Assembly (NCBI GenBank): GCA_026075535.2
Contig: AP026539.1
Coordinates: 9,672,001 to 9,736,000, forward strand
Direction of reading: 5' to 3'
Length of the DNA stretch: 64,000 nt
From: Tricholoma matsutake
Taxonomy: Eukaryota; Basidiomycota; Agaricomycetes; Agaricales; Tricholomataceae
The notes beneath the pieces were generated by a model. That model worked only from the letters and a program-made list of their open reading frames with translations. It was not told where the DNA came from and did no database searches. Below are positions 1-64,000 of this stretch, piece after piece (position 1 is the stretch's first letter; every line of letters begins with the position of its first letter). Both the position numbers and the translations under genes were made by a program.

Positions 1-220
1 GGATGAACTGTTGGTAGAAGTTGCAGAATCCAAGGAAGGATTGGATGTCCTTAACCTTTTGAGGTTTGGGCCAGTTGAGGATGGTTTTGACTTTATCTTC
101 GGACATCTGGAGCCCATCTGGAGAGAAGATGAACCCCAAGTATTCCATGCTGTCTTTATGGAACTTGCATTTCTATGGAGCAGCATAAAGCCTATTTTTC
201 CGGAGTCTCCAGAGAACTTC

Positions 221-995
221 TGGAAGATGCCAAGTTTGGCAGCCTACACTAGACTTAGGTTTACTAAAAGACAGGATCAAATTATCTTCGTTGCATGGAA
301 GTAGGAACAAAGGTTAAGAAATAAAAAATAAGTAATATATAAGAAAAAGATCAACTGTGTAAGTAAAAGGCTGCATCAAGTATAGTGTGTGATTTGGGAA
401 GGCTGCATCGGGCATAGTCACATAATAGGAAGGTACCACATCAATAGGATAATGTCAGCACTGCTGGATGTGGATAGAAGGTAATAAGGATGTATGGTGC
501 TGTTGCCAGGATGCATGTCGCTGGTTGTTGTTGTCATATTTGCCGGTGGCTGTGCTGGCAGCGAGGGTGATTGTGTCGGCAATGTGTGTGGCTGTGTCAG
601 TGCCATGGGAGTGTGTTGGTGGCATAGGGTGGCCATAACTCACTGTAACATGGACATTGGTATATCTGGTGTTGGTGAGTTGTTTATGTGCCATAGGTGG
701 CTATGCTACTGCCGGTGGCAAGGGTGGTTGTGTCGGCAATGTGTGTGGATGTGCCGGTGCTGTGGAAGTGTGTAATGGTGGTGTAGTAATGTAACACAGA
801 CATTGGTACATATGTCTGGTGTTGGTGAGTTGTTTATGCACCATAGGTGGCCATGCTATCACCGGTGGCTGTGTCAGCGGCGAGGGTGGTTGTGTCAGCA
901 ATGTGTGTGGTGTGCCAGCACTGTGGAAGTGTGTAACGGCGGCATAGGTAAATTAACTTGTTGTAATGTTGTGAGTCTGTGGGGCCAGACTTACA
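221..995. mobile_element. Solo LTR inserted in RT, with 5-bp TSD
   Basis: A 775-bp insertion splits the minus-strand RT. The flanking 5-mers are identical (ACTTC at 216-220 and 996-1000), and removing the insert plus one copy restores the expected RT reading KEVLWRLRKN. The termini are TGGAAG...CTTACA, i.e. TG...CA, as in LTRs. No coding capacity of retroelement type is present. The interior (about 535-950) is a GT-rich array of roughly 2.6 units of about 150-160 bp, anchored by TTGTGTCGGCAATGTGTGTG-like segments at 564, 721 and 883. Orientation cannot be decided. Confidence 0.85.
535..950. repeat. GT-rich tandem array inside the solo LTR
   Basis: Three degenerate units of about 150-160 bp share the landmarks GCAATGTGTGTGG (near 578, 735 and 898), ACATTGGTA (654, 800) and TGGTGTTGGTGAGTTG. 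Long open frames here, on both strands, are artefacts of the repeated composition. Confidence 0.75.
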
Positions 996-2352
996 ACTTC
1001 CTTGACGTGAGCCTTATGTTGACTCATGTCATTGGAGTAGATTAGGATATCATCGAGGTAGACAATGACACTGACATCTAATAGGTCACTGAAAATGTTG
1101 TTCATGAGGTGCTGGAAGGCAGCAGGTGCATTGGTGAGTCCAAAAGGAACCACCAGCCATTCGAAAGAACCATAGCATGTGTGGAAAGTGGTTTTCCATT
1201 CATCTCCCTCAGCAATGCTGACTAAGTGATAGGCATGCTGGAGGTCAATTTTGGTGAACATGTGTGCCTTTCCTGGAGAGTCCAGGAGATCCAAGATTAG
1301 AGGAAGTGGGTAGTGGTCCTTCTTTGAGATGCGGTTGAGTCCCTGGTAGTCAACGCAAAGTTGGAGACTCCCATCCTTTTTCTTGACAAAGAGTATAGGA
1401 GCGCTGTGAGGGGATTTGAAGGGGTGGATGAAGCCCGAGTGAACATTTTCTTCAATGAATATTTGGAGGGCCTCAAGCTCAGAGGGAGAGAGGGAGTACA
1501 TGCGACCTGGAGCTGGGAGAGCGTTATCCTCTGTTTCTATCTTGAGGTCATAGGGACAGTGTGGAGTAAGGGTGTCGGCTTGTTGTTTATTAAAAAGATC
1601 TGCAAATTTGTGATATTCTTCTGGAACATCTGAGAGGTCTGGAGGATTTCCAGATGCTACTGAGGATTTAGCTGCCAGTCCTTCTGGGCAGAATGTCATC
1701 TGAAGGGCAACAGCCCCAGGAAGTTTGCTTGCATGCATGTAAGCGGCAGCATTGATGAAAGAGATCTCAGGAGGTATAAGTTTGAAGGGTTTAGTGATTA
1801 CAAGGTTTTCATGGGTTTCTGCTGGAAGGTTCAGAGGTGAAGGTGACTCACACAAGATAGGAGAGTCAGAAGACATCAAGGGGGCAGGACCTCTTTGAGC
1901 TGTGGAATGGAAATTTATTTGGCCTGAAGACCGGTCAATCAACAGATTGTATTGCTTCAGCCAGTTATGACCAAGTACTGCAGAACAGGAAGAGTCCAGC
2001 GAGGTTACATAAAATGTCAGATTGAATACTTCACCAGATGGAAAAGTGACTGGGAGTTTCACAACTTGGGTTATGGTGGAGTTACAAGTTCCATCAAATA
2101 GTCGGAGTCCAATCAGAGGAATGGTTTTGGTACTAAGTTGGTAGTCCCACACAAATGATGAATCTAGGACACAATGTGAGGAACCAGAGTCGATAAGAGT
2201 TTGGATTTTTAGGGAATGTTTAGAAAGGGATAGCAGGATGGTAAGGGATTTGGGATCAGAAAGAGCGGACACATTGAGATGGACATAAGCAGCCAGTTGG
2301 GAAAGGTCAACACAACCCTCAGCCCCAATGGCATGTTCCTGAGGGTTGTGGA

Positions 2353-3436
2353 CTATTTTTTTGGGTCTGCAGAGTCTGGCTTGGACTTGGTGACTTCTGC
2401 AGCATGAGCTTTGGCTGCTTCAGACTTTGGACAATTTCTGGCTCCATGTCCTTTCTTGCCACAGTAGAGGCAAAGTCCTTCTTTTATGTGGCATTCACGC
2501 TCATCTCCGGTTAATTTACCCTCTTTCCCCAACTTGTCAGAAATAGAGTTTTTTGGCTTGTCCCTCTAGAAGTTGTTCTTCGACCCAGAGGAGCTGCCAG
2601 ACAAGGATTGGCTTGAGTGGTTGGTGCTGGATGAGGGCTGGGGTTTTGACTGAGTGTTAGAGTTGGAATTGGAGCAAGGAGAAGCTTTGGATTCCTTTCT
2701 CCTGGGGTTTGCAGAATTCCTGGGAGTTTTTGCTTCTAAGTGGGTTTCTTCTTCCTGCATCCAATAGATGTTGTCAGCATCTTGGGCTTTAAGATGTAGA
2801 GATGCTAGAGTATTGGGTTGTCCCCCCCATGAGAATTCTATGCATAGATGGAGCAGAAGACCATGGAAATACCGGTTGCAAAGAGTGGCCTCATTCCAAT
2901 TGACCCAGGAAGCCAGTTCCCAGAAATCCACATTATACTTCACTTTTCTTCATTGTGAGTTCTGAAAGGGCCTTCTCTGCATCCCCAACAGGGTTGTGAG
3001 GACCAAAATTACTTTCCAACTCACTAAGGAATACCTCATAGTTCCACATCCAATGGGCAGAATTTGTTGGGTCATTGAGTCCAGGTTCAAACCAGCTAAG
3101 GGCTGACCCTTTGAGGTAGGAAAGGATGAATAGGATCTTCTTTTCATTGGAGGCAAAGACCTGAGGACAATTGTGGAAGTGAAGGTTGCATGAGACTAGG
3201 AAGTCCTGAAGTTTCCAGGAGTTAGCCCCATCGAAAGTGTCAGGGTCCCAGACTTTGATCTTTTCAGATTTGGGTGCTTGATTCTGCTGGAGGGTTTGGA
3301 GACTGTCCAAGAGCTCAAAGAGAGCATCAAGGAAGCTATCTCCTGTGTCAGGATTTCTGCCATTGGGAGGTTGAGAGTCATCAGGGTTGTCAGGATTGGG
3401 GTCATCCCACTGGGAAGTCTGTCCTCTTTACCAGAA
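2353..3436 (-). pseudogene. Ty3/Gypsy gag (family G1), 5'-truncated and frameshifted
   Basis: Minus-strand gag homologous to the gag at 14145-15326: the shared core includes KIKVWDPDTFDGAN, LVSCNLHFHNCPQVF, LSYLKGSALSWFEPGLNDPT and NVDFWELASWVNWNEA. A CCHC zinc knuckle (CLYCGKKGHGARNC) lies near 2440-2490, and the gag stop (TAG) is at 2353-2355. The coding is broken near 2940, where two frames must be joined. The N-terminus ends abruptly at about 3436, where the sequence becomes the 5' part of a CRN gene. No LTR or leader is present upstream, so the element lost its 5' end or recombined. Confidence 0.9.
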
Positions 3437-4020
3437 AATCTGGCCAAACAGATCGCGCTTTCCCCAGAGCTTACTATAAATTTCAATGAGCCAGGGTGGC
3501 AGTGAGTTCAGTGAGAGATTCGAATTCTGGGATGAAGATGGTGTGATTGTCGCTAAATAGGGTCATAAACAAGTCAGAATGGCAACGGTTGACACCACGA
3601 GCCATTAGCACTCACTACCAGGCAGACGGGGTAAGATAATGCTTAGAACATCCTCTGCAGGCTCTTCCTTCCAGTAAAACGAGATGCATTTCCATGTCTT
3701 CAACTCCTGACCATCTTCAAGCTTGATACTCTGAGCATAATCTTCACTGAGACTTTCCAGGGGCAGTTGGAACTATTATGAGTTAAGATCTGTGCACCAA
3801 TGCTTATTGACCATTCACTCACCTTCAAAAGTTTCAGGGAGTTGGCAGGGATGTGTTCAAATGATGGCTTCTTCACTCAAATAGTTTCCTTCAGATCATC
3901 CATGGAGGCACTGTGTTTGATTCTAACTGAAAAGATTTGCTCGAGTTCATCGCCTTGGACCCAGCACCATAGGATGATCTCATTGGACATATTCCCCTGT
4001 TGTGTTGAATTGAAGACCTG
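3437..4020 (-). pseudogene. Duplicated CRN gene 5' end, CpG-decayed and fused to gypsy gag
   Basis: The minus strand here matches 27338-27925 almost base for base: 5' untranslated region, start codon (ATG ending at 3990), exon 1, the 50-bp intron 1, exon 2, intron 2 and the first part of exon 3. Introns are retained, so this is a DNA-level duplication, not a retrocopy. Differences are mostly transitions at CpG sites. For example, the CGA at 27479-27481 is TGA here, giving an early stop. Homology ends at about 3436, exactly where gypsy gag begins. The rest of the CRN gene is absent, so this is a pseudogene fragment. Confidence 0.9.
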
Positions 4021-4023
4021 GTC

Positions 4024-4235
4024 TTTTCCTTTTTGGATCTAGCTTTCTGAGATCTGGACTTCCTTTTCTGGGTTTTCTCAGTCTTTTTATGAGGTTCACT
4101 ACTTTCTTGGGCAGCTTCCTCAGGATCCTTCTCTGGGGAGTTGGCTTTCTTGGGCTTATCTCCCCTAGTATGCTTGATTTTCTTCAGGGATTCAAAAAAT
4201 TCAAACCCCTTCCTTTGAGCCTCGGCATCTAGCAC
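4024..4235 (-). CDS. Lys/Glu-rich unknown ORF fragment
   Basis: An open minus-strand frame of about 70 codons begins with MLDAEAQRKGFEFFESLKKI and is very rich in Lys, Arg, Ser and Glu (for example KKTEKTQKRKSRSQKARSKK). It reads into the CRN duplicate without a stop, but homology to the CRN 5' flank begins only at 4020, so the two are probably separate sequences. The composition resembles nuclear-localisation or gag-tail segments. I do not recognise the family; it may be a gene remnant. Confidence 0.35.
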
Positions 4236-4320
4236 ACATCAGCAAAACATGGGCCTCATCTTTGGCATCTTTTCAGGTCTTTGGAAAGATGCAAAGCTCC
4301 CAAAGATGCAAAAGATATGC

Positions 4321-4446
4321 ATCTTTGAAAAGACATTGAGATCTTTGAAAAGACATTGAGATCTTTGAAAAGGCATTGAGATCTTTGAAAAGACATTGAG
4401 ATCTTTGAAAAGACATTGAGATCTTTGAAAAGACATTGAGATCTTT
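4321..4446. repeat. 20-bp minisatellite, 6 units
   Basis: Six head-to-tail copies of a 20-bp unit (ATCTTTGAAAAGACATTGAG) run without a spacer from 4321 to 4440, followed by a partial unit. One unit has a single A-to-G change (AAAAGGCATT). Related AAAGATG/CATCTTT words flank the array (4260-4320 and 4470-4520). There are no unique spacers, so it is not a CRISPR. Confidence 0.93.
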
Positions 4447-4640
4447 TCTGAGTAGGGTACATTGTCTCTCAAAGATGTGAGTTGATCTTTGAAAGACCTG
4501 TAACATGTTTGAAAGATGTACAATCTCTCAAAAGAACCCTCATTTTGCTCACTTCACTCACACAATGGTATATAAAGATGAGGATGCATTGTAATAAACT
4601 AGAATATGTAGATCTAACACAGTGGACTACATAGGAGTAA
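4447..4640. other. Intergenic sequence, no gene recognised
   Basis: AT-rich sequence with a TATAAAG at about 4571-4577. It could be the outer part of a decayed LTR or transposon, but no partner copy was found in the window. Confidence 0.3.
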
Positions 4641-5091
4641 GTACCACAATAGATCCACCTAGTGCATGTCACAGGTATGGGTCACTCAATGTCTTCCCAC
4701 ACCCACCACCTGAAACCTGTTCCTACAGGTACTACCTGTGGGTTTGCATCTTCATCATTGTGTCCTCATCCTGTTCCTGTCATCTTGCTGGTTGTCATTG
4801 TCGCTGTCTTCCCGTTGTCATCATGCACTCCGTATGCACCCTGCAAGCAGTTGTTTGCAGTGGTGGGGGGTGCCAGCTGCTCTCCCATGGTCGTGGTCCT
4901 CATGGTCCTCATCCCGTCTCTGATGCTCCCCATTTCCACCCCACAAGCAGGGGATCGTGGTGGTAGTTGGGTGTGCTGTGGTGGTCGTAGTGGCTGTGTG
5001 GTCCCCCAAGTTGTCATCATCAAAAAACTTTGGTTAGTAATGATAAAATGAAAAGACAAAGAAAAAAATACCTAATTTTTTGATGGCATCA
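4641..5091 (-). mobile_element. Palindrome/intron cargo fragment E, cut by gypsy G1
   Basis: This fragment carries the two hallmarks of elements A, B and D: degenerate palindromes (CTGCAAGCAGTTGTTTGCAG at 4841-4860; CCACAAGCAGGGGATCGTGG at 4941-4960) and an intron-like segment on the minus strand (5028-5071). The outer part (4660-4740: TCACAGGTATGGGTC, CACCTGAAACCTG, CTGTGGGTTTG) resembles the decayed MITE end at 51855-51959. The G1 LTR begins at 5092, so the element was interrupted. No coding function is assigned. Confidence 0.55.
5028..5071 (-). other. Spliceosomal-intron-like segment in fragment E
   Basis: Minus strand: a GTATTT donor, a T-rich body, a TTACTAAC branch-like motif and an AAAG end, 44 bp. 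It is weaker than the introns in A and B but has the same design. Splicing is inferred only. Confidence 0.45.
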
Positions 5092-5565
5092 TGTCAAGAA
5101 CCGTTCCTTGCCTGATTGGAACCCGCATCCATCTGACCCTTTCCTGCATGTCAAACCTGACTTTTGTCTATGCCTCCCAATTTTGTTCCTGGCTGCCTTG
5201 CATTGCCCATACTGCTGTGCACCAGGCCACCTTGTACAGCATCCATGGCTGCCCTCCCAAGGCTGCCATCTCTATTGCAAATTTGACTATGGATTCCTGT
5301 GTGGCTCCCACTAGATAATTTATCTATGCAGTCAAGACACTGCCACAGTCTTCATTCCTGTTCCGCATTATTCCGGACTACAGTATTTAAGCTTAGTTAG
5401 TTTCACCTTGTATTCCTCAGTTCATATATCAACATAGACTCAACTTTAATCTGCCAATCCAAACCTCCTTCTACTCCAACCTCAGTTCTCTAAGAGTCTG
5501 AACATCATTTGACTCAACCTCTAGTCTCCCTCTGAAGTTCTAACCTCATCTGAACTTAACCTAAG
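5092..5565 (+). repeat. G1 5' LTR, first part
   Basis: Begins TGTCAAGAACCGTTCC and matches 20213-20559 plus 26312-26400. A TATTTAAG box at about 5384-5391 may be the promoter TATA. CTAAG at 5561-5565 is the left target duplication of the G2 insertion. Confidence 0.9.
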
Positions 5566-6186
5566 TGTTACAATTTTCCTTGTAACTCATGGAACCTGAC
5601 GCACCCGATGATCCCCTCCAGACAGGAGGCACCCCTTGATTCATGCCTAGGGCATGTCCTTGACATCAGACACACACACAACGCATGCCGACTGCATGCA
5701 TTCAATCCCCTTCCCATGGAAGGCACCCTTGATGCATGGTGACTCCATGCACCCGAACCCACTCCCACACATGCTGTGATACAACAGCCCCCTGACATGC
5801 TGCACCGCAGCACTCCGTGACATCGGATGCCTCATGCAAGGCATGAGGCCTATTGTTTCTATGATTACTTGATACACATCTACCTTTCCAATTGGACGAT
5901 AAGGACCTCCCTTCTAGTATAAGTACTGCAACTTGTAGTAGGGATGTCCTTAGTTTAGATCTAGGCAATTAACAGCCTTAACTCGCAACTCGCAAACTTA
6001 CTTGAAACCACTAAGGAAGCCCCTTAGTGTGTGAACCTGAACGACTCTACGCAGAAGCCCTGCTAGAGTGCACTACCTATCTTACGTCGGACGCTCCGAG
6101 TAAGACTAGTGCCGAACGACTCGTCGAGGAAGCACCTTGTCAAATGACATCGACTAGATCGAGTGGTTGAGGCTTCGCCCTTAACA
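5566..6186 (+). repeat. G2 5' LTR (621 bp)
   Basis: TGTTACAATTTTCC...GCCCTTAACA. Differences from the 3' LTR are mainly C/T and G/A transitions, many at CpG, plus one large indel. The GTATAAGTACT at about 5918-5928 is a plausible TATA region. Confidence 0.95.
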
Positions 6187-6457
6187 TAAGATCTAAACTA
6201 TCTGCTAGCCCACCTACCTAGGTGTAGGCAATATGTCTTGATACACACCACAGCGACCCGGGTCTAGACAAACCCCAGACTGACCACCAAGAGAAGCAGA
6301 ACCACAGCCAGGTTCATCTTGGTACCGATACAATGGAAGACTAGTCTGTTACTCGACCCCAGCACAGCGTTGGTTCTACGGATCAACCGACAGACAACGA
6401 GGAGATTTCCTCACTGACAAAGACTTTGAACAACCACACACACCCCCACCTGAAACA
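6187..6457 (+). other. G2 leader region
   Basis: About 270 bp between the LTR and the recognisable gag. I do not see a clear standard tRNA primer-binding site directly after the LTR (TAAGATCTAAAC). Self-priming, as in some chromoviruses, is possible but not shown. Confidence 0.4.
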
Positions 6458-7402
6458 TCCACCCGCTTCCTAATAGATGAAACCGACAACCTCCACAATG
6501 AGATGTCCGAACCCGCCACAACTGCACCAACAATGTCCATAAAGGACATTCAAATCTGATCACCCACAGACTTCTCAGGAGAGTGGACCAAGACCGCCAA
6601 GTTCCTGCAGGAGATAGACCTGTACTTGCGAATCAATGACCAGGTCTACGACACAAACGACAAGAAGATTATCTTCATGCTGTCCTTCATGAATGGAGGG
6701 ACAGCAGCTGCCTGGGCGCAGGCATTTGTCAACCAACACCAGTCCGAGGGACTCGGAGAATACGCAGACTTCCGACAGAAGGTCCTAGAGGCCTTCTCAC
6801 CAATCGACAATGCCGGAATGGCAAAGACAGAGATTAAGAATCTCAAACAAGGTTCAGGGAACCTCAAAGAATATGTGGCAAACTTCCGCATCCTGAAAGA
6901 CAGGATGGGAATCACCAAAGATGCAGCCATGATTGAGTACTTCATGGATGGACTGCATCCTGAGTTACTGAAGAGGGTACACACAATGGAGACAGTGCCC
7001 AACACTCTCGAAGGCTGGATAAAGGCAGCTTCAAAATACAAAGGCCAATGGAAATGGGCCATGGCAATCCTGGGAAAGACCAGGCAGAACCAGAAGACAA
7101 ACAAAACAACAAAGAAAGGACAGCCCTCTCTTGACATCAACCGACTGATGAACCAAGAATGCGTGGAACACCTCCAGAAGGGATTGTGTTTCATCTGCCA
7201 CCAACCGGGACACCGATTGTCCAACCACAGGGATGGAAGGAACCCCACTCAGACAGGGTCAGCGCCCCCTCCCTACCAAAACCGCTTCACCCAGAAGAAG
7301 ACTGGGGTGGACACCTACCAGAAGATCCACACGATGCTGGATGAACTAGACAAAGAAGAAAAGGAACGAGCCCTCAACCTCATGGAGGAATCGGGTTTTT
7401 AG
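6458..7402 (+). pseudogene. G2 gag
   Basis: Capsid/nucleocapsid precursor. The frame that is open from 6626 extends upstream past one TGA at about 6558 (DIQI-stop-SPTDFSGEW). Typical gag core motifs follow (KIIFMLSFMNGGTAAAWAQ, FSPIDNAGMAKTEIKNLKQ, YFMDGLHPELLKRV). The knuckle near 7190-7235 reads CFICHQPGHRLSNH, a CCHH variant in place of CCHC, so RNA binding may be impaired or altered. The stop at 7400-7402 precedes pol by 17 bp; pol is in a different frame. The start codon is uncertain. Confidence 0.85.
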
Positions 7403-7419
7403 AACAGTGGCCTGATACG

Positions 7420-10400
7420 ATGCCAGTCACTGCTGTAGTCTCCCTAGGGTCTGTACTCTTAGCTACCATGAATAGACAATCTATGCATCTGTCTATTCAG
7501 GTAGCTGAGTCAGACAATGGGAAAGACGTTGCAATGAATGCGCTCCTCGACTCTGGAGCAGGAGGAGTCTTTATTGACTCGAAATTCATTGAACGAGAAG
7601 GGATCAAGACATATCCCTTAGGCTATACCATCCAGGCCACAAATGTAGATGGAACCCTGAACAGACAGGGAACAATCACAAGATACATGAAAGGGAAGCT
7701 CCACATCAATGGACGGAGCTGCCCAATGGAATACCTAGTCACTGGACTAGGCAAGGAATCGGTAATCCTGGGCCTGTCATGGCTGCGGAAGGTGAACCCA
7801 ATCATTGACTGGAAGAAGGGAACTCTTGAGTTCCGAGATGAAGAACGACAGGCTCAGATCAAACGAATCTTGGAGAAGACAAGAAGAGCCGAATGGGCCC
7901 TCCCAAACACCCTAAACCTTCCTAGGGTAGACGCCGAAAGGGAGGCGCCAAATGACAGAATGGCACGAATTCAACACATCGTGGCCAAAACAAGACAGAG
8001 GCTCTCTGAAGAGAAAGAGAGGAGCCTTGCCCGAGCCAGATTGGCTGTGGCAAAAACAAGAAAAAGACTCTCCGAAGAGAAGGAGAGAAACCTTGCCCGA
8101 GCACAACTAGCCATGGCAAAGACGAAGGAAAGGCTTTCCAAAAAGAAAGCCAAAGAACTGAATTCTACCCAGATAGCTGTCACAAAGACCAGAAGCAACA
8201 GCACTCCTAAGGAAGCCAGAAACCTTGAAGCAGCACGACGTGCCGTTGCCAAGACCTGAGAAAACCAGAAGAAGAAGCAACTGGAAAAGGGCAAAAACAA
8301 TGAATGTGACAGGGCACAACAAATTGTGCAAAAGATGAAGGAACTGCTAACCTCCACAGGGGAGGGAAGCACTGGCAACCAGAACTGGAAAATGGCACTA
8401 CGAAACGGGACAAAGAACCCCCAAAAGGCTACCCCAACATGCGATTATGGAACCCCCGATTATGGTACTACCGAAATGAGAATACCAACGCCCAGGGAGA
8501 CCCCTCCTCAAGTAAAGATCGAGGAGGTACCCGATGAGGAACTACTGGCAGATACCGGCATGGAAATACAAGCAATGGAAGAAACCCACGAACAAGATGC
8601 GACGGACCTCCTGATCGCATACATACGAGGGGAACCAGTCATTGGCATATTCGAGCCACCAGAAGAACCACCCCTGACCAAGGAACACTGAGAACCCACC
8701 CATACGTACATACGGAAAATGAACATGATCTCCAGGATTACAAGAGCCAAGGACTCCCCACAATATATATTCTCGAGAAGTGCATGGATCAGAGCAAAGA
8801 CATCCATTTCCCAGCGACTCACACACAAACAAGATGAGGGGAAGGAGGCCAGTAAACAGACCCTGGACGACTTACTGCCACCAGAATACCAGAAATACAG
8901 ACAGGTATTCGAGAAAGCCGCATCTGAACAATTCCCAGAATCGAAGCCATGGGACCATGTGATTGACCTGAAGGAAGGCTTTGTACCAAGGGATTGCAAA
9001 GTCTACCCACTGACACCAAAAGAACAAGAGAAACTCAACGAGTTTCTAGATGAAAACCTGGAAAAAGGATATATCCGACCATCGAAATCACCTATGGCAT
9101 CCCCGTTCTTCTTCATGTCGAAGAAGGACTCTGACACTCTACGACCTTGCCAAGACTATCGCTATCTAAATGAAGGAACGATCCAAAACAACTACCCTCT
9201 ACTGCTAATCGGAGATCTTTTGGACAAGCTGAAGGGAGCAAGATTTTTCACAAAGCTTGACATTCAATGGGGATACCATAACATACAGATAAAGAAAGGA
9301 GACGAGTGGAAGGCAGCATTCAAGACAAACCGAGGGCTATTTGAGCCAATGGTGATGTTCTTTGGGCTGTGCAACTCACTGGCAACATTCCAGGCCATGA
9401 TGAACGACCTCTTCCGAGACATGCTGGATGAAGGATGGCTTGTCATCTACATGGATGACATCCTGATCTTCTCAAAGACAGAAGAAGAACACCGGATAAG
9501 GACCGAGAGGGTCCTCGAATGACTACGGCAATGCGATCTCTACCTGAAAATAGAGAAGTGCAAATTCAACATACAGGAAGTCGATTTCTTAGGCATGATC
9601 ATCAGGCCCAACAAACTCGCAATGGACAGCACGAAGCTGGCTGGGATCAAGGACTGGCCCATGCCAAGGACAGTGAAGGATGTAAGATCCTTCCTAGGAT
9701 TTGGGAACTTCTATTGAAGATTCATCGGACACTTCGCAGATCTAGCCAGACCGCTGAATGATTTGATGAAGAAGAACCAGAAATTTGAATGGACGAACGG
9801 CTGCCAGCAGTTGTTCAATGCGCTGAAAAGGAAATTCAACGAAGCCCCAGTACTGCTGATGCCAGACACAACAAAACCATTTGTGGTGGAATCTGACGCC
9901 TCAAAGTTTGCAACAGGCACGGTACTCAGACAACAGGATGCCAATGGAGACTGGCACCCATGCGGCTATATCTCACATTCTTTCAACAAAGCTGAAAGAA
10001 ATTACGAGATATATGACAGGGAACTACTGGGAGTGATCCGAGCGCTAGAGACATGGAGACACTACCTACAGGGGACACCGTTCCCTGTGACGGTACTGTC
10101 CGATCACAAGAACCTGACATATTTCTGTCAGGCGCAAAAACTGAACCGACGACAGGCTAGATGGAGCATCTACCTGTCACAATTCGACCTGAAGCTACAA
10201 CACGTACCCGGATCACAGATGGTACAATCTGATGCCCTATCAAGGAGAGCAGATCATATAGCTGAAGAAGACACTGATAACAAGGACAAGACCATCCTCA
10301 CCGATGAACTATTCATGAAAACAATCGATGCTGAACTCCAGGGAGCCCTGGTCTCAGCAATAATGAAGGACAACCTTGTAAATGAAGCTTTACGAGCCCT

Positions 10401-11775
10401 GAAGAACAACAGAACTCCCCCAATCAAGTCTGCATTGGAGGACTGGAAATTCAAAGACGGCCTGCTCTTTTTCAAAGACAGGTGCTATGTGCCACAGGAC
10501 GAAACCCTCCGCTGAGCAATCATATGGAAATACCATGATAGCATCATGACAGGACACCCTGGACAATGGCAAACAATTGAACTGATCTGATGAGACTACT
10601 GGTGGCCAGGAATGGCCAACTTCATCAAGAAGTATGTCGAAGGCTGCACAAAGTGCCAGCAAATGAAAGTGAATACACACCTGACAACCCCACCGCCGAC
10701 ACCAATATCATCCGACGCCAGCAGACCATTCGAGCTGGTAACGACAGATTTTATCATGGACTTGCCCATGATAAACAGATTTGACTCAATCATGGTCATG
10801 GTAGACCATGGTCTTACAAAGGGGGTAATTTTTATCCCTTGCGCAAAGATGATCGACGCACTTGGCGCTGCAGACCTTTACCTGCGCCATGTGTACACCA
10901 GATTTGGACTCCCTGGAAGAATCATCTCAGACAGAGACCCTCGATTTGCATCCAAACTCTTCCGAGAACTCAGACGACTGCTCGGAATCAAGCTATCCAT
11001 GAGCACCGCCTATCACCCCCAGACTGACGGAGAAACGGAGTGAGTAAACCAAGAGCTAGAGGTTTACCTCTGCATGTTCTGTTCGAACAAACCCAAAGAT
11101 TGGGAGCGTTATCTCCCAACAGCAGAATTTGCGCATAACCAGAAGACGCACTCCGCAGTAAAACATTCACTGTTTTACTTGATGATGGGATATCAGCCAT
11201 GCACTATCCCCACCCCTTACGAAAAGATGAATGTGCCAGCCGCTGAACAGAGAATCCAAGAACTTCTCTCTGCGAGAAGGGAAGCTCTTGCCACACACAA
11301 ACTAGCCAGACAGGCTATGGCTGCCCGAACGAAAGGGTGATACAAACCGTTCAAGGTTGAAGAACAAGTATGGCTTGACTCCAAGAACCTGAAGATTGGC
11401 TACCCAACAAGAAAATTGGCACCAAAATGAGAAGGGCCCTTCATGATTGAAGATGCCCTGTCAAGAACGACATACCAATTGAAACTGCTGCCGAGATGGA
11501 AGATCCACCCGGTATTCCATGCGGCTTTACTCACATGATACCATGAGAATGACACTCATGGACAGAACTTCCTGACTCCACCACCCGACCTTGTGGAAGG
11601 AGAAAACAAATATGAAGTGGAAGCAATCATCGCACACAAGAAGCACAGCAAGACACGCTGTTACCTCGTGAAATGGGTTGACTACCCGACATCTGAAAAC
11701 ACATGGGAACCTGAATCAAACTTGAAAAATGCCCCCAAGATCCTGATGGCATATAAGAAGAGGTACCACCTCTAA
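7420..11775 (+). pseudogene. G2 pol: protease-RT-RNase H-integrase-chromodomain
   Basis: One continuous frame of 1,452 codons without a frameshift, interrupted by 11 TGA codons (8257, 8689, 9520, 9715, 10513, 10588, 10591, 11041, 11338, 11428, 11536) and no TAA or TAG before the terminal TAA at 11773. Order: aspartic protease (LLDSGAGGVFIDSKF, about 7540), a repetitive Lys/Arg/Glu-rich linker (7975-8360), RT (KLDIQWGYHNIQIKKGDEWK, YMDDILIF near 9451), RNase H (ESDASKFATG, DHKNLTYF), an HHCC finger (GCTKCQQMK), an integrase core with D, D and E residues ([25 protein letters not shown]), and a chromodomain (YEVEAIIAHKK, YLVKWVDYPTSENTWEPE; 11605-11770). Catalytic residues survive, so decay is chiefly the TGA codons. 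Confidence 0.95.
7975..8256 (+). repeat. 22-codon coding repeats between protease and RT
   Basis: A 66-bp tandem unit encodes VAKTRQRLSEEKERSLARA-type repeats: two near-identical copies, then two or more degenerate ones (AMAKTKERLSKKKAKEL, AVTKTRSNSTPKEARNL). The segment is strongly predicted by eye to be a charged helix. It is absent from the other gypsy families in the window. Confidence 0.85.
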
Positions 11776-11810
11776 TGAAGATCCAAAAACCCCTCTTTCT
11801 TCCCGCAACA

Positions 11811-12548
11811 ATGCTCCCCAATATGCCTGCTGAACGATGATTCACCCAAGACTACCTACGAAACTGATTGAACACTGACGCCCTTCACGTTCACCTCGCC
11901 CACGATCCACTGAGATACCATCTAGCCAGGATGTGCTTCTACTATGCTAGCACTATCGAGCAGATGGAACGAGATCTAGAAGAAGCAATGAACGATGCAG
12001 ATGCCCTGGGGATTGAACAGACAATCCAGGAGATGATTGCACCATGGTCAGACAGACCGAGAACAGCCAAGGAGAGACCTCACACCCCCTGAGATCGACA
12101 CAGATGACCACCGACCTCGCCCTCGCCATTCAGCGAGCGGAGCGACAGAGATGAACGACGAGCTCCCTCTGGAGACTCCTCCCATTCTATGAAGAACCCA
12201 AAGATCGTGCCTAGGGCACCTGAAGTAATTGATCTGACCACCCCCGAACCCGAACCAAAAACCACCCAACCGCCTTGGTCCCCCCCACACATGAGACATG
12301 CCAGATGTTTCATCTGCCAAGAGATAGGCCATTTCAGCCTGATTTGCCCATGATATATTTGCAAGTATTGCAAACAGCGAGGCCCCGGACACTATAGGAT
12401 GAACTGCCCAGAGAAACCTCGGAAAGATCGAGAGACCAATCAAAGAGAAGCCAAACACAGACAGCGGCTCTTCTTTAACTCTGGATACGATGATTTTGAT
12501 GACGACACAATGGGAAACATGACAGGGGAGCCATATGGAAGGATTTAA
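11811..12548 (+). pseudogene. G2 ORF3: twin zinc-knuckle protein
   Basis: A 245-codon frame starts at ATG 11811 (MLPNMPAER), just downstream of the pol stop, and ends at TAA 12546. It contains several TGA codons (11838, 11865, 12090 and others). The N-terminal half is helix-prone (TIEQMERDLEEAMNDADALG). A Ser/Pro-rich linker leads to IDLTTPEPEPKTTQPPWSP, then two CCHC-like knuckles: CFICQEIGHFSLIC and CKYCKQRGPGHYRMNC. The same ORF is present in the minus-strand G2 copy (57258-57599 for its C-terminal part). Twin knuckles suggest nucleic-acid binding. It is not a duplicate of gag. The function is unknown. Confidence 0.8.
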
Positions 12549-12587
12549 AAGGCAGAGCTCAAGATGATGGCATGACAAGACAGACCC

Positions 12588-12956
12588 ATGCTCACAGGGA
12601 TTACGATCCTCGCCATCGTCATTGGCACGACCCTGGCTGCAGTGGCAGCCCTAACCTTTGCATTCTGCCTCTACGCCATCTTCTGAACAGAACCCAAACC
12701 CCCGATTACAGACGTTGAATTTGCCATCCTGCAACACCCCCCTTTCAATGATACTACCGACTCCTTGACACTGCTACCTAGGGCAGCGCGAACCAGAAGA
12801 ACCCGATCATGGTCCGAGTTTGGACATGAATTATTCCTCCATTGTACCCCTCGACCCCGACCTACCCACATAACCAGACCATGCTTGATCAGACCACGAA
12901 GGAGAGACGAGGATTTAGGTCGAAGTGTGGAACTTTTGACCATAGCCGGGGGGTAA
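12588..12956 (+). pseudogene. G2 ORF4: membrane-anchored Arg-rich protein abutting the LTR
   Basis: A 122-codon frame from ATG 12588 to TAA 12954-12956, with the 3' LTR starting at 12957. It begins with one hydrophobic helix (ILAIVIGTTLAAVAALTFAF), followed by a polar tail that becomes Arg-rich (RAARTRRTRSWSEFGHE) and ends VELLTIAGG. One internal TGA (12684-12686) interrupts it. The second G2 copy has the same frame at 56839-57219 on the minus strand, also ending at the LTR edge. There CAA replaces this TGA, so the ancestral codon was probably CGA. The position is that of an env gene, but no envelope family is recognisable. Confidence 0.75.
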
Positions 12957-13675
12957 TGTCACAATTTTCCTTGTAACTCATGGAACCCAATGCACCCGAC
13001 GATCCCCTCCAGACAGGAGGCACCCCTTGATTCATGCCTAGGGCATGTCCTTGACATCAGACACACACACGACGCATGCCAACTGCATGCATTCGATCCC
13101 CTTCCCATGGAAGGCACCCTTGATGCATGGTGACTCCATGCACCCGAACCCACTCCCACACATGCTGTGATACAACAGTCCCCTGACATGAGGTCCGTGA
13201 TGTCAGACTCTCACGATCGACATCGGATCCTTGACATCGGACGCCTCATGCTAGGCATGAGGCTTATCTGTTATTGTTTCCTGACATGCTGCGCCGCAGC
13301 ACTCCATGACATCGGACACCTCATGCAAGGCATGAGGCCTATTGTTTCTATTATTACTTGATATGCATCTACCTTTCTGATTGGACGATAAGGACCTCCC
13401 TTCTAGTATAAGTACTGCAACTTGTAGTAGGGATGTCCTTAGTTTAGATCTAGGCAATTAACAGCCTTAACTTGCAACTTGTGAACTTACTCGAAACCAC
13501 TAAGGAAGCCTCTTAGTGCATGAACCTGAACGACTCTACGCAGAAGCCCTGCTAGAGTGCACTACCTATCTTACATCGGACGCTCCGAGTAAGACTAGTG
13601 CCGAACGACTTGTTGAGGAAGCACCTCGTCAAACGACATCAACTAGATCGAGTGGTTGAGGCTTCGCCCTTAACA
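12957..13675 (+). repeat. G2 3' LTR (719 bp)
   Basis: TGTCACAATTTTCC...GCCCTTAACA, followed by the CTAAG target duplication at 13676-13680. It contains a block absent from the 5' LTR (about 13185-13290) with duplicated TGACATCGGAC and CTCATGC words. Confidence 0.95.
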
Positions 13676-13680
13676 CTAAG

Positions 13681-14144
13681 TCCCTCCATACTCCTTCCTG
13701 CATTTACCTGCACTTTCCCGCTCCTACCTCCAAACCTTCAACTTGAAATTAGGACACCAGATGAGGTGAAGGGTGCAGCTTCTTACAAGCTGAAGCCAAG
13801 TCCTTTCTGTTTCCCCTGCCACAGAATCTGCAACGACCTGACAGCCTTCTGCTATCATCACCTGCAGTGTCTGATCAGATTCCAACAAACCTTCTAGGAT
13901 CAGTTCTTAACAGTATATACAAACTCACACTTCACTCATCCAATTCCTCTCTATGACCCCTACCAAGACCTGCCAGTGCACAACAAGAAATTCCCAATGC
14001 GCCGGTACTATTCCAGGGATCTCTGCAATCCAGTGATCCACCCTTTCTGACCCTCGACCCACCACTACTTTTGGAGTGTCTTCCAGACCCTCAAACATCT
14101 TCCAACAAATCAGCTCAGGAGCCCCCTCAATCAGTGCCAATCTC
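13681..14144 (+). repeat. G1 5' LTR remainder and leader
   Basis: The LTR resumes after the G2 insertion and matches the 3' copy up to 13752 (CTTGAAATTAG). Where the LTR truly ends is unclear. A terminus near 13928 (AACTCACA) is possible if the 3' copy is truncated. No primer-binding site is assigned with confidence. Confidence 0.6.
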
Positions 14145-15326
14145 ATGTCCACCCATGCCCTGCACCCTTCTGCCAACCCGGAAGGTTTTTGATCAAGAAC
14201 TCCCCTTGAGTATGTAGGGGGCATCAACCAGCCTGAACCCCTCGGGTTGGAAGATCCTGGTCTAGAGGACAGACCCCCCGGTGGACCCGACAGCCCTGGG
14301 GGTGACCCCGATCCCAATGATCCTGAGGATCAACCTCCCACGGGGGAAAACCCTGACCCAGGGGATAAGTTCATAGATGTCCTTTACAACCTCTCAGAGA
14401 GTATCCACACCCTTTGTCAGAATAATGCACCCAAGACTGAGAAAATCAAAGTTCGCGACCCCAACACTTTCGACGGCGCCAATCCAAAGAAACTTAGAGA
14501 CTTCCTAGTCTCCTGCAATCTTCATTTCCGGGACTGTCTGCACATATTTTCCTCTGATGAGAAAAAGATCATATTCATCCTTTCTTATTTTAAGGGATCA
14601 GCTCTCAGTTGGTTTGAGCCTGGTCTGAATGACCCGACAGATTCCACACAGTGGATGTGGGACTATGAAGCTTTCCTCACCAAGCTGGAAAGCAACTTCA
14701 GTCTGCATGACCTGGTGGGAGACGCGGAAAAAGCTCTCTCTGACTTAGCAATGAAGAAAGGTGGTCATATCACAAAATATAACGTTGACTTCTGGGAATT
14801 AGCTTCTAGGGTCAATTGGAATGAAGCAGCCCTTTGTGACCACTATTTCCATGGTCTTCTGCTCCAGCTTCGCATAGAAGTTCTCCGGGGTGGTAAATCC
14901 AATACTCTTGCAGAACTGCGCTTGAAAGCACAGGACAGTGATGACATCTACTGGATGCAAGAAGATGAATCCCATTTTGAAACAATGAATTCCAGTAACA
15001 TCACTAACACTAGTTGGAAGGACTCTTCCAAAAGCCCTTCCCCATTGACAAACCAAGCCTCTTCAAACTCCGCCCACAGTAACACCTCCAACCAGCAGTC
15101 TTCCACGACAAAGAACACTTCCCGGGACAAGCCCAAGTCATCCATCTCTGATAAGTTGGGGAAGAATGGCAAGCTTACTGGGGAGGAATGAGAACGTCGC
15201 ATAAGAGAATGACTTTGTCTCTACTGTGGTGAGGAAGGGCACATAGCAGGAAACTGCCCAAAATCCAAAGCTGCAAAAGCCCGTGCATCTGCTGTCATTC
15301 CCGAGACTATGGACTCGGAAAAATAG
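14145..15326 (+). pseudogene. G1 gag
   Basis: A frame of 394 codons from ATG 14145 (MSTHALHPS) to TAG 15324-15326, with in-frame TGA codons at 14190, 15189 and about 15213. The Pro/Asp-rich N-terminus (DRPPGGPDSPGGDPDPNDP) is followed by the gag core (IKVRDPNTFDGAN, LSYFKGSALSWFEPGLNDPT, KYNVDFWELASRVNW), a Ser/Asn-rich linker, and the knuckle CLYCGEEGHIAGNC. Comparison with the minus-strand copy supports CGA-to-TGA at 15189 (Arg there) and GGA-to-TGA at the second site (Gly there). Pol follows in another frame. Confidence 0.9.
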
Positions 15327-18300
15327 TCCGCAACCCTCAGGATACAGCCATTGGGGCTGGGGGTTGCGTTGACCTTACCCACTTGGCTGCCTATGTTCGT
15401 CTCAATGCATCTGCTCTTTCCGACCCTGACTCCCTAACCATTCTTTTAACCTTTCCTGACTCTTCCACCCCTTTCTGAACCCTTATCGACTCTGGCTCCT
15501 CCCATTGCTTTCTTGACTCCTCTTTCGTGTTGATTAACCAACTCAGCACAGAATCCATTAACCCGATCAGATTACAACTCTTTGATGGATCTTGCAACTC
15601 CACCATAACTCAGGTCATCAAACTTCCGATCACCTTTCCTGCCAGTGAAGTGTTCAATTTGTCATTCTATGTAACCTCGCTCGACTCTTCCTGTTCCACT
15701 GTACTCGGTCATAACTGGCTGAAGCAATACAATCCATTGATTGACTGGTCTTCAAGCCAACTCACTTTCCACTCTGCAGATCATAGAGGTCCAGCACCCC
15801 TGAGGTCACCTTTGTCCCCGAATCTTCTGGTAGAAATCCTCGACTCCTCTGCACTTTCCTAACCCACCATTCCTCCCAAGTTTACACCCCCTGACATCTC
15901 TTTCATCAACGCTGCTGCTTATGTGTGTGCTAGCAAACTTCCTGGGGCAGTAGCTTTTCAGATGACCTTCTCTCCAGAAGGGTTATCTGCCCGCTCCGCC
16001 CAATCCACTAACTCATCTGACCTTTCCGATATTCCGCCCGAGTATCACAAATTTGCTGATGTCTTTAATAAGACTAAAGCAGATACCCTTCCTCTGCATC
16101 AGTCTTACGACCTCAAGATAGAGACAGAGGACAATGTTCCTCCGCCTCCGGGCTGCATGTATTCTCTCTCCCCCTCTGAATTAGAAGCCTTACGAGTCTT
16201 TATTGATGAAAACGTCTGCTCAGGTTTCATCCACCCATCTAAGTCTCCACATGGTGCTCCGATTCTCTTTGTCAAGAAGAAGGACGGTAGTCTCTGACTT
16301 TGTGTCGACTACCGAGGACTTAACCATCTTACAAAGAAAGACCGCTACCCACTTCCTCTCATTTCTGACCTCCTTGACTCTCCCCGCAAAGCCCGCTTAT
16401 TCACCAAGATAGACTTGCAGCACGCTTATCACCTAGTCTGCATCACTGATGGTGATGAGTGGAAAACTACTTTTCGCACCCGCTATGAATCCTTTGAGTG
16501 GTTGGTGGTTCCCTTTGGACTCACTAATGCACCCACAGCTTTCCAGTGGTTCATGAATGACATCTTCAGCAACATGCTGGATGTTTGTGTCATCGTATAC
16601 CTCGATGACATCCTAATCTATTCCGATGACAAGTCCCAGCATGGGGCTCACGTCAAAGAAGTCCTCCACCATCTCCGGAAAAATGGACTTTACGCCTCTC
16701 CACAGAAATGTGAGTTCCACAAAGACACCATCAAATATTTAGGTTTCATCCTTTCACCGGATGGACTGTGGATGTCCGAGGATAAAGTCAAAACCGTGCT
16801 TGACTGGCCTGAGCCTAGGAAAGTTAAGGATATACAATCCTTCTTAGGTTTTTGCAACTTTTACTGCCACTTCATTAACGGCTATTCAGACATTGTCATC
16901 CCACTCACCCGCTTGATGTGGAAATCTGCACCCTGGGACTTCAACAAGAAGTGCTGTGATGCTTTTGAAAAGCTCACACAAGAATTCACCCATGCCCCCA
17001 TCTTAACGCAATGGGTACCTGACTCACAGATGGTACTCAAAACCAATGCTTCCGACTATGCCTTAGCAGCTATCCTTTCGCTTTACACTGCAGATGGAGA
17101 AATCCATCCGGTCGCTTTTCATTCCCGCTCCTTCAATCCCGCTGAACTAAATTATGACACCCATGATAAGGAACTCTTGGCCATTTTCGAAGCTTTCAAA
17201 CACTGGTGGCAGTATTTCGAGGGTTCCGCAAACCCAGTTCATGTGGTAACCAACCACAAAAATCTTGAGTATTTCAGCACTACCAAGTTGCTCACCCACC
17301 GCCAGGCCTGTTGGTCTGAGTACCTTTCCCAGTTCAACCTCGTCATCCGCTTCCGCCCTGGAAAATCAGGGGCCAAGCCAGACGCGCTCACTAGACGTTG
17401 GGACATCTACTGTAAAGGGGGAAAGAGCAACTTCGCCTCCATAAACCCAACCAACTTCTGACCTGTATTCACACAGGAACAGCTCACTTCTTCTCTTCGT
17501 GCCACCTATTTCGCCACACCCATCCTTCAACAAGCAGTAATCATGGATGTTGAGAAACTTCATCACAACATCCGCACCTCCCTACCCCTTGACCCCGTAT
17601 CATCCGCACATCTGCTGACACCTGTCAACCCCAACTGGACCATAGATGAGGCAGGTCTTCTCCACCACTTCGACTGGATTTATGTTCTGGACATCACGGA
17701 TCTTCGCCTCAAGGTCCTTCAATACAAACACAATCATATCCTCTCTGGCCACTTCAGACAAAACAAAACCCAGCAGCTTGTCCGCCGGAAATATGTCTGG
17801 CCAAACCTCTGCACCTTTGTGCAGGAATTCTGCAAATCCTGTACCACTTGCGAACAATCCAAATCACCTCAACACAAGCCCTATGGGTTTCTAAAGCAAC
17901 TTCTGGTTCCGGAACAACCTTGGAACTCCATCTCCATGGATTTCATTGAGCAACTACCTGACTCTGATGGTCACACCACTATCCTGGTCATCATTGACCA
18001 TCTCACCAAACAAGGCATCTTCATCCCAACTGTCAACAAAATCACAGCCCAAGAACTAGCCAACCTGTTCATCCTCCACATCTTCTCCAAGCATGGTGTT
18101 CCATTGCACGTCACTTGCGGCTGGGGATCTGAGTTCATCTTCCATTTCTTCCACTCCCTCGGAAAAGCACTCAACATGCAGATCCACTTCACTTCCGGTT
18201 ATCACCCACAAGGTGATGGTCAGACAGAACAACTTAATCAGACCTTGGAGCAGTACCTCCGTATCTTCTGCAACTATCAGCAGGATGACTGGTCTCACCT

Positions 18301-19012
18301 CTTACCCTTGGGCAAATTTGCCTACAACAATGCTCCCTCCGCCTCTACAGGCATATCCCCTTTCTTTGCCAACAAAGGCTATCACCCAAACATTTCTGTC
18401 TTCCCTGAATGTGACTTAGCCTCACAGCGCGCCCATGAGTTCATTGTCAACTTAGACGACCTTCATCAGGAACTTCAGAAACAGCTTGCAGTCGCTCAAG
18501 AGCATTATCAAGGCCCCATGGATAAACATCAGGCACCCGCACCCGACTTCAACATTGGTGACTCTGCCTACATCACTGCAGAAAATATCTGCACCACTCG
18601 TCCTTCCAAGAAACTCTCCGAAAAGAACCATGGCCTCTTCAAAATCATTGCCCACCCGGGCACTCACTCAGTCACCCTGCAGCTCCCGAATCACATGCTG
18701 GCCATCCACCCTGTTTTCCATGTCTCTCAACTAGAGAAACACTCCCCAAACACAATTCCAAATTGAGTACAACCTCCCCCTCCTCTGATCACCATCAACA
18801 ACGAGCTCAAATATGAGATCGTTGAAGTCCTTGACTCCAAGGTCAACAACTGACATCGCTGCAAAATTCTCTACCTCGTCCGATGGGAAGGTTACCAGGG
18901 AACCGATGAAGAGACTTCCTGGCTACCTGTTACAGAACTTCACCACGCCCAAAAACTCCTTGCAGATTTTCACTCCCGATACCCACAGAAACCCAGACCA
19001 TTACCTGCTTAA
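15327..19012 (+). pseudogene. G1 pol: protease-RT-RNase H-integrase-chromodomain
   Basis: A single frame with premature stops, mostly TGA (15478, 16295, 17459, 18764, about 18848) and one TAA near 15860. Protease TLIDSGSSHCFLD; RT with intact YLDD (16598-16609); RNase H with LKTNASDYA, where the usual first Asp is Asn; integrase with an HHCC finger (CKSCTTCEQSK) and core MDFIEQLPDSDGH. The second catalytic position reads TCGWGSEF, where the related elements have SDRG-type sequence, so the Asp appears lost. The C-terminal chromodomain (KYEIVEVLDSK, YLVRWEGYQGTDEETSWLP; about 18810-18950) is complete. The element cannot transpose by itself. Confidence 0.94.
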
Positions 19013-19192
19013 AGTCTATTCATGTTACTGATTTACTCAGTCTGAACTCAGAAACAAATTTTATTGAAAAAAGACTTTTTTTTTTGGATCCGACCAGATC
19101 CCTACACTACCTCCACTTCTCCCTCTCTGTCTTTGTCACCCTCTCCCCCAACTTCGCCCTCTTCTCCACCCTTGTCCTTCTCTCCACCCTCC

Positions 19193-20077
19193 TCATCTCC
19201 ACTCGCTCTCCTCCTTGTCATCCGCCCACCTTTTCTCCAGATATCTCTGGAAGGCCACCCAGTCATCTCCAGACTTGCGGATCCCACGTCTTTTCCACTG
19301 GGACTCTCGCACCACCTGCTCCACCTCTTTGTCACCCTCGTTGCTCTCCTCCCTGGCGCTTTCTTCCTCCACCCACTCTGGGTCCAAAGCGTCCCAGATC
19401 TCCCCCATCGACTCCTGCACCACAGTGGCCACCTCAGTGAATCCCTTCCTTATCAACTTCATCATCTGTTGCATTACCTCTGGGTTTTCCTTGGCCGCCC
19501 CCATTGTTCCTGCTGTTTTTGCTGCAGTGGCCTCCTGCCCCTCCCACACTACCTCCTCACACTTATGTTTGACGCATGTGCAGTTGTTGCACATGCGTCC
19601 CCTCACACCCATCTTGAAACAAGCAATCTTCTGATATTTGCATCTAGGCCACTTATCAGTAAAAGAAGACTGAGAAGGGAAACAAGTATGTACCTTTTGC
19701 AGGGCAACATGGCCTGCACCCGCACCGGACCCTCTGACTCCTCTGACCCCACTCACACCTTTGACTTGGCGACTTTCTTTTTCTTTGGGGACTTGCTCCC
19801 CTTGACCTCATCCTCCAAACCCGCATCCACAGCTGCCTGCTCGTCTTGTGGCCACTGCCTCTTTTTTCCATGCCTCTGCTTGGTGCGCTTCCTCACCCTT
19901 TGCAGCCTCCTCTGCTGCCTTTTGTGCCTCCTGCACCCAGCATTCCTCCTCCCTTGCCACTTCCTCCAGCTCCTTCATCTCCCTTTCCATCTGCTCCCTT
20001 AGTGCCCGCTCCCTCTGTTCATGTTGGGCCTTCATCGCGGCCATTTTGATCTGCATGGAGACTGCTGGGGTGGACAT
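19193..20077 (-). pseudogene. Antisense ORF between pol and 3' LTR of G1
   Basis: Minus-strand coding from ATG 20077 (MSTPAVSMQIKMAAMKAQHE), opening with a long charged coiled coil (RERALREQMEREMKELEEVA, KAAEEAAKGEEAHQAEAWKK), a Lys-rich basic patch and a Cys-rich segment (CKYQKIACFKMGVRGRMCNN, CTCVKHKCEE), ending at the stop at 19193. One frame shift is needed near 19830. A short intron near 19665-19710 is possible (GTACAT donor, CTGAT branch). The plus-strand Pro/Leu-rich frame opposite is a composition shadow. The Cys spacing resembles a zinc-binding cluster of a putative DNA-binding protein. Function unknown. Confidence 0.65.
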
Positions 20078-20212
20078 TTCTGATAGGTGATGGGAGTAGG
20101 AAACAACGTGAAAATTTTTCAACCAATTGCTGCATTTGGAAATTCAACCAACTTCCTCATTTGGACTCAAACCCTCACGTGCCTCATAGGCTCAGCACTA
20201 AGGGGGAAATAC

Positions 20213-20559
20213 TGTCAAGAACCATTCCTCGCCTGATTGGAACCCGCATCCATCTGACCCTTTCCCACACATCGAACCTGACTTTTGTCTACGTCTCCCA
20301 ATTTCATTCCTGGCTGCCTTGCACTGCCCACACTGCTGTGCACCAGGCTGCCTTCCCAAGGCTGCCATCTCTATTGCAAATTTGACTACGGATTCCTGTG
20401 TGGCTCCCGCTAGATAATTTATCTATGCAGTCGAGACACTGCCACAGTCTTCATTCCTGTTCTGCATTATTCCGGACTACAGTATTTAAGCTTAGTTAGT
20501 TTTGCCTTGTATTCCTCAGTTCATATATCAACATAGACTCGACTTTAATCTGCCAATCC
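20213..20559 (+). repeat. G1 3' LTR, first part
   Basis: TGTCAAGAACCATTCC..., preceded by the purine tract. AATCC at 20555-20559 is the left target duplication of the copia element. It lacks one block of about 20 bp that the 5' LTR has near 5230. Confidence 0.92.
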
Positions 20560-20864
20560 TGTTGAAATTAATCCCTGATGCATGCTGTATACATGAGGCA
20601 ATACATGCAGCATACACATGTATACATGAGGCGATACATGCAGCATACGCATGTTACTGCGCTTACTGCGCATACATGCGGTAAACACATTCCCGAGTCA
20701 TGTGACATCCTTAATATTATGTATATAAGGAGAACCTGTACCATAGTAGGAATACAGTGTTCTTACCTCTGCTAACCCTAGCTGTAAGTCTAACTAAACC
20801 CCAGGTAGGTTGTAAGGAACGTGTTGTCTCTTCCCCTGTGCAGCGTATATAGTCTGCTCCAACA
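20560..20864 (+). repeat. Copia 5' LTR
   Basis: TGTTGAAATTAATCCC...CTGCTCCAACA. It contains an internal near-duplication (ATACATGCAGCATACACATG / ATACATGCAGCATACGCATG) and a TATATAAGG promoter box at about 20721-20729. Confidence 0.97.
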
Positions 20865-21114
20865 GGTTATGGGCCCTGCTGGGCACGTCGCGAATGCGCT
20901 TTAATTAGCTGCGAACAACGTAGACTTCATCGTCTCCAAATTTATAACCTTGCGCTCTTTGTGAGCTGCATTGCGCTCCCTGCGAGCTGCATATAAAACC
21001 TAGGTTGACTAGGGTTAACCACTCTGAAGGAGTGTTTTCTCCTAAGAACGTTAAACATGTTTTATTGAGTAAAAAGACTGATTGAGCGCTTTTAACAGCT
21101 GCCACCACAGAATC

Positions 21115-24100
21115 ATGTCTTCAACTCTTGAAAAACTCATTCAAACTTTCGACGGATCAAATTACATTCTATGGGCCGACTCAATGAAGGCGTGGCTCAG
21201 GTCTCAGGGCCTCTGGCAAATAACTAGCGGGGCGGAGCAAAAACCGCCCCCGGCGCCTCCTTTGACGGCGACGAACGCTACCTTGGTAGCGGACGCTAAT
21301 GCCAAGCTCCAGACCTGGAGCAACAAAAACGACCAGGCTATTGGTAGCCTAGTGCTCTGCCTGGCCCCCTCCATTCGGCAGCGTGCCAACACAAAGGACA
21401 CTGCTGAGGAGGTGTGGGTTCTGATTCGCACCGATTATGGTGTGGATGGCCCCTCCCAAGTCTTTTCGGACTTTAGGTCCACAATAACAATCAAAATCCC
21501 GGCTGCGAACCCCGCACCGGAGATTGCAAGAATAGCAGACAAATTTGAGCGCCTCACGGCTGCTAACGTCGCCATCCCCGAGCTAGTACAGGCAATGATT
21601 CTACTTGCTGCGATGCCGCGTGAGTACGACTCATTGTCTGCAACGGTCCTTAACACGACCACCACTAGTGCCTTGACATTTAAACATGTCAAGGACTCCA
21701 TTGTTGCTGAAGCCTCAAGGCGCACAGCAGTTGGAAAGCCCACTGGCCAGCCTCAGGCCAACAAACTTTCCGCTGTTAAGCGCAAGGGGGGAAACCCCAA
21801 ATGGCAGCCCAAAGAAGGGCAAAACAGCAACGGAGACTCGTCCCGAAAATGTGGACGACGTGGGGACAGAAAGACTAAGGAGGAGAAACCAAAGGAGAAA
21901 CATACCCACCTCGCCTCCAATGCCTTTACCACCATAAATGGTAATGGCACCATCATACCGCCGATGCCGCTCATACAGCGCATCGAGCGACGTGAACACA
22001 CTCCCACAAGGGATCCTCGCCGCCGACCGCCTGCACAGGCATACACGGGCACGGCCTCCTCTTCTCGCTCGGTTTATACCAAATACCAGCAAGCTCGAGA
22101 CACCCTCGAGCGCATGCAACTTCCGCACAGCGCGAAAAACCTGCGACCGCTGGAAGAGCACCTTATGGTGCGAGAAGGTAAGAGAAGGAGGATAGAGCCA
22201 GAAACCGAGGCAACGATCGAGGAGGTAGAAGACGATACCATCTCCCTCGGATCTGAACCTCCAGTAACTGATGAGGAAGTGTGGAAAGCCATTGATGAAA
22301 TGCTCGTCGATGAACCCCTTGACACAGGGGCGTATGATGACAGGTCAGTCCTTTTCCCTGCCACAAGCACTAAGATTAAAATTCCTATGAATACAGCAAA
22401 CTTTTCATGTGAAATTTTACCGCTATTAAATGTATCATGGAATTATGTAGATCTTAATATATGTGCTATGTGTGCAAAGGGAGATTGTAAGAAAGGTGCC
22501 GACTGGATCATAGATTCAGGCGCATCAAAACACTTCACTGGTGAAATGAAAGATTTCGCTTCTTACGAGCCTTTACCGAGAAAGGACTCTACCTTGGTCC
22601 AAACGGCCACTGGTACTACTCATATAGTAGGAAAAGGAGCAGTCTTCATTAGGCACCAGGTAGTATGTAATGGGAAGTCAGAGACGCGTGAAACGCGACT
22701 ATACCCCGTCTACTACATACCCGACATTAATACTCGATTGATGTCAATGGGGGTCTTTTTACAAGACGGAAGTGATGTGCGTGGTTCCTCCGCATACATT
22801 TCATTCATCGAGCATGGAAACCCAATCATGCATTGTGTCCCTCTAAGGAGGAATGACACGATCTATTGGGCTCGGACTCATATATTGAGCACCAAAAAGG
22901 TTAATGTTGCGACCATTTATGTCGCTGACTACTTGACTTGGCATAGGCAACTTGGACACCCATCCAAAGAGGCGCTAGGGAAAATGCCTAAAAGCACCAT
23001 AAAATTCCCAAGGAATTTAATTATTCCTAAAGACAAAATTATATGTCCAGGGTGTGCAGAAGGGAAAATGACCTCAAAATCTTTTCCCGAGTCAGACTCA
23101 CGAGCTGACAAATCCTTTGAATTAATACATTCCGACCTAAAGGAACTCCTGGTACTATCGTACCACAAACATAAATACTTCATTGTATTTCTGGATGACA
23201 AAACGTCACATATTTGGGTCCAATGCCTTAGAAAGAAATCTGACGCTGCTGCAGCGATTAGACAATTTCAAGCGATGGCTAAGACCCAATATGGCGCTAC
23301 AATCAAGCGCTGGCGTGTCGATCCAGGGGGGGAGTTCAAGGATCGTGAGCTACAAAAACAGCTCAAGGATTTAGGCATCAAAATAGAGATGTCTGCACCC
23401 CACGTTCATCAACAGAACGGGCGCGCAGAGCGCGCCATAAGGACAATAATGGAAAAGTCGCAAACCCTGCGATTCACCACTTGTCTACCACAATCATGGT
23501 GGGAATTTTGCATAGAACATGCAACACATTTATACAACCGAACCCCAATAAGGCACCTGAAATGGCTGACACCTTTTGAGGACCTGACAAAGGTCCGCCC
23601 AGATCTAAACAATCTGAAGGTCTTCGGTTGCGGTGCTTATGTCTATCTACCAAAGGAAAAACGTCCAACAACATTGTCTCCTCGATCGGAGCTAATGACG
23701 TACCTTGGAGTAGAAGATGGCATTAAAGCATATCGTTTCATGCGACGAAACGGCGCAATATTCATTGGTGCTATGGCACTATTTGATGAAACGATGTTCC
23801 CATGCTGTCCCGGAGCTAAAACTCCTGCCAAGACAGACCTTGGTGATTTTCCACCAGAACCAGAAGATGATGACCACTCATCTGGAACGGATGGTGATGA
23901 CCCTATACCGCCACAAAATCCGCCCCTTCCTCCATCATCAGAAGATGATGATGATGATTTACCAAGCAAGCAAAAGGCGCATGACAATGCGACTAACGCT
24001 CCTCCTCCACCACCTCCAGTTAGCACTGAGGACTTTCATCCAAGACGTGAAGATCAACAGGAATGGCAGCAATTGCCCCGTCGATCAGGCAGGCAGAGGA

Positions 24101-25969
24101 AAATCCCAAACTGTCCCGGCAATACCTATGGAGAACAGCGACTCCCCTCTGACATAGAGAGAGACATTGCGCGTGATCGATATTGGAAGAAGTCTGTGGG
24201 TCAAGATTCGGATCATAACCGAACATGACCACAACCTCAACAGCAAGAACCGGTTACTGGACCGAGTTCGGCACCCCATGAGAGTGTGCCCGATTCCAAT
24301 AATCAAGAACATGATCACCCAATGGGGGAACCAGACGAAGCAGGTTATATTAAAAAGATAACCAAGGAAGGTGGAGATGAGCTTATCCGCTGGCTGTTGT
24401 CAAAAGCAGTCACACCATCAAGCGGAAAAAGCCTAGTTCCAAACCAATTTCGCAATATTGCGCGCCTACCCCGGCAGCAGCAACTTGAGTGGAAACAGGC
24501 TTGTCGTGAAGAGTTAGAGGCTCTTCGCAAGCGACAAGTCTATGACATCGTCGATCTTCCACATGATCGAAAAACGATCAAAAATAGATGGGTTTTCTCT
24601 GTGAAATCGGACGGAAGAAAACGAGCCAGACTCGTGGCCAAAGGCTTTTCACAAGTCGAAGGCGTTGACTTTGATGAGATTTTCTCACCAGTAGTCCACT
24701 ACGAGACCGTACGCCTCATGTTTGCCCTTGCGTCTCTAGAAGGCATGTATATGACCGGTCTAGATGTAAAAACCGCATTTTTATACGGCAAACTTGATGA
24801 GGAGATCTATATGGATCAACCCGAGGGTTTCAAACTCGAGGGTAAAGAGCGCAAAGTAATGCGCTTACGCCGAGCATTGTATGGCCTTAAACAGGCTTCA
24901 CTAGCATGGTGGAGAGAGCTAGAGGCATTTATGCGCACCATTGGGTTCGTGCACGCCAGCTCCGATGCCGGCATCTTCATACACAAGGATCCTAAGACAG
25001 GCAGCATCGTTATTGCGCTAGTCTATGTTGATGATGGCTTGTTCATGGGCAAGAACAAGAAACTTGTGGATGAAAAGAAGAATGCTTGCCTGAAGCATTG
25101 GGAGTGCCATAGTACTGAAAAAGTCACGGAATTCTTAGGCATGCGCGTCACCCAGACTGCTGCAAAAGTCAAACTCGATCAAACAGAATATCTCGCCAAA
25201 GTGCTTGAGAGGTTCGAGATGACAAATGCCAAGATTGCCCCCACTCCGCTCCCGACTGGCTACAAACCGTCGGAGAACACAGCGACGCCAAACACGGCGC
25301 TTAGATCAAAATATCAGTCTGTAATCAGATCTTTATTGTATCTGATGCTCAGAACGCGACCTGATATCGCTTACGTGGTAATCAAGATGTCGCAATTCTC
25401 GGCTAATCCTAGCCAAGAACATCTAGACAAAGCAATGTACATAATGCGCTATCTGGTGGGAACCCAGAAGTACAGTATGGTCTATGATGGAGAGAAATCC
25501 GAGGGGCACAGATTCTGATTGGGCAGCTGACACAGTCAAGCGCCGATCTACAACGGGTTACTTTGCTACTCTGGCGAGTGGCATTGTGTGCTGGCAGTCC
25601 CGTTTACAAAAAACTGTAGCACTGTCATCCACAGAAGCTGAATACATGGCTCTCTCCGACACTTGTCGGCAGATAGTGTGGATAGAGTCCTTATTCCAGG
25701 AACTTGGATATACACTGAAGCGCGTACCAATCTGCGCTGATAATCAAGGATCCATCTTTATTGGATCAAATCCAGTTCAGGAAAGAAGGACCAAACATAT
25801 AGACATTCGCTACCACTACACCCGCGAATGCATAGAAAATGACAAAGTCACAGTCGTTTTCATTCCTGGAAGTGATAATCCGGCTGACATGTTCACAAAG
25901 AACCTTGGTGCCATCCTATTCAGGAAATTTAGAGACTCTCTCGGAATTACTTTCGAGATTCAAACTTAG
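21115..25969 (+). pseudogene. Copia Gag-Pol polyprotein (one TGA, one frameshift)
   Basis: The ATG at 21115 (MSSTLEKLIQTFDGSNYILW) opens a gag of UBN2 type; no clear CCHC knuckle is visible. Then follow protease (WIIDSGASKHFTG, about 22500), a GAG-pre-integrase segment (WHRQLGHPS), integrase (HSDLKELL; VDPGGEFKD; QQNGRAERA), RT (WVFSVKSDGRKRARLVAKGF; YVDDGLF near 25026), and RNase H (TDSDWA, STEAEYMAL, HIDIRYHYTRE), in the copia order with integrase before RT. One TGA at 24226 interrupts the frame, and a 1-base shift just before 25503 separates RT from RNase H. At 1,600+ codons the length is normal for a single-ORF copia element. It is nearly intact. Confidence 0.95.
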
Positions 25970-26001
25970 CTGCTTAGAGCGCTGTACAGTTTGAGGGGGG
26001 G

Positions 26002-26306
26002 TGTTGAAATTAATCCCTGATGCATGCTGTATACATGAGGCAATACATGCAGCATACACATGTATACATGAGGCGATACATGCAGCATACGCATGTTACT
26101 GCGCTTACTGCGCATACATGCGGTAAACACATTCCCGAGTCATGTGACATCCTTAATATTATGTATATAAGGAGAACCTGTACCATAGTAGGAATACAGT
26201 GTTCTTACCTCTGCTAACCCTAGCTGTAAGTCTAACTAAACCCCAGGTAGGTTGTAAGGAACGTGTTGTCTCTTCCCCTGTGCAGCGTATATAGTCTGCT
26301 CCAACA
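26002..26306 (+). repeat. Copia 3' LTR
   Basis: Identical by eye to 20560-20864; followed by AATCC. Confidence 0.97.
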
Positions 26307-26311
26307 AATCC

Positions 26312-26478
26312 AAACCTCCTTCTACTCCAACCTCAGTTCTCTAAGAGTCTGAACATCATTTGACTCGACCTCTAGTCTCCCTCTGAAGTTCTAACCTCAT
26401 CTGAACTTACCTCCATACTCCTTCCCGCATTTACCTGCACTTTCCTGCTCTACCTCCAAACCTTCAACTTGAAATTAG
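26312..26478 (+). repeat. G1 3' LTR, second part (truncated)
   Basis: Continues the G1 LTR after the copia insertion and matches 13681-13752 to the end (CTTGAAATTAG). It then changes directly into hAT coding sequence. Confidence 0.85.
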
Positions 26479-26906
26479 TCGAACACCCAAAGTTTAAGGA
26501 AATGATTGATGTTGCTGCACATGCTACGAATGGCATGAAGATCCCAGGTCGAAAGTCAATGTGAGCAGAAATTAAACGGATGTTCAAAGAGCATTTGATG
26601 AAGTTGAAGGCATGGCTCAATGTAGGGATTTCTCTTAGACAATTAGTTCTTCATTCTCATATTGTCCAGGGTCCAACCATCACTAGTGAAGTCAATCTGA
26701 TGTGCGATGCATGGCAAACAAGCAATACAGACTGCTATTTTGCAGTTACTGGCCATTGGATTGAGGAAACAATGCCCACACAGTGGGAGCTCAACAGCGG
26801 CCTACTTGGCTTTACACAACTCAGCAATGCTCACAATGGTGAGCGACTAGGTCAAGCCCTCTATAAGATCATCAAATGGGTCAGCATAGCACACAAGGTA
26901 GGCTAA
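26478..26906 (+). pseudogene. hAT-superfamily transposase fragment
   Basis: Reading frame VEHPKFKEMIDVAAHATNG, one TGA at about 26562 (KSM-stop-AEIKRMF), then FKEHLMKLKAWLN, TITSEVNLMCDAWQTSNTD, CYFAVTGHWIEETMPTQWEL, GFTQLSNAHNGERLGQALYK and IAHKVG. This is the conserved region of hAT (RICESLEEPER-like) transposases around the first catalytic Asp (CDAW). The N-terminal BED finger and the C-terminal dimerisation domain are missing. The left edge coincides with the G1 LTR end, so this gene was cut by insertion or deletion. I cannot tell whether it once mobilised elements A-D. Confidence 0.8.
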
Positions 26907-27337
26907 TTGTGGCATTGTATACCATGTCGCATTCATCGACACCAACGGTGCTGTTCTTGCTATCTATGCCTCTGAACCTCCCACACCCTGAAAGAACTCG
27001 GATATGCCATGCGAAGCAGCGGCCCTCGTAGTGCAAGTCTATATTACATTCTTAATGCATGTCAACTGTATGGTACAGCCAGCATTGTACATATATATAG
27101 AGAGCATTCGACAGCATCCACTGAACCTGTATCACTCGACACAGAGTATGTGTTTGATAGGTCATATCATTCAATACAGTGTAGCTTACCTATGTGAACA
27201 GGCAAATTGCACGAGCAACTGTACATCATCTCTCCCACCGTAAGCTACCGCCAACCGTAAACAAACCGTTTCATCACGTGATGTCGAAGTGACGTTATCG
27301 AGCACAGCCATCTGTGGTCAGACGTCTTCTTCGTCGA
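26907..27337. other. Intergenic, upstream of the CRN gene
   Basis: No coding signal beyond short chance frames. TATATATAGAG lies at about 27090-27100. The last stretch (CACGTGATGTCGAAGTGACG, 27275-27294) may belong to the CRN promoter. Confidence 0.35.
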
Positions 27338-27535
27338 CAGGTCTTCAATTCACCACAACAAGGGAATATGTCCGACGAGATGAACCTGTGGTGCTGGGTC
27401 CAGGGCGATGAACTCGACCGAGTATTTCCAGTTAGCATCAACCACAGTGCCTCCATCGATGATCTGAAGAAAGCTATTCGAGCGAAGAAGCCATCATTTG
27501 AACACATCCCTGCCGACTCCCTGAAACTTTTGAAG

Positions 27536-27585
27536 GTGAGTGAATGGTCGATAAGCGTTGGCGCACGGATCTTAACTCATAATAG
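27536..27585 (+). other. CRN intron 1
   Basis: GTGAGT...AATAG, 50 bp, phase 0. The ACTCATAATAG end may hold the branch point. It is conserved in the duplicate at 3437-4020. Confidence 0.85.
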
Positions 27586-27742
27586 CTCCAACTGCCCCTG
27601 GAAAGTCTCGGCGAAGATTATGCTCAGAGTATCAAGCTTGAAGACGGTCAGGAGTTGAAGACGTGGAAATGCGTCTCGTTTTACTGGAAGGAAGAGCCTG
27701 CGGAGGATGTTCTAAGCGTTATCTTACCCCGTCCGCCTGGTA

Positions 27743-27805
27743 GTGAGTGCTAATGGCTCGTGGTGTCGACCGTTGCCATTCTGACTTGTTTATGACCCTA
27801 TTTAG
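27743..27805 (+). other. CRN intron 2
   Basis: GTGAGTGCTAATGG...CCCTATTTAG, 63 bp, joining frames correctly. A GTAGTG donor 3 bases upstream is an in-frame alternative. Confidence 0.75.
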
Positions 27806-28634
27806 CGACAATCACACCATCTTCATCCCAGAATTCGAATCTCTCGCTGAACTCGCCGCCACCCTGGCTCGTTGAAATTCATAGTAAGCTTTGGGGAAAG
27901 CGCGATCTGCTTGGCCGGATTTTCCGCACGGCAAATCTGACAACAACCGACTTCATTGAACTTCAGCTCCGACTTGAGAGTAACGATCCATCTCGAAGCT
28001 CTCCATCCTACGCGGCGCAAAATGTTTTGGACATCAAGTCAGACTTCTTGCGCAAGAAGAGCTCTATTGCTATCGACGCCACTGCAATTCCAGAGTTCGA
28101 CACTACCCCTAATCGCAATTTAGTGCCCTCAGTATACGTCAGTAGTCTCGTCCCCCCCCCAGTACCCTCCCTCATGCAATGGAAATTGATGCTGCGGCCA
28201 ACCACGAGGATTGCGATGACAGCGCCGAGCCCTCAGTGATTCGCAATATGTCCGTGCAACTGGCTAGCCTGGCGAATACCTCTTCCACTTCCAAACCCCC
28301 CCATGCGCCCCGCCCATCCTCGATGACTCTATGAACGTTGACGCCGATGCTGATTCAAGCGAGCCTGATTCTGCGGATAGCAACCCCACGCCACAATTTG
28401 CCAATTGTCCTGACTATATCCTCGCTGACGCGGCCCAGCTTTCCACGGGATCAGCCGCAGTTTTCCCCTGCATTATTCGATATATGGACCTTACTACCCT
28501 CAAGTTGAAGTACCTAAGTCGTCTGCCACGTCTAACGCTCATCCGGGAAGAGTGGAAGACTATGATCGACTTGTTCAACGGGAGAGAAGGCGGTGTCTAC
28601 GGGAGCGCAGTCTTCACAGGTTCACCAGGAATTG

Positions 28635-28697
28635 GTGAGCACTATTTCCGCCTTCGAACTTGTGCTTGCATTTTCACCAGCTAACTGATCATCGAAG
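28635..28697 (+). other. CRN intron splitting the P-loop
   Basis: GTGAGC...TAACTGATCATCGAAG, 63 bp. Splicing makes GSPGIGKT, a Walker A motif that is absent unless the intron is removed. Confidence 0.85.
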
Positions 28698-29040
28698 GCA
28701 AAACTTGCCTTTTGTATTACATCCTAATCCTTTGCCTCATCCGATCCCAGCCGGTCGTGTTTCAAGACATGGAGGGGGATGTTTTCCTTATCACAGACAC
28801 GGTTTTACCCCAAAAGGGAAGGGTGACGGTCCCAGGAGACGATGTTCTTACACTTGTCGATGCGGACGGTGAATTATGTATCCCTAATAAATACATCTTC
28901 CAGACGCCCAACCTTCGAATACTCTTAACGTCGTCGCCGAGGTCCAGAGCGGATCGAAGATGGCTCGTTCAGAATGTCCAGGACGATGGTACAGCATATG
29001 TCGTATCACCTTGGCTCCGGGATGAATGGCTCGTCGCGTC

Positions 29041-29088
29041 GTAGGTGGACTATGTTCCCCTCGTTGGTTCATCGCTTCCTTTTTTTAG
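29041..29088 (+). other. CRN intron 5
   Basis: GTAGGT...CTTTTTTTAG, 48 bp. It removes the TAG that would follow DEWLVA. Confidence 0.75.
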
Positions 29089-30002
29089 GCTGTTTATAGC
29101 GAACAGGGATATCACATTGCAGCGATTTGGGGAGACGGCCCGTATTTGCAGATTTGTGCCCCGTGAATTTTTGAATGCGGCCAAGTCGCCTGTAGCACGG
29201 GCACAAGCCCAAACGAAAATATCGAAAGCAATCGAATCATCCAGAGATATTAAGGAGGCCATCTATGCGGTTGCCGGAGATCTGGCAGTGCCACATCGCG
29301 CATTTGTTGTATGTCCCGGTGACGAGTACAGGTCACTGGTCGGTTGTCTTGTCAAACCAATCTCGGAACTCCATCATCATGACACTGGATGAACGGAGCG
29401 CAGACGCTGCATTCAACCTGTACCAGAGTCTTCAGGGGTCTTCTCTGGCTGCTGCTTTCCGGGGCAAGATCTGGGAACGCAAAGTGCATGGGTACTTCCG
29501 CCGGACTGCTACTTCATCATTCACTATTCGATCTCTCGACAGTATGTCAACCCGCCCATGGGACTTCTCGAAGGATGTGAAGCATTTTGACTTTGGACCA
29601 CCCCAAATGCTGGCAGGCGAAATTGCACGATGCGTGGCAGCAGGGGAGTCTGTCTATCTCCAACCCATGTCGGATAACTTCGCATCCCTTGACTCTATCA
29701 TCTACCAACCAAGTGATCGCTTAGTCGGCATGCAAATAACGGATGCCCTCACCCATCCCATCAAGGCTACAGGTTTGAGTGCCCTCCAAGTGTTGTTGAA
29801 GCCAAAGCATGCATTACTGGCCCCCCTTCGACCTACCGTCGGAAAGCCTTGGATCCTCCTTTTTGTTGTTCCAACACCGATGGAGAATTCTTTCACCAGA
29901 CAGAATATTGAAGGAGTTGCTACTAACTGGAATCGGAAGACGGTGCAGTATGTGCTTGGACTCGACGGGCGTGAGGTCTTCAAAATCAGTCGGGGTGAAT
30001 GA

Positions 30003-30440
30003 GAAAATTCGAGGAAATTCGAGAAAGAGTGACGGTGTTGATGGTGGCCGAATCAGTACAATAACAAATTTGGTGCATCACCTTAACTTCTGATCGATAT
30101 CAGCCGAGATATGTCTGTTGTGGTGGAATTGGGTGACTGTTATTTTATATGATTTTATTCTGACGAAACGCTGGCCTCGATCATCACAGCCACAGAGAGA
30201 ATGCTATATCGGTGACTCTCAGTAAAAAAGGAAAGTATGACAATGTCACACGGATGTCATCTTAGTCATGTCACAGTTACGTATTTGTTAAAAAAAACGG
30301 TCTCTTCGCTAGAAACTGTAGCAACCATCAATAAATGAGGGCACGACCTTCATACGGAAATCACGGCCAAGGGAAAACACTAAAGACGTCAGTGAGAACC
30401 GACGGTCGTTCGTCAAACCGAAGGAACATCACAACAAGGG
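30003..30440. other. Intergenic, CRN 3' flank to G3
   Basis: AT-rich with a TTATTTTATATGATTTTATT polyadenylation-like tract at 30139-30158. No gene was seen. G3 begins without a recognisable LTR, so its 5' part is missing or too decayed. Confidence 0.4.
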
Positions 30441-31370
30441 GTGCCCATGGCGCACCAACACAGGTTTTCTAACAATGCGAAACCGCCCAATACAGGGCAC
30501 CCAGGTCCAGGCCCACAGGCCAAATCCTCGAGATGCTTCAGATGTGGAGGTCTCGGGCACTGGGCTGACAAGTGCGAGGAAAACGAGAAAGACCAAGTAC
30601 AGGCAGCTCACACGGAGAAACCTGAGGACCTCCAGAATGGTATCGAGGAGCTAGCAGACGACGGCAACTCATCAGCTCACAACTCCCATGCCAGCCATGA
30701 TGCTAACCTCGCCGATGATGAGGAGTATGTAGAAATGGATGTCTATGAGCAAAACAGCTTCTATGAACGAGAGACTGAAACCGAGTTCATCGCTCCCATG
30801 TTCGATGTAGGAGACCATCGCAGCGACACGATGGCCACACTAACAAACGAAGGAACTGCGACTCGAGAAATTAGGTTGAGGAAAGCCCATGTGAAGACGT
30901 CCAAGACAGCCCATCCACGTCCAATAATTACCCAGGAGGACAAAGAATGTTTAGCAACATTCATGTCCATAGGGGGATTTAAGGCCTGGACTTTGTGGGA
31001 TTCAGGGAGCACTACCACTGGGATCATGCCCACCTTTGCACAGGTGGCTGAGATCACGGCCTTTCCACTCTCAAACCCACACACATTACAATTGGGAATG
31101 GTGGGTAGCCACTCCACCGTAAACTTTGGTACGGAAACCCTGGTCATGGCACCAGGGGTAAATAGCACCATCTACATGGACATCGTGAATTTCGACTGCT
31201 ATGACATGATAATTGGTACACCGTTTATGCGAGCTAATCGAGTACATCTCGATTCCGAGCATAACCAGGTAATAGTCAATGGGGTAGTGATCCCTGCCAT
31301 GAAAGTCGAGTTAGCCAATACAGATGGGCGTCTACGTCGGTATCATGCAACAGACAAAAAGAAAAATTGA
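30441..31370 (+). CDS. G3 gag C-terminus and protease
   Basis: A 309-codon open frame: zinc knuckle CFRCGGLGHWADKC near 30534, an acidic linker, then a retropepsin-like fold with active-site WDSGSTTTGIMPTFAQVA (about 31000) and the later YDMIIGTPFM segment typical of gypsy proteases. The N-terminal gag is absent upstream. The first recorded codon is not ATG; the next ATG is at 30447. Confidence 0.85.
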   Translation: MPMAHQHRFSNNAKPPNTGHPGPGPQAKSSRCFRCGGLGHWADKCEENEKDQVQAAHTEKPEDLQNGIEELADDGNSSAHNSHASHDANLADDEEYVEMDVYEQNSFYERETETEFIAPMFDVGDHRSDTMATLTNEGTATREIRLRKAHVKTSKTAHPRPIITQEDKECLATFMSIGGFKAWTLWDSGSTTTGIMPTFAQVAEITAFPLSNPHTLQLGMVGSHSTVNFGTETLVMAPGVNSTIYMDIVNFDCYDMIIGTPFMRANRVHLDSEHNQVIVNGVVIPAMKVELANTDGRLRRYHATDKKKN

Positions 31371-33140
31371 CTACATGGACACCCACGACGACCCACCATC
31401 AAGGAGGTCCCAGACAAAGAGGGAGGGCAAGGATTACCATCCTTGCCCAAAGGATTGCAGGCAATCCTCCTAACTGAGGAGGAGTATAAAAATACCCTTG
31501 AAGGAGGGGGGAATAGTATTCCACTGCCAGAAACGGGAAAAAAAACTGATGAAAAGGGGCCAACAATGACAAAAGCCACCGTTGGAAACCCGCCATTGAC
31601 AAAAAGCAGTTCGAGAAATGGCATGAAAGTAGAGTATGATGACCATAATGTACAACACTGCCAGCCAACAGGGCACGCTAACCCTGACGTGCAGTACTGT
31701 CAACCCACATCATCGAAGACCAAGGTTGAGGACCTGGTAACAAATGATGAAGAGGAAGAACCGCTATGAAAAGAGCAGGCATCATACACCGGCTCCAGAC
31801 CATTCAGAGATAGACCAATACCCAAGCCCCAATTCAAGTGGGCACACGATCCACGTATGCCACTGGAATGGAACGAGGTTGTAGCCGCAATGAGGGAGTA
31901 CAAGGGAACCCGGAGTCACCAAACTCAGGGCTCGTACCACAACATGGCTGAAGATGAGATTTCGGAACCAGAGGACTTCCATCACCCAGGATACACGAGT
32001 AGCATACACGTGGATCAGGTGAAAGTTCAGATGGTTACGAGACTACCACTTGGGCAAGAGGACTGGGACCTCAAAAAACTACGAGCTAGATTCAAGAAGC
32101 CCCAATCCATAACCTCCAAACTGAATGCACCTGAAGGTCCACCTGAACCTGCAGTCGACAAAGGCAAGCAGAAGGACACTCGGGAGCCACCTCCTCCCAA
32201 CCAATACTCCCATCTACGTGATCATTGGCACAACGATTACGCCGATATCATGGATGGAGTTTGAGAGGTACTACCACCCTGGCAAGAGGTGAGCCATGAG
32301 ATTCACCTAATCGACGAGAGCAAACGGTACCACTATCACCTACCACAATGCCCGAATGCACTTAGAGACAAATTCTATGTGAAAGTGAATAGATACACTA
32401 ATGCTGGGTGGTGGGAACCCAAGTTGGTGCCCCAAGCGGCACCAATGTTGTGCATGAGAAAGAAAGACAACTGCCTATGAATGGTTATCGATGCATGCCA
32501 ACATAACAAAAACATGGTGAAGGACATAACACCCTTACCAGACCAGGAAGTGATATGAGAGGACATAGCATGAGGAAAGATATGATCAAAAATTGACCTT
32601 TCAGACGCATACGACCAAGTCTGCATACATGCAGAGGATGTGGATAAAACTGCATTTGCAACAATTATGGGCACATATGTTAGCCACATCATGCAACAAG
32701 GGGACTGTAATGCACCAGCCACCTTCCAATGACTCATGATGTCAATATTTTGCGACATCCTTGGGCGTTATGTGCATGTCTACCTCAACGATATATTTGT
32801 GTTCTCGAGTTTGACCAAAGAACATGAGCGTCATTTGAAGGAGGTGTTTGACCATCTAAGGTCCAACACCCTATACCTCAAGTGGTCCAAGTGTGATCTT
32901 TACTCCAAGAGTGTAGATTGCCTGGGTCACGTCATTGACGACAAGGGGATCCACCCCGATATGGGCAAACTAGCCCGCATCGTAGACTGGAGAACCCCCC
33001 ATGATTACAATGACATTCAACAGTTCATAGGCCTGATTAACTATGTGGCAAACTTCTTGCCAGATATCACCACCTACACTGGACCATTCATGGCCATGAT
33101 GCAGAATGGCGTCCACTCCATCACCAGTGCTTTGACATGA
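31371..33140 (+). pseudogene. G3 reverse transcriptase region
   Basis: After a variable linker (31443-32264), RT motifs appear: MVIDACQHNKN, SKIDLSDAYDQV, FATIMGTYVSHIMQQGDCNA, and the connection WSKCDLYSKSVDCLGHVIDD and RIVDWRTPHDYNDIQQFIGL. In-frame TGA codons stand where relatives have Arg (around 32478, 32556, 32571, 32583 and 32731). The catalytic box at 32781-32792 reads Tyr-Leu-Asn-Asp (CTC-AAC) instead of Tyr-Leu-Asp-Asp, so polymerase activity should be abolished. Confidence 0.9.
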
Positions 33141-33780
33141 TTAAGTGTATCTGCCAGAAAACATCAATTATACGTCCCATAGACCCCAAATTGGCTGAAC
33201 CGATATGGCTCATATGTGACGCATCGAACACTGGTGTTGGGGCAATGTATGGACAAGGACTGACATGGCAACAATGTTGGCCTGCAGGATTCATGTCAAA
33301 GAAATTCACGACAGTGCAGCAGAATTATGCTGTCCATGAATTAGAAACCCTGGCAATCCTCGAATCACTCCAACGTTGGGAGGATAAGCTCATTGGGTAT
33401 AAGATCCATGTAATTACAGATCATAAAGCCCTCGAGTTCTTCAAGACGCAGTCAGACATGTCCCATTGTCAATGACGATGGATAGACTACATGTCTTGAT
33501 TCAATTTTGACATCACTTATGTCAAAGGTGATCTCAACAAAGTAGTGGATTGCCTATCCCGATACTATGAGAACAACACCGCAACCAACATATATGAGCC
33601 CCACAAGTATGTACGTGCTGATGTGCATATAGACCCTGAAGGGGACAATCTACTGGGGCCTAGGTTCCAAGAAATAATTGGCCAAAAATTGAGCTACAAG
33701 CAATATGGGCCAGTGAGCACAGGCAAAGCCAGTGTATACAGGACCATATCCACGAGCGCGACCTCGAGGCACAACTCATG
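33137..33780 (+). pseudogene. G3 RNase H and linker
   Basis: PIWLICDASNTGVGAMYGQG, NYAVHELETLAILESLQRWE and ITDHKALEFFKTQSDM show the RNase H fold with D, E and D residues. TGA stops lie at about 33474 and 33498. The C-terminal DVVDxLSR-type end (VVDCLSRYYENN) is visible at 33545. Confidence 0.88.
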
Positions 33781-35241
33781 GAGGAATCCGATGTCGGGGA
33801 CCATATGATCCCAGACCAAGAATCTGTCAATGAGCCCAATGAGAGTATTACATTGGGGGACTCGCTATTCCAGCGCTACCCAAATAACAAGCCAGAGTAC
33901 CTGGAGGATAACCACTTCCTCCAGGCAGTCAAGGCAGGTTATGTCCACAATGAGTTCTTCAAACTAATCAAGGAGAAGCTGCGAGACTACAACGGCTTCT
34001 TCCTATGTGAAGGACTCATCTGGACAACAAACCCACATGGCGATCCAGTGGTGTGTATGCCACAGGACCGTGGCATCCTAACCCAACTGATTGACCAAGC
34101 ACATAACGGGCTGGGTCACTATGGTGCCCAACGTACCACCAAGTACCTTCGACGATGGTACTGGTGGCCACAGATGGGAAAGGACCTCCACGAATTTTGT
34201 GCATTGTGTGAGGCTTGCACCCATGCGAAGGGTTCGACGAAGAAACCAATGGGTAAATTGCACCCATTAACCATCCCCACAAAACCTTGGGATTCGATAG
34301 GAATGAAATTTATAGGCCCCTTCCCCAAATCCAAGGGATTTAATTACCTGTGGGTAATCATATGCAGGATGACAAGTATGGTACACCTCATCCCAGTACA
34401 TATGAAAATGACAGCAACGGACCTCTCTTGGATATACCGCAGAGAGATTGTTCACCTGCATGGGCTTCCCAGCTCGATCGTAAGTGATCAAGACTTGAAG
34501 TTCACATCGAAGTGGTGGAGGGAACTCCATAGGATATTAGGTGCTAAGCTCCTAATGTCTACGTCATTCCATCCCCAAACTGATGGCCAAACAGAATGCA
34601 CAAATCGTAATGTCGGCCAGATCTTTCGAACTGTAGTATGGCACGACCAGAAGGACTGGGTAGACTGGGTCGACATGACGGCTGAAGCCCATGACTCGAT
34701 CATCAAGGCAAGGGTCTTCCAGACTCAAAACACTAATACACATCAAAGAAAGGAACCCACAATATTGCCAGGCGATCTCATGTACCTCTCCACAAAGAAT
34801 CTGAACCTACCCAAGGGCAGGGCGAGGAAACTCTGCCCTAAGTACGTAGGTCCCTACAAAGTTGCAAAAGCCGACTTGAGCAACTCTACGTACACGCTAG
34901 AGCTGCCAGCGGCACTACAGGAATGAAGAATCATTCCTAAATTTCACATAACTCTGTTAAGGCTGTACATAGCATCATCAGATGCTCTGTTCCCTAACTG
35001 AGCCCACCCAGAGCCATACAATTTTGGTGTGGCTGACGACCATGAGTGGTTCATTGATGAAATCCTAGGGCATCATTGGGAAAAAGGAACCAAGCTCGAG
35101 AACCTCAAGTTTGAGGTCCATTGGAGCTTGGGAGACACAATGTGGGAGTCCTACAAGAACTGTAAGGACTTGGAGGCACTCGACCGTTACCTGGAGGTGC
35201 ATGGCGTCCAATGCCCTGCACAACTAGCCAGGAGAAGGTAA
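33778..35241 (+). pseudogene. G3 integrase and chromodomain
   Basis: 382 open codons with an HHCC finger (HNGLGHYGAQRTTKYLRRWY, CALCEACTHAK) and core. The first catalytic position is SIGMKFIGPFP, where relatives have MDF; the second (VSDQDLKF) and third (HPQTDGQTE) are present. After TGA codons at 34924 and 35000, a chromodomain-like end follows (EWFIDEILGHHW, FEVHWSLGDTMWESYKNCKD; 35029-35241). The missing first Asp implies an inactive enzyme. Confidence 0.88.
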
Positions 35242-35455
35242 TCCACGGTGGGCACGAGCTTGGAGTTGTGACCACTAACGGACTAATGGTGGCAGTGTCA
35301 TGATACAACTATACACAACAAAACTTAAACTCAGAATTAGCATTAACAATCACGTGCAAGTTGAAACCCAAAAAACTTCGGACTTCAAATCCCATGCCTA
35401 CACTTCACACACTTTCCGCCACCTTACCAAAACACCACAACTCAACACCACCAAC

Positions 35456-38450
35456 ATGTCTCGTGAATACTACAGCAACGTCTCCCAGGCTTCTACCCAT
35501 GGGAACCCTCAAAACTCGACCCCTGGAATGAGCTCTGGAAGGGGGGGAAGGGCATATCAGGTGCCACAACCACCCACCCAGCAGCAGCAGCAACAACAGC
35601 AGCATTTCAACCAACAGCAGCCACCAACCCTCCCCAATTTCGGACAGGGATTCATAACTTATGCGAATCCCCCAATGATGGGAGGGTTTGGAAATGCCTC
35701 GCTGCCTCCCTACTACGCTGGAGGATATGCACAGGGATCCACGTACACACTGCTCGGCGGGCCCCAGAATCAACCAATCCTGTCTATGGGGTGGGGCAAA
35801 CCCAGCCTGATCGCACTGCCCCTACGACTTACACGTTCTGAGCCTAGTCGACGACACGATGAGGTAATGGACGTGGATGACCCTGCCCTGCCTCAGCAAA
35901 GCTGGGCATGTCAAGGACGTGCTAGGCATTCAAGGAGAGACAAAGCTCACCAACCTCCCCAACCTACTCGCCAGGGAGGGTCTATTCAACCTGCCCAGAC
36001 AAAAGGAAAAGGCAAGACATGGGCAATGGAGGAGGAGTTAGTCGAGCAGGAACAGGAAGAACATGTTGATCAGCTGGATGAGCTACTCCATCGGCTTGAC
36101 AGAGCTGATGTAGACCCCAGTCTTGTTGACTTCCTAGAGGGAGACGGTCTCATGCAAGTAGTCATTGGGTGACTACTTGACACAATTGACAGCCTCTGGG
36201 ACAAACTCGAGAAGGCGAAGCAGGCACAATGAGATGCAGAAACACACCTCATATGAGCCACACACAAACACCCTGCATCCCCCCATCGTGATGATGTAGA
36301 TGACACTGTTCATCAACAGAAACGTAAACGCAGCATCGACAATGGTGGGGTATCGACCACCCAACTGTCTGAAGCACTCAAACCAGCACAAGAGGCCCAT
36401 CCTCGCCCACAATGAGCACAAGAGCCTCTGGAATCTGCTCCTGAAGCCGCACTGCATGAGCCCCACATCGAGGAGGCACCTAAGGAGGATGAGGCTACCA
36501 AACCTCCTCCCCCAAAGGCCTTGACTAGGAAACTTAGACGAGGGGAGGGACAAGCTCCAGTACCCACCATGTATGTCATGCCTACCGCTCTTCCCTGTGT
36601 GCCCACTCCTCCCATTGATATGTCACCAGAGCAACCCCTCCTGTCAGAGACAATCAATGACTCAGTCAACGATGACAAGTGGAGGCAGGACTTGTGGGAC
36701 CTGATAGAGGGCGAGACTAAGCAGCAGGTGGAACAACGGCTCACTCATAACCACAAGATTAAGAAAGAGCATGATAAGAAACTGAAGAATAAGGGAAAGA
36801 ACATTGAGGAGGAGATACACCGACAACAAGTCGCAACCAGGGCGGGTGCCAGATGGCCTAGGGGTGGTGACAGTTGGCCAGTTTCCGGAACATAACAATG
36901 CATTCCATGGAATGCTGGCCCGGCACTTTTACCACTCCCCCTCCCCAAATCGTGTCCTCGCAGGGAACACAGCAGCGAGGGCAGCGAGGGCAGAAATGGA
37001 CGGCGTGATGTTGTACACCCCTGAGGACAACCGTTGGCTGTACTACGTGGTGAGGTGTGGCCTCCCCATGAATCCCCAGGAAGTGCACGACCTCGCAGCC
37101 CTCATTGCCAACCCCTGCAAACTTGCCATCGATCATGCAGAGGGCTTCCTACTGTTAGGCGAACTACGACGGCTGGCATCCCTCTGCTCGCATCGTCGAT
37201 GGGACTGAGCGATGCTAATGGCACTGGAGGATGACTACCGCCCCTCCCACTTAACTCCTCCCTTCGTGAAGGGTCACCCCGTCTGGGCTCACAAATGCAT
37301 CCCCCATGACACATCATCATGGACTCTCACTGGCCCTCGCCACAACAATCCAGGTCTGGCTGCCCCCAATGCTGACCAACCGTTCATGCTGGCTGACTGG
37401 GCACAATACATATTGTATCATGGACGCCCCGGGACCCCCAACCAATTCATCAGTGTGGCCTTTAACTATGCCCTCCAGGTTCACTATCACAGTGTCTTTG
37501 GGTTCCAACTGGCGTGGGCACTGTGCCCCACATCCACCTCTGGTTGGGCATCGTTCATCTGCCACTTTGCTGGCATTGTCACGGTACCTGGCCACTATGC
37601 TGAGTATCTCGCAGACTCATTGACGCAGGCCCCCTCCATTGAACCCTTCATTTCCCCTCCTGGGTCAGTCACCCTGACATGGATGGACTTTGGAGAGTGT
37701 TGGGGCCCTGAACTCACCACCAACAAAGTCCTGGCTACCCTGGCCACCAACCACATTCCTCTCACCTGGGTGGACCACACCTATATCTATGGCCTCCACT
37801 ACCTCAACCATCACTACAACCACTCCCCCAAAGCTGAGGTGAACTACCAGGATGTGGACAATGAACACATCCACGGGTTGGGTGTGCATGGCCTGCCCCC
37901 AGCCATTCCTGAGTGGGACAGGTGGTATACCCCGACAGCGGAGGACGTGGGTCAAATCCACATGCTGCGAACCACCGAGGAGGACCACGACCACTACTGC
38001 CTTGATGACAGCCACAACTGGTTACTAGTGGGGGAAGACCCCCACATCAGCCAACTCTTTGCCCGATGTGCTGCCGATGACCCTATTGTGGAGTGGGAGC
38101 CCTCAGCACGACCTACGACTGAGGACAAGGAAATGGGAGAACTGACTGCAGGCCCAACCACCTCCACCGAGGTACTGCCATCCACGGAGAAGATAGACCT
38201 AGATGAAGAGAATGGCTGCCCCTGTCACAACCACACTCACCATCATCCCTTTTTGTGTCACACCCCACTACCTAACTTGCTGCCTTCACCACCGCCAACA
38301 TACAGAGGACTGATATGGTTGGGTCCTAATGGCCCACCCATGGTTCTTATCTCTTATTATATGGACTATTATATGGACAATTACCTACAATCATTCCTTT
38401 ACTTTTCTCACTCTCCTTTACTTTACTTAGATTGCAACAAGCAATCTCAA
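35456..38450 (+). pseudogene. Unrecognised Gln-rich multidomain ORF
   Basis: ATG 35456 follows a CAACACCACCAAC leader that looks like a fungal start context. The N-terminus is Gly/Gln/Pro-rich (QQQQQQQQ at about 35581-35605; GGFGNASLPPYYAGGYAQGS), then an acidic stretch (VEQEQEEHVDQLDELLHRLD), a charged coiled segment (LTHNHKIKKEHDKKLKNKGK) and a large folded-looking region of about 450 residues, rich in Trp, His and Tyr (FHGMLARHFYHSPSPNRVLA, LYTPEDNRWLYYVVRCGLP, FQLAWALCPTSTSGWASFIC). It is broken by TGA at 36170, 36230, 36254, 36413 and 37206 and one frameshift near 36860. The C-terminal end is unclear. No known domain recognised; probably transposon-associated because a purine tract and LTR start follow. 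Confidence 0.6.
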
Positions 38451-38604
38451 AAGGGGGCATGTAACAAAACTTGTTTATACTTACTTGTACCCCTGGCACA
38501 TTCCTTATTTGGTACCGGTTTAGTATTAGGTAACAACCTTTCTTACACTACTACCATACCTACAGCAATACCATTTGGTCAAGCTCTGGGACTGCATAAA
38601 GGAC
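38450..38604 (+). repeat. Polypurine tract and truncated LTR start
   Basis: AAAAGGGGGCA (about 38450-38460) directly followed by TGTAACAAAACTTGTTTATAC looks like a polypurine tract and LTR boundary. The LTR is cut at about 38605 by the G4 LTR. It could belong to G3, to the element carrying the Gln-rich ORF, or to both. Confidence 0.5.
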
Positions 38605-39423
38605 TGAACCTTTACAATCATCAAGAAACTACGAGTGACATCAGGTGCCACATTCATTATCTAAATGGTGGAATACCCTGTGCCAGGGAGTATTCCAACT
38701 CATGCTCAAACCTGCTGATAGTAGGTCAGCCTTGTTCCAAGTCCCTATTGCATACAGAACCACTGGACGGATTATTGTGACACTTAGCACAGTTTATACA
38801 CAAAGGACAGTCTCCTTTTAATTCTTTCCCTTTATTACTCCTTCATCATATGATATATCTCTTTCTTGTTCAGATTCCAGTCTCATTTTGGCCTCGTGTT
38901 TTAACTCATATCTTTTGCCTCATGTTCTACACATGTTTCTTATACCATTTTAGGAAGTTTCTCTTAAAACATATAAAACTCAGTAGTATCTACTTGGGAA
39001 TACAAGAAATCGTCTTCACTCTAAGCTTCTACGAGTTTTCTCAATTGACGAGAAACCTCTGTGACCATTGTCATCTTCGATCCTCTTATCGTTAGCACTA
39101 GTAACCACTCTGACAGTTCCTAGCCATTGGCTATAACCTTCGTATACTATTGATCCACCAAAAGTCCTTATAATTCACACATTGACCCTCAACGATAAAC
39201 ATCGTTTGCCATTGATCTCATTGATCTTCTTCAATATTGATCGATACTCTATCGGACCATGCCAAACACCTTCCTCTCTTATAGAACTACCTTTATGACT
39301 AGTACCAACTAGTTGTCTTCCCATTGGTCGGACCACGAACATTCAGAACATCTCACACCCTTCCTCTGACTTGTGCAAATATCATCAGCAGTTTTGGTGG
39401 TTTTCCCAGGTTGAGTATCATCA
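38605..39423 (+). repeat. G4 5' LTR, 5'-truncated
   Basis: Matches 51000-51854 (GTGGAATACC...GAGTATCATCA). The following TTTTTGGAGCCCACCGTGAG (39424-39443) is a plausible primer-binding region. Confidence 0.82.
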
Positions 39424-39761
39424 TTTTTGGAGCCCACCGTGAGGGATTCTGAATCATTTCATTGTCAAACCAATCTTGACTTCCTTGGCTTAGGCCAACA
39501 ACACAACCTAGAAACCTTCATATTGATACTTGCCACACCTTCGAATCTCTTGAACAATTGAGGTCTTTACACTCCCCCCCCCAATCCGAGCAGACTCTGC
39601 TTGGACACTCGGACAGTCTCAGGACTGTCCGAGGACTTTGCTCGGACTTTGCTCAGACTTCTTTGGCTGAAAGTCCTGCCAAACTAAATGTCCAGTCCAA
39701 GCTGAGTCCAAGCTGAGTCCTCGGACTGTCCGAGTTGCTTATATAATTGACTGAAAAATCA

Positions 39762-39844
39762 GTGGCTACCACAGGGATTGAACCCTCATAGTCACATGAT
39801 AAAGTACAATTAAGTCAGCAATATAACAGTTAGGCTAAAGCTTC
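39762..39844 (-). other. tRNA-like module, left end of A
   Basis: Minus strand: A-box-like TAGCCTAACTG (39827-39837) and B-box GGTTCAATCCC (39774-39784), in the right order and distance for an internal Pol III promoter. TCATGTGA lies between. Cloverleaf pairing is only partial, so it is tRNA-derived rather than a functional tRNA. Confidence 0.65.
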
Positions 39845-39980
39845 ATTACAGACAGGTAGTTATATCTCTCTATGTACTGCCTGGCTGTGATGACAAATCA
39901 ACACAGCTGCATCATCAACAATGCTGGCAATGGTGCCACCTCCTCCTTACCTCCTACCCCAATAACCAACAATGGGAACA

Positions 39981-40010
39981 AGCCCAAATGATGGCATTGT
40001 CGTTTGGGCT
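39981..40010. repeat. GCCCAAA hairpin A1
   Basis: AGCCCAAATGA...TCGTTTGGGCT inverted repeat, ending 5 bp before the donor of the intron-like segment at 40016. Confidence 0.8.
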
Positions 40011-40015
40011 CACTT

Positions 40016-40078
40016 GTAAGTCTTTTTTTACATGATTTTTGTTGTTTTGTTTAACTAACTGAATTTTCCTTATGATAG
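40016..40078 (+). other. Intron-like segment A-i1
   Basis: GTAAGT donor, TTAACTAAC branch-like motif, TATGATAG acceptor, 63 bp. Confidence 0.65.
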
Positions 40079-40164
40079 GTTTTATCTATGTTATAACGAC
40101 ACCACAGCCTCAAAACCACGACAACGGCTGACACAGCCACCACCCTAGGTCCCAGAACCACCGC

Positions 40165-40185
40165 CGCAAGCAACTGCTTGCAGGG
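40165..40185. repeat. Short palindrome A-p1
   Basis: CGCAAGCAACTGCTTGCAGG: AGCA-N2-TGCT core with paired flanks. It is followed by GGTGGGAATGGGT. Confidence 0.8.
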
Positions 40186-40349
40186 TGGGAATGGGTACAA
40201 CTGCAAAACAGCAAGATGATGGCGATGCTGACTTGGCCGAATGGAACAACAATGCAACGAGGCGACTGGAGACAACTGGGACTGGGAGATGGAATGACGA
40301 GGGGCCAAGCAGGAAACAATGAAAGGAAGGCAAAGCAAACGAAGAAAAG

Positions 40350-40381
40350 GCCCAAGAGACGTCATTTGATGTCTCTTGGGC
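40350..40381. repeat. GCCCAAGAGAC hairpin A2
   Basis: GCCCAAGAGACGTCA...TGATGTCTCTTGGGC, an almost perfect inverted repeat lying 5 bp upstream of the next intron-like donor. Confidence 0.85.
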
Positions 40382-40386
40382 TGTTG

Positions 40387-40431
40387 GTAAGTTTTTTTTT
40401 CTTGTTTTTGTTACTAACAAACTTTTTTTAG
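40387..40431 (+). other. Intron-like segment A-i2
   Basis: GTAAGT, perfect TACTAAC branch motif, T7AG acceptor, 45 bp. A textbook fungal intron by sequence. Confidence 0.75.
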
Positions 40432-40485
40432 GTATTATCTAGTACTGCTGACGACGACGATGATGACGAGCACTCAGTACCACTG

Positions 40486-40686
40486 CCATGAGCAGCTGCT
40501 CATGGGGTGGGAATGGGTGCAACTTCGACAAGAATGGCTACTCATGCCCACCACGCAGGACAGGACACACCACCTGCCTCCAGCCTCACAAGCAACTGCT
40601 CGTGGGGTAGATGGTGCATGGAATGATGACGATGGCATGGAATGATGACAGCACCCACTCCAGCCCTATGAGCCACTGCTCGTAGG
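40486..40686. repeat. Three short palindromes A-p2 to A-p4
   Basis: CCATGAGCAGCTGCTCATGG (40486-40505), CACAAGCAACTGCTCGTGG (40587-40605) and CTATGAGCCACTGCTCGTAG (40666-40685), about 80-100 bp apart, each followed by GGTGG or GGTAG. Arm changes are often compensated on the other arm. Confidence 0.8.
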
Positions 40687-40724
40687 GTGGATGTTGGGTG
40701 GAACGATGACGATTAGGGTCCTAG

Positions 40725-40781
40725 GTAAGTTTTTTTTTTCTTTTCTCATTTCATTTTTCGATCCTAACTAACTTTTTATAG
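40725..40781 (+). other. Intron-like segment A-i3
   Basis: GTAAGT, CCTAACTAAC, TTTTTATAG, 57 bp. Confidence 0.72.
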
Positions 40782-40833
40782 TTACAAACTACTACTGGCG
40801 ATGACAATGACAATGACACCACCACCACCACTG

Positions 40834-41099
40834 CTGCAAGCCCCTGCTCGCAGGGTGGAAGGTGAGGGGGAAGAGATGAGGGGGAAGGAGACGAGAGGGA
40901 AGGGAGACGAGAGGGAAGGGAGACGAGAGGGAAGGGAGATGACGACGAGAGTGGGGACACCCATGATGACACCCACCCCATGCCTACAAGCATCTGCTTG
41001 TGGGGTGGTTCGGGGGGGAGAAGAATGGGGACAGGAGAGCAAGACGGCCAGGGGACGACCTGGGGAGAGATGAACACCGCCACGAGCAACTGCTCGTGG
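40834..41099. repeat. Three short palindromes A-p5 to A-p7
   Basis: CTGCAAGCCCCTGCTCGCAG (40834-40853), CTACAAGCATCTGCTTGTGG (40983-41002) and the perfect-armed CCACGAGCAACTGCTCGTGG (41080-41099). Between them is a GAGGGAAGGGAGAC purine array (40860-40940). Confidence 0.8.
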
Positions 41100-41305
41100 T
41101 GGGTGTTTTTAATTTATTTTTATAATTGATAGTTACAGCCCCCTCCCCTCGAGCTTGCGAGGGGAGGGCTTAGTATTATACATATTAATTACCCATATTA
41201 ATTACCCCTCGCACAGATGCAAGGGGGTCAATTTAATAATCTATTCATGATATATAACAAATTAGATTTCAGTAAGAAATAGATATAATGTATGTAACTT
41301 TAAAT

Positions 41306-41396
41306 GACTACTTGGCTTAAGTGGTAGAGTGTGCATGTTTTGTTGTCATGTGATTGCTAGTCCAGAAGGCTGTTGGTTCAATTCCTGCTGTGCACA
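41306..41396 (+). other. tRNA-like module, right end of A
   Basis: A-box-like TGGCTTAAGTGG (41313-41324) and B-box GGTTCAATTCC (41375-41385), with TCATGTGATTG between. It faces outward, mirror to the left module. Confidence 0.68.
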
Positions 41397-41922
41397 CATC
41401 ATTTTGTGAGACTTATAAGACTTTCTCTAAGACTGGAACTCGGACTTTACTTGGTCAGTACTTTAAAAGGTGTAAATAAATGCACAATTGATGTTGTCTG
41501 AGCAAAGTCTGAGTGCAGTCTGAGTGCAGTCCTCAGACTTTACTCGGACAACTAGGACAGTCTGAGTGTCCGAGCAGAGTCCAAGCAGAGTCCGAGTGAA
41601 GTCCTCGGACAGTCCGAGTGAAGTCCTCGGACAGTCCGAGTGAAGTCCTCGGACAGTCCGAGTGTCCAAGTGTATCTGAGCGGAGTCTGCTCGGACTGGG
41701 GAGTGTAAAGTACTGGAACAATCAGGAGATATTCTAATTCCTGTTTCCGAAGCAGAATCTACTCATCATAGACTATTCCCCTCACCTATTTCATCACCTT
41801 CAACATCATCATCTACTTCTTCGTCCTCATCATCAACCTCTTCATTCATTCTTCCAACAACTTTGACACCTCTACCATCCTTCACCCAAGTCTAAACCCC
41901 TACCCCTAGAGTCATCGCATTC

Positions 41923-43626
41923 ATGACTACACAAACCACTATGCCAGCTTGTGGTCATTTGACTGCTCCGAAATTTGACCCTACTCAACCTTGAGAGCTC
42001 TGATGATACTTTGAGGAGCTTGAATTATTGTTCCTGACCTGCAGCGTTACTGAATCCAACCTGATGAAGAAACACGCTTGTTGCTACCTCAACATCGACT
42101 CTTCTGAACTCTGGGAATCGCTTCCAGAATATCAGCCCGGCACTTCATTCAACGAGTTTCGAATGGCAGTACATAAACTTTATCCTGGCTTGGAAGATGA
42201 ACACAAGTGGAGCATATCGGACATAGACAAATTAGTGGGAGAACAGCTACATGTTGGGATATTCGACATGAACGATCTAGGAATGTATCATCAGGCATTC
42301 TACAACATTACTCACTTTTTACAAGCAAAGAATAGGATCTTGGAAGCCAAGCAAAGCAGAGCTTACATTCAAGGATTCCAACCCGGCTTATGGACTCGAA
42401 TTGCACGACGACTCGAACTCAAATTTCCCGATCATTATCCCGACAATCCATATCCGCTCAATGACATTCACAATGCAGCAAAATTTGTACTAGCAGGCTC
42501 TAACACATCGAACTCGGTAATCCACCAATCGACTTCTTCATTGCACTCAACATTGAACATCGGAAATATGGTAACCTCATCACCTGGAACTATTACAATC
42601 AAAGCTGAAGATCTGAACGCAATGTTTGAACAATTTGCTAGCACCATCGCTATGCACATTGCAGGTACTAAATCAACTACAGCTCCTTGCACTAATTCGG
42701 CAGACAGACAGGCACACATTGATGCACTTCTTTGCATATTTTGTGGTTTATCAGGACATTTTATCCCTGACTGTTTGGTTTGTCAGTCATACTTGAACAA
42801 AGGGAAGTGTAAGCGAAAAACGGAAGGAAAGATCGTACTTCCAAATGAACAATTCACCCCTCGAAGTATTCCTGGCAGGTTTATCAAGGAACACATTGAC
42901 AAATGGTGGAAACAGAACCCAGACGCAACACCAGCAGCCACACTTTTATTCAGCATTGCACCGTCGGCACTTTTGACTTCGACTAATTTGACTTCAGCTG
43001 CGATCACTTTGATAATGGAGTCCGACGTAGTTTCTACATTGGCATCAGAAACAAAAGGAATTTATCATAACTCGATGCTGACATCTGACTCCGAAGAAAG
43101 AATAGCAGCTCTCGAGCGAGAGATATTTGCCCTTCGAAGTGGTAGACCATTCATGCATCCGAGCAACAAGGTTCGAAGTTCAGTTCCGGCCATGACAATC
43201 CCCGTTCCTGCATCTTCGACATCTACTGCCCCAATACCAGCACCATCGACATCTTCATCAACAACAGTCAACCCTTCGACTTCAACTATGGCTCCGACAT
43301 CGGCATCAACATTGACTTCTCCCGCTTTGACTACCTCGCCATCGACCACTGTACCCCCAACACAAACCTTGGTACACCCTTACACATCGGTCAGGGAGAA
43401 TGCCTATTTGCCACCACACAAAAGGAACTTTGATGGTGCATCGAAGGGTAAGGAGAAAGACAGACCATCGTATGCGACACAGGCACCGGTACAGAATAAG
43501 AAAATCGCCCACGATATCTTTTTGTGCTCAATGAAGATGCCAATCGCTATGCTTACATTGGAAGAACTACTCTCGCTATCACCCGAGGTTCGAATGAAAT
43601 GGAGAGAACAGGTCACACCAAAATGA
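41923..43626 (+). pseudogene. G4 gag
   Basis: A frame from ATG 41923 (MTTQTTMPACGHLTAPKFDP) to TGA 43624, with three early TGA codons (41992, 42001, 42004; QP-stop-EL-stop-stop-YFEELELLF), all at positions suiting Arg. Capsid-like helices (FEELELLFLTCSVTESN, LWESLPEYQPGTSFNEFRMA) are followed by an atypical knuckle, CIFCGLSGHFIPDC (about 42735), and a long Ser/Thr/Pro-rich tail (STSTAPIPAPSTSSSTT). No other frame breaks. The product would be about 567 residues before decay. Confidence 0.88.
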
Positions 43627-45063
43627 GTACCACAAACTGGAAACAACACCACAAACATGTTCAGTCCTGATGCAATTATTGTGCCCAACCTGTATGAGAC
43701 CTATATTAGCAGTCTCCGACCCAGTGAAATCCCTCAGCGATTTGTCATCGCTAAAGAAACTTCCTCAATTAGATCAGTTATTATGGATGTTCAGGGTAAC
43801 AACAAGGTAGAAAGCATCGTCGATCCTAGTTCCTCAATCATATCGATGGCCGAAGATGTCTGCCACAAACTTGGTCTAGCATACAACTCCTTGATTCGGC
43901 TTCTGATGCAGTCTGCCAATGGCACTGTGGATGAAACACTCGGTTTAGCATGCAACGTGCCTTGCAATCTTGGCAGAATCACCCTATACATGCAGATACA
44001 TGTTATTTGGGACCCAGCTTATGATATTCTACTCAGATGACCTTTCAACGTCTTAATGGAAAGTGTCATTAGAAATTATCGGAATGAAGCCCAAACAATC
44101 ACAATCTGCGATCCAAACTCAACTTGGACTGCTACCATTCCTTCGATCCCTAGATCGCACCATCATCGAAAAGTAGTTCATGAGGATTTTCAGCGCTAGA
44201 GAATGAAATTTTGGAACAGTGCACTTTCATTATTTTGTTCAACTCTTCTGACTCCTCTATATTTATCGAACACACTGCAAATATCCCCAAAATTCACTCC
44301 AAAGAATTATCTGCAACACTTTCTGACTTACATTTATCTGCATGCGACGAGTTCCACGTTCCTTGAAACGCCTTGAAGGTGTTCATACCTATGCAAACTT
44401 CTTCATCGTATGTTTCCCCTTCCTCAGTTGTTTCCGACAATTGCCAGTCTAGTTATTTATTGATGAAGAAGAAGTATAAACCAGTCGCACAGAAGGTCCG
44501 TCCAATTGTGGCCGAACTACCTGATCAATTTCGAATTATTTGACACATCAAGGGTGATCCCCTCAAAGACATGCCTCCACTAAATCCCCATCCCCGATAT
44601 TCAAACCAACTCCTTGATATAACCTCGAACACAAAAACATCATCGATCGAAATCATCCAGGCAATTTTCTATGGCCTCAAGAATGAGACCTCATGCATGA
44701 TTTTATTCGAAACCAGCAAGCAGGGTTTGCATGGACTGAAAACAAATGAGGAAGTTTTCGACCTGATTTCTTCCCCCCTATCAAGTTCCCAGTCATCCCT
44801 CACACTCCTTGGGTCGAGCATAATATCCCCATACCTCCTGGTCTGTATGAACAGATCTGTGAAATGCTGGAAAAGAAGATCAAAGCAGGAGTCTATGAGT
44901 CGTCGAACTTGTCATATCAATCGTGATGGTTTTGCATTGCAAAGAAAGATGCAAAATCACTTCAAATAGTCCACAGTCTCGAGCCGCTAAACCAAGTTAT
45001 GATTCAGCACTCAGGCATTGTCCCAGTCCCTGAGCATTTAGCCGAAGCATTTGGGGGACATGC
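43627..45063 (+). pseudogene. G4 protease and RT N-terminus
   Basis: MDVQGNNKVESIVDPSSSIISM (43780-43850) is a divergent retropepsin site, with DPSS where the other families have DSG. After a decayed linker, the RT entrance is readable in pieces: IKAGVYESSN, SLEPLNQVMIQHSG, VPEHLAEAFGG (44870-45059). The coding stops at the solo LTR insertion and resumes at 46245. Confidence 0.82.
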
Positions 45064-46240
45064 TGATGATACTCAACCTGGGAAAACCACCAAAACAGCT
45101 GATGAGGCAACCGATGATATTTGCATGAGTCAGAGGAAGGGTGCGAGACATTCCAAATGTTCATGGTCCAACCTATGGGAAGACAACTAGCTGTTACTAG
45201 TTGTAAAGGTAGTTCTATAAGACAGGAAGGTGTTTGGTGTGGTCCGATGGAGTATTGATCAATATCGAGGACAATTGATGTTTATCATCAATGGTCATTG
45301 TGTGAATTCTGAGGACCTTTTGGTAGGTCGATAGTATACGAAAGCTTTAGCCGATGGCTAGGAAGTGTTGGGATAGTTACTAGTGCTAACAATAAGAAGG
45401 TTGAAAGAGGATCGAGGACGAGGATGATTGCAGAGGTTTCTCGTCGATTGAGAAAACTTGTAGAAGCTTAGATTGTTTTAGAGAATAGATCAAATTCTTA
45501 GAACTCTGTATGAGGCGATATGTGAAGACGATTTCTTATTATTTCCAAGTAGATACTACAGAGTTTTATATGTTTTAAAAGAAACTTCCTAAAATGGTAT
45601 AAGAAACATGTGTAGAACATGAGGCAAAAGATATGAGTTAAGGCATGAGGCCAAAAAGGAGACTGGAATCCAAACAAGAAAGAGATATATCATATGATGA
45701 AGGAGTAATAAAGGGTATAGAACTAATAAGGGACTGTCCTTTGTGTATAAACTGCGCTAAGTCTCACAATAATCCATCCAGTGGGTTCTGTACACGATAG
45801 GGACTTGGAACAAGGCTGACCTATTATCAGCAGGTTTGAGCACGAGTTGGAATACTCCCTGGTGCATGGTTTTCCACCATTTAGATAATGAATGCAGCGC
45901 CCAATGTCGCTCGTAGTCTCTCAATATTGATCGATAATGCTCGACAATGGTCGACAATGGTCGAGGATGTTTGATCGTGGTCACGGTTGTTTGAAGTTGA
46001 TTGGGGATGTTTGATGTTCATTCAGAGGGATCTTAGGGGCTTTCGAGGTAGTCCTAAGGTTGTGCGATGTGGTTTCTCAGTACTATCAATGTTGCTGGTG
46101 ATGTTTCAATGTGGTTGATATGATATCACGATTGATAGACTGGGTCGTGCTGCATCTGGGACATTGTAGGAGTTAGCCGATGTGATTAGAATGTGGTTGA
46201 AATGGTGAGTCGGCCTTTGAGCCGAAGAGACAACCTATCA
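45064..46240 (-). mobile_element. Inverted solo LTR of the G4 family
   Basis: 1,177 bp with ends TGATGATACTCAACC...GAGACAACCTATCA: the reverse complement of the G4 LTR (50711-51854). Flanks ATGC (45060-45063) and GTGC (46241-46244) are a 4-bp target duplication differing by one CpG-type transition. The sequence without the insert reads FGGRACGGMLDLYV, the expected RT. Confidence 0.88.
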
Positions 46241-46244
46241 GTGC

Positions 46245-48760
46245 TTGTGGTGGGATGTTGGATTTATATGTCGCATTCGACGAAAGGCTTGTAGCTGAAT
46301 CTTCTCGAGATCTAATGACTTTCCAGACCCCATTCGGCGCACTTCAAATTGTCACCCTTCTGATGGGTTGGACGAACTCAGTTCTGATCTTACATGATGA
46401 TGTCACATTCATCCTACAACCCAAAGTCCCTCATATCATGATCCCTTATATCGATGACACACCAGTGAAGGGTCCAAAATCGGAATATCGAACAATCAGT
46501 GGGTCTTATGAAATGATTGCCAACAACCCAGGCATTCAATGATTTGTATGGGAGCATTTTGAGAACCTGAACCGCATCGTCCAGCGCATGAAGTATTGTG
46601 GTGGAACATTCTCAGGTCCAAAGTTATTTGCTTGTGTCCCCAAAATAATTGTTTTAGGTCATTGATGCAATATTCAAGGTTGAATGGCTGACCCAACATG
46701 TATCAATAAGATTCAGAAGTGGGGTCTGTGTCGTATGCTCATGGAAGTTGAGGTGTTCTTAGGAACGATTGGAGTTTGTTGAATTTTTATTCAGAGTTTT
46801 GCACATCGAGCAGCCACACTAATCAACCTTACTCAAAAAGATGTACCCTTTGAATTCAGCCCATCTCAGGTAGCAGTGCAAGAAGATCTCAAGCAAGCAC
46901 TGCTAAACTCGCCAGTGATTCGAGCAATTGACTATACCTCGAACACCCCAGTCATCCTCGCAGTCAACATATTGAGCATCACGATTGGCTATTTCCTAGC
47001 GCAATGTGACCACAATAATCCTTGAAAACAATACTACAGTTGATTCAGTTCACTCACACTTAACAACTGCGAATCCCAGTTCTCACAACTGAAACTCAAA
47101 CTTTATGGTCTATATCGAGCTCTTGGTGCACTTCAATTGTATTTGATAGGGGTGCGAAACCTTATCGTCAAAGTCGATGCAAGATATATCAAATGCATGC
47201 TCTCAAATCCCAATATCGTGCCTGCATCAATCAATGGATTGTTTCAATTCTAATGTTCCACTTCACCCTAGTTCATGTTGCAGGTATGCACCATGGGCCA
47301 GATGGTCTTTTGTGACATCCTCAACAAACTGAAGATGCCAATATTGAAGTAGAAGAAGAATTTGGCGACTGAATCGACAAACTACATGGTTTCATTCACC
47401 AAATAAACCTGATTTCAATTTGACCTTTCCCCTCTCACCCAACTTATCCAACTTTTGCCCAAGCCTCAGATTTCAGTAAGGGGGAGGATGCTTCATATGA
47501 AGACATACCTCGATCGGACAAAGTGAAGAAAGAAGATGAATGATTGCTGCTCATTCATAGATGGTTAGACGACATGGTGCAACCCCCAAATCTATCAGAT
47601 ACTGAGTACACTACCTTTGTGCAATATTGCACCAAGTTCTTCATAGATTCTGGAAAACTATGGCAAAAAGATCGTCAGGGAGAACACAAGCTCATCACGA
47701 TCCCAGAACGTTGCATCGATATTATCCAGTCATTGCACAACCATATCGGACACAAAATGATCTTTGCCATGAAATCTCACATTGCCCTATGATTCTGGTG
47801 GCCCAACCTGAAAGCTGATATCGCATGGTACATCTGAATATGCCATTACTGTCAGTTGTGACAGACTCAAAATCTCCTTATTCCACCAATTGTTGCCACC
47901 CCCGCCCCTCTATTCGGAAAAGTCTACATCAACACAATGCACATGCCACCTTCTGGCAGATATTGCTATATAGTACAAGGTCGATGTTTGATATTGTACT
48001 GGCCGGAATTCAGGATGCTTCACAAGGAAACAGTGAAGACCATTGGCGATTGGATCTTCAAAGAAATCATTTGTTGATGGGGCTCACTTTACAAAATCGT
48101 TACTGACAACGGCCCAGCCTTTCTTGCTGCTCTCAAATACTTGGCGAAGCGATATCATATCAATCACATTCGGATAAGTGGGTACAATTCTCACACCAAC
48201 GGCCTCATCGAACGAGCCCACTTCGACGTTTGACAGTCACTCTACAAGGCCATCAATGGCGATCAAACTCGATGGTCAGTGGGGACCTACTCGGTCTTTT
48301 GGGCAGAACGCATCACAGTTCAAAAATGAATGGGCTGTTCGCCCCATTTTGCAATCACAGGTTCTCATCCACTCATCCCTCTCAACATCTCAGAAGCGAC
48401 ATATCTACAGCCGCCACCCAACTCAATACTCTCCTCCACTGATCTCATTGCCCGACGCACTATCGCACTACAGAAATGCTTGACTGATCTTAAAGTACTC
48501 TACTCTAGAGTCTGCACCACTCAACAAGAAGCTGCGAAATGCTTCAAAGAAGTTCGCAAGCGAATGATTTGAGACTACAATTTCGAAAAGGGTGACCTCG
48601 TACTCATGCGAAACACACAGATCGGGAAAGCTCTTAATTGAAAAATGCAAGCTCGATATCTCAGCCCACTCATTGTTATCACATGAAACTACAGTGGCGC
48701 TTATATTCTTTGTGAGCTTGATGGTTCAGTTCTTCATTGACCAGTAGCTGCTTTCTGAGT
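46245..48760 (+). pseudogene. G4 RT, RNase H and integrase
   Basis: RT resumes with GGMLDLYVAFDERLV and TFQTPFGALQIVTLLMGWTN, active site YIDD (near 46450). RNase H-like DARYIKCMLSNPN and HGPDGL; integrase finger (HNHIGHKMIFAMKSHI, CHYCQL); core VTDNGPAFLAALKYLAKRYH and SGYNSHTNGLIERAHFDV; C-terminus GDLVLMRNTQIGKALN and GAYILCELDGSVLH. Many TGA codons interrupt (for example at about 46541, 47026 and 48232), several where Arg is expected. The order is that of a known Agaricomycete gypsy lineage. Confidence 0.88.
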
Positions 48761-49822
48761 TCTACCCTATCTAGCACGAAAAATGATTCCCCTTCTTCGG
48801 TATCAACAATTGTTGGCTCGAACAACTTCGAACAACATCGGACATTGACGGAGACATCGACAAAGGCATTCCTGACCTCGATGAAGACGAATAGAGCATT
48901 TTGCTTTTCTTTTTCTTACTTGCGATATTGAAACAAACTCTCAATCTTATAACAGTATACTATTACAAGTTGCGATATCGTTCAAAACATGTTTGCGCAA
49001 GCTCGATGGGGTTTTTCGGCTATGAAGGAGTTCTGAGCCTTTCCCCTATGTCTCGTTTTGATAACTCGTCCATCTTACTTTCTTTTTCTTTTTCTCTCCT
49101 ATGTTTCTTCGCACATATCTTACATTTCTTGGCTTTGAGTATATGCAATATTTTGCATTTCAAACTTATTTCGCTCAGACACAAGAAAAATGATAAAATT
49201 AAAACAATAAAACAAATGTCTACTGGGATCCCTCCCACTTCCTCTCCAACACCTCGATTTCCTCCATCAAAACCTCCACCTCTAGTTTTTTCCGCACCAG
49301 GACTTCCACGAGATATCAACGACGGAGTCTTGCTGCATCCAACTGCGTCATCTCATCCTCCACCGCCATTGACGCCCCCTTGACCAGGCCCACGACCTCG
49401 GGTTCGACTTCTTGCTCTCTAGCTTACCCCTCCCCCTTCCCCTTGTCCTTCTCAGCTGACTTTGTCTTTGCCTTCACCATTTGTTTTGGGTGCTTGTCAA
49501 CTTTTGAGGGCCCAGCCTCTGCATTTGGGATGGGCTGGATAGCCCGGATGCATACCGCTAAGTCATACAGATTAGCAATCATACTGGTTATCAAGAAGAA
49601 TCACTTACTATGTCTTGGAGTCAACACCTCCGGAGACTCCTCAGTAACCTTTGTAGCTTGTTTAGAGCCCACCTTTTTCCTCGACTCGCCTCGATGGAGT
49701 CCTCACCTTGACACTCCCTCCCAGTAACACCCCTGAAGCCCTTGAGTGCATCACTTGCACTTTGGGGCGCCCTCCTCGATGATGCATTCCTGGGACATCC
49801 TCAGTCCTGCGCAACAATCACA
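48761..49822. other. G4 post-pol region
   Basis: Contains the end of the integrase tail and low-complexity Pro/Ser-coding stretches. No separate gene is supported on the plus strand. The minus strand may continue the antisense ORF downstream (49020-49319: Gly-rich GGGFDGGNRGVGEEVGG). Confidence 0.45.
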
Positions 49823-50341
49823 CTAAAGCAATATCGAAAGCCTGATTAGTCTGAATGATATCAAAAGAAAATGAATACTTTCCACCCCATGGAAGGTGAT
49901 CAGCTCACCTTCCTCTAGCCACACACGCTTCACGACCATGGGCTCCTCATCCAGCTCATCCTCACCCTCCTCCTCCTTGTCCATCTCGTCCGCCTTCCTC
50001 TTCTCAATGATTTCCTCAATGACCAGTAAGTCATTGGCCAGATGTTCCTTGTCTGGGGCCTTGTCCCAATTGATAGAGAGATGCATCACCTTGAGCACAG
50101 CTGTACAATTGTGGAACTCGTCCTTTGAAATGCTTTTGGTGCGAACCTTGGCCAAGAATGCTCGATGCGCCTCAACCAGTGCGTCCCATCGCTCCTCAAT
50201 CCTCTTTGCCTGGGCCTTGATGGCCACTTGCTGAGCAATTTGCTCTTCCTCCTTCTGCCTCTCTTCCTCGATTGTCCTCAAATACTCCTCAAAAAGATAC
50301 TTCCCACCCCATGAAACCCAATCCTCATGAGCAAAAGGCAT
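49823..50341 (-). CDS. Antisense coiled-coil ORF of G4
   Basis: 172 open codons on the minus strand between pol and the 3' LTR: MPFAHEDWVSWGGKYLFEEY, then a highly charged coiled coil (TIEEERQKEEEQIAQQVAIK, KRIEERWDALVEAHRAFLAK) and an acidic patch (DEMDKEEEGEDELDEEPMVV). A possible first exon (MSILAELAIPILDQAKSMPK, ATG near 50555) is separated by an intron-like gap. It occupies the same place and orientation as the antisense ORF of G1, but shares no obvious sequence beyond coiled-coil character. Function unknown. Confidence 0.6.
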   Translation of the reverse strand: MPFAHEDWVSWGGKYLFEEYLRTIEEERQKEEEQIAQQVAIKAQAKRIEERWDALVEAHRAFLAKVRTKSISKDEFHNCTAVLKVMHLSINWDKAPDKEHLANDLLVIEEIIEKRKADEMDKEEEGEDELDEEPMVVKRVWLEEGELITFHGVESIHFLLISFRLIRLSILL

Positions 50342-50710
50342 GAACAGGCTAGTTCCCTTGTCTAAAAATTGTCATATTCAGCCTATAAATGAGGTCAGGA
50401 AGCAGATTGAACAAAGAAAAAGGAAAAACACATCATTTTTTCACAGAAGTCACAACCCTACACCTTGAAGTTGAGATCTTCGGCTTTGCTAGCCTTGGGC
50501 ATCGATTTTGCTTGATCAAGAATAGGAATGGCAAGTTCAGCGAGGATAGACATGCTGTTGAAGTTTCGAAGAGAATGATGAAGGAGATTGAATAAGAAGG
50601 AGAAAAGTTCAAACCATGACACACCTTAAATCAATGATCAACAATGTCACATGACCCAGTTATCTTGGCTCAACTGACCGGGACAGTCAGAATTTCAGTA
50701 AGGGGGAGGA

Positions 50711-51854
50711 TGATAGGTTGTCTCCTCAGCTCAAAGGCCAATTCACCACTTTAACCACATTCTAATCACATTGGCTAACTCCTATGATGTCCCAGACACA
50801 GCGTGACCCAGTCTATCAATTGTGATATCATATCGACCATGTCGAAACATCACCAGCAACATCGATCGTACTGAGAAACCACATCGCACAACCTTAGGAC
50901 TACTTCGAAAGCCCCTAAGATCCCTCTAAATGACCATCGAACATTGTCGACCATCGTCGAGCATTATTGATCAATATTGAGAGACTATGAGCAACATTGG
51001 GCACTGCATTTGTTATCTATATGGTGGAATACCATGCGCCAGGAAGTATTCCAACTTGTGCTCAAACCTGCTGATAGTAGGTCAGCCTTGTTCCAAGTCC
51101 CTATCGTGTACAGAACCCGCTGGACAGATTATTGCGAGACTTAGCGCAGTTTATACACAAAGGACAGTCCCTTTTTAGTTCTATACCCTTTATTACTCTT
51201 TCATCATATGATATATCTCTTTCTTGTTCAGATTCCAGTCTCCTTTTTGGCCTCATGCCTTAACTCATATCTTTTGCCTCATGTTCTACACATGTTTCTC
51301 ATACCATTTTAGGAAGTTTCTTTAAAACATATAAAACTCTGTAGTATCTACTTGGAAATAACAAGAAATCGTCTTCACCTATCATCTCATATAAAGTTCT
51401 AAGAATCAGATCTATCTTCTAAACAATCGAAGCTTCTACGAGTTTTCTCAATCAATGAGAAACCTCTGTGATCATCCTTGTCCTCGATCCTCTTTTGACC
51501 CTGTCATCATTAGCACTAGAAACCATCTCAACACTTTGTAGCCATTGGCTATAGCCTTTGTATACTATCAACCTATCGAAAGGTCCTTGGAATTCACACT
51601 TTGACCATCAACAATAAAACTCATTCACTGTCGATCTTGTCGATCATCCTCAATATTGATTGGTACCCCATCAGACTGTGTCAAACACCTTCATCTCTTA
51701 TAGAACTACCTTTACAACTAGTACCAACTAGTTGTCCTCCCATAGGTTGGACTGCAAACATTCAGAACATCTCGCACCTTTCCTCTGACTCATGCAAATA
51801 TTATCGGTTGCCTCATCAGCTGTTTTGGTGGTTTTCCTGGGTTGAGTATCATCA
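50711..51854 (+). repeat. G4 3' LTR (1,144 bp)
   Basis: TGATAGGTTGTCTCC...GAGTATCATCA, preceded by the purine tract. It contains TCGACCATCGTCGAGC-like repeated words. Confidence 0.88.
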
Positions 51855-51959
51855 ATGGGTATGGTATGTCACAGGTCCAGCATTTCGGCAACCATACCCA
51901 TACCTGTCAAACCTGTGGGTTGTTTACTGCAGGTTTACCCATACCCATGCTACACCCTA
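51855..51959. mobile_element. Decayed MITE-like remnant
   Basis: ATGGGTATGGT and ACCATACCCAT form an inverted pair, and the right end reads GGGTGTAG-like on the minus strand (CTACACCCTA). It resembles the outer part of fragment E (4660-4740). Probably the end of a hAT-like element; the other end is missing. Confidence 0.4.
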
Positions 51960-52932
51960 CCAGTATATGTGAAGACTGCAAAAATCAAATAATAATCTAA
52001 AAATAGAAAAGGCAGAGATAGGCAGATCAAGGCTGCCAAATGACATCATACCAAGGGGTAGATGTCGGAAGGGGTGCTCTGCCTCTAAATATAAAACTGT
52101 CAACATGCACAAATGTGATAGAAAGGGAAATTAGTAATAAAATAAGGAAAAATCATAGAAAATGAAGAATAGAAGGAAATAAAGTGAGGAAAAATATAGA
52201 ACAAACATAAAAAATAGAAGAAACACACAGGGCACCCCCTGTGTTAAGGGCGAAGCCTCAACCACTCAATCTAGTCGATGTCGTTTAACGAGGTGCTTCC
52301 TCGATGAGTCATTCAGCACTAGTCTTACTCGGAACGTCCGACGTAAGATAGGTAGTGCACTCTAGCAGGGCTTCTGTGTAGAGTCATTCAGGTTCATGCA
52401 CTAAAGGGCTTCCTTAGTGGTTTTGAGTAAGTTCGCGAGTTGCAAGTTAAGGCTGTTAATTGCCTAGATCTAAACTAAGGACATCCCTACTATGAGTTGC
52501 AGTACTTATACTACAAGGGAAGTCCTTATCATCCAATCGGAAAGGTAGATGCATATCAAGTAAGAATAGAAACAATAGGCCTCATGCCTTGCATGAGGTG
52601 TCCAATGTCATGGAGTGCTGCAGCGCAGCATGTCAATCGTGAGAGTCTGATGTCATGGACCTCATGTCAAGAAGCTGTTGTATCGCAGCATGTGTGGGAG
52701 TGGGTTTGGGTGCATGGAGTCACCATGCATCAAGGGTGCCTTCCATGGGAAGGGGATTGAATGCATGCAGTCAGCATGCGTCGTGCGTGTGTCGGGTGTC
52801 AAGGACATGCCCTAGGCATGAATCATGGAGTGCCTCCTGTCTGGAGGGGATCATCGGGTTGGTCGGGTCGGTCGGGTTCCATGAGTTACAAGGAAAATTG
52901 TAACACCCTGAGTCCCCCATAGTCCCCTTACA
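51960..52932 (-). repeat. LTR X (minus) with nested G2-family solo LTR
   Basis: 51960-52241 and 52911-52932 together match the reverse complement of 60311-60603. The gap is a G2-family solo LTR at 52242-52905. Confidence 0.7.
52242..52905 (-). mobile_element. G2-family solo LTR, 5-bp TSD
   Basis: 664 bp, TGTTAAGGGCGAAGCC...AAAATTGTAACA, the reverse complement of the G2 LTR, between CCCTG repeats (52237-52241 and 52906-52910). No internal sequence remains, so it arose by LTR-LTR recombination. Confidence 0.92.
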
Positions 52933-52978
52933 CTGGCTTTCTGCTTCTTTTCCACCTTCTTGGTGGCTTGTTCATGCA

Positions 52979-53095
52979 CTAAGGGGCTTCCTTAGTAGTT
53001 TTGAGTAAGCTCACATACTAAGGGGCTTCCTTAGTAGTTTTGAGTAAGCTCACATACTAAGGGGCTTCCTTAGTAGTTTTGAGTGAGTTTGTGAG
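52979..53095. repeat. 39-bp triplication in the G2b LTR
   Basis: Three tandem units begin CTAAGGGGCTTCCTTAG at 52979, 53018 and 53057, each containing an AAGG...CCTT dyad. Complete G2 LTRs have a single unit (about 6010-6040). Confidence 0.9.
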
Positions 53096-53303
53096 TTTGC
53101 AGGTTAAGGCTGTTAGATTGCCTAGATCTAAACTAAGGACATCTCTACTACAAGTCACAGTACTTATACTAGGAGAGAGGTCCTTATTGTCCAATCAGAA
53201 AGGTAGATGCATGTCAAGTAAGAATAGAAACAATAGTCCTCATGCCTCATGTGAGGCGTCCAATGTCATGGAGTGCTGCAGTGCAGCATGTCAATCATGG
53301 GAG

Positions 53304-54132
53304 TAGTGTTTAAAGGTCCGGTCCTATGAACTGGAAAAAGACCAAAACCTAACCGAACTGAACCAAAGTCTGGTTCACCAGGGGCTATTTATAGGACCGG
53401 TCTTTTGCAGTCCAGTTGCCAGTCTTTCACTTTGAAGAATATCATTGAACTGATGAAAACTGGTTTAAACCGGTTGTAACCGGTTCATATGTCACATAAG
53501 CTATACTCCCACATTTCCACACATAATTCCATTTTGCTCCCTGGATTATCGAAAACGGTTAAGAACTGAGAGAGATATGACCAAATACATTTTGATGTGA
53601 GTATTTTGTTGTGATTTGAGTAGTTGTGATTGTACTGCTTATACCTTGTGCTACAAAAATATTGGGCACAATTGGACATTATCCAGGGCAAAGGAATAAC
53701 ATACATAAATGTTTGTACCATGTGCATTTGATTCATTTAACACCTCTGACAAGTTGTAAATACACATGACAAACTACAAACTACAAACTACAAACTACAA
53801 ACTACAACATGTAATACAATGTACTTTTGTTCTGGTCATATCTCAGTCAAATCTTAATAAAATGTCTTAAAATTTGGACCAATCACTGGGAAATTACAAT
53901 GTCCAAGTGCCTACATAACGATTAAGCTGTCTGCATAATAGTTATTGAGAAACAGATAGGTTGTATTGGCACAACAAATTTTACAACAAAAAACCTGTTT
54001 GGACTGATATGGACCGGTCCTATGTGGTCCGGTTGCGGTCCATCAATATATGAATCGGTCCTGGACCGGTTGTGGTTCCGGTTGCCCCATATAGACGTAA
54101 AAAACCAGATTTAACTGGACCTTAAAACACTA
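53304..54132. mobile_element. hAT-like MITE C
   Basis: 829 bp between perfect 8-bp repeats CATGGGAG (53296-53303 and 54133-54140). The terminal inverted repeats are TAGTGTTTAAAGGTCC and, on the right, its complement-like TTAAAACACTA. It is rich in ACCGGT words (TGGACCGGTCC near 54010). No transposase. The (CAAACTA)n tract at 53768-53804 is internal. Confidence 0.9.
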
Positions 54133-54174
54133 CATGGGAGTCCAATGCTGTAATTTACCCTCCCCCACCTATTC

Positions 54175-54335
54175 CGGTCAGAGTCCAGTTATTCCAGTTG
54201 GAGTCCAGTTATTCCAGTTGGAGTCCAGTTATTCCGGTTGGAGTCCAATTATTCCAGTCAGAGTCCAGTTATTCCGATTGGAGTCCAGTTATTCTGGTCG
54301 GAGTCCAGTTATTCCAGTTATTCCAACCAGATTCT
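54175..54335. repeat. Subterminal 20-bp array in B
   Basis: About eight tandem units of GGAGTCCAGTTATTCCAGTT with variation at the last positions. Possibly transposase-binding sites; inferred from position only. Confidence 0.9.
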
Positions 54336-54431
54336 GGTTACTCCAGATCCTCAACTTAGAGTATATAGCCTAATGGATAGTCAAATTTCAAGTCTTAAGT
54401 TGTCAAAGTGCCTACAAAATATATTTGTGCA

Positions 54432-54518
54432 GAGTAAGGATTGAACTCAAGACATCTTGATTAGAGTGATCACATGACAAACCAAACATGTGTGCTTAAC
54501 CAGTTGAGCCACAGGAGA
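54432..54518 (-). other. tRNA-like module, left end of B
   Basis: Minus strand: A-box TGGCTCAACTGG (54500-54511), GTCATGTGATCA between, B-box GAGTTCAATCC (54438-54448). It shares CATGTGA with both modules of A. Confidence 0.7.
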
Positions 54519-54559
54519 ATTATTAGGTAGTAATATAATGTTTATTCATGACACTCTAA

Positions 54560-54860
54560 TTTTTTTTGAAGTAGTTAAGATCAAATTTTTTTAATTAACC
54601 ACATCCCTCACATTGAATGCGAGGGAGTGGGGATAATTGTAATTATATACATAAACAAAAAATCCTCCCTCTCACAAGATGCAAGAGGGAGTTTTATTTA
54701 TATACATAAAAAGCTAACCCCTCCCGCCGAACGCGAGGGGGGAGGTAAAAACATGAAGAAAAAAATCCCTCCCCCACGCAAAACAGGGGAGGGGGGGCAC
54801 AATACTAATAAATAATTAAAAATACAAAAAAAATCCCTCCCCACACAAAGTGTGGGGGAG
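54560..54860. repeat. TCCCTC / GAGGGG stem-rich stretch in B
   Basis: Alternating CCCTCCC and GAGGGGG blocks (for example CTAACCCCTCCC at 54715 with CGCGAGGGGGGAGG at 54731) create repeated short hairpins. Element A has the same motif at 41138-41168 (CCCCTCCCCTCGAGCTTGCGAGGGGAGGG). Confidence 0.6.
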
Positions 54861-54912
54861 GGGGAGGGGATGCAACCCCACTGTTGTCTGTCCTTCCACC
54901 CATGATCCACCC

Positions 54913-55183
54913 CACGAGCAGTTGCTCGTGAGGCTGGGGGCGGGTGGTGCATTGTCATCTCCTATCCCTGCACCTGGGTGCCGTTCCACCCATGTTCCAC
55001 CCCACAAGCAGTTGCTCGTGAGGCTGGGGGTGGGTGGCTTGTCGTTGTTGTTGTTCCACCCGCGATCCACCCCATGAGCAGTTGCTCGTGAGGCTGGGGG
55101 TGGGTGGTGTATCATTGTCATCTCCTGTCCCTGTGCCTGGGCGCCGTTCTACCCACGTTCCACCCCACGAGTAGTTGCTCATG
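54913..55183. repeat. Four short palindromes in B
   Basis: CACGAGCAGTTGCTCGTG (54913-54930), CACAAGCAGTTGCTCGTG (55003-55020), CATGAGCAGTTGCTCGTG (55073-55090) and CACGAGTAGTTGCTCATG (55166-55183), each inside a 70-93-bp unit with AGGCTGGGGGTGGGTGG. Same core as in A. Confidence 0.88.
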
Positions 55184-55493
55184 AGGCTGGGGGTGGGTGG
55201 CTTGTCGTCGTTTGTCGCTGTCATCCCCTGTCTGAATTTCTGTTTTTTTCTTTTTTTTGGGGGAGGGGGGGGGGGGTTTGGGCACGTCAGTGCGACATGA
55301 CATGGGTACAGAAGTTGGTGGGTGCTTCCTAGGCAGGTACCCCCCTTCCAGGGTCTCTTGGCATCCCTCTGCACCCTCCTAGCCCGTGTCGACAGCCTCA
55401 CATCCCATTTGAATGGGGAGGAGGGGATCAGGTGGGCGTGGGCATGGGTTGCGCATTTTTCGTCGTGGCAGGTCGTCCCCAGCAGTATACAAC

Positions 55494-55538
55494 CTAAAAA
55501 GCAATAAATTACAATTAGTTAGTTTATAAAAAACTCAC
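55494..55538 (-). other. Intron-like segment B-i1
   Basis: Minus strand: GTGAGT, ACTAACTAA, CTTTTTAG, 45 bp, preceded by a GGGCCC hairpin (55542-55576). Confidence 0.72.
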
Positions 55539-55541
55539 ATA

Positions 55542-56026
55542 GGGCCCAAACAACACAATCTGCATTGTTTGGGCCCGTGTTGGCTCGTTTGTGGGTGGTG
55601 GCATCATTACTAGTAGATTATAACCTAGAAAACTAAAAAAATGAGTTAGTTAGTTTATTAAAACAAAAACCAAATGAAAAAAACTTACATAGGGCCCAAA
55701 CGACGTGATCTGCATCGTTTGGGCCCGTGTTGGCTCGTTTGCGGGTGGTGGCATTGTTACTAGTAGATTATAACCTAGAAAATTAAAAAAATGAGTTAGT
55801 TAGTTTATTAAAACAAAAACCAAATGAAAAAAACTTACGTAGGGCCCAAACGACACGATCTGCGTCGTTTGGGCCCGTGTTGGCTCGTTTGCGGGTGGTG
55901 GCATTGTTACTAGTAGATTATAACCTAGAAAACTAAAAAAATGAGTTAGTTAGTTTATTAAAACAAAAACCAAATGAAAAAAACTTACATAGGGCCCAAA
56001 CGATGCGATCTGCGTCATTTGGGCCC
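55542..56026 (-). repeat. Four hairpin/intron units in B, 150-bp period
   Basis: GGGCCCAAACGA...TCGTTTGGGCCC hairpins lie at 55542-55576, 55692-55726, 55842-55876 and 55992-56026, exactly 150 bp apart. Loop bases differ between units. Intron-like segments (GTAAGT, ACTAACTAAC, TTTCTAG, 64 bp) at 55625-55688, 55775-55838 and 55925-55988 start 3-4 bp after the hairpins on the minus strand. Confidence 0.9.
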
Positions 56027-56295
56027 ACGTTCCGTCCAGTTGGCTCGTTTGAAGGTGGTGGTGATGGTGGCATTGGGCATGGGAATAGTGGTGGTGGGTG
56101 CGCATGCAGTGGTGGTGGTAGAGTGGAGAGGAGGAGGAGGCGGCGTTGGCGACAGTGGTGGTAGTGGTTGTGAGCTGGCAGTCATGTGTCACGTGTCATG
56201 TGTATGCATACTTATCAATTATTCCATTAATGGCTGTGATTAACTACGTACCTTGGTTGGGTAATAAAAGTATTAAATGTATACCAAAGAATAAT

Positions 56296-56360
56296 TGCTT
56301 GGTAGCTCAGTGGTTAAGCGTGCTGTTATGTATGCAGACCCAAGGTCGTGCATTCCGGTT
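56296..56360 (+). other. tRNA-like module, right end of B
   Basis: A-box TAGCTCAGTGGTTAAGC (56303-56319) is excellent; the B-box region GGTCGTGCATTCC (56344-56356) is degenerate. It faces outward, mirror of the left module. Confidence 0.6.
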
Positions 56361-56838
56361 ATTCCAGTTAGTCCGGTTATTCCTGTTATTCCAGTTGTGA
56401 TGAGTCTGGTCAGATTCCGAGGATTCTGGCTGTAAATTGGATCCTTATTCCGACCGGAATTGTGCTGCATAGGGAAAACTACATACAAAAAAAATTCCAC
56501 CGGATTCCAGAAATTCCAGAAATTCCAGCCGGACGAACCGGAATCCAACCAGAATAGGTGGGGGAGTGTAAAGTACTCGTCCAATGTCATGGACCTGATG
56601 TCAAGGGATCACTGTATCACAGCATGTGTGGGAGCGGGTTCAGGTGCATGGAGTTGCCATGCATCAAGGGTGCTTTCCATGGGAAGGGGATCGAACACAT
56701 GTCATCAGCATGCATTGTGGGTGTGTCTGGTGTCAAGGGCATGCCTCAGGCATGAGTCAGGGTGCCTCCTGTCTGGAGGGGATCATCGGGTATGTTGAGG
56801 TCAGTCAGGTTCCATGTGTTACAAGGAAAATTGTAACA

Positions 56839-57219
56839 TTACCCCCTCACTATGGTTGAAAGTTCCACACTTCGACCTAAATCTTTGTTTCTCCTCCAGG
56901 GTCTGATTGGATGTGGTCTGGATATGTGGCTGGGTTGGGGTCAAGGGATGCAATGGAGGAATAATTTGTGTCCAATCTTGGACCATGATCAGATTCTTCT
57001 CGTTTGCACTGCCTCAGGCAGTGGTTTCAGGGAGTTGGTGGTGTCATTGAAAGGAGGGTTTTCTGCAGGGTGTCATAGAATGGAGAATTCAATGTCTGTA
57101 ATCAGGGGTTCAGGTTGTGGTTGGAAGATGGCATAGAGGCAAAATGCAAAGGCCAGGGCTGCCACTGCAGCCAGGGTTGTGCCAACAATGATGACAAGGA
57201 TTTTGATTCCTGTGAGCAT
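56839..57219 (-). pseudogene. G2b ORF4: membrane-anchored protein, second copy
   Basis: ATG at 57219; hydrophobic helix ILVIIVGTTLAAVAALAFAF, then a polar tail. The 127-codon frame stays aligned with ORF4 of G2 to the TAA adjoining the LTR (56839). Several TGA codons, among them RRI-stop-SWSKIG, stand opposite Arg (CGA) codons of the first copy. The intact alignment of frames between two decayed copies argues that the ORF was once under selection. Confidence 0.72.
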
Positions 57220-57257
57220 GGGTTTGTTTCATCATGCCATCATCTTGGATTTGCTTT

Positions 57258-58140
57258 TTAAATCCCCCTGTGGGGTTCTTCCATCATGTTCCCTATCATG
57301 TCATCATTGAAGTTGTCGTATCCTGAATTGAGGAAAAACCAGCATCTTTGCTTGGCTTCCCTTTGATCAGTTTCTTGATCTCTCCGAAACTTCTCCAGAC
57401 AGTTCATTCTATAGTGTCCAGGGACTTGTTGTTTGCAGTGTTTGCAAACATATCTCTGGCAAATCAGGCCAAAGTGACCTATCTCATGGCAGATGAAGCA
57501 TCTGGGATATCTCATGTGTGGAGGAGACCAGGGTGGCTGGGTGGTCTCTGGTTCGGGTGCAGGGGTAGTGAGATCTATAATCTCAGGCACCCTAGGCATG
57601 GTCTTCCAGTTTCTTGTTGAATGGGAGGAGCCTCTGTTGGACTAAGTACTTCAAACTACATAGTCATGACAGTGTGACTTTGGAACTTACCGATTAGTTA
57701 CAATGTTTGTTTACTTGTTTGTAGTTCTTTATGTGCTTGTTCAAGTCCAATACAAGCATGGAAATGTATCAACTGAGCTCTGCATGGTCCCACCACAAGT
57801 AATTTCAATAGCCTCCAGAGGGAGTTTGTATTTGTCTCTGTCGCTCGGCTCACTGGATGGCAAGGGTGAAGTGGGTGGTCATCTGTGTCAATCTGTAGGG
57901 GTGTGAGGTCTTTCCTCAGCTGTTCTCGGTCTGTCTGACTGTGGTGCAATCATATCTTGGATTGTCTGTTCAATCCCAAGTGCTTCCACATCGTTCATTG
58001 CTTCCTCAAGGTTTCATTCCATCTGGTTGATCATGCTCTGGTATTAGAAGCACATATTGGCAAGGTGATATTTTGGTGGGTTGTGGGTGAGGTGAACGTG
58101 AAGGGCATCAGTGTTTGATCAGTTTCATAGGTATTCTTGG
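57258..58140 (-). pseudogene. G2b ORF3: twin zinc-knuckle protein, interrupted
   Basis: The C-terminal part is open (57599-57258): IIDLTTPAPEPETTQPPWSP, CFICHEIGHFGLIC, CKHCKQQVPGHYRMNC and FRRDQETDQREAKQRCWFF. Upstream the frame is broken by TGA codons and by a 176-bp solo LTR at 57635-57810. It is the same protein as 11811-12548. Confidence 0.75.
57635..57810 (+). mobile_element. Very short solo LTR, 5-bp TSD
   Basis: 176 bp starting TGTTGGACTAAG and ending TTTCAATA, between GCCTC repeats (57630-57634 and 57811-57815). Removing it rejoins the ORF3 sequence seen in G2 (CTGGAG/GCTCCTCCC). In reverse, the ends (TATTGAAATTAC...TCCAACA) resemble copia LTR ends (TGTTGAAATTA...CTCCAACA). Confidence 0.8.
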
Positions 58141-58205
58141 GTGAATCATCATTTGGCAGGCATTGGGGGGGGGGGTGTTGTCATGGGGTTATGTTCAGAT
58201 GGTAA

Positions 58206-58227
58206 GGGGGGGGGGGGGGGGGGGGGG
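58206..58227. repeat. 22-base G homopolymer
   Basis: An uninterrupted run of 22 G; another run of about 10 G lies at 58166-58176. They fall in the pol tail of G2b (a Pro-coding C-run on the minus strand). Confidence 0.95.
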
Positions 58228-58239
58228 TGCCTCTTTTTA

Positions 58240-58451
58240 TATGCTGTCAGGATTTTGGGGGCATTCTTCAACTTTGATTTGGGTTCCCATGTGTTTTCAG
58301 ATGTCAGGTAGTCAACCCATTTCATGAGGTAATGGTGTGTCTTGCCGTGCTTCTTGTGTGCAATGATTGCTTCCAGTTTGTATTCATTTTCTCCTTCCAC
58401 AAGGTTGGGTGGGGGAGTCAGGAAGTTCTGTCCATGAGTGTTGTTCTCATG
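58240..58451 (-). pseudogene. G2b pol C-terminus: chromodomain
   Basis: HENNTHGQNFLTPPPNLVEG, YKLEAIIAHKKHGKTHHYLM and KWVDYLTSENTWEPKSKLKN match 11545-11770 of G2. The reading frame is open here, but is fused at 58451 to the end of a different gag. Confidence 0.88.
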
Positions 58452-59637
58452 GTATTGTGTATGCAGAGGGGAAGGAAGATCTAAAAGACAGTTCATGTAC
58501 TCTTCAGCTTCATTCACATCTACAAATTCTTCCATGCCTTCATTGCTCTCGCTGTCGCTGAAGGTGGCCGCACCATCAAAAACTGCAGTGACTGTGGCAG
58601 TGGTTTGATTTTTCTTCTCATATGCAGCCTTTGCCTTTGCAGTGTAGGATGCCATAACTCATCTACAGTCATTGGGGGTCAGTCATGGGGTTGTTGCAAT
58701 TGCAACCTATGTGTCCTGCATAGAAAACCCAGCATTTAAAGCAGCCAAGGTGCAGTCTGAGCAGTGTTTTCTCTTTGTCTGTGAGGGGGCTGAGCAGTAT
58801 AGCAGGGGATGAGGCTGACGATGCAGGGATGGGGGGAGTGTTGATGGCTGGGGATTCTTGAGCAGTGTTTCTGGCTTTAATAGCTTTTGCCACCCAGCTA
58901 GCACCATGTGTAGCTTGCAGGTCCTGTTCGAGTAGCTGCAGACATCACAACCACTCATTGAGGTCTGTGATGGCATCCAGCATGCCCTGAGTGGTACCAG
59001 GCACCGTGCCATTGTTTGCTTTATACATGCGCTTGAGACCATCTGAGAGACAAGGGATGAGGTGATGACAGAAGTGAGCATTGTCAATGTGGTAAGCAGA
59101 TCCAGTGGCTCTGAGTTTGTCATTTGCATTCCGAACAGTATTGACCCAGCTCAAGAAATTCATTGAGCCCTGCATTGTGATCTGGTCCTGGACAAGGTCA
59201 TCTTCCCAGGTCCTCATGAGGAATTTCTTCTTTAGTTCAACAATGAAGGTGGGGAACTGCAGTGCAATGAGACAAGCCTCTTCCGCCATGACCCAGGATT
59301 GTATGGAGGAAGACTCAAAGTTGTAAATTCTTTTACTGACGTGATCATTGGCATTGATATATTTCATGGAGAAGTAGCATCTACATAAGGATTGGGTGGC
59401 CAAGGGTGAGGCCTGATGGACTTCAGCTATAGCATACAATGGGTCTGCAGTGGGGGGCCATGGCTAGGTAGGTAACGTGGATTGCAAGGGGAGTCTGAGT
59501 CAGATGAAGAATTCCATCTGTGTGTGCAGGGGGTATTGGGCAATTGAGCTGGTGCAGGGGATGGAGTCAGAGATGAGAGGGGTGAGGGTGTTCCCAGGTG
59601 TCAGTTCTGGTGGCCTCTACTCCAGGGGGTGAGCCAT
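58452..59637 (-). pseudogene. Gypsy gag of another family (G5), fused to G2b
   Basis: Minus strand from ATG 59637 (MAHPLE) in one frame with stops at about 59617, 59503 and 58945. Core: YFSMKYINANDHVSKRIYNF, KFLMRTWEDDLVQDQITMQG, FLSWVNTVRNANDKLRATGS and ITDLNEWL. Then PLTDKEKTLLRLHLGCFKCW with the unusual knuckle CFKCWVFYAGHIGCNC, and an Ala/Lys-rich end (AKAKAAYEKKNQTTA). It belongs to a gag lineage with FYAGH-type knuckles known from Agaricomycete gypsy elements. Its own pol is absent. Confidence 0.78.
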
Positions 59638-60310
59638 GTTAGCTGGGATGGGAGGTGAGACAGGTTGTAGGTCAGAGTTGGTGGGTGTATAAAGTAAGAT
59701 TTATGGGGGCATTGTGGATCACAGCAGTATATAAATGTGCGTTGCAAATTTTTGTTGGGGTATTTGGTGTATTGGGGATAATGGCATGATAAGACCATGC
59801 TCCAATGACATGGGGTTCTCAAGCTTCTCACCCAAAATGGATTGATTGCCTCCTTGGTTGGGTGATTAATTAACCAGATTGCGGGATGTCACAGCTAGTC
59901 AGTGGCAAAAAATTGTTATCATGTTGGGCTCCCAAGGGTCTGGTTTTTGAGTTATAAGATCGGGCTTTCAGATTGTGGGCTGTAGATTCCCAACTTGTGT
60001 TTAAAAAAAAGTGGAACAGAAGTACTCTTGTACTTCTATCACTCAGGAGGAGGGGAACAGCATAAACAGGAAGTTGGTATCAATTCAAGGAAGACTACCA
60101 TATCTAAGACTGCAAACATGTAATCAACATGCCCACACATGATCACGTGTATGACTAACCCTAGTGGTGTCGATCATGGTACAAGGTTGGTGGTCATGAT
60201 AAAAGGTACTGGTAAGAGATACTCTTACAACCACATCACATTCAAGTCACTGACTTTGGTCATATGCAATTTCAAGTGCATCAGGGCAATGCATCTTAGA
60301 GAAGGGGTGA
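59638..60310. other. Unassigned sequence between gag G5 and LTR X
   Basis: No coding signal. A weak tRNA-like segment at 59893-59955 (CTAGTCAGTGG... GGTTTTTGAGTT) is not convincing. AGAGAAGGGGTGA directly before 60311 looks like a polypurine tract. Confidence 0.35.
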
Positions 60311-60603
60311 TGTAAGGGGACTAGGGGGTACCCCATGTGTTTCTCCTATTTTTTATGTTTGTCCTATATTTTTCCTCACTTCATTTCCTTCTATTCTTCA
60401 TTTTCTATGATTTTTCCTTATTTTATTACTAATTTTCCTTTCTATCACATTTGTGCATGTTGACAGACTTATATTTAGAGGTGGAGTACCCTTTCCGACA
60501 TCTACCCCTTGGTATGATGTCATTCAGCAGCCTTGATCTGCCTATCTCCACCTTTTCTATTTTTGGGTTATTATTTGATTTTTGCAGTCTTCACATATAC
60601 TGG
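60311..60603 (+). repeat. LTR X (plus)
   Basis: TGTAAGGGGACTAGGGG...CATATACTGG. An inverted copy lies at 51960-52932. The extent of the LTR beyond the shared part is unknown. Confidence 0.65.
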
Positions 60604-60675
60604 GCACTGACAAAGGGTCCTTAGAGTTTTCTATTTGGATTTCCCTTTGATAGATACCCCTCCAATCCCTCTAAT

Positions 60676-62123
60676 ATGTACTATAATTTTAACTTCAGAT
60701 TTCTCTTTGCTAGTCCATTAATTAAGTGGCCTCTAAGGTTGCCCTTCTACTACCCCTTGGCCCCTAGTGAACAGTCCAAAATGGATGAGTTCATTCAGGA
60801 GAACCTCAGCAGCTGTCGAATTCATCCTTTGAAATTGCCAATGGCATCCCCTGTCTTCTTTATCAAGAAGAAATATGGCAGCCTTTGACTCATACAGGAT
60901 TATCAGGCCCTGAATGCTATCACAATAAAGAACTGATACCCCTTGCCCCTAATTTCAGAGCTTGTAAATCAACTTTGAGGCACAAAGTATTTCACAAAGC
61001 TCAATGTTCAATGGGAGTACAATAATGTTTGTATGAAGGAAGGTGATGAGTGGAAGGCAGCATTTCATATGAATCACAGCCTTTTCAAACCCCTGGTGAT
61101 GTTTTTCAGACTCACAAACTCCCCCTCCACCTTCCAGACAATGATGAATGATATCTTCCAGGATCTCATCATGGAGGGTGTGGTTTGCATCTACCTCAAT
61201 GATATCCTCATTTTGGCAAAATCCATGGAAGAACAGTGTCATGTCACTCAACTCATGCTCAAACTGCTTTAAAAGCACAAACTCTTCCTTTGACACAAAA
61301 AATGTGAATTCAAAAAAACCTCTATCGAATATTCCAGGTTGATCATCTCTGACGGTGAGATTTGTATGGATCCAGTCAAGGTAGCCAGCATAACAGAGTG
61401 GCCCACACCAATGAATTGAAAGGAGGTCCAATCCTTCCTCAGTTTTGCAAATTTTGCTGCAGGTTCATTAAAGGTTTTTCCCACTATGCGAAGCTGATGT
61501 TTGAACTCACAAAAAAGGATCAAAAATGGGGTTGGGCCAAAGCAGAACAATTGGTGTTCAATGAAATCAAAAACCACACCACATCCTCACCCATCCTTCA
61601 TTTTGCAGATGATTCAAAGGCTTTTCATATTGAGGCAGATAGTTTGGACTATGCTACAGGTTTGGTCCTCTCTCAGCAATCATCCAACAATCTTAAGTGG
61701 CACCCCATCGCCTTCTCTTTGAAATCACTCAATGCCATCGAGCAAAACTACGAAATTCACAATAAGGAGATGTTAGCAGTAATGAGATCATTGGAGGAAT
61801 GCAGACATTTCCTCAAAGGCACAAAACATAAGGTCAAAATCTGGACAGACCACAAAAACCTTGAGTACTTCATGACCACAAAGAAACTAAATTGCAGACA
61901 GGCTCATTGGTCACTTTACCTGTCTAGATTCAATTTTGTCATGCACCATTGTCTGGGAAAGAGCATGGGTAAGCTGGATGCTCTTTCATGCTGTGCAGAT
62001 CACAGCAACAGTACCCATGATAACCACAACACCACACTACTTCAACACAAATTCTTTGCCATCCAGGCATTTGAAGGAATCACTGTTGAAGGAGCCAAGA
62101 GGGATTTACTTCACAAAATTTGA
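60676..62123 (+). pseudogene. Decayed gypsy RT and RNase H (G2-like)
   Basis: MDEFIQENLSSCRIHPLKLP, MASPVFFIKKKYGSL, FTKLNVQWEYNN, KEGDEWKAAFHMNHSLFKPL and TFQTMMNDIF resemble the G2 RT. The active site at 61192-61203 reads Tyr-Leu-Asn-Asp. After a frame change near 61330, RNase H follows (FHIEADSLDYATGLVLSQQS, NYEIHNKEMLAVMRSLEECR, WTDHKNLEYFMTTKKLNCRQ), ending at 62121. TGA codons are frequent. No integrase follows; the next sequence is unassigned, then element D. Confidence 0.85.
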
Positions 62124-62272
62124 AGAGGAGTTCAGAATGGAAGGAGCGAAGATGCGGTGATGTTAGCAATGAAGGATTTGGAGAGGTCGAAGGGCAAGAC
62201 ACTGTGAAGTTTGGAGTGGGCAAAGGAGGATGGACTATGGAGGTTTTGTGACCAAATTTATGTTCTGATGAT
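62124..62272. other. Short unassigned spacer
   Basis: Probably the integrase linker of the preceding pol, truncated. No feature. Confidence 0.3.
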
Positions 62273-62496
62273 TAGTGTATAAGGGTCCGGTTTGGTCCAG
62301 TTTCTTGACCTCTGAGGGGGTCAACCATGGACCAAGACCAGTCCATCTCGATGCCCAGCTCACCAAGACTGCAACCAAACCAAATAGGACCAGTCCTATT
62401 CAGTTTGGTTGCCTCCAAAAGACCAGTTTTAACCGGTCTTACTGGTGTTTTTTCGAGTATAGCTTAAGTCTATTATATACTAATTACATTTACACA

Positions 62497-62516
62497 CTGC
62501 GAGCAGTTGCTTGCAG
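62497..62516. repeat. Short palindrome D-p1
   Basis: CTGCGAGCAGTTGCTTGCAG, same core as in A, B and E. Confidence 0.85.
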
Positions 62517-62639
62517 CTGTGGTGTATGAGAATGAAAATGAAAATGAAAAACGAAATAGAAAATGAAATAGAAAAAAGAAACAGCCCCACCATCTCACGT
62601 TTGTAGCAAGGGTGGGGTCATTGTGTCGTCCCAGCCATC

Positions 62640-62965
62640 CATTGTCCCCGTGTTTGTCATCCCTGCCATTTGTTGTCCCTGCATTTGTTGTCCCTGCCAT
62701 TAGTTGTCCCTGCGTTTGTTGTCCCCGCCATTCATTCTCCTTGCCATGCATTGTCCCTGCATTCATTGTCCCCATGTTTGTTGTCCCCACCATTCATTGT
62801 CCCTGCCATGCGTCGTCTCCACATTTGTTGTCCCTGTCATTCATCATCCCTGTGTTGTCCATCCCTGTCATCCCCACTGTTTGTTGTCCCCGTTGTCCCT
62901 GCCATTCATTATCCCCATGGTTCATTGTCCCTGCCCTTTGTTGTCCCTGCTATTCACTGTCCCCC
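62640..62965. repeat. TTGTCCCTGCCATT minisatellite in D
   Basis: About 20 degenerate units of 12-15 bp built from (T)TGTCCC(T/C)G and CCATTCAT. Open frames here, in all three plus frames, are artefacts of the repeat. Confidence 0.85.
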
Positions 62966-63086
62966 ATACATCGTCGTCGTTGTCATCCAGAAACAGGCCC
63001 ATTGCCACCCTGCGAGCAGAGGCTCACAGCAGTAATGCAAGGCTTGCATGTGTCATTTGGTATGGGAGCTCATGATCAAAATGCAA

Positions 63087-63150
63087 CTAAAAACAAAGAA
63101 AAAACATGTAGTTAGTAAAAGAAAGAAGAAATAAAACATAAAAAACATAC
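63087..63150 (-). other. Intron-like segment in D
   Basis: Minus strand: GTATGT, TTTACTAAC, TGTTTTTAG, 64 bp. Its donor lies 6 bp after the GGGCCCC hairpin at 63156-63192. Confidence 0.72.
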
Positions 63151-63155
63151 CATAG

Positions 63156-63192
63156 GGGGCCCAAATGATGCTAGGTCGTTGTTTGGGCCCCC
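63156..63192. repeat. GGGGGCCCAAA hairpin in D
   Basis: GGGGGCCCAAATGA...GTTTGGGCCCCC inverted repeat, directly comparable with the hairpins at 55542-56026 in B. Confidence 0.85.
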
Positions 63193-64000
63193 ACTTTGCA
63201 TTTGTTGGTTTGGGTGGTCATGGTTGTGGACCAGGCACAGGATGTCCATCATGCATGAATGTTTGTAATTACAAACAAACACGACAATGCATGTTCATTT
63301 ACTGTAAACAAACATATACAGCTAAGACAAACATGGACAACAACTTCAAAGATACATAAACCCAGACCTCCCCACTTATTCTTGGGGCATCCCCCCTCTC
63401 ATCAGTATATGTATAAGTAACTTTAGTATTTAGGTACATGAATACATAGTTATTTGTGGGTACGAAAAGACCAGTTGAGACCGGTTGAGACCGGTCTTTG
63501 ATCAGTTTTTGTGACTTTTAAATGAGTATCAACTGCTAACTGGACTGCAGGCCATTTTGGATGGACCGAGACCAATGGTTCAGTCTCTTGCAGTTAAGTT
63601 CAGTGATAGGTCCACCTTGTCGTTCAAGCTCAGAAAATCACATCTACGATCGTCGTCGAAGCTCTATGAACCCATATGAACCTCTACAAACCCATACGAA
63701 CCCCTCTGAAGCTCTACAAAGCTCTACAAAGTCACGAGAATGCTTCAAAACCCTTTGCAACGCTTTGAAACTCTTTGCGACACCTCAAAATTCTTTGTAT
63801 GCCTTCGGCTGCTATAGTACAACTCCCCGACCTTCGGACAGCTCGGGATAGACACTTGGAGCATTGTCGACGAGTTCCGAACCAGTATCGAGCAATATCG
63901 CAGTGATATCGGCCTTTGAACAAGTCCAATATTTCCTCGACCGACTTCGAGCATTGTCGAATGCGATCGAGCATCATATTGAATGTGATTGAACATCGTC
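63193..64000. other. Right end of window, no gene recognised
   Basis: 63460-63600 contains GACCGGT words resembling element C. 63655-63790 is rich in CTCTACAAA and CCCATA repeats. 63850-64000 (TCGAGCA, GATCGAGCATCAT) resembles the TCGACAATGGTCGAGG area of G4 LTRs. No ORF is supported. Confidence 0.35.

What the first reader, a model, noticed from the sequence alone, without database searches (positions are those of the whole stretch)
39560..41715. Shared cargo of palindromes and hairpin-plus-intron units in dispersed elements (candidate new system)
Elements A (39560-41715), B (54148-56578), D (62273 onward) and fragment E (4641-5091) share a modular cargo. Fifteen short palindromes have the core AGCA-N2-TGCT with arms that covary (for example CCACGAGCAACTGCTCGTGG, CCATGAGCAGCTGCTCATGG). 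Seven longer hairpins (GGGCCCAAACGA...TCGTTTGGGCCC or GCCCAAGAGAC...) sit a few bases upstream of textbook introns (GTAAGT, TACTAAC, T-rich AG). Primary sequence diverges, but the order hairpin then donor is kept in A, B and D. Arm covariation suggests the structure is conserved in RNA or in single-stranded DNA. No coding capacity explains it. I know of no described element with this design, though that is not proof of novelty.
Basis: partly seen in the sequence, partly recalled or inferred. Interest (0 to 1): 0.88.

Follow-up and report, generated by a model that had tools for sequence, protein, structure and literature searches.

The report
Transposon-borne spliced hairpin RNA cargo
In the matsutake mushroom, unlike families of jumping DNA carry the same non-protein-coding cargo, which looks like a spliced RNA built from hairpins, one kind of which sits three bases before the splice site; its pieces occur in thousands of copies and its job is unknown.

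Summary
Covariance models find 15 palindromes and 7 hairpins on the intron strand in A, B, D and E; apart from reverse-strand shadows nothing else in 64 kb scores below E 0.1. The genome is Tricholoma matsutake, by assembly lengths. Genome-wide the palindrome motif has 6383 hits and the hairpin 1788, 654 followed by GTAAGT; reversed patterns gave 0. In 96 of 100 listed cases exactly 3 nt separate stem and GT. Of 19 hairpin sites, 11 have a palindrome within 1 kb, all downstream on the same strand. Two unlike kinds of transposon end with 8-bp duplications carry this noncoding cargo; D is a probable third. Best reading: non-autonomous hAT-like transposons spreading a structured, spliced noncoding RNA whose exon-end hairpin stops at the edge of the U1-binding site. 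Splicing and RNA structure are inferred; transcription, function and benefit were not tested.

The parts
39560..41715 (+). Element A, non-autonomous TIR element; ends GAGGTCTTTACACTCCC / CAGTACTTTACACTCCC; sense strand +
   Evidence: 8-bp TSD 39552-39559 / 41716-41723 (7 of 8); 10 full-length copies aligned
39774..39837 (-). tRNA-like box A/box B stretch, facing outward
   Evidence: regex hit, found at this end in 9 of the 10 aligned A copies; 33 hits in all (overlaps and L041 counted) against 2 in the reversed control over 282 kb
39980..40022 (+). Hairpin plus donor of intron 1 (GCCCAAATGA..TCGTTTGGGC)
   Evidence: R2 46.7 bits, E 1.1e-10
40016..40078 (+). Predicted intron 1 (GTAAGT..CTAAC..AG)
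40158..40189 (+). Palindrome unit 1
   Evidence: R1 45.6 bits
40348..40393 (+). Hairpin class II plus donor of intron 2 (GGCCCAAGAGAC..GTCTCTTGGGC)
   Evidence: R2 54.6 bits; fold z -6.15
40387..40431 (+). Predicted intron 2
40480..40511 (+). Palindrome unit 2
   Evidence: R1 45.4 bits; fold z -4.42 with outer stem and one-base bulge
40580..40611 (+). Palindrome unit 3
   Evidence: R1 37.3 bits
40660..40691 (+). Palindrome unit 4
   Evidence: R1 48.9 bits
40725..40781 (+). Predicted intron 3; its upstream hairpin, present in most other copies, is missing here
   Evidence: remnant match R2 12.7 bits, E 0.18
40828..40859 (+). Palindrome unit 5
   Evidence: R1 47.2 bits
40978..41009 (+). Palindrome unit 6
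   Evidence: R1 42.1 bits
41077..41103 (+). Palindrome unit 7, CCACGAGCAACTGCTCGTGG
   Evidence: R1 28.5 bits; 38 exact genomic copies; fold z -6.46
41138..41171 (+). C/G-rich hairpin downstream of the palindromes
   Evidence: fold z -3.29
41313..41385 (+). tRNA-like box A/box B stretch, facing outward
   Evidence: found at this end in 8 of the 10 aligned A copies; Rfam tRNA 18.1 bits at 41329-41396, below the gathering score 29
54148..56578 (-). Element B, TIR element, sense strand -
   Evidence: 8-bp TSD GTCCAATG at 54140-54147 and 56579-56586
54717..54871 (-). Three C/G-rich hairpins downstream of the palindromes (54833-54871, 54767-54797, 54717-54746)
   Evidence: positions converted from the reversed piece
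54906..54937 (-). Palindrome unit
   Evidence: R1 48.1 bits
54996..55027 (-). Palindrome unit
   Evidence: R1 45.8 bits
55066..55097 (-). Palindrome unit
   Evidence: R1 45.9 bits
55159..55190 (-). Palindrome unit
   Evidence: R1 36.5 bits
55532..55576 (-). Hairpin plus donor (GTGAGT, read by eye), one of four tandem units of about 150 bp
   Evidence: R2 52.9 bits; tandem array
55682..55726 (-). Hairpin plus donor GTAAGT at 55688
   Evidence: R2 59.0 bits; fold z -6.58; intron
55832..55876 (-). Hairpin plus donor GTAAGT at 55838
   Evidence: R2 58.9 bits; intron
55982..56026 (-). Hairpin plus donor GTAAGT at 55988
   Evidence: R2 60.2 bits; intron
62273..64000 (-). Element D, end TAGTGTAT-AAGGGTCCGG.., far end not found in the window; sense strand -
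   Evidence: start read by eye; end and TSD not established
62491..62522 (-). Palindrome unit of D
   Evidence: R1 31 bits
63006..63034 (-). Palindrome unit of D
   Evidence: R1 32.5 bits
63144..63190 (-). Hairpin plus donor GTATGT of D
   Evidence: R2 45.6 bits; intron
4641..5091 (-).
   Evidence: R1 29.1 and 32.4 bits

Best explanation
These are non-autonomous, terminal-inverted-repeat DNA transposons (8-bp target duplications, hAT-like) of Tricholoma matsutake. Families with unlike ends carry one homologous cargo: a transcription unit for a spliced, structured noncoding RNA. Order in the sense strand: one or more exons that end in a hairpin of about 13-15 bp whose stem closes 3 nt before GTAAGT; short introns with a CTAAC branch site; a last exon with a row of bulged hairpins (the palindromes); then, in most copies, C/G-rich hairpins. 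Mechanism, most likely: the stem ends where U1 snRNA pairing begins (exon position -3), so it cannot swallow the donor and keeps it exposed in an RNA otherwise full of hairpins; introns are removed and a chain of hairpins remains. As a side effect the stem covers the usual exon-junction-complex site (about -20 to -24), so the mature RNA may carry few such complexes. Shown: anatomy, stem-to-donor geometry, copy number, strand and order, two-sided changes between related sequences, no coding capacity found, 8-bp TSDs with two unlike kinds of end. Inferred: transcription, splicing, U1-edge role, exon-junction-complex exclusion, any benefit to the transposon.
For: Fixed geometry: 96 of the 100 listed of 654 GGGCCCAAA..TTTGGGCCC sites have exactly 3 nt before GT though the pattern allowed 0-8. 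In the loci and window, 56 of 71 distinct hairpins, not chosen for a donor, have a donor-like hexamer within 30 nt on either side, 53 of the 56 at the two expected distances. Order and strand: 11 of 19 hairpin sites on the first 2.95 Mb of C1 have a palindrome within 1 kb, 11 of 11 on the same strand and downstream; random placement gives 0.9. RNA strand: departures at palindrome pairs 2-3 are G-U 28, A-C 1; 19 to 7 in loci. Two-sided changes: 34 cells against 14.4 shuffled and 21 against 8.7; 0 of 500 shuffles reach the covariation score in either; slid partners pair in at most 50.1% and 49.6% of cells against 93.4% and 92.1%. Exon starts are alike (GTTNTAA..; T at position 2 in 44 of 44, A at position 6 in 88%). 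ORFs lie within the shuffle 95% limit in 9 of 10 spliced models. TSDs. C/G-rich hairpins lie downstream in 23 of 27 copies, upstream in 1 of 27.
Against: No transcript or spliced read was seen; none can be searched here. Sequences are related, so shuffles overstate independence: two arm combinations give 24 of the 28 G-U cells, and the two measures that the tool calls least misled by relatedness do not exceed shuffles (pairs with two-sided change 5 against 3.7, 90 of 500 as high, and 6 against 4.7, 108 of 500; further pair types 14 against 13.5, 262 of 500, and 12 against 12.3, 386 of 500). Copies of family A look neutral after insertion: 180 of their 355 variable columns are CpG positions (201 of 1630 columns are), and palindrome arms decay there independently. 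In donor hairpins there is no G-U excess (G-U 34, A-C 48 over ten pairs, some rows mis-registered). 15 of 71 hairpins have no donor within 30 nt; 1134 of 1788 genomic hairpins lack an exact GTAAGT within 8 nt. One spliced model (L033) has a 151-codon ORF above its shuffle 95% limit of 112. 4 of 27 copies show no C/G-rich hairpin downstream. The U1 pairing positions and the exon-junction-complex position are recalled.
Confidence: 0.55

Rival explanations
1. The hairpins' main role is downstream of splicing: by filling the exon-junction-complex site and leaving little single-stranded RNA they protect a stop-rich noncoding transcript from nonsense-mediated decay or steer its export.
For: By the lengths listed the hairpin spans exon positions -4 to about -34 to -41; the spliced models have many stops in each frame.
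Against: The fixed 3-nt spacing is tighter than blocking position -20 to -24 would need; the palindromes are not at junctions. Whether this fungus uses exon-junction-dependent decay was not tested.
Confidence: 0.2
2. The cargo is the noncoding leader and trailer of a transposase gene, left behind by internal deletion of autonomous elements, with no role of its own RNA.
For: hAT-dimer domains are common in this genome (151 matches, 150 of 449 candidates scored); one lies about 1.9 kb from a palindrome.
Against: Two unlike kinds of end with proven duplications, and probably D, share it. I did not scan the fetched loci for transposases apart from L042, so absence of a linked transposase is not shown.
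Confidence: 0.2
3. Inverted repeats made and kept by mutation at DNA level (template switching within quasi-palindromes, or extrusion), beside introns of a dead gene.
For: Arms are near-perfect; copies decay as if unselected; no G-U excess in the donor hairpins.
Against: Does not explain the 3-nt distance to the donor, one-strand orientation, or G-U over A-C at palindrome pairs 2-3.
Confidence: 0.12
4. Small-RNA source: the hairpins are processed by Dicer-like enzymes or act as decoys for the silencing machinery.
For: Many hairpins per element, thousands of motif copies.
Against: Stems of 8-15 bp are short for Dicer (recalled); no Rfam family matched in the window at E up to 1.
Confidence: 0.12
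5. Exons of a captured protein-coding gene.
For: Clean spliceosomal intron signals.
Against: Exon 2 of family 2 has stops in all three frames, read by eye in two copies; ORFs are as in shuffles in 9 of 10 models.
Confidence: 0.03

Closest known systems
hAT superfamily, non-autonomous members
   Same: 8-bp target duplications; ends of families 2/3 (TAGGG) and D (TAGTG) fit the recalled hAT pattern YARNG; terminal inverted repeats
   Different: Cargo of introns and hairpins; A and B ends (GAGGT, CAGTA, CTGTA) do not fit YARNG; no transposase tied to these ends
Cargo shared across DNA-transposon superfamilies in fungi (TET/JBP genes; PMC12730594, passages seen)
   Same: One cargo found in unlike transposon families of basidiomycetes, passed passively
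   Different: There a protein gene; here noncoding, apparently spliced and structured
Introner-like elements of fungi (recalled, no call)
   Same: Many similar introns in one genome
   Different: Here introns lie inside transposons and the hairpin is exonic, before the donor
Zisupton/KDZ elements (8-bp TSD of Zisupton: PMC12730594)
   Same: 8-bp duplications; subterminal repeats (recalled)
   Different: No KDZ transposase was looked for
megB1 and marY elements of Tricholoma (PMC10627285, passages seen)
   Same: Repeats known from the same genus
   Different: Alu-like dimer, LTR element and LINE; no hairpin-intron design mentioned in the passages

Membership tests
hAT superfamily | 8-bp target-site duplication | tested here: met
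   B exact; A family: 4 of 10 copies exact, two with 7, two with 6, one with 3 and one with 2 of 8 in register; families 2/3 and other loci: exact in 9 of 16 loci examined, allowing the ends to shift by up to 3
hAT superfamily | TIR beginning YARNG (recalled) | tested here: inconclusive
   TAGGG and TAGTG fit; GAGGT, CAGTA, CTGTA do not
hAT superfamily | hAT transposase in the element or in a partner with the same ends | not tested
   hAT-dimer domains exist in the genome (151 matches) but were not tied to these ends
CACTA/EnSpm | CACTA/G ends and 3-bp TSD | tested here: not met
   CACT lies inside; duplications are 8 bp
Helitron | No TSD, no TIR (recalled) | tested here: not met
   TIRs and TSDs present
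Protein-coding gene fragment | ORF longer than in shuffled sequence, kept across copies | tested here: not met
   9 of 10 spliced models within the shuffle 95% limit; L033 exceeds it, its relatives L024 and L034 do not
Known RNA family (Rfam 15) | Match to a covariance model | tested here: not met
   0 matches at E up to 1 in the window
tRNA / tRNA-derived (end stretches only) | tRNA model above gathering score | tested here: not met
   18.1 bits against 29; ARAGORN 0 in the window and in 33 loci
Spliceosomal intron | GT-branch-AG signals in one strand | tested here: met
Spliceosomal intron | Spliced reads | not testable with these tools
   No RNA data held
Structured RNA | Two-sided changes above shuffled and slid controls | tested here: inconclusive
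   Covariation score and cells with two-sided change exceed all 500 shuffles and all slides; counts of pairs and of pair types do not exceed shuffles; pairs 2-3 exceed 5000 shuffles; relatedness not removed

The most novel reading that the evidence does not exclude
A new class of selfish or useful RNA: a spliced chain of hairpins, selected at RNA level, that has moved as a unit between DNA-transposon families and uses an exon-end stem set exactly against the U1 site to secure its own splicing, with thousands of motif copies in one genome.
Probability: 0.4. Interest if true: 0.9.

Novelty: new variant of a known kind. Interest (0 to 1): 0.78.

Why it matters
If the RNA is made and spliced, this is a noncoding transposon cargo with an architecture for which the searches made (listings) showed no counterpart, in a genome of which 25.4% is unclassified repeat. 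It would give a natural library of more than 600 exon-end hairpins at a near-fixed distance from a splice donor, which makes the question of how RNA structure next to a donor steers U1 binding and exon-junction-complex loading directly testable. It would also show cargo exchange between transposon families for RNA, as is reported for TET/JBP protein genes.

Tried and rejected
CACTA reading of the CACTCCC ends: rejected, duplications are 8 bp. Covariation within hairpin class I as proof of structure: rejected, about 2 sd over shuffles. CpG pairs of the palindromes as proof of covariation: rejected. tRNA genes at the ends: only weakly tRNA-like; my first regex was wrong and found nothing, a looser one found 33 hits. 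The first scan for C/G-rich hairpins was too strict (2 of 27 downstream, 2 of 27 upstream); a looser one, set after seeing that, gave 23 and 1 of 27. Both looked at 27 of the 37 pieces held then; L009, L014, L015, L017, L022, L029, L031, L036, L041 and fragment E were left out. The fold of the L024 piece was mis-cut (z -0.39). Literature: passages of the T. matsutake and T. bakamatsutake papers mention no such element (PMC10211490, PMC6980582, PMC10627285); PMC12730594 was seen in passages only. Exon-junction search gave a listing only; nothing from it is relied on. Other Tricholoma genomes, other fungi and RNA data are not held, so spread beyond this genome was not tested. Wanted but unanswered: counts for NNNGTA spacing and for class II hairpins.
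Full report
What was checked. The window is G000:C2:9672001-9736000. The genome has 161,040,721 bases in 13 contigs; this total, and the lengths of contigs 8 to 13, equal those printed for the telomere-to-telomere assembly of Tricholoma matsutake (PMC10211490, passages seen). The organism is inferred from these lengths.

Palindromes. Twelve strict cores (A/G)AGC-N4-GCT(C/T) occur in the 64-kb window and all twelve lie in A, B or D. A covariance model from 29 palindromes of fetched loci (picked from 90 distinct ones so as to differ by at least 4 letters; none from the window) finds 15 sense-strand units in the window at E<1e-5: A 7, B 4, D 2, E 2; 11 further matches are reverse-strand shadows and one is at E 0.49. 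Each unit is an 8-bp stem with a 4-nt loop that mostly ends in CT in sense, set in an outer stem, typically CCACC/GGTGG, with one bulged base. Genome-wide the exact 20-mer has 38 copies and the degenerate 25-mer CYRYRAGCNNCTGCTYRYRGGGTGG 6383 (3096 plus 3287), with 0 for the reversed pattern.

Where the arms covary. The tool lists the first 100 of the 6383 places; 75 are distinct. Pairs 2-3 form full Watson-Crick dinucleotides in 53 of 75, against 23.5 (sd 3.7, maximum 38 of 5000 shuffles); their departures are 28 G-U and 1 A-C. Pairs 4-5, which hold a CpG, do so in 22 of 75 against 25.4 (sd 4.0), with 38 G-U and 34 A-C. In the fetched loci, 60 distinct arm pairs give 34 against 16.4 (sd 3.3, maximum 28 of 3000) at pairs 2-3 with G-U 19 and A-C 7, and 24 against 19.8 (sd 3.7) at pairs 4-5. 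So the outer pairs change on both sides together while the CpG pairs decay independently on each arm. Against this: two arm combinations supply 24 of the 28 G-U cells, and on the 29-row alignment the two measures least misled by relatedness do not exceed shuffles (5 pairs with two-sided change against 3.7, 90 of 500 as high; 14 further pair types against 13.5, 262 of 500), although cells with two-sided change (34 against 14.4) and the covariation score do (0 of 500). The RNA-strand reading is therefore supported but not proved.

Hairpins and donors. A model from 19 hairpins (15 from loci, 4 from the window) finds 7 sense hairpins in the window: A 2, B 4, D 1. GGGCCCAAA-N8..22-TTTGGGCCC has 1788 places in the genome, 654 of them followed within 8 nt by GTAAGT; both reversed controls are 0. 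With equal base frequencies about 8 would be expected by chance (my arithmetic). In the 100 listed, the distance from stem to GT is 3 nt in 96, 2 in 2, 4 in 1 and 1 in 1. In 34 loci and the window, 71 distinct hairpins taken without regard to donors have a donor-like hexamer within 30 nt on either side in 56; 46 and 7 of these lie at the two expected distances, 3 lie elsewhere, 15 have none. Intron-like stretches near palindromes have a strong hairpin just upstream in 58 of 114 (alternative starts of one intron counted apart) against 5 of 59 elsewhere, and 4 of those 5 are hairpins of the same kind. Class I (AAAYGAY) and class II (AAGAGAC) stems differ in their inner arms yet both pair; 21 cells have two-sided changes against 8.7 in shuffles (covariation score 0 of 500), but pairs with such change (6 against 4.7, 108 of 500) and pair types (12 against 12.3, 386 of 500) do not exceed shuffles. 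Within class I the inner arms agree only slightly more than chance (287 of 440 against 270.6, sd 7.9), and donor hairpins show no G-U excess (34 G-U, 48 A-C).

Order. On the first 2.95 Mb of C1, 19 hairpin-donor sites and 100 palindromes are listed; 11 of 19 sites have a palindrome within 1 kb, all 11 on the same strand and downstream, against 0.9 (maximum 5) for random placement; 31 of 31 neighbouring palindromes within 1 kb share the strand. C/G-rich hairpins follow the last palindrome in 23 of 27 copies, and lie upstream in 1 of 27 (the rule was loosened after a first scan; 27 of 37 pieces were looked at). The exon start after the intron is alike across families, GTTNTAA.. (44 distinct starts).

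Carriers. Family A: 10 full copies, TIR GAGGTCTTTACACTCCC and CAGTACTTTACACTCCC; 8-bp duplications exact in four, 7 of 8 in two, 6 of 8 in two, 3 and 2 of 8 in one each. B: duplication GTCCAATG exact; its ends share TTTAC(A/C)CTCCCCC with A but its subterminal repeats differ. Families 2, 3 and L040: TIR TAGGG.. (or near it), exact 8-bp duplications in 9 of 16 loci examined. L035/L041 have an A-like variant end. D has a TAGTG-type end, read by eye, without a proven far end. L042 and L043 show the cargo in contexts whose ends I did not define. So two unlike kinds of end with proven duplications carry the cargo, and D is a probable third. In family A, 355 of 1630 gap-free columns vary and 180 of the 355 are CpG positions, which make up 201 of the 1630, as expected if copies decay after insertion.

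Coding. In ten spliced models the longest ORF lies within the 95% limit of shuffles in nine; L033 has 151 codons against 112, its relatives L024 and L034 55 and 86. Exon 2 of family 2 has stops in all three frames in two copies read by eye. Rfam gives no match in the window at E up to 1.

Reading. Conserved strand, order, stem-to-donor distance and two-sided changes fit a spliced structured RNA better than DNA palindromes or a dead gene. The 3-nt gap equals the exon part of the U1 pairing site (recalled), so the stem stops at its edge; this points to presenting the donor. The stem also covers the usual exon-junction-complex position (recalled), a rival or added effect. Neither was tested. What the RNA does for transposon or host is open.

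Novelty. The carriers are a known kind, non-autonomous TIR transposons. For the cargo I found no described counterpart in the listings of three full-text searches and in passages of four papers; that is a limited search of open-access papers. The nearest precedent is TET/JBP genes shared by fungal transposon families. I file it as a new variant of a known kind; if the RNA is shown to be made, spliced and structured, the cargo itself would be a new kind.

Noticed in passing
39774-39837 (-) and 41313-41385 (+); B about 54440-54515 (-): tRNA-like stretches with box A and box B face outward near both ends of A; the 3' one of A aligns with one near an end of B (score 39, 0 of 500 shuffles as high), while the other four pairings tried were not beyond shuffles. 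They could be Pol III promoters or boundary elements flanking the cargo.
   Followed up: partly
L035 and L041: The cargo lies in a near-identical (97-99%) block about 34 kb from the start of C12 and about 48 kb from the end of C13, a subtelomeric duplication.
   Followed up: no
L042:3422-3556 and L042:1484-1515: A hAT-dimer transposase match on the minus strand lies about 1.9 kb from a palindrome; the palindrome seems to sit by another element with AAAGCCATGGC-type sequence, read by eye.
   Followed up: partly
20586-20654 and 26028-26096: The same 33-bp tandem repeat at both places flanks long ORFs 21082-25518 that read like a Ty1/copia polyprotein; probably the two LTRs of one element (no family search made).
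   Followed up: no
40700-40730: Intron 3 of A lacks the GACCCAAGAGAC hairpin that most family copies have before this donor: a natural deletion to compare splicing with.
   Followed up: no
L031, L015, L036: Composite stretches: L031 has seven sense hairpins within 2541-3653; L015 and L036 have hairpins on both strands, so units in opposite orientation.
   Followed up: no
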